From positions 1-34,179 of IMG/VR virus record IMGVR_UViG_3300028364_000011: a stretch of DNA of 34,179 nt; one strand, given 5' to 3'. The translations under genes were made by a program, and so were the position numbers. The DNA is from a virus. Below the pieces are notes generated by a model, which was not told the DNA's origin, ran no database searches, and was given only the letters and a program-made list of their open reading frames with translations. This document shows positions 1 through 34,179 of this stretch, one piece after another (positions within the stretch are counted from its first letter, which is position 1; each line of letters opens with the position of its first letter).

Positions 1-116
1 TAGATCAAGAATTTCAAAAATTATGTAAAAAAATTGTCAATGAAGGCAAAGAGTATGAAAACAAAAATAGAGGTGTAAAAAGGCTTCAGATACCTAGTTA
101 CACCTTCAGACACGAT
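1..116. repeat. Terminal direct repeat, left copy
   Basis: These 116 bases are identical to 34064-34179. The thymidylate synthase reading frame runs without a break from the right end through this repeat into the left end. The repeat is therefore the overlap of a circular or circularly permuted genome, not a gene duplication. Whether the virion DNA is terminally redundant or the overlap is only an assembly feature cannot be told from the sequence. Confidence 0.95.
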
Positions 117-896
117 TTTAATGATGGATTTCCCGCAATCACAAACAAAAAATTATATTGGAAGGGAATCGTTGGAGAGTTGATTTGGTTTCTTCGTGGA
201 GATAACGATGTAAAGTATTTGAATGAAAATGGGATTAAAATCTGGAACAAAGATGCTTTTAATTGGCATAAAAAACACGGTGAAGTTTTAACTTTTGAAG
301 ATTTTGAAAAAAAAGGAATAGGCTCTGTCGGACAAAATTACTCCGTACAATGGAGAAATTTTAACGGAAATACGGATCAAATTAAAGATTTAGTAAAAAC
401 TATGGCATTAGACATAATGTCAAGTAGACTGAAAGTAAATGCTTGGAATCCATCTGAAACGGATTTAACTGCTTTACCTCCTTGCCACTCTGAATTTCAA
501 GTTATAGGAGTACCTTTAGAGAATGGTGATTTTGGATTTGAATTACACTGGAATCAACGTTCTGTTGATACTTTTTTAGGCTTGCCTTTTAATATCGCGA
601 GTTATGGTCTTTTGGCTAAAATTTTAGAAAAAGTAACCGGCTATAAAGCAATAGCTATAGAGGGAACTCTTAAATGTGTTCATTTTTACGACAATCAATA
701 TGATGCAGTGAAAGAACTTTTAAAAAGAGATCCTAATAAACATTCAAATTGTGAGGCTTTGTTGCCTGAGTTAGTGGATATTTTTGAAACGGATATTGAT
801 GTTATTTTCAACAGCTACAAAATTTCAGATTTCAAACTTAGTGGATATACTTCTGACGATGAAATAAAAGTGGAAATGTTAGCTCCAAAAGTGTAA
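1..896 (+). CDS. thyA: Thymidylate synthase, main part (5' end lies at the right edge of the window)
   Basis: Makes dTMP from dUMP using methylene-tetrahydrofolate, supplying thymidine for phage DNA synthesis in the cytoplasm. The gene starts at the ATG at 34054 and crosses the join, giving 301 residues, close to bacterial ThyA length. Family motifs are plain: GELIWFLRGD near the N-terminus, GQNYSVQW, the active-site cysteine in LPPCHSEFQ, the substrate-binding stretch QRSVDTFLGLPFNIASYGLL, and a late HFYDNQYD block matching the usual H-Y-N region. In this window the frame is open from base 3; the internal ATG at 180 is not the true start. It is the third gene of the rightward unit, after the HTH regulator and a conserved unknown gene, and is followed by two tiny genes. 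Confidence 0.96.
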   Translation, partial: DQEFQKLCKKIVNEGKEYENKNRGVKRLQIPSYTFRHDFNDGFPAITNKKLYWKGIVGELIWFLRGDNDVKYLNENGIKIWNKDAFNWHKKHGEVLTFEDFEKKGIGSVGQNYSVQWRNFNGNTDQIKDLVKTMALDIMSSRLKVNAWNPSETDLTALPPCHSEFQVIGVPLENGDFGFELHWNQRSVDTFLGLPFNIASYGLLAKILEKVTGYKAIAIEGTLKCVHFYDNQYDAVKELLKRDPNKHSNCEALLPELVDIFETDIDVIFNSYKISDFKLSGYTSDDEIKVEMLAPKV

Positions 897-923
897 TTAT
901 TAAAAAATAATGTAGCCATTGAC

Positions 924-961
924 CATAACTACAAGATATATGTAAGTTTATCGTTTTTTAA
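924..961 (+). repeat. Imperfect direct repeat, copy 1, downstream of thyA
   Basis: Begins with CATAACTACAAGATA, which recurs exactly at 1350-1364. The similarity continues for about 38 bases, including GTTTAT and a T run. This copy lies 28 bases after the thyA stop and ends in TCGTTTTTT. It may be a weak or decayed terminator, because only a 4-bp GATA/TATC stem can be drawn before the T run. Nothing else was seen between 897 and 1046. Confidence 0.7.
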
Positions 962-1046
962 AAAAGAATCTGATTTATAACCAAAAAATATCCTGAAATT
1001 TAAGAACAAATAAGTAAAATACATACTAAACATTATAGCGAGCAAT

Positions 1047-1202
1047 ATGAAATCAGAAATAAAAAATAATAAAATAGAATACACTAAAGAAGATATGAAA
1101 TCTTTTGCTGATTGGTGCCGAAATGCATTATTAAATATCGAATATAGTTATTTAAAATTAGATGAACATTTAGAAAAATGGAAACAAATAACAGGAAAAT
1201 AG
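1047..1202 (+). CDS. Hypothetical 51-residue protein downstream of thyA
   Basis: ATG at 1047, TAG at 1200-1202, giving 51 residues that begin MKSEIKNNKIEYTKED. The protein is charged, probably helical, and has WCRNALLN in the middle and LEKWKQITGK at the end. It has no signal peptide or membrane segment and I do not recognise the family. It is transcribed with thyA, and its last 25 bases overlap the next small gene in another frame, which suggests translational coupling. Amino-acid use is ordinary rather than random AT-rich noise, so it is probably real. The opposite-strand frame over this stretch looks like a shadow. Confidence 0.6.
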   Translation: MKSEIKNNKIEYTKEDMKSFADWCRNALLNIEYSYLKLDEHLEKWKQITGK

Positions 1203-1354
1203 AAATAAGAAAATATTGGTGGTATGGAATGACTCCGTTTTGTCTATTTAAGTATTCAAAAGATAAAATGACATACACAGATGCGAGAGAAACAAACTAT
1301 AATTTTATGATTGGCTGGCTTCAATTACGAGTTTCTGTCGTAAATAACGCATAA
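1178..1354 (+). CDS. Hypothetical 58-residue protein, aromatic-rich
   Basis: ATG at 1178 lies inside the previous gene; the stop TAA is at 1352-1354. The 58 residues include RKYWWYGMTPFCLFKYSKD and later NYNFMIGWLQLRV, an aromatic and basic composition common in small phage proteins. There is no clear signal peptide; the C-terminal part is moderately hydrophobic but not a convincing membrane helix. The stop codon sits inside the second copy of the repeat and inside the stem of the terminator that closes this unit, so the gene and terminator are packed together. Function unknown. Confidence 0.6.
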   Translation: METNNRKIEIRKYWWYGMTPFCLFKYSKDKMTYTDARETNYNFMIGWLQLRVSVVNNA

Positions 1355-1385
1355 CTACAAGATAAACGCAGGTTTATGCGTTTTT
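1346..1385 (+). terminator. Intrinsic terminator of the rightward unit
   Basis: AACGCATAA (1346-1354) pairs perfectly with TTATGCGTT (1374-1382), a 9-bp stem running into TTTTT. Two smaller hairpins are alternatives within the loop region: ATAAAC with GTTTAT, and AAACGCA with TGCGTTT. It faces the leftward terminator only about 25 bases away, as expected where two units converge. Confidence 0.75.
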
Positions 1386-1387
1386 AA
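1350..1387 (+). repeat. Imperfect direct repeat, copy 2
   Basis: Shares the 15-base core with 924-938 and has about 7 mismatches over 38 bases. The two copies bracket the two small genes downstream of thyA. This suggests that those genes arrived as a cassette next to a duplicated terminator. Confidence 0.7.
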
Positions 1388-1407
1388 CAGATAAAAAACA
1401 TTTAACC

Positions 1408-1438
1408 AAAAAAAAGCCACTCAATTAAAGTGGCTTTT
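1408..1438 (-). terminator. Intrinsic terminator of the leftward (late) unit
   Basis: Stem GCCACT (1416-1421) with AGTGGC (1429-1434) and a 7-base loop, flanked by 8 A's at 1408-1415 that become the U tract on the minus strand. The stem includes the final codons and stop of the spanin gene. Confidence 0.85.
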
Positions 1439-1924
1439 GTGTTTTAGGTAAAAGTATAAAATTAAAATAATTAAAATTAAAATACAACAAATCCAATAGC
1501 TTTCCCGCTCGGTTTCTTTTTTAATATTTTCGTTATTTTCTTTAATTTTTAACAATGCTTTACTTTTATCTCTCTTAATTTCTTTACTTAAATCTCTCTT
1601 AATTTCTTTTACTACCTCTTTTTTTAAAGTGCTTGAGCGGTCAACTCTTGCGTTTTGCCACGTAGTAGTTGTAGTTCCGTCCTTTGTGTTTTCGGTTTTA
1701 ATTATAGGTTTCAAAACGTCAATAGGTTCTAATTTTTCACTGCTATAACCAGTCTCTTTAACGGCTTCTTTTATCGTTTTAATATCTTTTACCGTTTCCG
1801 ATTTTAAAACGGCTGAGGTTGCAACTTCTGACTGTTTGGACGTTTCAATTTTAGACTTGCTGGACTTTCTGTCCCCGCAACTAAATAACAGAAGTGATAA
1901 CGTAATTACTAGTATATTTTTCAT
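1421..1924 (-). CDS. Probable unimolecular spanin (u-spanin)
   Basis: Predicted to bridge inner and outer membranes and fuse them in the last step of lysis. The chosen ATG at 1924 overlaps the endolysin stop as ATGA, giving 167 residues; a GTG at 1933 would add three. The N-terminus MKNILVITLSLLLFSCGD is a lipoprotein signal with lipobox LFSC. The middle is highly charged with repeated KEIKRD and a likely coiled coil. The C-terminus has one strong membrane helix (WICCILILIILILYFYL) followed by a short basic tail. Outer-membrane lipoprotein plus C-terminal inner-membrane helix is the u-spanin plan described for phage T1 gp11. Its place directly after the endolysin agrees. No separate two-gene spanin is present. 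The topology is seen in the sequence; the function is inferred. Confidence 0.75.
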   Translation of the reverse strand: MKNILVITLSLLLFSCGDRKSSKSKIETSKQSEVATSAVLKSETVKDIKTIKEAVKETGYSSEKLEPIDVLKPIIKTENTKDGTTTTTWQNARVDRSSTLKKEVVKEIKRDLSKEIKRDKSKALLKIKENNENIKKETERESYWICCILILIILILYFYLKHKSHFN

Positions 1925-2301
1925 TTCGTCCACCTTGCTTTTGTTCCACGAATATCGTAATGTACGAAGTCGGGATAAATACCAACACCCCCCTGATCCA
2001 TTTTACGCTCTAAAATAAGCTTTTCAATTAAAAGCGCCAATTGTCTAGGCGGTGTGTTTCTCGCTTGTAAATCAGAGGCTTTACCTAGTAAATGCTGACT
2101 ATTTGCAACACCGCCAACTGCCTTGTTATGCTTTGGCGAACGGTAGCCGCTAGTGATTGTAATTGATTGTTTTAATTCATTTCTTAAAACTTGCAAGTTT
2201 TTCGCTAGTTTTGATAGGTTTATTAAAACATCGGCAGGGAAGCCCGCTCCATCTCCTGATTGAAACTCTTGAAGTCTGAAATTTTCTGTTAATTTTGTCA
2301 T
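1921..2301 (-). CDS. Endolysin, M15-type L,D/D,D-peptidase
   Basis: Zinc peptidase that cuts peptide bonds in peptidoglycan. 126 residues with the M15 (D-Ala-D-Ala carboxypeptidase, VanY-like) layout: LTENFRLQEFQS at the start, TSGYRSPKHNKAVGG at about 50-64, SQHLLGKASD with zinc ligands His70 and Asp77, and FVHYDIRG with His114 and Asp116. There is no signal peptide, so it needs a holin for release. It lies one base after the upstream membrane protein and overlaps the spanin start by 4 bases: a compact holin, endolysin, spanin cassette. Confidence 0.92.
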   Translation of the reverse strand: MTKLTENFRLQEFQSGDGAGFPADVLINLSKLAKNLQVLRNELKQSITITSGYRSPKHNKAVGGVANSQHLLGKASDLQARNTPPRQLALLIEKLILERKMDQGGVGIYPDFVHYDIRGTKARWTK

Positions 2302-2302
2302 T

Positions 2303-2572
2303 TTATTTTATCTTATTATTTTCGCATTTACTGCATTGATCAATGTATTGTTTTAGCAACATTTTTACCTCTCCTAGCTCGCTATTCATTTGGTCGAATT
2401 TTCTTTCGGTTTGCTCTGCGAATTTTTCGTACACCCTTTGAATTCCCTCCAATGCATCGCTGTTGGCTTTCTTTTCATCAATACTTCGCATCTTTTTGCC
2501 TCCAAAAAATGCAATTATTCCCGTTAAAATAGTGGCAATTACGCCCGAGCTGTCTAGTAATTTATCTATCAT
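2303..2572 (-). CDS. Holin candidate with one N-terminal membrane helix
   Basis: 89 residues. One hydrophobic helix near residues 9-26 (GVIATILTGIIAFFGGKK) is followed by a charged, probably coiled-coil domain (QRVYEKFAEQTERKFDQMN) and a short tail with CSKC. Small single-helix proteins immediately before an endolysin are often holins or holin partners. Overlaps nothing; one-base gaps separate it from both neighbours. It could also be an antiholin or accessory to the next membrane protein. The lysis role rests on position and topology only. Confidence 0.6.
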   Translation of the reverse strand: MIDKLLDSSGVIATILTGIIAFFGGKKMRSIDEKKANSDALEGIQRVYEKFAEQTERKFDQMNSELGEVKMLLKQYIDQCSKCENNKIK

Positions 2573-2573
2573 T

Positions 2574-2861
2574 TTAAAAAAATATTAAAAAAATTAAACT
2601 TCCTAAAAATCCTCCAAACACTCCTGCCCAAACATCATTAATCATATTTTGCATTTTTTGATTTGCATTATAAAGACGTTCTTGCATCATTTCCCAAAAT
2701 ACACAGCCAATAAATAATATAACCAAAGACACTAATACTTGTTCTAGCTTTCTTAAATCTGTAAAGCTAAATAGCCATAGTAATACTACCATTGTTCCCG
2801 AGCCAACTACAAAATGTTTGTGCCATTTGTGTAGTAATACTTGTTCTAAAAAATTTTTCAT
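2574..2861 (-). CDS. Small membrane protein, second holin candidate
   Basis: 95 residues with about three hydrophobic segments: FVVGSGTMVVLLWLFSF (about 18-34), VLVSLVILFIGCVFW (about 42-57) and VWAGVFGGFLGSLIFLIFF at the very C-terminus, with basic residues near the start. Three helices in under 100 residues fits a class I holin. It opens the lysis cassette after the tail genes. Which of the two membrane proteins forms the hole cannot be decided here. I do not recognise a named family. Confidence 0.6.
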   Translation of the reverse strand: MKNFLEQVLLHKWHKHFVVGSGTMVVLLWLFSFTDLRKLEQVLVSLVILFIGCVFWEMMQERLYNANQKMQNMINDVWAGVFGGFLGSLIFLIFF

Positions 2862-2879
2862 TTTAATTTTATTTAGTTG

Positions 2880-3128
2880 TTATTTTAAAGAGTTTTTACA
2901 AAGTTCTACATAGTCAAAATACGCTTGAAACTCAACGGGTTTTGTTTCCTTTTGCCGTTGTATTGCTAGTTCGTCATCCATTGAGTATCGGTTTCTGATT
3001 AGCGGAATGAGCTTGTGAATAGCTTGAACTGTATAGGTTTCCCCGTCCTGGTTAAGGCTGTAGCCTTGAATGTCCCAATTTTCTAAAACCGTTAAATCGG
3101 GTTGTCCGTTTATTTTATTTACTATCAT
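2880..3128 (-). CDS. Small conserved tail-linked protein
   Basis: 82 residues, beginning MIVNKINGQPDL. The segment RNRYSMDDELAIQRQKETKP followed by FQAYFDYVELCK resembles a pattern I know from small proteins encoded just after tail-fibre genes in many phages, of the kind sometimes called tail-fibre or baseplate assembly proteins. It lies one base after the large fibre gene and before the lysis cassette. No membrane segment or signal peptide. The assembly role is inference from position and a general pattern. Confidence 0.6.
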   Translation of the reverse strand: MIVNKINGQPDLTVLENWDIQGYSLNQDGETYTVQAIHKLIPLIRNRYSMDDELAIQRQKETKPVEFQAYFDYVELCKNSLK

Positions 3129-3129
3129 T

Positions 3130-6069
3130 TTATATGTCTTTTATTAATTTTGATGAAATTACCACGGGATTTGTGTTTTCAAATGCTAAAAAACCAAAGA
3201 AATTTATGTTATTAAAATAACTTGTATCTTGAATATCTACTATTCGGCTAATGTTTAAAAAATTTGAAAATATAAAAACAAAAGTTTTTGATAAATTTGA
3301 GTAAATTCTAAATTCCAAATCTATCTCAGTATTAAAAAATTCCACACCAGCAACACTTTCAACTACAACGGCTTGACTTAACAAAATAGTATCTACTCCA
3401 TTTGTTTTTTTAGTTACTATTAAATTGTTTCTATTTATTGTCAATGAAATATTATTGTCTTTATCTTTTAAAAATGCAATCCCCGCCCTTCTAGCAGTAT
3501 TTGGGGCACTATTTCTAAGTAAATTTTTAGAGATATAAGAAGTTGTAGCTCCTGCTGATGTTATAGGAATTGCAGTTATTGAAAATTCAGAACTATTTGC
3601 CTCGTTTCCAACTATTGACCAACCCGCCCCGTTTAAATTTTGATACACCTGCCCGCTGTCGGCTGTACCTAAACTAACTGAATTAGGTCTTATAAAATTA
3701 TCCCAATAAATTAACTTATCAAAATTAATATCCGTTGCTAAATGTGATTTCAAAAATGGGCTTTTGACCCGCATAAACTCCACCTCTGTAGTCGCAGCAT
3801 AAGCCGTCCCGTTACCTCTTAAAATGTTGCCTAACAAAGGATTTGGTAGTAATGTGCTTAACCCCGTGTTTACCGCATCGACTGTTGGATATTTTGCCCC
3901 CGTTCCGTCAACCGCTAAACTATTTTGTTTGTTAGCCACATCTTCAGCCGTATAAGCTAGGGCTGGGGACGCAACTGAACCGTTGGCCGTTGTCCCGATT
4001 GAAGGTGCAAAAATAGCTTGCGAAATATTGCTTAAATCAACTGCATTTCTAGTCAAAACAATCGCTCCAAGGTATAAACCATTTTCCGCAATATCTAAAT
4101 CAGTTATAAAAACATCTGAATTTAACGCTGTAATTGCGGCGTTAAGTGTAGTAAAAACTCTTTGTCCCGGTTGTATTCTAATTACGCCATCCTGAAATAT
4201 GTAAACCCTTTGAATGGTTGCTAAAGTTGCCGTAGCGGCTACTGGTGTGATTGTCCCGTTTAAGTCATAAATTGCTGGCGTTATATCTGTTATGTCTGCC
4301 CCTTCGTCGCCCGTTTGTGTCCTATATCTGAAAGTTATAGGCTCTTGAGCGTCCAAAGTAAACGAATGTGGTTGAGTTGTTAGATTGTCAAAATTGGCTC
4401 CAGGCTTAAAAACTCTTCCTAATTCCTTTTTTATTTTTAAATTATTAGATACGGGAAAAATGCGGTTACCGCTTAAAGAGCGAAAACCTAAAGCTTCCAA
4501 AATATCTTGCACCTGACCACCGATTTCAATATTAATAGTCGGTTGGTTGTCAATATAAGTTACAGCTGAATTGTTTAAGTGAATTAAAACTCCAATTCTT
4601 ATAAAATTACGTCTTTGTGTTGCTGTTAACGGTACGTTTGTGAAATACAAATCTCCATTAATGTCAACAGCTACGTATGTTTGTTTTTGAGTTGCAAGGT
4701 TCGGTATTGTATTTGCAATCTTAGCCGTCCAAGTAACTTTGGTAAATGTTGGATTGTCAGGATTAGAGTGTCCATTAACAACGTAACCAAATCCCGCCGA
4801 AAGATCAAACTTTGCAGCATCCGTGTTTATCGTTAATAACCCCCCTTGGTTCAATCCTGTTGGCCCCAAATTGTTAGAGTTAAAGTTTGACGCGGCTACT
4901 AACTGCTTTACATATTTAATCTGTGGGTAAATACGGTCTTCGCTTCCGTCTGTTGGGTAGTTTGGTGTGAAGTCTTGAAAACCATAAATTCCTTGATTTT
5001 TATTAAAAACAACTTCAGCATTATTAGCAAGGTTATTTTCGTCTCTATAACCAAAACCACAACTGGTTTCAGAAAGGTTAAGAATATAAAAAGTATCTTC
5101 TTCCATACTTTTTATAAATAAGCTTTTTGTAAAATCTTCAAATTCTAGCCCTCCTGTTATAGGAGAGCCTTCCGCCGTTCCGCTTAATGGTACGTATTCT
5201 GTAAGGTCTTCAACCAATAACTCCACCATTTCATCTGTAACGACTGCGTTTTTTGCTCGTTCTTTTAAAATGTAAATTCTAAATTTATCACCATTTGTGA
5301 CTCGGTAATAAAATATAAAAGGGTCATCATTTATTTCTACAATAGTCGGTATTGAATTAATCCAGTTTTTTATAATTGTAGAAGTAATCAATTGAAATGT
5401 TGCAACCCCCAATTCAGCCAAAGTAATTTCGTAAAATTTATTTTGCTTAAAAGAATTTAGAAGCACCTCATTATTTTCAACACTGTTTCCAAAAATATTA
5501 ACTACTGATAGTAAAATTTTACCAATTGGTGTGAATGGCTGAATTGCAGTGTTTGAGCCAAAAGATGAAAAGCCACTAATTAGTTCAAATCCATTATTAG
5601 AATTTGCTACAATTATATCTTTTCTGTTAAAATCTTCTAATTCTAAAACGATATTAAAATCAAATTCTAATACGTTAGCATATGAATTATTAGAAATAAA
5701 CCACTCATAATTCAACCCAACCGTTACCGTATTAACTAATTTAGTCAAAGAGCCTAATTGAGTAAATGCATCAGGCATTCCCCCGCCACCACCGCCGCCG
5801 CTATTTTGATTAAAGGCTGGGTAACCTAAAAATTTTAAACGCTGCATTAGTCCCGTGAAACTTGTAAATGTTTCCGCGCTGCCTGCTAATGTATCGTCAA
5901 AAACAGTAATTTCAGAAACTAAATACTGTTTTCTTTGACTGCCTCCTATTTCTTGTATTTGAAAGTACGGTACATCAACTTTAACGTAAAAGTTTGACAA
6001 AATAAACAGTTGACTGTCGTAATGTTCAAAAATACCACCTGATTTTTTTCGTATAATTAAAGTTGCCAT
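3130..6069 (-). CDS. Large tail fibre / receptor-binding protein
   Basis: 979 residues. Residues 91-97 are seven glycines in a row, a flexible hinge between an N-terminal domain that probably attaches to the tail (1-90) and a long beta-rich shaft. Residues 787-979 begin with DNFIRPNSVSLGTADSGQVY, a pattern typical of concanavalin/LamG-like carbohydrate-binding domains in phage fibres and secreted enzymes, so this end probably binds cell-surface glycan. No enzymatic motif was seen. The start ATG at 6069 shares a base with the end of the upstream gene. The run of GGN codons makes a small GC-rich island near 5780-5800 in an otherwise AT-rich gene. Fibre function is well supported by size and place; the receptor is unknown. 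Confidence 0.75.
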   Translation of the reverse strand: MATLIIRKKSGGIFEHYDSQLFILSNFYVKVDVPYFQIQEIGGSQRKQYLVSEITVFDDTLAGSAETFTSFTGLMQRLKFLGYPAFNQNSGGGGGGGMPDAFTQLGSLTKLVNTVTVGLNYEWFISNNSYANVLEFDFNIVLELEDFNRKDIIVANSNNGFELISGFSSFGSNTAIQPFTPIGKILLSVVNIFGNSVENNEVLLNSFKQNKFYEITLAELGVATFQLITSTIIKNWINSIPTIVEINDDPFIFYYRVTNGDKFRIYILKERAKNAVVTDEMVELLVEDLTEYVPLSGTAEGSPITGGLEFEDFTKSLFIKSMEEDTFYILNLSETSCGFGYRDENNLANNAEVVFNKNQGIYGFQDFTPNYPTDGSEDRIYPQIKYVKQLVAASNFNSNNLGPTGLNQGGLLTINTDAAKFDLSAGFGYVVNGHSNPDNPTFTKVTWTAKIANTIPNLATQKQTYVAVDINGDLYFTNVPLTATQRRNFIRIGVLIHLNNSAVTYIDNQPTINIEIGGQVQDILEALGFRSLSGNRIFPVSNNLKIKKELGRVFKPGANFDNLTTQPHSFTLDAQEPITFRYRTQTGDEGADITDITPAIYDLNGTITPVAATATLATIQRVYIFQDGVIRIQPGQRVFTTLNAAITALNSDVFITDLDIAENGLYLGAIVLTRNAVDLSNISQAIFAPSIGTTANGSVASPALAYTAEDVANKQNSLAVDGTGAKYPTVDAVNTGLSTLLPNPLLGNILRGNGTAYAATTEVEFMRVKSPFLKSHLATDINFDKLIYWDNFIRPNSVSLGTADSGQVYQNLNGAGWSIVGNEANSSEFSITAIPITSAGATTSYISKNLLRNSAPNTARRAGIAFLKDKDNNISLTINRNNLIVTKKTNGVDTILLSQAVVVESVAGVEFFNTEIDLEFRIYSNLSKTFVFIFSNFLNISRIVDIQDTSYFNNINFFGFLAFENTNPVVISSKLIKDI

Positions 6070-6527
6070 TAATTTTCTGTTATGTATGTTGTAAATGTAA
6101 ATTCGTATAAAGTTCCATTTGGCGCAGTTCCACTATTAAGCACTAACCCCGAACTTGTTAACGTGAGGTTTAAAATTGCTCCATTGTTGCTGAATGCTCT
6201 TATTTTTATTGGATTAAAAGCTGCTTTTGGCTTATATTGATTTTCTTTAAATGCAAATATAGATTGTGCATTTTGTGAAACTCCTGAAACATTTGTAATA
6301 CGTGCTGTAATTTGAGCAACTTTACCAACTTTTACAATGAATAAATCATAATAAAAATTACTACCTGATTTTGTTGTAAAAGTTTCGCTTGTACTATCAT
6401 CTACAACAGGTTCGCTGTACAATTCATTAACGACCAAAGTATTTGCGTTTGTGTGCCTAACTTTTGTAATTTTTCCAATAGCTGAAATAAAGCTATTTAA
6501 TGCAGTTGTAATTTCTGTCTTTGTCAT
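6069..6527 (-). CDS. Small tail-tip or fibre-associated protein
   Basis: 152 residues beginning MTKTEITTALNSFISAIGKI. After a short helical start the protein is rich in T, S, N and alternating hydrophobics (KIRAFSNNGAILNLTLTSSG), as in beta-sandwich tail and baseplate proteins. It sits between a 383-residue Ig-domain protein and the large fibre and is joined to the fibre gene by a one-base overlap. No catalytic motif. I do not recognise a family; a structural role in the tail tip is inferred from place. Confidence 0.6.
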   Translation of the reverse strand: MTKTEITTALNSFISAIGKITKVRHTNANTLVVNELYSEPVVDDSTSETFTTKSGSNFYYDLFIVKVGKVAQITARITNVSGVSQNAQSIFAFKENQYKPKAAFNPIKIRAFSNNGAILNLTLTSSGLVLNSGTAPNGTLYEFTFTTYITEN

Positions 6528-6528
6528 T

Positions 6529-7680
6529 TTATGTTATGTATTCGTTATTTTCGTAATCTTCGCCTTCATATTCTCCTTCTATAAATTCAAAATTCCAATT
6601 AAATTGAGGTGCTATTTGATCAATATTTGAAGTAAATAACGCTTCATCAAAGGTAATATAATATTTGCCAGTTAAAGCAATATTAATATAATTACCTAAT
6701 AATGGCGCGGTTGCTAAATTGTTTAATATTGTAAAATTAGTTTGATTTAAAGTAGCTAATAAAGCACCTATTTCGCTAAAAATCTTAAAACTTCCAACTC
6801 CTAAAACAACATTTTTACTAAATAGAATTGTTATGTTTTGATTTTGATTTAAAGGAATTGCACCATTTGGATAAAAATTAACTACATTGAATTCTGGTAC
6901 TATTTGGAATTGTGCAATGTATGTTTCATCAGAAAAATAAAATGTTCCGTTACAATTATAAACGTTTGAATTCCCTTCTCTTTCTCCTTTTTTTAATACT
7001 GATTTGTTAGTACTTCTTTTTTGGTCAATAAAAACCAAATCAGATTTTAAAGCAACTGATAACGCTCTGTAAGTAAAATCATTTATTAAATTAAAATCAT
7101 AGGCATTAGCAAAGACTAATGTAGGTAATTGTGATATTTTATTTGAATTGCTTTGAATATACGTGCTATTTTCCGTTTCATCAGTTAAGCCTTCATATTG
7201 ACCCGCAACCCGTATTGATTGAACAAAAGGCGCGTTTAAATAGTCTGTGCCTTGAAACACTCCATAACTTCCATAATCAAGTCTAATCGTGTATTCTAAA
7301 TCATCAGAAACAACAAAAGGATTTGAGTAAAATACGTTGCTTCCAGTTGTGTGAACTAATTTTAAAAATACATTTTGATTAAACGTTTGACCAATTTTTA
7401 CAATTTCAAAAGCAATTTGACGAATGCCTTCAATGTCCGTAAATTCATTAATATAAACTTTGTCGGTTATTTCTAGCAATTCATTATTAAAGCAATCAAT
7501 TAAAAAAACGTTATAATCTCCATTAAAAACAATATCAACATCGCTGTTTGTAATTTGCAAATAAGTTTCATTTGGGTTTAAGACAATGGAATCGTAATAT
7601 CTATTTTTAGATTGTCGCGGGTCGCCAATTGTTTTGGCTTGCTCGAATGTTGGCTTTAATCTTAAAAATGCGTTATCCAT
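6529..7680 (-). CDS. Tail protein with C-terminal bacterial Ig-like (Big_5-type) domain
   Basis: 383 residues. The first two thirds are beta-rich with no named domain. From about residue 266 the stretch FYPNGAIPLNQNQNITILFS and then LGVGSFKIF follows the Big_5 pattern seen in secreted and virion proteins. The C-terminal tail is very acidic (EGEYEGEDYENNEYIT). Such domains usually help virions stick weakly to cell-surface sugars. The ATG at 7680 lies exactly 4 bases after a TATATTTG promoter-like box, unlike most neighbours, so it may have its own short or leaderless transcript. Tail role from position; the domain call from pattern. Confidence 0.65.
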   Translation of the reverse strand: MDNAFLRLKPTFEQAKTIGDPRQSKNRYYDSIVLNPNETYLQITNSDVDIVFNGDYNVFLIDCFNNELLEITDKVYINEFTDIEGIRQIAFEIVKIGQTFNQNVFLKLVHTTGSNVFYSNPFVVSDDLEYTIRLDYGSYGVFQGTDYLNAPFVQSIRVAGQYEGLTDETENSTYIQSNSNKISQLPTLVFANAYDFNLINDFTYRALSVALKSDLVFIDQKRSTNKSVLKKGEREGNSNVYNCNGTFYFSDETYIAQFQIVPEFNVVNFYPNGAIPLNQNQNITILFSKNVVLGVGSFKIFSEIGALLATLNQTNFTILNNLATAPLLGNYINIALTGKYYITFDEALFTSNIDQIAPQFNWNFEFIEGEYEGEDYENNEYIT

Positions 7681-7684
7681 GATA

Positions 7685-7692
7685 CAAATATA
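7685..7692 (-). promoter_or_regulatory. Bacteroidota-type -7 box 4 nt before a start codon
   Basis: On the minus strand this reads TATATTTG, then TATC, then the ATG of the 383-residue tail gene. A TTG lies 16 nt upstream. The known Flavobacterium consensus is TTG, 17-23 nt, TAnnTTTG, so the match is good at -7 and marginal at -33. The short gap suggests a leaderless mRNA. Confidence 0.45.
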
Positions 7693-7694
7693 AA

Positions 7695-10259
7695 TTAATT
7701 ATTTAAAGCAATTGCTAAAGCGGTTGGAGAATTATAAGTAACTCCGTTTAGTATCACTTTATTAAACTTGGTCGGATTCATTAAAGGAATGCTTCTTTGG
7801 TCAAATATTTGTAAATATTCTCCCGTAAATCTAAACCACTCCAACAAAGAAATTACTTCTGTATAACCGACTTCATTTATAGTGATTGTTTCATTTTTAA
7901 AAATTACAACAAAATCACTTTCGTTTCGCTCTTCGCCTGTAATTTCCATTACCCCATCCCTCCAAACCATATCAACCATTTTAGGATGAATTTTGTACAT
8001 TTTGTTATTTGGGTCTAAAATTCTTACAAATCCTTTTAATGATGCAATATCCTCAATCAGTTGCTTTGCCGTTTCAAAGCCGATTGCTATTTTGGTGGTT
8101 ATTTCGTGCTTATTTAAAATTTTTGTAGATAAATCAAAGACTTTAAAATTTTCACTTTCTTTTATTAACTCTTCGTTTTCAAACTGAGTTAGCAATTCTC
8201 CATTGTTTTTAAAATAAGTGTTTCTTATCGCGCCGTTTGGCACGTCTTTATTTATTGTCGCCAAATAGCTTGACCAACTATCCCTTGACAAATTACGCCT
8301 TATTGTGTATTTTAAATTTGCAAAGTCATCAGGATTTGAAACTCCTGAAATGATATTAAAACCTTCATTTGTTCTATTTGTAAAGTTAACGCCCGTTAAA
8401 GGATAAGTAAAAGTAATCAAAACATCCCCGCTAAAAATAGGGTTGAAATTTATTGGAATTAATTTAATTAAAGTAGCCTCATGCTCTGAAACTAAATAAC
8501 TCCCCGCATTTTCAGGACCTGAAATAGTAATTGTGTTTCCATTTTCAAAACCTAATAAAAGCCAATTTATAGTTGAAGTTCCTAGAATTTCAATGTTTCC
8601 GCTAACAACCCGCATTTTTAAAACGGCTGTAAAATTGCCTTGACTATTTTCAGGAATTGCAACGCAATCTAGTAAAACTATTTTGTCGTCTGTTGATAAA
8701 GCGGTTGTGTTTTTGAGAGCGTCCCTTCGCATTCTTTCAATTAAAAACGGGTCTCTAATGTGATTTATAGAAACTTCGAGGTTATTATCAACTTGCTCGT
8801 TTGCGTGCTGAAATTGCGCTTCTGTGTGAACTGCATCAACAGTGTTTGATTCGTCTTTGTCATCTTCAAAATTATTGTAATTATATTCCAAAGAAAAATC
8901 TTTAAAACGATCATTATATTTTCGTGCAAATACTGATTCATCTGGAGAAATATTAAACGCTCCAATATCAATATTTGGATAAAAGTCAGGGTATTGTAAT
9001 ATTTGTACTTTGTTATCTAATATTTGGTAATCGCTGTTTGTTTCTTTCAAATCGTTCATTTCGTCTTTAAAAACGAAATTCAAAGGGTTGTTTTCTTTTT
9101 GCCTAATTAAATTTCCATTAAAAATAAATTGGTCTTTAAAACTTCCTGTTTCAATTTCGTTTGCTTCTAGCTGTAGATTTGAAATGCTTTTTATTCCTTG
9201 CTGCAAAAAATCAAAATAAGGTACTCCAAAAATTACTGAATTAACAGAGGTTGCAACCGCCTCAACTGTAATGCTTGACGCTCTTACAGTCGTTTGCATA
9301 AAAACCGTTGCATTTCCTGTATCAACAAATCCTTCAAACCAAATCCATAACTTTTGCCCGTTTTGTATATTTAAATTATCAACTATTATAGTGTCATTGT
9401 AATTAAAAATTGTAGATGTTTGAGTTTCTAATATTGTAACCCCAAAAGATCCCGTGTTCGGCAATGATGTACCAATATAGTATTTTAAAACTAAAAATTG
9501 ACCTCCGCCAGAACCGGTCATAGTTACGGTTAAATCTAAATCTAATGTAAGTTTTAATTTCGACAAAGCATTTTTTGCTTCGATATACGCAAAATCTACC
9601 CTTTGCCCTGTGCCTGGAATGTATGACAAAGTATCTTCAATTCCAAAATTTAAAATTTCATTTATAAAATTAAATCTATTTTCACGAACCCCGCCAAATC
9701 CTCCCAAAATATTAATAGTAGTATTTGTTAATCTAAATACGCTTTTTTCTATTGTAGGCTTCGCCTTAAGTAAAATTTTGGTTTTTGCCAAAGGCGTTTG
9801 ACCGTTTCCGAACGTGTCGACAAATCCAAACACATCAGTTTTAATGTCTTTTTTTCTTTCAATCAACGCCCTAGTTGTGTCTTGCACGATTGAGCAACTA
9901 AAATACTTTATATTGTCGGTTGTGCTTTCTGAAATATCTAAAAGTCCATTGTTAAAATTGTTTACAAAAAACTCAATCTTACTTTCGCTACCGTGTTCGG
10001 ATATGGCTTGTAAAATTTCATCAAAACACATTGTTAGATTATTAATTACAACCCCATTTGGTTGTGTTCGCGGTTCGTTTGCTTTTTCAAAATAACCGCT
10101 AATAAATTGCAAATCTATTTGTTCAGCACCAATATTTTTATCTCTACCAAATCCGTCTTTTCTTTGCGAAAGTTTAAAACTATACGCATCAAATCCGATT
10201 GGTTCGGTTATTTCTATTTTTCCAAAATTAGGACTGACAAAGTTTAAGTAGAATTTCAT
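7695..10259 (-). CDS. Large distal tail / tail-hub protein
   Basis: 854 residues beginning MKFYLNFVSPNFGKIEITEP. It is the first large protein after the tape measure, where siphoviruses encode the distal tail and tail-associated hub proteins. Composition is beta-rich, with stretches such as RKDGFGRDKNIGAEQIDLQF near the start and a region with ESNTVDAVHTEAQF in the middle; the C-terminus (about 740-854) is compact and aromatic. No peptidoglycan hydrolase motif was recognised. I recall similar proteins only as unnamed products of Bacteroidota phages. The hub role is inferred from gene order. Confidence 0.6.
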   Translation of the reverse strand: MKFYLNFVSPNFGKIEITEPIGFDAYSFKLSQRKDGFGRDKNIGAEQIDLQFISGYFEKANEPRTQPNGVVINNLTMCFDEILQAISEHGSESKIEFFVNNFNNGLLDISESTTDNIKYFSCSIVQDTTRALIERKKDIKTDVFGFVDTFGNGQTPLAKTKILLKAKPTIEKSVFRLTNTTINILGGFGGVRENRFNFINEILNFGIEDTLSYIPGTGQRVDFAYIEAKNALSKLKLTLDLDLTVTMTGSGGGQFLVLKYYIGTSLPNTGSFGVTILETQTSTIFNYNDTIIVDNLNIQNGQKLWIWFEGFVDTGNATVFMQTTVRASSITVEAVATSVNSVIFGVPYFDFLQQGIKSISNLQLEANEIETGSFKDQFIFNGNLIRQKENNPLNFVFKDEMNDLKETNSDYQILDNKVQILQYPDFYPNIDIGAFNISPDESVFARKYNDRFKDFSLEYNYNNFEDDKDESNTVDAVHTEAQFQHANEQVDNNLEVSINHIRDPFLIERMRRDALKNTTALSTDDKIVLLDCVAIPENSQGNFTAVLKMRVVSGNIEILGTSTINWLLLGFENGNTITISGPENAGSYLVSEHEATLIKLIPINFNPIFSGDVLITFTYPLTGVNFTNRTNEGFNIISGVSNPDDFANLKYTIRRNLSRDSWSSYLATINKDVPNGAIRNTYFKNNGELLTQFENEELIKESENFKVFDLSTKILNKHEITTKIAIGFETAKQLIEDIASLKGFVRILDPNNKMYKIHPKMVDMVWRDGVMEITGEERNESDFVVIFKNETITINEVGYTEVISLLEWFRFTGEYLQIFDQRSIPLMNPTKFNKVILNGVTYNSPTALAIALNN

Positions 10260-10270
10260 TTTGTAAATTT

Positions 10271-10306
10271 ACAAAAAAAACCGTTACAATTTAATGCAAC
10301 GGTTTT
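10271..10306 (-). terminator. Terminator after the small inserted gene(s) in the tail operon
   Basis: AAAACCGTT (10277-10285) pairs with AACGGTTTT (10298-10306), a 9-bp stem, with a run of A's at 10273-10280 giving the U tract on the minus strand. It separates the tape measure and the small gene(s) at 10330-10660 from the distal tail gene. Confidence 0.8.
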
Positions 10307-10329
10307 AGTATTATTTATTTTAATCTTTA

Positions 10330-10434
10330 CTATTTAATGGTTTTAATATAGTATATTATTTTTTTAGGAGTTTTGTAAATTTTTATTTCAGCAACTGATT
10401 TTGCTAAAAAGTTATTGTTTTTATTTTTTTTCAT
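10330..10434 (-). CDS. Possible 34-residue basic peptide
   Basis: ATG at 10434, TAG at 10330-10332. The 34 residues begin MKKNKNNNFLAKSVAEIKIY and are very lysine-rich. It overlaps the end of the 79-residue gene by 14 bases and ends before the terminator, so it is in the same mini-operon. The composition is also what AT-rich DNA would give by chance, so reality is uncertain. It could be a small DNA- or RNA-binding peptide. Confidence 0.35.
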   Translation of the reverse strand: MKKNKNNNFLAKSVAEIKIYKTPKKIIYYIKTIK

Positions 10435-10660
10435 TGTGTTTTAAAATTAATGTTACTTTAAAAAATGTACCTCTTTTTGTTAGATGAGTACTTATTCCAA
10501 GTACTTCAAAATGCAAACCATTTAATAAATAAGTATGCTTTATTAAATCGTAAACATCATAAACAATAGCCCCTGTTATTTCCCCGTTTTGGTTCGTAAT
10601 GCAAAACGCTTTAAAAACAGACATTATCTCTTTTTTAGCCCGTTCAATTTCTATTTTCAT
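10421..10660 (-). CDS. Unknown 79-residue protein in the tail operon with its own regulated promoter
   Basis: 79 residues beginning MKIEIERAKKEIMSVFKAFC, with a mixed alpha/beta pattern and no membrane segment or signal. I do not recognise the family. What is striking is the setting: it lies between the tape measure and the distal tail gene, but has a promoter module almost identical to that of the early operon (10677-10726) and a terminator behind it (10271-10306). That is the layout of a moron, an added gene expressed on a different schedule from its neighbours. Possible roles include host control, immunity to other phages or regulation. The function is open. Confidence 0.7.
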   Translation of the reverse strand: MKIEIERAKKEIMSVFKAFCITNQNGEITGAIVYDVYDLIKHTYLLNGLHFEVLGISTHLTKRGTFFKVTLILKHNEKK

Positions 10661-10676
10661 AATTTTTAAGTTTTAA

Positions 10677-10726
10677 CAAAGATAAAACAAATAACCTAAT
10701 AAGGTATTATTTAACAAACTTTAACA
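10677..10726 (-). promoter_or_regulatory. Promoter-operator module, second copy (tail-operon locus)
   Basis: On the plus strand, in order: CAAAGATA (10677-10684, a TATCTTTG -7 box on minus), AATAACC (10690-10696), 6 bases, GGTATT (10703-10708), then TTTAACA twice (10710-10716 and 10720-10726), exactly 10 bases apart. The same elements with the same spacing to within one base are found at 33181-33231. The arms form an inverted repeat and the tandem TTTAACA copies lie on one face of the helix, as expected for regulator binding. It begins right after the tape-measure stop and drives the 79-residue gene. Confidence 0.75.
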
Positions 10727-10727
10727 T

Positions 10728-13700
10728 TTAATTATTTTTAATAAATAAACGATTGTTTAAAACTTTTGTTCTTTGACCGTTAGTCGCTTTCCATTTATTA
10801 ACGCCCCGTTCGTCAAAACTAAAACCGCCACTATTCCGATTTGTCGATTTAATTAAACGTTCAATTCCTGAATTAAAATCGTCTTTAGTTAATCCGTTGC
10901 TTTTGTTTGCTGTGATTCCTTGCGATAATAAACCCCTCATCATTTGCGTTTGCCATTGGTCGTGCGTGAAAATTTGCGTTCCTTTTGGTGCGTCCATTAC
11001 AACGTCCCGCCCTTGTGGTTTCATTATTTTACCGTCTGGCGTTACAATAGTTTCTTTATAATTTGCTCCTTTTCCATCGTTTACTAACATTAATCCCCCA
11101 TCGTGTTCACCGCCTTCAAAAAATGCTGGTATTTGTTGGCTTGCAACCGTTGCAGCCTGAATCGCTCCAATAACCCCAATGGCAATAGATAAAGGTACAT
11201 TTGGTGGTGTACTTGCCAAAGCACTTACAACTCCTTGCGCTGTGTTTATTAAAATATTAAAAACCGCTAATTTTTTTTGCGCTTCTGCTTCTCTTCTTTG
11301 TATTGCACGCCTTCTTTCATCGTATTGCTCGGTTATTGCTAATTGTGCGCTTGTACTTTCGCCCGCAAACTGTAACGCTACTTCTTTTTGTTGTTCTAAC
11401 CTGCCATATTCAGCATCAAAATTTTGCTGACTTGCGCTGTTTATAAAATTAAAAGCCTCTTTTGCTACTTCTGAAATCGCTAAAAATGTAACAGTAAATT
11501 TTTCTTGCAATGAGTCCGCACCCTTTAAAAGATTACTAAAAGTACCGTCAAAGAATATTTGTAAAGATGATAAATTTGCATCTTGTAAAAAACCTTCTGA
11601 AAAACTTTTAATGTATTCATCTGTTGCGCTTTGCAATTCAATTAAAGCCTCTTTGTTTTGCTCTATTCCTTTGTTTTGCTGAATAAATTTATCAGTTGCG
11701 TTTTTTGCGCTAGTAGCTAAAAAATCTTCTGAATTTGCTAAAGCATCAACATACTTCTGGGTGTCGTCAATTAATTTTTGGTAATATTGAAACTCTTGGG
11801 TAGTGTTACTGAATTGCTTTTGAACTTCTTTTAAAACAGATACTTGATTTTCTAACTGCTCTAAAAGGCTTTTTTGAGCCTTGTTTTGTAACTCTATCCC
11901 CTCAATTTGCTGTCTTTTTTCTTTTGTATTTTTCTTTGTTTCCTCTGTATCTGTTTTTTTAGTTTCAACTATTGAAGTTTCAACTTTTAAACTATCTTTC
12001 AATCCATTTACATAACCTACTTGCAACGAAATTAAATTATTTAACTCAATCATTCGAGCCTTATTTGCTTCTTGCTGCCCGTTTTTTAAATTTTTATTTG
12101 TTTTATTTTCCTCAATATTGGCGTTGTCCGCTAATAATTGATTAAACTCGGCTGTGTTTTTTGCAATTTCTTTGCGCGTTTTAATTAATGCTGCTTCTGC
12201 ATATTCCTGTTTTTCGTCCGCATCTGTTATTTTTGCTAAAATTTCTTTTGCATTTGCCGTTCCCTCTTCTTTTTGCCTTTGTAAAAATCCTTTTCTTAAC
12301 TTTTCGTTTGATGTAAATGCGGATGAAAGCAATGTTAAAAATAAAGTTACATTTTTTATTGGTACTTGTAAAAAACTAGACAAAGAACTCTCTCCTTCTG
12401 CTGCCGCTAATATAAAACCATCATAAGCAGAAGTTAATAATGTAAGTTGACCGCTTAAACTTTTTAATTGTTCGTCTGCCATCTTTTGAGCCGAACCGCC
12501 CGCCTTTTCGTATGCAATCCCTAACGCTTCGACTTTTGGAATATTTTTGCCTAAAATAAGTAAAGATGTTTGTGCCGTTCTACCTACTTCATCAAATGCA
12601 TCCTTTACGGTTATTCCGTTTTTTGAAACTTCCCTTAATGCCTCATTAAATGGCTTTCCAGTCATTGTCAAATCGGTTAAGATACGTCTTAACGAAGTAC
12701 CTGCCATTGAGCCTTTAATACCATTGTCTGCTAAAACTCCAAGTAACGCTGCCGACTGTTCAATTGATATATTTGATGCCGCTGCAACGGGTGCCACAAA
12801 CTTCATCGATTCGGTAAAGTTAGAAATATCTAGTGCTGAAGTTGTAAAAGATTTTGCCATTACATCTACAACCCTTTGCATATCAGTCGCTTCATAATTA
12901 AAAGCCCGCAATGTTTGACCTGCAACCATTGCAGCCGTTGATAAATCCGTATCAACTGCCGCGGCTAATTGACTAATGGCACCGGTTGAATTTAATATTT
13001 CCTGCTCTGAAAATCCTAATTTTCCTAATTCTTTTTGCAATCCGATTATTTCAGTTGCAGTAAATTTAGTGGTTGCCCCTAATTGTTTGGCGTTATCAGT
13101 TAATGCCGTAATTTCTTTGCGGCTTTTACCTAATGTTGCCGCTAAATCTGCGCTAGATTTGTCAAACTCTTTTATTGTATCAAATGCGCCTTTTACAACG
13201 TTTGCAAACAACATTAATCCACCAACCATTCCAAAGGCTCTCATTAGGTTTCCGATTCCTAGAATTGCTTGCTTTGGATAATTACCTACATTTCTGTTAA
13301 ACCTTCCAACGGCACGATCAGCCGCTAAAACTCTTGTATTTAAAGATTGAAATTGAGATTGTGCTGCCCTTAACTCTCTATTGTATTGAGATTGCGTTTG
13401 GCTTGCTGTTTTACCTCTTACAATTAAATCTTGATACCTTTTACTTGAAATTGCTTGTTGTGCCGACAAATTAGCATATGCACCCGCTAAAACCGATGTT
13501 GCCTGCGCTTGTTTATTTGCGTTTTGAGTTAAAACGCGTGTGTTTATAATTTCTTCAGTAGTTTTTACATTGCTTTGCGCTTTCGCGGCTGTTAAATTAA
13601 CAATTTGCTTCTGTAAATTAGCTACAATGGTAGCTTGTTTTTGCAAATCAGCCGTTAATTTAGCGTTATTGGTATTATTTGCGTTTAAGTCTTTTGGAGT

Positions 13701-13847
13701 GTTTATTTTACTTAAATTTCCGTTTGCTTTTCGCGCTTCCTCTGACAACTTAATAATTTCAGAAACGGAATTTTTTAACTTTAATTCAAGCTCTGTAAGT
13801 CCTTGAATTGCTTCTTTACTAACAATCGTATCTATCGCGTTTGCCAT
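10728..13847 (-). CDS. Tail tape measure protein
   Basis: Sets tail length and passes through the tail tube at DNA ejection. 1039 residues: N-terminal coiled coil (about 1-140, rich in Q, A, N and K), a hydrophobic stretch near 195-220 (NLMRAFGMVGGLMLFANVV), then a TP901/PhageMin-type core (about 230-480) with AATLGKSRKEITAL, LGATTKFTATEIIGLQKELG and SLRRILTDLTMTGKPFNEAL. Long coiled coils follow, then a second hydrophobic segment near 870-915, and a C-terminal glycine-rich stretch (FFEGGEHDGG). By the usual rule of about 0.15 nm per residue the tail would be near 155 nm. The start at 13847 lies 5 bases after the upstream gene. Confidence 0.92.
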   Translation of the reverse strand: MANAIDTIVSKEAIQGLTELELKLKNSVSEIIKLSEEARKANGNLSKINTPKDLNANNTNNAKLTADLQKQATIVANLQKQIVNLTAAKAQSNVKTTEEIINTRVLTQNANKQAQATSVLAGAYANLSAQQAISSKRYQDLIVRGKTASQTQSQYNRELRAAQSQFQSLNTRVLAADRAVGRFNRNVGNYPKQAILGIGNLMRAFGMVGGLMLFANVVKGAFDTIKEFDKSSADLAATLGKSRKEITALTDNAKQLGATTKFTATEIIGLQKELGKLGFSEQEILNSTGAISQLAAAVDTDLSTAAMVAGQTLRAFNYEATDMQRVVDVMAKSFTTSALDISNFTESMKFVAPVAAASNISIEQSAALLGVLADNGIKGSMAGTSLRRILTDLTMTGKPFNEALREVSKNGITVKDAFDEVGRTAQTSLLILGKNIPKVEALGIAYEKAGGSAQKMADEQLKSLSGQLTLLTSAYDGFILAAAEGESSLSSFLQVPIKNVTLFLTLLSSAFTSNEKLRKGFLQRQKEEGTANAKEILAKITDADEKQEYAEAALIKTRKEIAKNTAEFNQLLADNANIEENKTNKNLKNGQQEANKARMIELNNLISLQVGYVNGLKDSLKVETSIVETKKTDTEETKKNTKEKRQQIEGIELQNKAQKSLLEQLENQVSVLKEVQKQFSNTTQEFQYYQKLIDDTQKYVDALANSEDFLATSAKNATDKFIQQNKGIEQNKEALIELQSATDEYIKSFSEGFLQDANLSSLQIFFDGTFSNLLKGADSLQEKFTVTFLAISEVAKEAFNFINSASQQNFDAEYGRLEQQKEVALQFAGESTSAQLAITEQYDERRRAIQRREAEAQKKLAVFNILINTAQGVVSALASTPPNVPLSIAIGVIGAIQAATVASQQIPAFFEGGEHDGGLMLVNDGKGANYKETIVTPDGKIMKPQGRDVVMDAPKGTQIFTHDQWQTQMMRGLLSQGITANKSNGLTKDDFNSGIERLIKSTNRNSGGFSFDERGVNKWKATNGQRTKVLNNRLFIKNN

Positions 13848-13852
13848 TTTAT

Positions 13853-14455
13853 TTAGTTTTGTTTTGCTTTTTCCTGCATTATTTTAACGTATTCAATCCA
13901 TTGAGCAACGACCACTTTTCGCGGGTTTATAGGTGCAATTTCTAAACCCATTTGAATAATTGCCAACTGCTTATAAAGAGATATGTTTTCCTTTTTGCCG
14001 TCGTCTTTTAATTCATTTTGCAATATTGCAATTTGGTTTTTGATTCCTTGCAACTCACTACTTATTCTATTCAGGTTTTCAATGTCACCAACTACTGAAT
14101 TTATTTCTGGCATTTTATAACGCCACGCTTTTAATTCCTGAATTAAAGCAAATCTTAATTCTTGACCTAGTTTTGTGTTTTCAAAACCTGCAAACATTAT
14201 AAAAATAATTTCTGCAACTGCTTTATATTTTGCAATTAGGTTATCAATTTTTGCCCATTTTTGCAGCTTTACTTCAAAGTTTCTATCTTGTAAAGCGTTA
14301 TAATATTGTTCCATTATTTCAATTTCAGGCGTACCAATGTCAATTCTTTTAGCGCGTCCATCGTAATTTTTAAGTAACCAATTATTGTCTTGAGTGGCTA
14401 AAAATCTATCAAAATTATAAATAGGTAGTTCATCTATTGATTGAAATATTTTCAT
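13853..14455 (-). CDS. Tail protein upstream of the tape measure; tail-assembly chaperone candidate
   Basis: 200 residues, beginning MKIFQSIDELPIYNFDRFLA. Mostly helical and charged, with a hydrophobic stretch VAEIIFIMFAG and a coiled coil around ISSELQGIKNQIAILQNELK. Its ATG overlaps the stop of the previous gene as ATGA. A run of seven A's in the right phase lies just before, so a -1 slip would fuse the two genes. That position and size match the G/GT tail-assembly chaperone pair of lambda-like phages, but no sequence likeness to known chaperones is evident. Either a separate chaperone-like protein or an unrelated structural protein. Confidence 0.6.
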   Translation of the reverse strand: MKIFQSIDELPIYNFDRFLATQDNNWLLKNYDGRAKRIDIGTPEIEIMEQYYNALQDRNFEVKLQKWAKIDNLIAKYKAVAEIIFIMFAGFENTKLGQELRFALIQELKAWRYKMPEINSVVGDIENLNRISSELQGIKNQIAILQNELKDDGKKENISLYKQLAIIQMGLEIAPINPRKVVVAQWIEYVKIMQEKAKQN

Positions 14456-14916
14456 AAGTGTTTTTTTATAAAGTTATCTAAATCTGGTTTTATTATTTCG
14501 TAATTTAGCTTAAAGGCGTTTTCTTTTGTCAATCCTATTAGTTTGTTTTGGTACCCGTCAAAAAAAGACTTTTTGTCGCCTGAACCTGTACCCGTGTTTG
14601 TGATTAAAACTTTTGTTAAATCTGAACTCATATCAACTTGGAAGCTTCCTAAAAAATCGCCTGTATCAAAAAAGGTATAAGGGTATCCCGCTATTTTTAA
14701 AGGGTTAATCATTTGAGTAAACAAACTGTAAACTCCTGAAAAAACACTACTTTTATTTTTTAGCATTAATCCATCAGTACCAATACTATTTTCAAATTGA
14801 TTAACGTTTAAATTTACTATTTTGTTTTCATTTCGAGCAACAGAATTTTCAGTTTCGTTTAGGATATTATCCCTGACAAATTGCACTTTTCGCAAATAAT
14901 CGTTAATCGTTATCAT
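14452..14916 (-). CDS. Virion assembly protein between major tail protein and tape measure
   Basis: 154 residues beginning MITINDYLRKVQFVRDNILN. Motif-like stretches include YPYTFFDTGDFLGSFQ, VLITNTGTGSGDKKSF and LIGLTKENAFKLNYEIIKPD, which I associate with unnamed morphogenesis proteins of Bacteroidota phages. It starts a new transcript: a terminator follows the major tail gene, then a TAAATTTG box lies 4 bases before this ATG. Its last codons, AAA AAA CAC TTA TGA, hold the possible frameshift site. It could be the first half of a chaperone pair or a tail completion protein. Confidence 0.6.
   Translation of the reverse strand: MITINDYLRKVQFVRDNILNETENSVARNENKIVNLNVNQFENSIGTDGLMLKNKSSVFSGVYSLFTQMINPLKIAGYPYTFFDTGDFLGSFQVDMSSDLTKVLITNTGTGSGDKKSFFDGYQNKLIGLTKENAFKLNYEIIKPDLDNFIKKHL
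14461..14467 (-). other. Possible -1 ribosomal frameshift site
   Basis: Seven A's on the minus strand in the phase A AAA AAA, followed by C, lie 6 bases upstream of the TGA stop of the 154-residue gene. Slipping back one base continues as ACA CTT ATG and enters the next gene exactly in frame, giving a fusion of about 356 residues. The place is right for the siphovirus tail-chaperone frameshift. I see no strong downstream stem-loop, and A runs are common here, so confidence is limited. Confidence 0.4.
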
Positions 14917-14920
14917 ATAA

Positions 14921-14928
14921 CAAATTTA
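14921..14928 (-). promoter_or_regulatory. Bacteroidota-type -7 box 4 nt before a start codon
   Basis: Minus strand TAAATTTG, then TTAT, then the ATG at 14916. A TTG lies 16 bases upstream within the terminator hairpin. Placed right after a terminator, it would restart transcription for the tape-measure segment. Confidence 0.5.
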
Positions 14929-14931
14929 CAT

Positions 14932-14961
14932 AAAAAAAGCCGTACAATTTGCACGGCTTTT
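14932..14961 (-). terminator. Terminator after the major tail protein gene
   Basis: GCCGTAC (14939-14945) pairs with GCACGGC (14951-14957) across a 5-base loop (one G-U pair in the minus-strand RNA). A run of seven A's at 14932-14938 gives the U tract. It probably ends or reduces the abundant capsid and tail-tube transcript. Confidence 0.85.
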
Positions 14962-14980
14962 AAAATCATTATTTTTATCA

Positions 14981-15901
14981 TTACGAAACAATAACTCTTG
15001 CAATATCGGATTTGTATAAAACACCACCAATATTAATCGCTATTGAATTTGCCAAAGTAGAAGATGCTAAATCTACCGTGTAAACTCCAGCGCTCGCGGC
15101 TGCAATTGTCAAAGCCACTTTTCCATTAGCATAAATCAAACCACTTGGAGTAACTACTACATCGTCTTTTTTCACTAAAACATTTGACAAAGTTAATCCT
15201 TCAACTAAATGCGTTCGATCCAATAAAGTTGGCTTAAAAGTCAAACTAGTCGCTGCTACTGAGACTGGGTCAATCACAATATTTACATCGTTCACACCGT
15301 CTAAATCGGATGGATCAAAGTCTAATTGATTTGATGTAATGTAAATCATTCGCTCCATTTCTAGCAAGTCAGAAAATTGCATCAATTGCGTTTGCATAGA
15401 CGGGTTGTTTCCTTCTTTACCTTTGTAAGTGCCTGTAAAAAGCATTTTCAATCCAAAGCCTTTGACTTCTCCACCTTTTGTGCGAGTAAAGATTTTGTTT
15501 CCTGCAACGTCATAAAACGCTACATTGTAATTGTCTTTTCCATTTAAAGTTCTTAACGCTTTCCAATTGACAACCCCGTTATTTAAAACGCCTGTAAATT
15601 CAGTAGGCATTTCTCCCGTAACTTGTTTAAAGCCTGAACCTTCAACCGTATTAACGTTTGGATCTGGTGTATTTTGCGTGAAACTTTCGTAGCCTTTTAC
15701 AATTACCAAATTCCCTAACTGCTGCTGCTCCTTTACATATTCCAAATCTTGAGCGTCTGAATATCGGAAACTTTTAGCAGAAAATTCCACTGTTTCAATT
15801 CTATCCCAATCGAACGGACAACCCGCTAAACCAGTTCCTTTTACGTCTCCCGCATCGCAAGCAACGACGTCTAATTGTGCTAATAAATCTGATAATGCCA
15901 T
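14981..15901 (-). CDS. Major tail protein (tail tube)
   Basis: 306 residues beginning MALSDLLAQLDVVACDAGDV. The first 210 residues fit a tail-tube protein in size and place: after the head-tail connectors, before the tape measure. The C-terminal part from about 215 (VSVAATSLTFKPTLLDRT through VTPSGLIYANGKVAL) reads like an Ig-like beta-sandwich, a common decoration of siphovirus tube proteins. It is followed directly by a strong terminator, consistent with a need for high expression. No catalytic motif. The call rests mainly on gene order and domain plan. Confidence 0.75.
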   Translation of the reverse strand: MALSDLLAQLDVVACDAGDVKGTGLAGCPFDWDRIETVEFSAKSFRYSDAQDLEYVKEQQQLGNLVIVKGYESFTQNTPDPNVNTVEGSGFKQVTGEMPTEFTGVLNNGVVNWKALRTLNGKDNYNVAFYDVAGNKIFTRTKGGEVKGFGLKMLFTGTYKGKEGNNPSMQTQLMQFSDLLEMERMIYITSNQLDFDPSDLDGVNDVNIVIDPVSVAATSLTFKPTLLDRTHLVEGLTLSNVLVKKDDVVVTPSGLIYANGKVALTIAAASAGVYTVDLASSTLANSIAINIGGVLYKSDIARVIVS

Positions 15902-15902
15902 T

Positions 15903-16049
15903 TTATTTGATGTATTTGTTTATTTTTAAAAATTCAATTTCTTTTTTATTGTTTAGCGAAATATTTTCGCTTTGGTTATAAACCCGATCTTTTGTGAATT
16001 GCTTGAGTACCTTAAAACTTTTCTCTTTTATTTCTGCCTTTTTTGCCAT
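15903..16049 (-). CDS. Small basic protein next to the major tail gene
   Basis: ATG at 16049, TAA at 15903-15905; 48 residues, MAKKAEIKEKSFKVLKQF and onward, basic and soluble. It sits tightly between the tail-completion-like gene and the major tail gene, one base from the latter. Small proteins with a similar start (MAKK..., then KVLK) occur at this place in Bacteroidota phages as far as I recall. It resembles in style the 43-residue protein at 17174. Function unknown, perhaps in connector or tail assembly. Confidence 0.65.
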   Translation of the reverse strand: MAKKAEIKEKSFKVLKQFTKDRVYNQSENISLNNKKEIEFLKINKYIK

Positions 16050-16052
16050 TTG

Positions 16053-16565
16053 TTAGAATTTAATTGTATTAATGCATTTCGGCTCTCCGTTCGCTTTTTC
16101 CTCAAATCGAATTGTAATATCTAAAACAATAACGTTTGAAAAATCAGTTACTTTGGTTAAGTCTTCCTCTGTGTAGTTTGCTTCTTTTCTTTGCGTATAA
16201 TCTCCTATAATTGTAGTTACACCGCTCTTTTCAATGGCTTTAATTACATTTTTTAACAAAGGATTTAATACGTTTTGAAATTCAGTATTCCACACGGTCG
16301 GATTTCTATTTGTAACTACCTTACTTTCTTTTACCAAAAGCAATCGACAAACCCTTGTTAACGAATGATTGTATCTATTTACGGTTTCGTCTCCTGAAGC
16401 GAGCCAAATCAAAGGGTACTTATTTCCTGCAATGGTTTTTAAAAACAAAATTAAGTCGGCTTGATCTCCCCATTCATACCTTATTGGAAAATCTTTGTCA
16501 TTGCTGTCTTTAAAAGGCGGCAACTGCAAAAATATTTCTTTTAGTATATTTTCTGAAACTATCAT
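16053..16565 (-). CDS. Tail terminator / head-tail joining candidate
   Basis: 170 residues beginning MIVSENILKEIFLQLPPFKD. The pattern (short helical start, YPLIWLASGDETVNRYNHSL in the middle, then VIVLDITIRFEE near the end) and the place just before the major tail gene suit a tail-terminator or tail-completion protein. Its start overlaps the previous connector gene by 4 bases. No recognised domain name. The role is inferred from synteny with siphovirus head-tail modules. Confidence 0.6.
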   Translation of the reverse strand: MIVSENILKEIFLQLPPFKDSNDKDFPIRYEWGDQADLILFLKTIAGNKYPLIWLASGDETVNRYNHSLTRVCRLLLVKESKVVTNRNPTVWNTEFQNVLNPLLKNVIKAIEKSGVTTIIGDYTQRKEANYTEEDLTKVTDFSNVIVLDITIRFEEKANGEPKCINTIKF

Positions 16566-17167
16566 ATTCCTATCTGATTTTGAAATTCAAATATTTTAGG
16601 ATTTCTGTTTAAGTAAATTGGATTATCATAAATAAATTTTAACAAAGAATCTTTTTCAAATTCATCATCTAAAAAACCCAAAAGCCCTCTATTTAACGAA
16701 TAAAAATAATTATTTGTGCCTTGATACTCCCTTACAAATTCATTCCAAACCCTAACAATTCTTTGCGTAGGATTAACTCCAGTCGCGCCTTTTGGCAATG
16801 CTTTAACGTCTCCAACTCCTGCCATATAGCTAACTTCCTCTACTAAAAAAAAGTAGTAAACATAGTCAGCTAACAATGATTGTTTTGCCGTTCCTAAACT
16901 ATAAACTAATCCTTTCCAATTGCCTTTGCCGTTTACTAAATCTATCCATTTTTGAGGTATTCCAGTTGTATTAGTTGGAAAAATCCCCGCAACTAAATAA
17001 GTTTCGAGTTCGGTTATTTCGTTTTTTGTCAAGAACATACGCAACAACAAACGACAGTTTTCGTCAATCAATAACTCTAAATTAGCAAAAGTTTTGCTAT
17101 CTGCTTCATCCAAATTTGGAATTGCACGGTTTTTAGATTGAAAATAACTGTCGTTTATTATGTACAT
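16562..17167 (-). CDS. Head-tail connector (adaptor) protein
   Basis: 201 residues beginning MYIINDSYFQSKNRAIPNLD. Mainly helical, with LLIDENCRLLLRMFL, a central aromatic stretch LADYVYYFFLVEEV, and VNPTQRIVRVWNEFVREYQG. It is the first sizeable gene after the capsid, the normal place for the adaptor that joins the portal to the tail. Similar unnamed proteins occupy this place in Bacteroidota phages. It overlaps the next gene by 4 bases (ATGA type). The function is inferred from order. Confidence 0.62.
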   Translation of the reverse strand: MYIINDSYFQSKNRAIPNLDEADSKTFANLELLIDENCRLLLRMFLTKNEITELETYLVAGIFPTNTTGIPQKWIDLVNGKGNWKGLVYSLGTAKQSLLADYVYYFFLVEEVSYMAGVGDVKALPKGATGVNPTQRIVRVWNEFVREYQGTNNYFYSLNRGLLGFLDDEFEKDSLLKFIYDNPIYLNRNPKIFEFQNQIGI

Positions 17168-17173
17168 ATTTTT

Positions 17174-17305
17174 TTATTTTTTAGATTTTGGATATTCAGC
17201 AACTTTGTCAATACTTACTAATTGATTAGCTAATTGACTATCGATTGTGATTTCATCGCCTTTTTTCTTTGTTGCAAAATCTTTGGTAAATACTATCTTT
17301 TTCAT
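17174..17305 (-). CDS. Small 43-residue protein after the capsid gene
   Basis: ATG at 17305, TAA at 17174-17176. Sequence begins MKKIVFTKDFATKKKGDEIT and ends in PKSKK; a beta-rich, basic little protein with an SH3-like feel (KKGDEI...) but too short to assign. It lies 3 bases after the capsid gene and 6 before the connector gene, so it is part of the head operon. It may be a minor head or connector component; unknown. Confidence 0.68.
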   Translation of the reverse strand: MKKIVFTKDFATKKKGDEITIDSQLANQLVSIDKVAEYPKSKK

Positions 17306-17308
17306 TGC

Positions 17309-18499
17309 TTATGATCCTAAAGTTACAAGTGCCGCGCTAATTGAGGTAACTTTTCTGAAACCGCTTTTGTCTGCATTTCTAATTAAAAAAGCCATTCTTT
17401 GTCTAGCCTTTAAAGTCAAAGCATCATTAGTAAATTGATCACCTACCAATCCTCTGCTTAACTCCAACCCTGTACGAACGTACAATTTTCCAAAACGTCT
17501 ATCGCATATAATCAAAGTATTTGCTGGTGCAACGTTTGATTCAATAACAGTCATTCCATCAATATTCGACCCGTCTGCTGAAACAAAAGACGGCATCAAA
17601 TAATTGTTATTTGCGTCTTTTTTAAGTTTCATTTGGTTAATTACTGAACGTCTAGCGATAATTGTATCTGGCGTGTACTTCGAACCACCTGTTACGGTAA
17701 TATCCTCTGCAACCTTTACAATTAAATCAAATAAACTAGCATCTTGAATTCCGCTTGCTACTGGCACGAATGCTGGCGCGCTTGCGTAAACACCTACTAA
17801 AGTATTTGCAGCTCCTGTACCGTTGCAAATTTGATTGTCGATAACAAGTGCTACGTTTGTAGTTAAAAACAAATCCAACTCGCTTGCAAACATTTCCTCA
17901 TCCTCAAAGAATTCCTCTGTAACTGGCAATGTATCCCCAATCTTTTCAATGGTGATTGTACCTGTTTTGTACTTTGCAGTTGATTCTGGAAAAACTCCGC
18001 CTTCTGCAATAGAAGCGGCTGCCCTTACAATTGTGTCCTCATCCCAATCGTAGTAACGGATAGTACCATTGTGATTAGAACTAGAAACGTTTACTTTTGG
18101 AAAAATATCATACATTGATAATTTTCTAGTTGCTAACTGCCCAACGTCTGGCAATTCAACCGCTTGTAAGTTACCTGCAATAGAAGCTCTATTTGTAATA
18201 GCTTTAATAACTACTTCTTTAGAATCCCCTTTTGCAATTCCTTTGATTGCTTCAACATTATCTTTTAACTCCTTTGCAAAGTTGCCCATTCTGCTAAGCG
18301 GCGCCTCAGTTGCCTTTTCCTGCAATTGCTTAATAGTTTCTTGCGAATCTTTTAAGGATTTTACCAACGGCTCTAATGCCAATTCAATAGCTGCTTTTTG
18401 CAATTCTTGCTCGTGTGCCTTCATTGCGGTTTGGTATAATGCAAATTCTGCACTTTCCATTTTGTCGACTTCTTCTGCCGATTTGTAAGTAAATTTCAT
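17309..18499 (-). CDS. Major capsid protein, HK97 fold
   Basis: 396 residues. Residues 1-65 are a charged coiled coil (EFALYQTAMKAHEQELQKAA), like the delta or scaffold domain that the prohead protease removes. From about 90 on, it follows the HK97-type capsid pattern: TIRYYDWDED, then AEGGVFPESTAKYKTGTITI, KIGDTLPVTEEFFED, NQICNGTGAANTLVGV, and a C-terminal DALTLKARQRMAFLI. It lies after the prohead protease and before the connectors, as in HK97-like phages. A cleavage site after about residue 70-95 is likely but not identifiable exactly. Confidence 0.93.
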   Translation of the reverse strand: MKFTYKSAEEVDKMESAEFALYQTAMKAHEQELQKAAIELALEPLVKSLKDSQETIKQLQEKATEAPLSRMGNFAKELKDNVEAIKGIAKGDSKEVVIKAITNRASIAGNLQAVELPDVGQLATRKLSMYDIFPKVNVSSSNHNGTIRYYDWDEDTIVRAAASIAEGGVFPESTAKYKTGTITIEKIGDTLPVTEEFFEDEEMFASELDLFLTTNVALVIDNQICNGTGAANTLVGVYASAPAFVPVASGIQDASLFDLIVKVAEDITVTGGSKYTPDTIIARRSVINQMKLKKDANNNYLMPSFVSADGSNIDGMTVIESNVAPANTLIICDRRFGKLYVRTGLELSRGLVGDQFTNDALTLKARQRMAFLIRNADKSGFRKVTSISAALVTLGS

Positions 18500-18517
18500 T
18501 TTTTTACGTGTGTTTGA

Positions 18518-19315
18518 TTAATACCTTCTTTTTGTTTTTTGAGTGCTTTTTGGCGGCTCTATTGTTTTTTCAAGTGCTTTTGCGGCTTGAATCATTCCTG
18601 TACTTTCATTACTGCCAAATAAGACTAAACTAGATTCCCTAACGTTTTTTGCTTCTGATACTGTAAAGAAATACAATATTTCATCTTCAAAATCTTCTTT
18701 ATTTGCAATTAAGTCAATGTTATCTAAATAGGCTTTTAATTCGGCTTCATCTCCTTTAACGGTGCTTTTCATTGCCAAACCGATATTGACGTACTGCATT
18801 CTAACCGATGCTTCAATATTTCCCTCTAAAAATTCTTTGTAAGATTCTCGAACTTTTTCTTTTGCGATTTTATAAATTAAAACTTCTGTTTCGCCTTTGT
18901 AGTCTTTTCCAATTGCAGAAAATGGTAACATTTGAGTAAATATTTCAATATCCTCTTTTTGCGCAATAGTTGATAATAATTTCAATTCGTGATCAGCAAC
19001 TAAATAGTTTTTTCCCTGTTGCTCTTTTACCGTTTTATTCCAAATACCTTTTAGGTGCAAATCTTTATGACTGTCTAATATATTAGTACTATTTACGGCA
19101 ACGTAATAAAAATTATCATCTATCTCAAAATCCTTTATTGCTTCCAAACTTTTAGCAATTGTGATTGACTTTGAAATTAACGTGTTCCCTTTATCGCACG
19201 ACTTTTGAATTTGCGATTTTTTTTCTGCCAAAATCAATTCTTTATTTGCTTTTAATTCTGCAAATAATAATTCTTTTGTTTCAAAGCTTTTATTAAGTTC
19301 GGTGCAATTTATCAT
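18518..19315 (-). CDS. Prohead (capsid maturation) protease
   Basis: 265 residues. Cuts the capsid N-terminal domain during head maturation. The HK97/herpesvirus-type serine protease pattern is visible: NSTNILDSHKDLHLKGIW, the likely catalytic histidine in ADHELKLL, and the likely catalytic serine in IEASVRMQYV, which falls in the expected order and spacing. The N-terminal 85 residues are a charged helical extension. The C-terminus is basic (KSTQKTKRRY). Position between portal and capsid supports the call. The short gene upstream overlaps its start. Confidence 0.85.
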   Translation of the reverse strand: MINCTELNKSFETKELLFAELKANKELILAEKKSQIQKSCDKGNTLISKSITIAKSLEAIKDFEIDDNFYYVAVNSTNILDSHKDLHLKGIWNKTVKEQQGKNYLVADHELKLLSTIAQKEDIEIFTQMLPFSAIGKDYKGETEVLIYKIAKEKVRESYKEFLEGNIEASVRMQYVNIGLAMKSTVKGDEAELKAYLDNIDLIANKEDFEDEILYFFTVSEAKNVRESSLVLFGSNESTGMIQAAKALEKTIEPPKSTQKTKRRY

Positions 19316-19428
19316 TTTTTTATTTCTTTACCGTTTTTCAATTGGTTTTCTTTTGCCTTTTGCATCTTCAAGGCTTCCTGCTTTTGCTGTATTTTCTCGA
19401 GTTCCTGACGTGTTAATTTCGTTCCCAT
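19312..19428 (-). CDS. Small 38-residue charged protein between portal and protease
   Basis: ATG at 19428, TGA at 19312-19314, overlapping the protease start as ATGA. The 38 residues start MGTKLTRQELEKIQQKQEAL and form one long amphipathic, probably coiled-coil helix, very rich in K, E and Q. There is a promoter-like TATCTTTG exactly 4 bases before its ATG. It may serve mainly to couple translation into the protease, or act in head assembly. Unknown. Confidence 0.6.
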   Translation of the reverse strand: MGTKLTRQELEKIQQKQEALKMQKAKENQLKNGKEIKK

Positions 19429-19432
19429 AGGA

Positions 19433-19440
19433 CAAAGATA
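19433..19440 (-). promoter_or_regulatory. Bacteroidota-type -7 box 4 nt before a start codon
   Basis: Minus strand TATCTTTG, then TCCT, then the ATG at 19428. No TTG at the expected upstream distance was seen. It lies just past the portal stop and would give a leaderless transcript for protease and capsid. Confidence 0.4.
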
Positions 19441-19441
19441 A

Positions 19442-20707
19442 TTAAATATTATTATTACTAGGTATTTTTTTCAAACCTTCATAATCGAGCGATGAAAAAT
19501 TAGTTTCTAACATTGTATTTATTTCGTCTAATTTAACGCCTGCTTTCATTAATTCAAGTAAAGTACTAGCTTTTAACTTTTGATTGTTGATTTGTTCTTT
19601 CTCAAATATTTTCATAAACATTAAATGATTCCACGACATACGAATGTCCTGAAAATCAAATTGAGTTTCAAACCAGTCAGTCAACTTTTGAGCTTTTGGC
19701 TTTTCGCAATATTCAATTAGTCTGGCCATTGCCTTTTCCTGATTTTCATAGGTAGAACCTCGCAAAGAAGTTTCTAAAATATCCCTTGGAATATTAAACA
19801 TTGATCCAAACATAAAGAAGTCAGCAACAAAACTTTCATCAAGTTTAAGTTTTCCCATATCCTCAACAAATCGCTTAATGTCAATCATTGACTTTACCGC
19901 GTGTATTGATTTATTTGAAAGTACTTTTTGTTCAATACTTTGCTTTTCATCTTCACTCATTGGAATATTAGCAAAATCAGTTTTAGATGGGTCTGCTTTT
20001 CCTGCAACCATAAAGCGCCCAGCCAAAAATAAATTAATTCCTTTTGCATCAAGTGCAATTTCGGAATTGTTTATAACTTTATAAAGTGCGTCAATCCTTG
20101 AAATTCCTGTTAATGGATTTGATTTTCCTGCGCTTGTTAAATCGTGAAAAAAAGTAAGCTCTTTTAATTTAATTTCTTTTGATTCTCCATTGTCAAATTG
20201 ATAGGTAACTGAACCCTCTAAAACTTCATTGTACGTTAAACTTGAAAATATAAATTTTTGCAGTTTACGAATTAAAGTGTCATTGTAAACTATGTTTGCA
20301 GGGTTTAAGAATTGCAGCGAAGTATTGGCAATATTCTTTGAATTGTCAGGATTGTATAGAATTGCCGTACCGTAAACATTTAACCAAAATTTATAATCCC
20401 AAAAGAACTGAGTATAGGATTGCATTAAATTAGGCTTTTTTTTAATTGAATACAAAAAATCCTCTTCAATTAATTTTCCTTCTTTGTATTCGCATACTTT
20501 TCCAAGTGAAAATATGTCGCAATCCATAGAAATAACTTTTAATAATGCTGGGTTGTCGCAAACTTTTTTTAGCTTTTCCCTATCTGGTATTCTATTAGCT
20601 AACCCACCAATGCTGTCAAATAAGCTATAAAATATATTGCCGTCTTTGTCAAATTCAAAGGCGCGTTTCTGTCGATTTCCAAAACCAAAGCTAAAATTAA
20701 AAGCCAT
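19442..20707 (-). CDS. Portal protein
   Basis: 421 residues. Forms the dodecameric ring through which DNA enters and leaves the head. The pattern fits HK97-type portals: an N-terminal arm, SYTQFFWDYKFWLNVYGTAI with the typical aromatic helix, FLNPANIVYND, GISRIDALYKVINNSEIALD, and a C-terminal helical region including RLIEYCEKPKAQKLTDWFE. It sits between large terminase and protease. A TATATTTG box lies 20 bases ahead of its start, right after the terminase stop. Confidence 0.88.
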   Translation of the reverse strand: MAFNFSFGFGNRQKRAFEFDKDGNIFYSLFDSIGGLANRIPDREKLKKVCDNPALLKVISMDCDIFSLGKVCEYKEGKLIEEDFLYSIKKKPNLMQSYTQFFWDYKFWLNVYGTAILYNPDNSKNIANTSLQFLNPANIVYNDTLIRKLQKFIFSSLTYNEVLEGSVTYQFDNGESKEIKLKELTFFHDLTSAGKSNPLTGISRIDALYKVINNSEIALDAKGINLFLAGRFMVAGKADPSKTDFANIPMSEDEKQSIEQKVLSNKSIHAVKSMIDIKRFVEDMGKLKLDESFVADFFMFGSMFNIPRDILETSLRGSTYENQEKAMARLIEYCEKPKAQKLTDWFETQFDFQDIRMSWNHLMFMKIFEKEQINNQKLKASTLLELMKAGVKLDEINTMLETNFSSLDYEGLKKIPSNNNI

Positions 20708-20726
20708 TTAATAAAGTTTTATAATG

Positions 20727-20734
20727 CAAATATA
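20727..20734 (-). promoter_or_regulatory. Possible promoter (-7 box) ahead of the portal gene
   Basis: Minus strand TATATTTG directly abutting the terminase stop, 19 bases before the portal ATG. No good -33 element seen. Low-complexity AT-rich DNA makes chance matches possible. Confidence 0.4.
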
Positions 20735-22009
20735 TTAATTTTTTTCGAAATGTCGCCTTAAATATCTTTTAGGGTCTAACAAATCATCAAAGGCTTTTAC
20801 AACTTCATCATCAACAACCCCCAAACGATCATTGGCGTATGCGTAATTTCTAAACTCTAAATCTATATTTTTTGATTCCTCAGTGTAAAAAACGTTCGTG
20901 TTTTGTAATAAAGTAATTCCTGCCATTACTGAACCTGCTGGTTTGTCGATTCCATAAGCATAACTCCAACCGTATGATTTAAGTAACGAAATATTGTCTG
21001 GACGCGCTGAATCACAAACTACATAAGCATCTTTTGGGATTCCTAATTTTGTACAAATATAAATAATAATTCCACCCATTTGATTCATTAACATTGTTTC
21101 CATAGGGTCTAATGATGCAAGTAATTCATTTTCACTTAAATAATTTAATTCGTGAGAATACATTGTATTTGTGTAGCGGTCAAATTTACTTTCTAAAATT
21201 CCCATTTTATGGTTTTTACCCCAGTCAATGCCATAAACTGGTCTTAATGGAATTTTTAAATATTCTGCATAAGTGTTTCTGGACCAATTATTAAAAACGC
21301 GACCTTCAACCGCTTCCGTCCACCCGCCTAAAACAATTTGATTGTATCTTTTTTCGTTGGTTAATAAAAGTTGCTGGTAATAAACTTTTATATTATTTGC
21401 AATGTATTCTTTTGGCACGTCTAAATAAGAAGTATGTATGTAACAAACATTGTCTTTAATACCATTAAATCCCGCTTCGATATTTCTACCTGAATAAAAG
21501 TGCCTAAAAATCCAATGATGCACGCTAGCAGGATTTAATAATAAAAAAGTTAAATTTCTTTTATCTTTGCTTCTGATAGACAAAAAAACCTTTTCGTATG
21601 TTTCATAATCTGGCAGCTCTTCTGCTTCATCAACTACAAAAACATTGAATCCTGACAATGATTTTAAGTTTGCCGTTTGTGCCTTTGAACCTGTTTTTAT
21701 TCCTTTAAAAGCTATCCTATTCGTGCCGTGTTCAATATGTGTGTTTGTTGAAACTACTTTGTTTTCGTAATTTAAAAGTTGTATTTTGTCGTCAACTTCT
21801 GGCTTAATTGAATCGACAACGGAGGCATTAGTAAATCTAGTATAAAGTACATTCCATCCCTTTTCTACCAATCCCATCAACGAAAGTAACGCAATAGCAA
21901 ACGACTTAGCAGACGAACGCCCGCCCGTCAATATCACTGTATCAACGTTTGGGTATTTATCGTTTAATAATTTAAAAAGTACTTGGTATTTTTTGGAAAA
22001 TTTAATCAT
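20735..22009 (-). CDS. terL: Terminase large subunit
   Basis: 424 residues. ATPase and nuclease that packages DNA into the prohead. ATPase domain: Walker A-like TGGRSSAKSF near residue 30, Walker B and catalytic acid in FNVFVVDEAEEL near 125, then LLLNPAS as the coupling motif. Nuclease domain: acidic residues in YGIDWGKNH, VVCDSARPDN and KAFDDLLDPKRY, the RNase-H-like order of Terminase_3/PBSX-type enzymes. Overlaps the small subunit gene by 8 bases. A few residues of the classic Walker A are changed (GGRSSAKS), which is normal in this family. Confidence 0.95.
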   Translation of the reverse strand: MIKFSKKYQVLFKLLNDKYPNVDTVILTGGRSSAKSFAIALLSLMGLVEKGWNVLYTRFTNASVVDSIKPEVDDKIQLLNYENKVVSTNTHIEHGTNRIAFKGIKTGSKAQTANLKSLSGFNVFVVDEAEELPDYETYEKVFLSIRSKDKRNLTFLLLNPASVHHWIFRHFYSGRNIEAGFNGIKDNVCYIHTSYLDVPKEYIANNIKVYYQQLLLTNEKRYNQIVLGGWTEAVEGRVFNNWSRNTYAEYLKIPLRPVYGIDWGKNHKMGILESKFDRYTNTMYSHELNYLSENELLASLDPMETMLMNQMGGIIIYICTKLGIPKDAYVVCDSARPDNISLLKSYGWSYAYGIDKPAGSVMAGITLLQNTNVFYTEESKNIDLEFRNYAYANDRLGVVDDEVVKAFDDLLDPKRYLRRHFEKN

Positions 22010-22457
22010 CGCTTTGCGGGTCTTCCAAAAATATAATTGTAGGAGGTGTACTGTTTATTTGCTTTCCATCGGTTGTGTGGTCAATTTTGTCTCCGTATTT
22101 CTTTGGGTTTAGTTTTGACGCAACCCATTTGCGGGCGTCAATTCTTAACCTTGAACGTTGCACGTGTTCTGAATTAAATTGACTTGCTACAATGCCGTCT
22201 CCTATATCTTTTTCAATAAAATCATTTTGCGAATCGTCTGCAATTTCGATTATTTCATCAAATATTGCGTCTCCTCGAGCCTCGCACGCACACGCGTATT
22301 GTTTTGATTTTAAATCATTAGATTCTAACCAACGGTAAAAGGTTTGAGTACTTGGCATGTCTGAATCTTTTAAAATAGTTCTTAATGCTTCGCCTTCCTC
22401 AATCCTTTGAATTATTAAACTAAAAATAGTTTCAATTTGCTCTTCGTTGTATGCCAT
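22002..22457 (-). CDS. terS: Terminase small subunit (Sf6 gp1-like)
   Basis: 151 residues. Recognises phage DNA at the packaging start. N-terminal helix-turn-helix-like region (EGEALRTILKDSDMPSTQTF), a central coiled part, and the hallmark RLRIDARKWVASKLNPKKYG near residues 105-125, as in small terminases of the Sf6 type. It overlaps the large subunit gene. The pac or cos site has not been located; in many phages it lies in or near this gene. Confidence 0.9.
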   Translation of the reverse strand: MAYNEEQIETIFSLIIQRIEEGEALRTILKDSDMPSTQTFYRWLESNDLKSKQYACACEARGDAIFDEIIEIADDSQNDFIEKDIGDGIVASQFNSEHVQRSRLRIDARKWVASKLNPKKYGDKIDHTTDGKQINSTPPTIIFLEDPQSDD

Positions 22458-22474
22458 AATGAAAGTTTTGTTGT

Positions 22475-22687
22475 TTAAGTTACAATAACCGTAATTATAG
22501 AAAGTTCTAAAATTGATTTTGTAAAGAAATATTCCTCAAAACCATTTATAATAGAAAAATAAGTTGATTGACCCTCGGTAATTTCTTTGATTAATTCTTT
22601 ACATTTAGATACCTTTTCTTCGTCACATTCAGTATTGTTTGAATAATAAACTTTGTCTAAATATTGTAATTTTATTTGTATTTTCAT
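22475..22687 (-). CDS. Small unknown protein ahead of the terminase
   Basis: 70 residues beginning MKIQIKLQYLDKVYYSNNTE; it has two strands, then a helix (DEEKVSKCKELIKEITEG), then strands ending in a hydrophobic C-terminus (LELSIITVIVT). No signal peptide or clear membrane helix. It recalls small phage proteins that start MKIQIK and have a YYF motif, but I cannot name one. It lies between a small lipoprotein and the small terminase in the same transcript. Confidence 0.6.
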   Translation of the reverse strand: MKIQIKLQYLDKVYYSNNTECDEEKVSKCKELIKEITEGQSTYFSIINGFEEYFFTKSILELSIITVIVT

Positions 22688-22698
22688 AATTTAATAAT

Positions 22699-22914
22699 TT
22701 AATCACATTTTACAATTCTTCTGCTTACATAACCGGGTTCGTAAAACTCAAATAACAATTTACCGTTATCGGAGCAATCGTCCCCGTAATAGTAAGTTTC
22801 CCCGTTAGGCACATCGTTAACCGTTGTAATCGCATTACAATCACATTCCGTCTTTGGATCTTCTGCTGTGCAGCTACTCAAAGCAATTGCACAAATAAAT
22901 AATAGTTTTTTCAT
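22699..22914 (-). CDS. Small phage lipoprotein, superinfection-exclusion candidate
   Basis: 71 residues. MKKLLFICAIALSSCTAEDP is a clear lipoprotein signal with lipobox ALSSC, so the mature protein of about 57 residues is anchored by Cys15 in a membrane, probably the outer. The mature part is acidic and cysteine-rich (ECDCNAITT, DDCSDNG, a final KCD), suggesting disulfides. Phages often encode such proteins to block receptors or DNA entry of rivals. It has its own promoter-like box 22 bases upstream and sits at the head of the packaging genes. It could instead be a virion or lysis factor. Topology is strong; function is inferred. Confidence 0.72.
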   Translation of the reverse strand: MKKLLFICAIALSSCTAEDPKTECDCNAITTVNDVPNGETYYYGDDCSDNGKLLFEFYEPGYVSRRIVKCD

Positions 22915-22936
22915 AATATAAAGTTTTTAATTTAAG

Positions 22937-22944
22937 CAAATATA
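22937..22944 (-). promoter_or_regulatory. Promoter (-7 box) for lipoprotein and packaging genes
   Basis: Minus strand TATATTTG, 22 bases before the lipoprotein ATG. Just upstream, at 22952-22963, is the 12-base palindrome AATAAATTTATT, which could be an operator or chance in AT-rich DNA. It lies in one of the few real gaps of this strand. Confidence 0.5.
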
Positions 22945-22958
22945 GTGAATTAATAAAT

Positions 22959-23150
22959 TTATTGTTGGCTTTTAGTTGGTGCTTTTTCTAGATGTAAATT
23001 TTTCCAGTATTTGTATCCCTCTTTGGTTTCTATCCATCTAAACGCCCATTGTAAATCATCAGTATATTTATTAAAAAAATCGTTACCTTGATTCTTTTGA
23101 TGCTCTAGTGCTTTTTTTTTAATCTCTGTTGGTAATTCTGATATTTTCAT
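22959..23150 (-). CDS. Conserved small phage protein
   Basis: 63 residues. MKISELPTEIKKKALEHQK followed by FNKYTDDLQWAFRWIETKEGYKYWK matches a pattern I know from small unnamed proteins of many phages (ELP.E..., then W..T.EG..FW). Soluble, no signal. It is near the end of the early-middle genes, before the lipoprotein. Function unknown. Confidence 0.7.
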   Translation of the reverse strand: MKISELPTEIKKKALEHQKNQGNDFFNKYTDDLQWAFRWIETKEGYKYWKNLHLEKAPTKSQQ

Positions 23151-23170
23151 AACTTTTATTTTTAAAAATT

Positions 23171-23290
23171 TTAAGTTTTTATTCCGTAATAAATAAAATC
23201 CAAATATTTTTGTATTTCTTTACGACGTTCGGGAGTTGCGGATTGCTTTTCCTTTTCAAGCTGATCGATAGTTGGCTTTTTTGGTTTCAT
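23171..23290 (-). CDS. Small 39-residue basic protein upstream of the packaging genes
   Basis: ATG at 23290, TAA at 23171-23173. Begins MKPKKPTIDQLEKEKQSATP and ends with a short hydrophobic helix (KYLDFIYYGIKT). It lies 4 bases after the HNH nuclease gene and 20 before the next gene, in the same orientation. The composition (P, D, E, R as well as K) is not that of random AT-rich sequence, so it is probably translated. Function unknown. Confidence 0.6.
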   Translation of the reverse strand: MKPKKPTIDQLEKEKQSATPERRKEIQKYLDFIYYGIKT

Positions 23291-23294
23291 TTTT

Positions 23295-23861
23295 TTAGAC
23301 AATATTGTAAGTTTCGTTTTTTATTATATCAATTTTAATAAAATGACTTATATTTTTTATCCAACTATAAAAATCCTGAACTTTCATTGTGCCTTTTGCT
23401 GAATTACATATCTTACAACAAGGAACGCAATTGCTTTCTAAATAACCTAAATCATTATTAACCCTATCAATGCCGTTATATTTATATATACTTAAATCGT
23501 ATTTCGATATATTTTTAGGTTCTGATCCGCAATAAAAACAATTAAGAGATGTTATTTTTTTAAAAGAATATTCTTGTAGGTAAAAAACATAATTACGCTT
23601 GTTAGCGTTTCTTTTGTAATTTTTATATAATTGTTTAAAAGCTCTTGAGTCGTCAGTTTTCTTTATTTTTAACTGCATAGCACAACCGCAACTTTTAGTA
23701 GGAGACTTTTTATCAAATACTTTTGATGCAATTATTTTTTTTTCGTTGCCGCAATCACATTTAAAAAGCCAATAAGTTTTATTATTAACTCTTTCAATTA
23801 ATTCAATAGCAGTAAGTTTGTTTGATTTTAATCCAGCGTAGTTTTTTAAGGCTTGTTTCAT
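23295..23861 (-). CDS. HNH endonuclease with zinc-ribbon N-terminus
   Basis: 188 residues. The N-terminal half has a four-cysteine zinc ribbon (CDCGNEKK, then SCGC) of the sort found before homing-type HNH domains. The C-terminal half has CFYCGS, then the nuclease core NGIDRVNNDLGYLESNCVPC with CKICNSAKG. It probably cuts or nicks DNA. Two roles are possible: a freestanding homing endonuclease, or a packaging nuclease, since it lies about 1 kb from the small terminase. The gap on each side is small but it does not overlap neighbours, which fits a mobile gene somewhat better. Confidence 0.85.
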   Translation of the reverse strand: MKQALKNYAGLKSNKLTAIELIERVNNKTYWLFKCDCGNEKKIIASKVFDKKSPTKSCGCAMQLKIKKTDDSRAFKQLYKNYKRNANKRNYVFYLQEYSFKKITSLNCFYCGSEPKNISKYDLSIYKYNGIDRVNNDLGYLESNCVPCCKICNSAKGTMKVQDFYSWIKNISHFIKIDIIKNETYNIV

Positions 23862-23889
23862 GGGAATTTATAAAATTGTTAAACGTGCC

Positions 23890-24534
23890 TTAATCCGTTA
23901 CTGTAAATATACAAAATTTCTTTGAATAAATATTAAGTTCAGTGTTAATTTTGTTTCTTAACTCAATTCTTTTATTTGGCTCTAGCTGTTGTAAATTCTT
24001 GGATAATTCCAAAGCTATTTTTTTAGCTATTGAGTTTATAAATACCATTTCATTCTTTGTAAGGCTTAATTTTGGCGTCTGGTGTAGATAGTCCATAAAA
24101 TTTAAATACTCTTTGCCATATCGCTTAATAATGCCTTTGTGGTACTTTATTGTGTCCCCTCCTTTGTGGCTGTTAGATGCAAAAGATTGAATATGAATAT
24201 TGTGTAAATTTAATGCTGTTGTTCGGTTCGCTCCGACTGAAATATTATGACCTCCAGCAAGCTTGCCAAAATTATCAGTTGCGATGCATGGATTTCCATA
24301 GTCAATAAACCTAGCTATTTTGTTAATGGTCGGTTGTAAATACTTTGACCGGTATTCATCTGGTGTTATAATATTATACTTTAAAACGGCTTTTTCGGCT
24401 TTCCATTTATCAGCATCTTTTTTTTCTTTAAGGTTTTTAGCGTGGATAATTGCACACTTATAATCACAAACGTTTTGCGCAAATTGTTTAGGATCAAATT
24501 TTACTTTGCAAATTTTACAAGTTTTTTGTTTCAT
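23890..24534 (-). CDS. NinG/Rap-type recombination protein, cysteine-poor variant
   Basis: 214 residues. The N-terminus has a zinc finger (Cys6, Cys9, Cys23, Cys27) and the basic linker KEKKDADKWKAEKAVLKY typical of lambda NinG (Rap), which acts on Holliday junctions and D-loops in phage recombination. The core LAGGHNISVGANRTTALNLH and IHIQSFASNSHKGGDTIKYH lines up with the NinG core, but the usual core cysteines (CxxC and QCxxCN) are replaced (CIAT, QSFASN). I recall such variants in Bacteroidota phages. It partners logically with the ERF annealing protein upstream. Its start shares one base with the stop of the previous gene. Confidence 0.8.
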   Translation of the reverse strand: MKQKTCKICKVKFDPKQFAQNVCDYKCAIIHAKNLKEKKDADKWKAEKAVLKYNIITPDEYRSKYLQPTINKIARFIDYGNPCIATDNFGKLAGGHNISVGANRTTALNLHNIHIQSFASNSHKGGDTIKYHKGIIKRYGKEYLNFMDYLHQTPKLSLTKNEMVFINSIAKKIALELSKNLQQLEPNKRIELRNKINTELNIYSKKFCIFTVTD

Positions 24535-24875
24535 TATCCTTGCTGTTTACTATGAACCATTTCACTTTTAAGAAAACTTATGTTTGTTCTGATTGCATCG
24601 CAAATTTTGTAACCTGAATCCATAACTCTTCTAAGTTGGTACATTTGCGGAAAACAAACATTAGCTTCGTTTACGGCTCGAGAAACGGTAAATTTTTGTT
24701 TTACTAAGTCAAATACCATAACTTCATAATGATTGTGTACGTCCGCCCGTACGGATTCCAAATAATAGAGTAAGCCTGTTATCTTTTGAATTAACATTGA
24801 TAATTCAGCACCGTCCTGTAAATTGCAATTGTAATACTGATTTACGTATCTGTTTAGTTTTTCTATTTCGTTCAT
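24534..24875 (-). CDS. Unknown helical protein
   Basis: 113 residues beginning MNEIEKLNRYVNQYYNCNLQ; almost wholly helical, with a likely coiled-coil stretch and RRVMDSGYKICDAIRTNISF near the end. No membrane segment or motif that I can name. It is in a tightly packed run: 4-base overlap with the gene upstream and one-base overlap with the NinG-like gene downstream, so it is probably translated together with them. It may be a recombination or replication accessory. Function not assigned. Confidence 0.6.
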   Translation of the reverse strand: MNEIEKLNRYVNQYYNCNLQDGAELSMLIQKITGLLYYLESVRADVHNHYEVMVFDLVKQKFTVSRAVNEANVCFPQMYQLRRVMDSGYKICDAIRTNISFLKSEMVHSKQQG

Positions 24876-25162
24876 TTCTTTACCATTTTATTATAAATTG
24901 CAATTGCTTTGTCTTTTTGATCTGCTGGCAATTTGTGAATGTGATACGTGTAGCTATTGCCAAACTTATTACATCGTTTAGCCTTTGTGGTTTCTAAATT
25001 TAAACCGTAATCTATTACTAAATTTGATACTCTAGTTCTAAATCCTGCCATTACAGGAAAAGCAAATAATGATACATTACCTTTTAATATCAAAGTTAGT
25101 AAAACTTCCTGCAAATTAGTCTTAGGATATGCAAATCCTTGAAATAAATTTTCTGTTTTCAT
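24872..25162 (-). CDS. Small winged-helix-like protein
   Basis: 96 residues beginning MKTENLFQGFAYPKTNLQEV. The middle, VLLTLILKGNVSLFAFPVMA then FRTRVSNLVIDYGLNL, has the look of a winged-helix DNA-binding unit (helix, helix, RVS recognition helix, beta wing with KRCNKFGNSYTYHIH). I have seen similar unnamed proteins in Bacteroidota phages. It lies just after the ATPase gene in the replication block. DNA binding is inferred, not shown. Confidence 0.6.
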   Translation of the reverse strand: MKTENLFQGFAYPKTNLQEVLLTLILKGNVSLFAFPVMAGFRTRVSNLVIDYGLNLETTKAKRCNKFGNSYTYHIHKLPADQKDKAIAIYNKMVKK

Positions 25163-25188
25163 AATTAATAATTTAAGTTGTTTTTATT

Positions 25189-26028
25189 TTACATCCAGTC
25201 TGGTGTGCTTTTTGGCAACCAGTCGTTATCGTCTACATAAAAGGTTATTGGGTCAAAAGGTTGGTTTCTTGAATACTCGCATTTTACGATTGTATTGTTA
25301 TCTTCCTTTTCGACAAATACAACCGTTTCCGCTTTTTTTAATATTGACGAACCAATATGACCAACGGGTTTTGACGTGCCAAAGTTCTTGTGAAGTATGC
25401 CCGTGCAATGCAAATTTCCTTTTGAGGTCCATTCAAGTAGTTTTTGCGTTAATCCTGTCGCTTGCTCTAAACTATTAAAATCAGTAACCAAATCTACAAA
25501 TCCGTCAATTGACATTAAACCTATTTTGTCCTTAAAATCGCTTTCAAATACAATCCAGTCAATAAAATCAAATCTTTCTTTTGGGGAATATTTACGAAGG
25601 CAAAAAGTTTTATAAAGGTCGTAATTACCTCCTATTAATTCTAAAACGCGCCTTTGAACTCTTTGCGTGTGAAAGTTTGATTGTTCGGTATCGAAAGAAA
25701 TTACAAATTTATCTTTAGTTTCATGTCCTTTTATTCCAGGATTAAAAACTGATGCAGTACCACCAATATAACCCGCTTCAATCATTGATTTAAAAAAGGT
25801 TTTTCTGGATTTTGACGCGCCAACAATGCAGGAAAAGTCGCCGTAACTTCCAAATGGTATCGGATAATAATTTCCTTTATATTGACTTTCGCCAATGCTA
25901 ATTGCTATCGGTTGTTGCTTAATCTCCTCGCTCGGGTCAATTAATGCTTCTTTGTAAATATCAGCAAAGTTTGTTACAATTTTACAATTTATCTGATTTT
26001 CTAGTTCCTCAAAGTTTAGTTTTTCCAT
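25189..26028 (-). CDS. RepA/RecA-like ATPase, probable replicative helicase
   Basis: 279 residues. Nucleotide-binding loop at residues 70-77 reads GASKSRKT: the lysine and threonine are kept but arginine stands where glycine usually precedes the lysine. A Walker B-like strand is KIGLMSIDGFVDLV, and a later GILHKNFGTSKPVGHIGSS recalls the sensor region of RSF1010 RepA-type hexameric helicases and other single-domain RecA-like ATPases. It is probably the phage helicase or a loader for host DnaB. It follows the methyltransferase gene by 2 bases. A recombination ATPase is the main alternative. Confidence 0.75.
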   Translation of the reverse strand: MEKLNFEELENQINCKIVTNFADIYKEALIDPSEEIKQQPIAISIGESQYKGNYYPIPFGSYGDFSCIVGASKSRKTFFKSMIEAGYIGGTASVFNPGIKGHETKDKFVISFDTEQSNFHTQRVQRRVLELIGGNYDLYKTFCLRKYSPKERFDFIDWIVFESDFKDKIGLMSIDGFVDLVTDFNSLEQATGLTQKLLEWTSKGNLHCTGILHKNFGTSKPVGHIGSSILKKAETVVFVEKEDNNTIVKCEYSRNQPFDPITFYVDDNDWLPKSTPDWM

Positions 26029-26030
26029 AA

Positions 26031-26858
26031 TTAAAACAAAATAGGATTAATTTTTTCTAGTTTTGTTTTAGAATATCCCAATTCTCGAAGTTCTTTCTTA
26101 TCTGTTTTGTTAGAATCAATTAATCTTTTTGCGTCTTTAAAAAAGTCTTTTTTAATCTCAAAACCAAAACTTTTACGCTCTAAATTTTCGCAAGCTATTA
26201 AAGTACTGCCACTACCTGCGCAAGGGTCAATAACTACATCTCCTTTATCGGTAAAAATAGAAATTAAATTTTCCAAAACTTTAATCGGCTTTTGCGTTGG
26301 GTGTACTTTTTCGGTTTCTGTGTCTCTAAACCAATCCAAACAATTCATTACCATTTTGCCTTTGTTGTTAAACTTTGGCAGTTTTTCACGATATAAAATT
26401 ACTGCATATTCACAATTTCCAACTACTCGCATATTTGCTTTTAAAACTTGTGCTGAAAAGTTTTTCCTAAATACTAAATTTATATATTTATTTAGACCGT
26501 ATTTTTTAGCTTTTTCGATTAGTTCAAATTGTTGTTCAAAGGCACAAAATACAATCATACAAGGGGCTGAACCTGTTTCTTTTGGCTCAGGCCTTAACAT
26601 TGTACTGCAAAAATGTAAAAATTCAGAAATTCTAAAATCTTTATCGGTATCAAAAAACTCTTTTCCTGCAAGTTTTGATTCTCCGTTTTTGTTGTCTCCA
26701 CCTTCATACCAACTTGGATTGGAAGCATAAGCATTTATGCCTAAATTGTAAGGAATATCGGCAATTATTAATTGTGCTTTTGGAACTGCATATCTTTTGT
26801 AGTTCTGGAAATGGTCGTTAAATAAATTTGGTTTAAATTCTGTTTTAATATTTTCCAT
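26031..26858 (-). CDS. DNA (adenine-N6 or cytosine-N4) methyltransferase
   Basis: 275 residues. N6_N4_Mtase-type layout: motif IV DIPYNLG at residues 34-40 comes first, and the SAM-binding motif I, DPCAGSGST at about 211-219, comes last, after VHPTQKP. This is the beta-class order. It transfers a methyl group from SAM to a base in a specific DNA site. No matching restriction gene is nearby, so it is an orphan methylase, most likely protecting phage DNA from host restriction or tuning replication. DIPY in place of DPPY is a normal variation. Confidence 0.92.
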   Translation of the reverse strand: MENIKTEFKPNLFNDHFQNYKRYAVPKAQLIIADIPYNLGINAYASNPSWYEGGDNKNGESKLAGKEFFDTDKDFRISEFLHFCSTMLRPEPKETGSAPCMIVFCAFEQQFELIEKAKKYGLNKYINLVFRKNFSAQVLKANMRVVGNCEYAVILYREKLPKFNNKGKMVMNCLDWFRDTETEKVHPTQKPIKVLENLISIFTDKGDVVIDPCAGSGSTLIACENLERKSFGFEIKKDFFKDAKRLIDSNKTDKKELRELGYSKTKLEKINPILF

Positions 26859-26870
26859 AATTTCTGTTTT

Positions 26871-27326
26871 TTATTTGTAAAAGTCAATGTTTTTAATTAT
26901 TTCGTTTGCTGTGTTATAGAAGGATTTTTCAACATTTTGTAAACTCCAACTTTCTAAAAGTTTTTTTTGAAATTCTTTTTTGTTTTCTGGAGTTATGGTT
27001 TTGTTTTGCTCTAAATAATCATTTACTGCCCTCTGGTTTAATTCTTGTTGCAAAAATGTAATATTGTACTCCAATGGATTTTTAAGGTCGTCTTTAAGCG
27101 CTATTAAAGCCGTTTCAATACTTCCGTAATATCTTACATTTTGCGTAATTTGTAAAGATAAAAGTTTTGCGAATAGTTTGTTATCGTTTACAAATTCCTT
27201 TTGATAGGCTTCTAGGCTTTCATTAAGCGTTTTTAAGGCGTTTATATCTTCTGGATACACATTTGTCTTGTTCCGTTTAAAAACATTGAATACACGTCTT
27301 AATGCGGTTTGTTCTTGCCAGCTCAT
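26871..27326 (-). CDS. Unknown helical protein in the replication block
   Basis: 151 residues beginning MSWQEQTALRRVFNVFKRNK. All-helical and charged, with KTLNESLEAYQKEFVNDNKL and a C-terminal LLESWSLQNVEKSFYNTANE. No motif or membrane segment recognised. Its start overlaps the next gene upstream by 4 bases (ATGA), part of a chain of such overlaps from the HNH gene down, so these products are probably made together. A helicase-loader or replication accessory role is possible from position only. Confidence 0.6.
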   Translation of the reverse strand: MSWQEQTALRRVFNVFKRNKTNVYPEDINALKTLNESLEAYQKEFVNDNKLFAKLLSLQITQNVRYYGSIETALIALKDDLKNPLEYNITFLQQELNQRAVNDYLEQNKTITPENKKEFQKKLLESWSLQNVEKSFYNTANEIIKNIDFYK

Positions 27327-27589
27327 AATTTTGGTTTTTTATTTTCAATTATTTTAATTTGCGTTCTTATCCAAATGCAAATAAGCTGGGTGCAAAATTT
27401 ATCTGATTTATTAAAATCTTCTTTGATGCCGTTTAAAATACCTTGCTTTATTATTTTAAATTTAATTTCTGCAAATTCCTGATAAATATCTTTGATTGTG
27501 TTTTTTAAATCAAACGATTCATTATCTGTTAAAACCAACGAAGCTAAAAGTAAGTTTGTAATTTTTAATTCCCGATTTGTATTTATCAT
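27323..27589 (-). CDS. Unknown small protein in the replication block
   Basis: 88 residues beginning MINTNRELKITNLLLASLVL; helical, ending in a basic tail (IKIIENKKPKL). Not a membrane protein despite the leucine-rich start. ATGA overlaps join it to both neighbours. I do not recognise it. It lies directly after the initiator-like gene and may assist it. Confidence 0.6.
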   Translation of the reverse strand: MINTNRELKITNLLLASLVLTDNESFDLKNTIKDIYQEFAEIKFKIIKQGILNGIKEDFNKSDKFCTQLICIWIRTQIKIIENKKPKL

Positions 27590-28260
27590 AACCTGTCTTT
27601 ATTTTGATATTGAACTTCTTTTGTTTTTAACTCTTTTCGTTTTTTAACCCAATTTACGAAATGCGATTTGTAGTCTTTTATGTTGTTTTTAATTTCTCCT
27701 TGTTGGATTAAATGGATGTTATAATCTTTTAATGCAAATTCGATTGTAACTGGTGTTAATACTTTTTGCATAAAAATTGCTTCCTTCCAAATATTATCTT
27801 CTAAGCATTGATTAGCAAAATCATCAGAGCGGTTTGTTGTTAATGGTTCTTTGTTTATTGGTTTATCTATACTACTATTGCTTTGTCCATTGCTTTGCCC
27901 TATGGTTTCTATTTGCTTTGCCCTATGGTTTATAATTGCTTTGTCCAATGCTTTGCCGTTTTTTGGCACATCATTGTTTAAGCTAATTATGTTTGATGAA
28001 TATTGATTTTGTGATTTTTGGATCAATTCTATAAATCCAAATTCTACCAATTCATTAAAGTACCTAATATAAGTTTGATGCTTTTTTATTCCTAATGCAT
28101 CCATAACCATTTGAGTAGGAAAACCAAATTTTGCCTTCCAACCTAATCGGTTACAATGTTCAATAGCAAAAAAATAAATTGCAGTATGATTTACTGAAAT
28201 CTTTTCTGGATTTTCAAAACACCAATCAAAATAATTTCTTGAAAGTTCATAACTATTCAT
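27586..28260 (-). CDS. Replication initiator-like protein with winged helix
   Basis: 224 residues. Residues about 20-95 form a winged-helix region: VNHTAIYFFAIEHCNRLGWK, GFPTQMVMDALGIKKHQTYI, then YFNELVEFGFIELIQKS. This matches a family common in Bacteroidota phages and mobile elements that is usually annotated as a replication or DnaD-like protein. The middle (about 105-145) is a polar linker with QSNGQSNSS. The C-terminus (VNWVKKRKELKTKE) is basic. It probably binds the phage origin and loads the helicase. The polar linker region may also hold the origin, but I could not see clear iterons. Confidence 0.75.
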   Translation of the reverse strand: MNSYELSRNYFDWCFENPEKISVNHTAIYFFAIEHCNRLGWKAKFGFPTQMVMDALGIKKHQTYIRYFNELVEFGFIELIQKSQNQYSSNIISLNNDVPKNGKALDKAIINHRAKQIETIGQSNGQSNSSIDKPINKEPLTTNRSDDFANQCLEDNIWKEAIFMQKVLTPVTIEFALKDYNIHLIQQGEIKNNIKDYKSHFVNWVKKRKELKTKEVQYQNKDRL

Positions 28261-28784
28261 GATTCCTTTATTTTATTCCAACAAATTCCACAAAAATACT
28301 TAACAGCTTCGTGAGGATTGTTTATTTTTCCACAAGATTTTTCCATACTTAAAACAACTTCATTTAAACCTAATTTATCTATAAAATTCTTTATTGACAA
28401 TTTAAACTTTTCGCTCAAACAATTTTCTGGAAAATAAATTGTAAAAGTATAATCTACTCTTTCAATTTCAGCATCGCATATTGTTTTTTGATTTTTTAAA
28501 AGCTTTTTATATTGATTGTATTGCATTTTAGCAACTTTCATTTTTTCAAACTTTATAATTAAAGTTTCTGGAATTGCTTCTAAGGAAACACAACCTTTAC
28601 CTCTATTGCAGTCAAAACAAGCTGTTATTAAATTTTCAATAGAATTATCACCGCCTTTTGCAATTGGATGAATATGATCTATTTCTAAAGGTACTGTAGG
28701 AGGTTTTGCAGAACAATACTGACAAGTAAAATTATCTCGCTTAAAAACCTCAAATCTTTTTTTTACACTAATTGATTTTCTCAT
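28257..28784 (-). CDS. HNH endonuclease heading the replication operon
   Basis: 175 residues. Classic HNH: RFEVFKRDNFTCQYC with Cys21 and Cys24, EIDHIHPIAKGGDN with Asp36-His37, NLITACFDCNRGKG with Cys56 and Cys59. The C-terminal 90 residues are an added helical domain of unknown role, with CGICWNK near the end. Unlike a freestanding homing gene, it overlaps the initiator-like gene by 4 bases and leads the operon, so it may work in replication or recombination. Its start is 1 base from a structured leader (28785-28892). Confidence 0.85.
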   Translation of the reverse strand: MRKSISVKKRFEVFKRDNFTCQYCSAKPPTVPLEIDHIHPIAKGGDNSIENLITACFDCNRGKGCVSLEAIPETLIIKFEKMKVAKMQYNQYKKLLKNQKTICDAEIERVDYTFTIYFPENCLSEKFKLSIKNFIDKLGLNEVVLSMEKSCGKINNPHEAVKYFCGICWNKIKES

Positions 28785-28892
28785 ACTGTGGTAGTTTTAT
28801 AAAATGACAAAAGCCTTAAAAAATGCTACCACACATTTAATAAGGCTTTGTCGATTAGTCAGGCGACTAAATATCTTATCGTAAGTGGTAGG
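28785..28892 (-). promoter_or_regulatory. Structured 5' leader with competing pairings
   Basis: Read on the minus strand, CTACCAC occurs near the 5' end (28891-28885), its complement GTGGTAG in the middle (28832-28826), and CTACCAC again just before the start codon (28794-28788). The middle copy can pair with either outer copy but not both. Two more hairpins lie between them: TTAGTC/GACTAA with a 4-base loop (28855-28870), and AAAGCCTTA with TAAGGCTTT (28811-28819 and 28841-28849). This could be a switch, an autoregulatory site or an attenuator. No known riboswitch class was recognised. Confidence 0.5.
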
Positions 28893-28901
28893 TTACTGAT
28901 G

Positions 28902-28909
28902 CAAATATA
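28902..28909 (-). promoter_or_regulatory. Promoter (-7 box) for the replication operon
   Basis: Minus strand TATATTTG, about 118 bases before the HNH start codon. The first base of RNA would lie near 28895, so the transcript would hold all the leader structures. No TTG at the expected upstream spacing. Confidence 0.45.
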
Positions 28910-28920
28910 AGAAATACTTT

Positions 28921-29256
28921 TTACTTTTCGTGTATGTTTCCGATTATTTTATCTAAAACTCGCAAATCAAAAAGTGGTTTTTCTATAAAACGATTTTTTA
29001 AAAACCAAGCTAAACTATCCTTATTCCAAAAAACACAAAACGGTAGTTCGTGATTGTTACCTTTAATCAAATCCCCCTCGTAAATTTTCATCTCATTGAT
29101 TGTTAGTTTGCCTGTAAATTGACCGACTGATTCGGGGATCACTTCGTAAGTATTTATTCCAGAAATAATAAAAGATTGAATTTCGTCATCATAATAATGC
29201 CCACAAACCCACCCTTTACCGTCAACTCTTAATCCTCTAAATTTTATCGTTCGCAT
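28921..29256 (-). CDS. YopX-family protein
   Basis: 111 residues. Typical YopX pattern: MRTIKFRGLRVDGKGWVCGH, then EVIPESVGQFTGKLTINEMK, IYEGDLIKG, and a C-terminal IIGNIHEK. Found in many phages of Gram-positive and Bacteroidota hosts; its biochemical job is unknown. It overlaps the gene upstream by 13 bases. Likely cytoplasmic, early or middle expression. Confidence 0.85.
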   Translation of the reverse strand: MRTIKFRGLRVDGKGWVCGHYYDDEIQSFIISGINTYEVIPESVGQFTGKLTINEMKIYEGDLIKGNNHELPFCVFWNKDSLAWFLKNRFIEKPLFDLRVLDKIIGNIHEK

Positions 29257-29696
29257 AATTTCAATGTGTTAATGTCAATTGCTAATCCTTTGTAAATAAG
29301 TCCTTGCCAGTCAAAATGCCATTCATTTAACTTTTGCATTATTAAATATCCATCCATTAAATCAATTGTTTGACTGTAATTTTGCGTTTCAATATCTAAT
29401 AATATTTCTCCATTTAAAAATTGATAAATTTTAACATTTCTTTTAATATTGTCGTAAATCCAAGCATTAGGTACAAACGTAATTCCTTCAATCGTAATTG
29501 GTTTTGTAAGGTCGCTTAGTGGACGTAAAATTGGTTTAATATCTTTTATCATTGAAGTGTTTTCGTAAGTACCTCTAAAAATTGATTCTACATTTTCTTT
29601 TGAAACACCTGTAACTATATCAAATTCTTTTCCATTTTGTATTTTTAATTCATAAGGCAAATATCCCGATAAATGTTTTAATTCTAATTTTTCCAT
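29244..29696 (-). CDS. Unknown phage protein
   Basis: 150 residues from the ATG at 29696 (MEKLELKHLSGYLPYELKIQ). A longer open frame reaches 29762 but would overlap the upstream gene by about 80 bases, so the shorter start is preferred. The start LKHLSGYLPYELK and the ITIEGITFVPNAWI stretch resemble unnamed proteins seen often in Bacteroidota phages. Beta-rich, soluble. Overlaps the YopX-like gene by 13 bases and the gene upstream by 13. Function unknown. Confidence 0.65.
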   Translation of the reverse strand: MEKLELKHLSGYLPYELKIQNGKEFDIVTGVSKENVESIFRGTYENTSMIKDIKPILRPLSDLTKPITIEGITFVPNAWIYDNIKRNVKIYQFLNGEILLDIETQNYSQTIDLMDGYLIMQKLNEWHFDWQGLIYKGLAIDINTLKLCER

Positions 29697-29869
29697 GATT
29701 TCGTAAATTTTAATAATGTTAAATAATTTTCTTCTGTAAAAACTTCTTTTCGTGTTTTGCATTTTCGCTTTCTAAATGCACTGTAAGGCATTCCTATCAC
29801 TTCAGCGGCTCTTTTACCTGACATTCCTAATGTAGAGGTCAGGTTGTTTATTTTCTCGTTTGCGGTCAT
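29684..29869 (-). CDS. Small HTH-like DNA-binding protein
   Basis: 61 residues. MTANEKINNLTSTLGMSGKR followed by AAEVIGMPYSAFRKRKCKTR looks like a short helix-turn-helix (GKRAAEVIGMPYSAFRKR) with a basic recognition helix; then EENYLTLLKFTKSW. It could be a Cro- or excisionase-type regulator. A small hairpin lies 17-32 bases ahead of its start. It belongs to the transcript that starts near 30172. Confidence 0.6.
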   Translation of the reverse strand: MTANEKINNLTSTLGMSGKRAAEVIGMPYSAFRKRKCKTRKEVFTEENYLTLLKFTKSWKN

Positions 29870-29885
29870 GTTATGCGGGTTTTAA

Positions 29886-29901
29886 GGGGTTTTTACACCC
29901 C
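29886..29901 (-). other. Small hairpin ahead of the HTH-like gene
   Basis: GGGGT (29886-29890) pairs with ACCCC (29897-29901) with a 6-base loop; there is no U tract on the minus strand, so it is not a normal terminator. It may protect or regulate the mRNA of the gene starting at 29869. Confidence 0.4.
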
Positions 29902-29910
29902 GATTGTTTA

Positions 29911-30120
29911 TTAATCTCTAAATATTTCACTGTCATACTTTATAGGCTCTTCAACCCATATTTTTGTAAATTTTACTTTTAAAGGTCTGTTTATAAAATT
30001 AACTTGATCTATAAAAGCAGTTCTACCTAAGCAATAAAATCCTATTTTTCGTTTTGTAACTTCGCCATTTTCTAAATGTAAAATATAGTTTCCGTTGTAT
30101 TCCATTTCTTGTCTTGGCAT
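29911..30120 (-). CDS. Unknown 69-residue protein
   Basis: 69 residues beginning MPRQEMEYNGNYILHLENGE. Beta-rich small protein (NYILHLENGEVTKRKIGFY), with no membrane segment. It is first in the transcript from the operator-bearing promoter at 30172-30196, with a leader of about 50 bases. First genes behind such operators are often regulators, but nothing here looks like a DNA-binding motif. Unknown. Confidence 0.6.
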   Translation of the reverse strand: MPRQEMEYNGNYILHLENGEVTKRKIGFYCLGRTAFIDQVNFINRPLKVKFTKIWVEEPIKYDSEIFRD

Positions 30121-30171
30121 AATTTCTAGTTGTTTGAGCTTGCCGTGATAATCACTTCCTTAACTCTGGTA

Positions 30172-30196
30172 CAAATATAAGGAACAAAAGTGTTCC
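30172..30196 (-). promoter_or_regulatory. Promoter with palindromic operator
   Basis: CAAATATA (30172-30179) gives a TATATTTG box on minus. Directly upstream is GGAACA-AAAG-TGTTCC (30181-30196), a perfect 6-bp inverted repeat filling the promoter spacer; a TTTTG lies 16 bases upstream of the box. A protein bound to the palindrome would block RNA polymerase. Two TGTTAA copies, 11 bases apart, follow at 30201-30218. Confidence 0.6.
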
Positions 30197-30225
30197 AAAA
30201 TGTTAATGCAGTGTTAAAGTTTTAA

Positions 30226-30254
30226 AATAAAAAAAGCCAATCTTGCGACTGGCT
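30226..30254 (-). terminator. Terminator of the early (recombination) unit
   Basis: AGCCAATC (30235-30242) pairs with GACTGGCT (30247-30254). In minus-strand RNA the loop is GCAA, a stable GNRA tetraloop, with 8 base pairs including one G-U, followed by a 7-base U run from the A's at 30229-30235. The stretch 30121-30308 holds only this terminator, promoter elements and a second -7 box. Confidence 0.85.
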
Positions 30255-30292
30255 TCTAAATTTAAAAACAAAAAAATTAAACTATGAAAAAA

Positions 30293-30300
30293 CAAAGATA
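30293..30300 (-). promoter_or_regulatory. Orphan -7 box upstream of the terminator
   Basis: Minus strand TATCTTTG, 38 bases ahead of the terminator hairpin, with no gene in between. It could start a short RNA of about 60 bases or be a chance match. Confidence 0.3.
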
Positions 30301-30308
30301 GTGAATTT

Positions 30309-30548
30309 TTACATTGTTTCATTAAAATCTTTTCTAATAATTGTTTCAATCTTTTTGACCATATCATTAAAATAAGTTGTTTTTTGAACTGTCGAAGTAT
30401 CGGCAATACTATCTATAAACTCTTCGCAAAACTTGACCTGTTGCAGCATCTGCTTGGACGTTGGTTTTAGCTGGTCGTAAATTTCTAGTTCAATCATTTT
30501 AATGCAAACCAATTGATGCATTAGTTGGTGTTTTTTCTTGGGATTCAT
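30309..30548 (-). CDS. Unknown 79-residue helical protein
   Basis: 79 residues beginning MNPKKKHQLMHQLVCIKMIE; all helical, with LQQVKFCEEFIDSIADTS and a charged C-terminus. Start overlaps the gene upstream by 4 bases (ATGA). It is the last gene before the early-unit terminator. Small helical proteins of this type near ERF genes are common in phages but without known function. The overlapping frame at 30203-30406 is a shadow. Confidence 0.65.
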   Translation of the reverse strand: MNPKKKHQLMHQLVCIKMIELEIYDQLKPTSKQMLQQVKFCEEFIDSIADTSTVQKTTYFNDMVKKIETIIRKDFNETM

Positions 30549-30919
30549 AATTCCTTTAATTTTAAAAATTCATCAAAGGTTACGGTTACCTTTGTTTTGG
30601 AAAAAACACGAACATAAAATTCGTTGTCGCTCTCGAACTTTGTAAAGTAACATTCCAAATCACTTTTAACCAATGATCTTGGATTTTTCCAAATTGGCAA
30701 TCCTTCTGCTAGTTCTTGAATTTCTTGAATCGTAAGGTCTTTTACATTGACCTGTGTGTTGTTTATTGTATTCATAATTTTGTTTAATTTTGAGTTTATA
30801 ACGATGAATTCGTCTATTATTTTAAATTTTATGTTTTTTAAATGATGTTTTTTACTAACAAAATCTTTGTGCTCTTTAAAACTATTGTAACCTTTAATCT
30901 GATTTTTTGTCTGTTTCAT
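30545..30919 (-). CDS. Unknown early protein, start uncertain
   Basis: 124 residues from the ATG at 30919, which has an AAAGGA sequence just ahead and overlaps the gene upstream by 26 bases. A second ATG at 30775 would give 76 residues (MNTINNTQVNVKDLTIQEIQ) with an A-rich context like other starts here. The N-terminal part is very basic (KEHKDFVSKKHHLKNIKFK); the C-terminal part is acidic and compact. No motif recognised. Which start is used cannot be told. Confidence 0.55.
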   Translation of the reverse strand: MKQTKNQIKGYNSFKEHKDFVSKKHHLKNIKFKIIDEFIVINSKLNKIMNTINNTQVNVKDLTIQEIQELAEGLPIWKNPRSLVKSDLECYFTKFESDNEFYVRVFSKTKVTVTFDEFLKLKEL

Positions 30920-31262
30920 ATTCCTTTAAATACAAATCAATTAATACTTTTGTACTTTGCAAATCCGCTTCAAACTGCCCTTTTTTTCGGCATCGCATAA
31001 TTCGTTTGATTAGGTCAAACTCATAACTATTTAAATTTTGATCTTCGCAAAATTTGTAAAGCGAACCATTAGTGTTGTCGTAGTGTGCTGGAGTGTTTAT
31101 TAGTAGCTTGAAGTCTTTTTCGTGTGAAATAACATAATCAGGAGAACCATCTTCTGTAATCAATTGTCCATTTTCATTTGAAAAGTATTTATTTCCTTGT
31201 TTAAAAAAAGCCCAACCTTCTTGATTAACACACTCATACCAGTTACCTTTTATAATTTCCAT
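30894..31262 (-). CDS. DUF3310-like protein
   Basis: 122 residues. The N-terminal half (about 1-55) is a small beta domain (GNWYECVNQEGWAFFKQGNK). The C-terminal half, PAHYDNTNGSLYKFCEDQNL and then LIKRIMRCRKKGQFEADLQS, matches the DUF3310 pattern found in many phages, sometimes called nucleotide kinase-like without proof. A hairpin (31282-31305) precedes its start. Soluble, early gene. The domain call is fairly sure, the role is not. Confidence 0.7.
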   Translation of the reverse strand: MEIIKGNWYECVNQEGWAFFKQGNKYFSNENGQLITEDGSPDYVISHEKDFKLLINTPAHYDNTNGSLYKFCEDQNLNSYEFDLIKRIMRCRKKGQFEADLQSTKVLIDLYLKEYETDKKSD

Positions 31263-31281
31263 TTTTTTAAGTTTTTAAATT

Positions 31282-31305
31282 AACCCACTAAATTAATAGC
31301 GGGTT
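31282..31305 (-). other. Intergenic hairpin
   Basis: AACCC and CTA arms (31282-31290) pair with TAG and GGGTT arms (31297-31305); in minus-strand RNA this is 9 pairs with one G-U and a 6-base loop. There is no U tract after it, so mRNA processing, protection or weak attenuation is likelier than full termination. Confidence 0.45.
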
Positions 31306-31314
31306 TGATTAGTT

Positions 31315-31581
31315 TTAGAAAGGTAAATCGTCTGCCAAATCTGATTCCGCTTGTGATACTTGGTCTTTTCTTGGCGGTGCAACTATATTTCCGTCCGTCC
31401 AAATTACTTGACCATTTGCCACGTATGTACGTTTTTCTTTAGCTTCCCGTTGCTCTTTTGTTTGGCTCAAATACATTGATACATTTTGTCCGTAGTCGTT
31501 AGCTTCGTCTGAAATTGAGATTGTGTACTGCTTGTACTTTCCATCTTTTCCTTTAATTCCTAAATTGATAAGTGCGCTCAT
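31315..31581 (-). CDS. SSB-like single-strand DNA-binding protein (short)
   Basis: 88 residues beginning MSALINLGIKGKDGKYKQYT, beta-rich with ISISDEANDYGQNVSMYLSQ and YVANGQVIWTDGNI, ending in SDLADDLPF. The end matches the acidic tip of bacterial SSB (DDxPF), through which SSB recruits repair proteins. I know this short family from Bacteroidota phages next to recombination genes. It is much shorter than normal SSB (about 110 residues of OB-fold plus tail), so it may be a compact OB-fold or an accessory that mimics the SSB tip. Adjacent to the ERF gene, 6 bases away. Confidence 0.7.
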   Translation of the reverse strand: MSALINLGIKGKDGKYKQYTISISDEANDYGQNVSMYLSQTKEQREAKEKRTYVANGQVIWTDGNIVAPPRKDQVSQAESDLADDLPF

Positions 31582-31587
31582 AAGATT

Positions 31588-32124
31588 CTATTTATTGGTT
31601 AATTTTAATTTTAATTCGTTTTTTAACGGTTCGGTTCTTTTTTGCTCGTAAGCATTTAAAGCCTTCCACGTTGTGCCTAATGATTCAAAGTCTTTGGAGT
31701 TAAGCAAATCCTTTTCGTTTTGCTTTTGCTCGGCTGTTAGCGGTTTTGGTGGTTCAACTGCCTTTTGCCCATCATCGTCTGCACTTCCAACGCTTACAAA
31801 ACTTTGCAATCCGTAACGTCTAGCGTAGCTTATACCACTTCCTTGACTTTGTGCGTCGTTTATCTTTGAAAATATAATCTCGGTCAAAGATTCTATTTGT
31901 TCGCCTGATTCATGCAAAAGAATAGTTTTAACGTAGTTTTTACCATCAAAAATAGTGGTCGGCTGCAAAACTACAATCCCGTTGTTGTTGAATGCAGGAA
32001 GCACTACTTCTAAAATACTATTTAGGTCTGCATATTTATTTTTAAAAAATGGATTTAAAGCGGTTTTTTTTGGCGTGACCATTTCCATTTGTGCTTTTAC
32101 TAATGCTGTTGCTAAATTTTTCAT
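31588..32124 (-). CDS. erf: ERF-family single-strand annealing recombinase
   Basis: 178 residues. Anneals complementary single strands in phage recombination, perhaps for circularisation. ERF pattern: MVTPKKTALNPFFKNKYADL at about 15-34, LEVVLPAFNNNGIVVLQPTT, and GSGISYARRYGLQSFVSVGS with the family's conserved SYARRY block, then DDDGQKA. The C-terminal 50 residues are charged and less conserved. Sits with SSB-like and other early genes, as expected. Confidence 0.9.
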   Translation of the reverse strand: MKNLATALVKAQMEMVTPKKTALNPFFKNKYADLNSILEVVLPAFNNNGIVVLQPTTIFDGKNYVKTILLHESGEQIESLTEIIFSKINDAQSQGSGISYARRYGLQSFVSVGSADDDGQKAVEPPKPLTAEQKQNEKDLLNSKDFESLGTTWKALNAYEQKRTEPLKNELKLKLTNK

Positions 32125-32129
32125 AATTT

Positions 32130-32570
32130 CTAAAATTTAATTGTTATTGAATCCTTGCGTGGATTTGTAGAAACTTTTGGTACCTGATTGCCATAAGCAT
32201 CAAATACTTCTTGCTTTTGCGCTAATTTAAGCTGCTCGGTGCGTGCATCTAAGTCGGCTTTTATAGTTCGGTAAATTTCATCGTCTAAATAATTTACCGT
32301 GTTTCCACCATTTGTCGGAGTAAAAGTAACTCCCATTAATTCTGTCTTTTCAGTTGGCAAATGATTTCTCAATTTAGAAACTGCGGTACTTATTACTTCT
32401 TGCAGTCTCACTAAACTACAAGTCAATTCTAAAATCCCAACTTGTCCGTTATCTAATACGTTTTGCACTAAATTTTCGCCTGTTTTTACCGCTTCTTTTT
32501 TGGTAAAAGTACTATCATACAATGTAGCAATTTCTTCAGCTCGCATTTCAAAAAATTGTAATTTACTCAT
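32130..32570 (-). CDS. Conserved unknown protein of the recombination cassette
   Basis: 146 residues beginning MSKLQFFEMRAEEIATLYDS. Long helices with TFTKKEAVKTGENLVQNVLD, followed by VTFTPTNGGNTVNYLDDEIY and a C-terminal YGNQVPKVSTNPRKDSITIKF-like tail of strand character. I recall similar unnamed proteins next to ERF or exonuclease genes in Bacteroidota phages. It may be a partner of the annealing protein. No nuclease motif seen. Confidence 0.65.
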   Translation of the reverse strand: MSKLQFFEMRAEEIATLYDSTFTKKEAVKTGENLVQNVLDNGQVGILELTCSLVRLQEVISTAVSKLRNHLPTEKTELMGVTFTPTNGGNTVNYLDDEIYRTIKADLDARTEQLKLAQKQEVFDAYGNQVPKVSTNPRKDSITIKF

Positions 32571-32572
32571 AA

Positions 32573-32734
32573 TTAATAATTTTTATTTAATTCAGATAAT
32601 GGCTTATCAAAGTTCGGGTCTAATATTATAACCTCTATTTCTTTTGCGGTTGCGTTTAACAACTCATTTAATCGCTTTAATTCCGCTTCTAAAGCTTTAA
32701 TTCTTTCGGCCTGGTATTCTATTACTTCTATCAT
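32573..32734 (-). CDS. Small coiled-coil protein
   Basis: ATG at 32734, overlapping the stop of the gene upstream as ATGA; TAA at 32573-32575. 53 residues beginning MIEVIEYQAERIKALEAELK, a clear coiled coil with heptad spacing, then IEVIILDPNFDKPLSELNKN. Tight packing and heptads make it likely real. Unknown role, perhaps an adaptor for neighbouring recombination proteins. Confidence 0.68.
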   Translation of the reverse strand: MIEVIEYQAERIKALEAELKRLNELLNATAKEIEVIILDPNFDKPLSELNKNY

Positions 32735-33156
32735 AAAGCGTTCATTTTAACGGTTAATAAATCAATTTCTTTTTGAAGTTCCGATTTTTGGTCTGCAAAA
32801 GTTTTAGATTTAAAAACAGCTTTTTGATTTTCTGTCCCTTCTATTCCAAAATCTGAATTACAAAGTGATCCTGCGAACGTAAAAAAATACAACTTAATGC
32901 CTTCAAAATTTAACATTACAGATGATCCACTATTATTTTCAACCGTGTAATTCCCTTCCGTTAAATCGTTAGATATTTTAGTTTTTACAAAATCTAAACA
33001 TTTTTTAAAGTTAAAATTTACCCTCGGGATGTTGTCAATGTGTTCTTCTACAATTAGAGCATCTTCCCTATCTAATTGTAAATAAACGTCATCAAAATTC
33101 TTTTCTCTAGGTGTTTCGTTTGCTGGCGACATAAAGTCTAAGTGATGTAAGTCCAT
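32731..33156 (-). CDS. First gene of the early leftward operon, unknown
   Basis: 141 residues from the ATG at 33156 (MDLHHLDFMSPANETPREKN). A longer frame to 33222 would run through the promoter box, so the shorter start is chosen. It has an acidic start, a middle ALIVEEHIDNIPRVNFNFKK, a beta-rich centre (VMLNFEGIKLYFFTFAG) and a C-terminal coiled coil (FADQKSELQKEIDLLTVKMN). It is transcribed from the module at 33181-33231, so it is probably among the first phage products. First early genes often act on the host; the function is unknown. Confidence 0.65.
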   Translation of the reverse strand: MDLHHLDFMSPANETPREKNFDDVYLQLDREDALIVEEHIDNIPRVNFNFKKCLDFVKTKISNDLTEGNYTVENNSGSSVMLNFEGIKLYFFTFAGSLCNSDFGIEGTENQKAVFKSKTFADQKSELQKEIDLLTVKMNAL

Positions 33157-33180
33157 AATATTATTATTTATTTGTTTTGA

Positions 33181-33231
33181 CAAAGATATAACTAATAACC
33201 ATTGTAGGTTATTTTTTAACACACTTTAACA
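33181..33231 (-). promoter_or_regulatory. Early promoter-operator module, first copy (divergent region)
   Basis: CAAAGATA (33181-33188; TATCTTTG on minus), AATAACC (33194-33200), 6-base spacer, GGTTATT (33207-33213), a perfect 7-bp inverted repeat, then TTTAACA at 33215-33221 and again at 33225-33231, exactly 10 bases apart. The same set is at 10677-10726. It lies between the early operon and the HTH gene, whose product is the natural candidate to bind it. Confidence 0.78.
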
Positions 33232-33252
33232 TTTTAATATTCAATTTGGTTT

Positions 33253-33260
33253 TATCTTTG
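33253..33260 (+). promoter_or_regulatory. Promoter (-7 box) for HTH gene and thyA unit
   Basis: Plus strand TATCTTTG, 14 bases before the ATG of the HTH gene. The TTTAACA pair lies 22-38 bases upstream, so a protein bound there could control both directions. Confidence 0.6.
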
Positions 33261-33274
33261 TAAAAAAAATAATT

Positions 33275-33487
33275 ATGAATTTACTAAAATTATTGATTGA
33301 AACTTCTGGCCTAAATCAGGCAAAATTTGCGGAAAAAGTAGGTAGAAAACCTCAGCATATTAGCCGGCAAATTAAAAGCGGCGGCGGAATGCATACGAAA
33401 ATGTTTTTTGAATATGCTGAAATACTCGGGATAGAGGAACTAAAATTTAATTACAAAAACACAAGTGTAACTTTAAACTTTAAATAA
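33275..33487 (+). CDS. Cro/CI-type HTH regulator
   Basis: 70 residues. One XRE-type helix-turn-helix: NQAKFAEKVGRKPQHISRQI at about 14-33, followed by KSGGGMHTKMFFEYAEILGI and a short beta-rich tail (FNYKNTSVTLNFK) that may form a dimer interface. Too short for a lambda CI-like repressor with a cleavable domain, so it is closer to Cro. It stands at the divergent promoter region and probably binds the AATAACC/GGTTATT or TTTAACA elements there and at 10677-10726. Target sites are inferred. Confidence 0.85.
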   Translation: MNLLKLLIETSGLNQAKFAEKVGRKPQHISRQIKSGGGMHTKMFFEYAEILGIEELKFNYKNTSVTLNFK

Positions 33488-33491
33488 AATT

Positions 33492-33956
33492 ATGAAAATC
33501 ACAAAAGACCAAGCTGAAATAATGCTTAAAAAAATGCCTGAATTGGCTGAAAAAATTTACGAAGATTTTCCCGAACTAAAGCCATCATCGGTTGCGAATA
33601 GTTGGGAAGATTTAAAAAAAATTAGCGGTTATTATATTCATATAGATTCTGAAATAACGGAAATGAGATTAAAAACAACCGCTTACGGCATAAATCAAAA
33701 CGTTTTTAAAACCAAAAAACAAGCCGAATCCTCACTTGCATACGCTCAATTAACACAACTAATGGCTGATTGTGGGGATTGCGATGTTGATTGGAGTAAT
33801 AATCGCCAAAAGTATTGTCTTGAAGCAATTGTTGACGGTATTAAAACTAGGGAGTATTCAAATTATCGTTCTTTTTTAGCATTTAACAGTGAAAATATCC
33901 GTGATGAATTTATGCAAAAACACGAAGGATTAATTAAAACTTTTTATCAAATATAA
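33492..33956 (+). CDS. Conserved unknown protein downstream of the regulator
   Basis: 154 residues beginning MKITKDQAEIMLKKMPELAE. The stretch NSWEDLKKISGYYIHIDSEI and then NVFKTKKQAESSLAYAQLTQ with LMADCGDCDVDW is a pattern I know from unnamed proteins of Bacteroidota phages and mobile elements. Soluble; no catalytic motif seen. It lies 4 bases after the HTH gene and is separated from thyA by a structured gap. Function unknown. Confidence 0.7.
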   Translation: MKITKDQAEIMLKKMPELAEKIYEDFPELKPSSVANSWEDLKKISGYYIHIDSEITEMRLKTTAYGINQNVFKTKKQAESSLAYAQLTQLMADCGDCDVDWSNNRQKYCLEAIVDGIKTREYSNYRSFLAFNSENIRDEFMQKHEGLIKTFYQI

Positions 33957-33964
33957 ATTTAATT

Positions 33965-34025
33965 GCGGATTTTCCGCTGAAAAACAAAACGCCTTTTTTG
34001 CCAAACCGCTATTATGGTTAGTGGC
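33965..34025 (+). promoter_or_regulatory. Structured leader upstream of thyA
   Basis: Two hairpins in the gap before thyA: GCGGA (33965-33969) with TCCGC (33973-33977), loop 3; and GCCAAACC (34000-34007) with GGTT (34016-34019) and TGGC (34022-34025), 8 pairs with a 2-base bulge and an 8-base loop. No proper U tract follows. They may control thyA expression or reduce read-through. Confidence 0.4.
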
Positions 34026-34053
34026 GTGATTTTAAAACAATTATAAATAAATT

Positions 34054-34179
34054 ATGTCAAAAGTAGATCAAGAATTTCAAAAATTATGTAAAAAAATTGT
34101 CAATGAAGGCAAAGAGTATGAAAACAAAAATAGAGGTGTAAAAAGGCTTCAGATACCTAGTTACACCTTCAGACACGAT
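34054..34179 (+). CDS. thyA: Thymidylate synthase, 5' part (continues at base 1)
   Basis: ATG at 34054 after an A/T-rich leader without a Shine-Dalgarno sequence, as usual in Bacteroidota. The 42 codons here begin MSKVDQEFQKLCKKIVNEGK and include RGVKRLQIPSYTFRHD, close to the N-terminal region of other thymidylate synthases. The frame passes through the terminal repeat to the main part at the left end. See that entry for motifs and function. Confidence 0.95.
   Translation, partial: MSKVDQEFQKLCKKIVNEGKEYENKNRGVKRLQIPSYTFRHD
34064..34179. repeat. Terminal direct repeat, right copy
   Basis: Identical to bases 1-116; shows that the map closes into a circle of 34063 bp. Confidence 0.95.

Follow-up and report, generated by a model that had tools for sequence, protein, structure and literature searches.

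The question raised by this locus is which regulator, of the phage or of its host, acts on a short promoter-operator module that one small phage genome carries twice. The window, that is, the whole stretch of 34,179 nt analysed here, is an IMG/VR phage record, taken as circular because of a 116-bp direct repeat at its ends. Its terminase (TerL) is 72% identical to that of Olleya phage Harreka_1, with Nonlabens phages as the next matches, which makes a Bacteroidota, probably flavobacterial, host likely. In the same comparison, GenBank entry OQ791282.1 ("Shigella phage Henu10") had terminase coordinates and identity equal to those of Riemerella phage PT15 (ON933637.1), and may be mislabelled. 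Nearly all genes of the window are oriented leftward; the rightward cluster comprises a gene for a helix-turn-helix (HTH) protein (33275), a 154-aa ORF, a thymidylate synthase gene spanning the record ends and two small ORFs. The window proteins scanned, which represent part of the ORFs, included no recognisable integrase.

An earlier note on this DNA had described a module of about 50 bp occurring twice, 11.5 kb apart on the circle, and had taken it to point to a single regulator of both copies, with the HTH protein as the likely binder. The two copies are indeed located at 33181-33231 (site A) and 10677-10726 (site B), with a measured separation of 11.56 kb, and a BLAST comparison within the record aligned them with 80% identity over 79 bp (E 1.9e-14), so that the pair is not due to chance. 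The 13 bp from CAAAGATA to AATAACC recur at both sites, as do the two TTTAACA copies exactly 10 bp apart, a 0-mismatch TGTTAAA-N3-TGTTAAA being present in the window only at sites A and B (Table 1). The inverted repeat AATAACC-N6-GGTTATT is perfect at site A, its sole perfect copy, but degenerate at site B; by itself it has no significance in DNA so AT-rich, and its support comes from its conservation and covariation in relatives.

Both modules are read on the minus strand, where CAAAGATA reads as the -7 box TATCTTTG, and they therefore serve the genes running from 33156 to 32731 and from 10660 to 10421, respectively, and not the HTH gene. Site A has the structure TGTTAAAGTGTGTTAAA-N26-TATCTTTG and site B TGTTAAAGTTTGTTAAA-N25-TATCTTTG; TATCTTTG matches the Bacteroidota -7 element TAnnTTTG, with the ATG 24 nt (site A) or 16 nt (site B) downstream, while no TTG/TTTG -33 element lies 17-23 bp upstream in the spacer of either site. 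On sequence grounds, sites A and B are Bacteroidota-type promoters with a tandem TGTTAAA-N3-TGTTAAA box, and their description as promoter-operator units, consisting of a minus-strand box, a spacer palindrome and a -7 element, is supported.

Table 1. Features of the two promoter modules and of the genes around them in the window.
Feature	Position	Strand	Remarks
Site A tandem box TGTTAAAGTGTGTTAAA, 10-bp period	33215..33231	-	Candidate site for a host RprY-type response regulator
Site A palindromic operator AATAACC-N6-GGTTATT, between box and -7	33194..33213	.	Perfect inverted repeat; proposed HTH site
Site A -7 element TATCTTTG (TAnnTTTG)	33181..33188	-	26-bp spacer without TTG -33
First gene of leftward early operon, 141 aa, unknown, served by site A	32731..33156	-	
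ERF-family ssDNA annealing protein, early operon	31588..32124	-	Pfam PF04404, E 2.9e-24
-7 element TATCTTTG of divergent HTH gene	33253..33260	+	Tandem box ends 21 bp upstream
HTH protein of Cro/XRE type, 70 aa, putative repressor	33275..33487	+	PHROG 1373, E 2.6e-7
Site B tandem box TGTTAAAGTTTGTTAAA	10710..10726	-	
Site B degenerate palindrome, TAATACCTTATTAGGTTATT on minus	10690..10709	.	3 mismatches to site A palindrome
Site B -7 element TATCTTTG	10677..10684	-	25 bp from box
Moron cargo gene, 79 aa	10421..10660	-	
Moron intrinsic terminator	10277..10306	-	12-bp stem and T tract; -15.5 kcal/mol, z -5.0

The AF2 model of the HTH protein (pLDDT 88.6) has four helices and a C-terminal beta hairpin and, together with the PHROG matches, assigns the protein to the XRE/Cro-type fold, a four-to-five-helix HTH in a small polypeptide. 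Its structural matches in Foldseek are HipB, HigA2 and the 434 repressor, all with weak E-values, and such a fold would suit a predicted dimer bound to a palindrome. Site A is present in all 13 contigs that carry relatives of the HTH protein or of site A, and in all 13 the palindrome is kept, varying between classes, with the rest of the promoter nearly invariant. Recognition helix VGRKPQHISRQIKSGGG pairs with AATAACC-N6-GGTTATT, helix VGRNPAHISRQKINGGN (contigs L132 and L133; VGRHPAHISRQKINGGN in L048) with AATACCTT-NA-AAGGTTATT, and helix VGREPQNISRQKKNGGN (L054) with GATAATC-N6-GATTATT, in which compensatory bases occur on both arms. Three palindrome classes thus match three helix classes, the covariation comprising these three only. 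The palindrome would thus form an additional operator specific to the phage, with the HTH protein as its probable ligand, and such binding at site A is judged quite likely. As a binder the HTH protein is therefore a good candidate for the site A palindrome, kept in 13 relatives and changing with the recognition helix, but a poorer one for the degenerate copy at site B. Small genes are swapped opposite site A, where the first divergent gene begins MGLIGLS..., MKLENGM... and MNHLQLL... in L054, L092 and L125, respectively; in L054 and L125 this extra gene separates the promoter from the HTH gene, and L092 has a non-HTH gene in the first divergent position.

Site B follows the stop of the tape-measure gene and precedes the next tail gene. 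The two genes abut, with no insert between them, in L457 and L458 (87% identity in the tape measure), and in L456 (95% identity) there is an insert with the box, TATATTTG, the same terminator hairpin and a different cargo gene. Among relatives the module is found at site A, but at site B it is missing from two of the three closest, a divided outcome for the refuting condition set in the earlier note (absence from both places in close relatives). The site B unit resembles phage morons in being a single gene, lodged among tail genes with a promoter and a terminator of its own, that relatives lack or replace by another; it departs from them in that its promoter appears to duplicate the early promoter of the same phage. 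By these features, site B is the promoter of a one-gene moron with its own terminator, inserted in the tail operon. Searches found no relatives of the 79-aa moron protein. The moron slot (window 10277-10727 and L456-L458) holds two single-gene cargos, with promoter and terminator in common, and is empty elsewhere. The site B palindrome resembles the group-2 class, that of relatives with a different HTH helix, and is weaker still in L456, which makes joint control of both sites by the HTH protein doubtful and leaves the box and the -7 element as the firmest shared parts of the two sites. A search of the 13 HTH- or site-A-bearing relatives, all of them fragments without a recognised tape-measure gene, gave no second site comparable to site B.

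Scanning of viral contigs with TGTTAAA-N3-TGTTAAA-N(15-40)-TAnnTTTG yielded at least 120 matches, against only 30 for the reversed-repeat control in the whole viral collection. After removal of near-identical spacers, the distinct viral promoters among the matches listed numbered 26 at 25-28 bp, 24 at 36-38 bp and 2 at 29-35 bp; single-linkage clustering of the listed loci gave 34 groups, a smaller number than that of the distinct promoters defined by their spacers. The same two phases were seen with the 11-bp-period version of the box. Since they lie one helical turn apart, this is the pattern given by an activator touching RNA polymerase. To judge by these matches, the tandem box is a recurrent element of many Bacteroidota phages and so is not private to the window phage. 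The reversed control, AAATTGT-N3-AAATTGT (L268-L297), itself forms a small cluster at spacer 37 (10/33 matches), possibly reflecting one phage group or another phased element. Among seven cultured phage records scanned, Riemerella phage RAP44 is the one clear case, with an exact TGTTAAAATTTGTTAAA and TATATTTG at spacer 38 (L474, 48103-48164, minus strand). This box lies between a lambda-repressor-like gene and an early gene, the latter immediately downstream, and the annotation of RAP44 includes an integrase-like protein. Only an isolated one-mismatch match each was seen in Larrie (first 50 kb) and 11b, at spacers 21 and 31, and no box was found in P12024L, 6H, phiST (first 50 kb) or Harreka_1, the nearest cultured phage by TerL.

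The same box/-7 pattern, applied to bacteria and archaea with a single genome for each species, gave, among the matches listed, almost exclusively Bacteroidota, with a spike at spacer 26. Fifty of the 119 listed matches lie directly upstream of homologs of one histidine kinase, and they are concentrated by spacer: 39/60 at 26 bp, 8/10 at 27, 2/5 at 28, 1/4 at 36 and 0/40 elsewhere. The gene that follows the kinase encodes an OmpR-family regulator, whose best NCBIfam model is RprY (NF051850) with 301-308 bits, below the curated cut-off of 370 but leading the other models (145-167 bits) by more than 130 bits, with the kinase adjacent. Two further box-bearing host genes encode Do/HtrA proteases. 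Since this genome scan had selected on the motif, promoters were next sampled without motif selection. In Sphingobacteriaceae, 24 of 26 rprX promoters have a GTTAA pair of period 10, at spacer 26 (17) or 27 (7), which is exactly the phage arrangement (period 10, spacer 26 or 25). In Flavobacteriaceae, to which the host of Harreka_1 belongs, GTTAA-N5/6-GTTAA occurs at rprX in 29/32 and at htrA in 26/30 cases, with an 11-bp period as a rule and spacers of 26-27 bp in 48 of the 51 measured for the two genes; if the host is flavobacterial, this period is a mismatch to the 10 bp of the phage. Shuffled promoters contained a GTTAA pair in 0-0.6% overall and in 0-0.3% for the Flavobacteriaceae set, and the exact phage pattern gave 23 matches in 296 Bacteroidota genomes, while the backwards pattern gave 0. 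The htrA/degP and rprX genes likely belong to a conserved Bacteroidota envelope-stress regulon. In the Flavobacteriaceae genomes L476-L505 and L299-L341, htrA/degP and rprX have the same box and spacing, and the genes are often about 30 kb apart on a contig.

RprY is an OmpR-family regulator with an adjoining kinase gene in most Bacteroidetes (passages of PMC3646045, PMC6032018 and PMC4072883). In the parts of these articles considered, EMSA shows binding of Porphyromonas gingivalis RprY to the clpB, groES and dnaK promoters as well as to its own (PMC3646045), the protein is described as a possible repressor, and rprX/rprY are essential in Bacteroides fragilis (PMC4072883). A literature search found neither an RprY motif nor a Bacteroidetes phage promoter motif, and the passages of PMC3646045, PMC6032018 and PMC4072883 give none. 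Relative to the published RprX/RprY systems of Bacteroides and Porphyromonas, the box is here proposed as the RprY motif, which phages also carry.

The earlier idea that one phage regulator explains the shared features of both sites is not supported by these distributions, since the shared TTTAACA tandem is phylum-wide and also stands before the host rprXY-like operon and htrA; with the same phase there as in phages, it favours a host response regulator at the two sites. Control of both sites by the HTH protein through their shared elements would agree with the position of its gene next to site A and with the covariation of its recognition helix, but the box occurs in hosts and in many phages that have neither this HTH protein nor the palindrome, and the palindrome at site B is a degenerate one of another variant, with the moron site of L456 diverging further; this explanation is regarded as very improbable. 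The HTH protein as sole regulator of the whole module was rejected for the tandem box, which exists without it, and so was a lambda CII-like reading, in which an HTH protein binds 10-bp direct repeats (a weak CII-like PHROG match was noted), since the box is present in hosts as well and the HTH model resembles HipB and the 434 repressor. Binding by a host factor other than RprY, for example by a Bacteroidota PhoB or another OmpR/PhoB-family regulator, has in its favour that OmpR-family sites are tandem repeats of 10-11 bp. The WalR box TGTWAH-N5-TGTWAH and the CpxR box GTAAA-N5-GTAAA resemble the tandem box. Nevertheless, the box precedes rprXY itself in nearly all genomes sampled, in two families, which is the usual sign of autoregulation, and no phosphate-regulon gene was recognised among the host matches listed, so another such factor is thought unlikely.

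It is about as unlikely, or slightly more so, that the tandem TGTTAAA is an UP element contacted by the alpha-CTD of RNA polymerase and merely strengthens phage and host promoters. The repeat centres, at about -43 and -53, do coincide with UP subsites, a version one turn upstream exists, and a TTG -33 at 19-20 bp accompanies the box in many phage promoters. The host box, however, is strict in sequence and marks one operon and htrA, not rRNA or ribosomal genes, and the TTG -33 is mostly absent from host promoters of the same class; moreover, a heptamer with a G is no A-tract, and the AT-rich reversed repeat was without enrichment.

The preferred reading is that site A is activated by a host RprY and repressed by the HTH protein, with site B as a drifted copy, and the probability of this whole account is put at roughly two in three (0.66). 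Site A would be the main leftward early promoter, with two layers of control. The box, 26 bp before the -7 element, would replace the missing -33 and be bound by the host's RprY-like OmpR-family regulator, which would activate the phage promoter in the same way as rprXY and htrA. Binding of RprY to the box at phage promoters is considered likely and, given binding, activation rather than repression is even more so, in view of the box position and the missing -33. A dimeric HTH protein, made from the divergent gene, would bind the palindrome and block RNA polymerase. The box-bound regulator would also sit on the -33 region of the HTH promoter, and early transcription and HTH synthesis are therefore predicted to oppose each other. 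Site B would be a copy of the site A promoter serving the moron, with box and -7 element kept and the palindrome drifted.

Cyanophage Pho boxes are used by the host PhoB (Zeng and Chisholm, 2012, cited in PMC10976474), and the hijack of a host response regulator is therefore known, whereas its RprY-type version appears to be new. As in cyanophages, the window phage promoters putatively bear the tandem box of a host OmpR/PhoB-family regulator and answer to host physiology; the genes under cyanophage Pho boxes, however, include that for DNA polymerase and auxiliary genes related to phosphate, controlled under P limitation, while in the window phage an RprXY-like host system would act on a moron and on the main early promoter. 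A passage of PMC10976474 warns that predicted phage Pho boxes are unreliable without binding data, and this applies to the RprY-type phage box as well. Site A is similar to lambda-type immunity regions in its divergent promoters, small Cro/CI-type HTH gene and palindromic operator inside the opposing early promoter, and differs in having one operator, no recognised integrase among the proteins scanned, an early promoter without -33 and a host-type activator box.

A broader and more tentative proposal, held at somewhat less than even odds, is that the early promoters of numerous Bacteroidota phages, unrelated to one another, are coupled to the host RprXY-like envelope-stress system, each lineage adding its own repressor operator in the spacer, and that the box is the phylum-wide RprY regulon motif. 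Early transcription would then be switched on by a factor that is essential in one or more Bacteroidota species and possibly by envelope disturbance as the phage enters. If true, this would provide a DNA motif for the Bacteroidota RprXY-like system, with a predicted core regulon of rprXY itself and htrA; phages across the phylum would read the same signal, and the host envelope-stress pathway would be a candidate determinant of phage success. For the annotation of early genes and morons in Bacteroidota phages, many of them unannotated, the corresponding promoter rule would be the box, 26-27 or 36-37 bp, and TAnnTTTG.

A palindrome in the spacer was rejected as a general rule of box-bearing phages, because only 3 of 31 distinct phage spacers reached p<0.05, as did 4 of 70 in hosts; the palindrome is therefore lineage-specific. 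Contigs L045, L053 and L009 have palindromes of their own in the same spacer (GTAGCAAATTTGCTAC, AATGTAG-N8-CTACATT and TGCAA-TTAT-TTGCA, respectively), perhaps representing lineage-specific operators.
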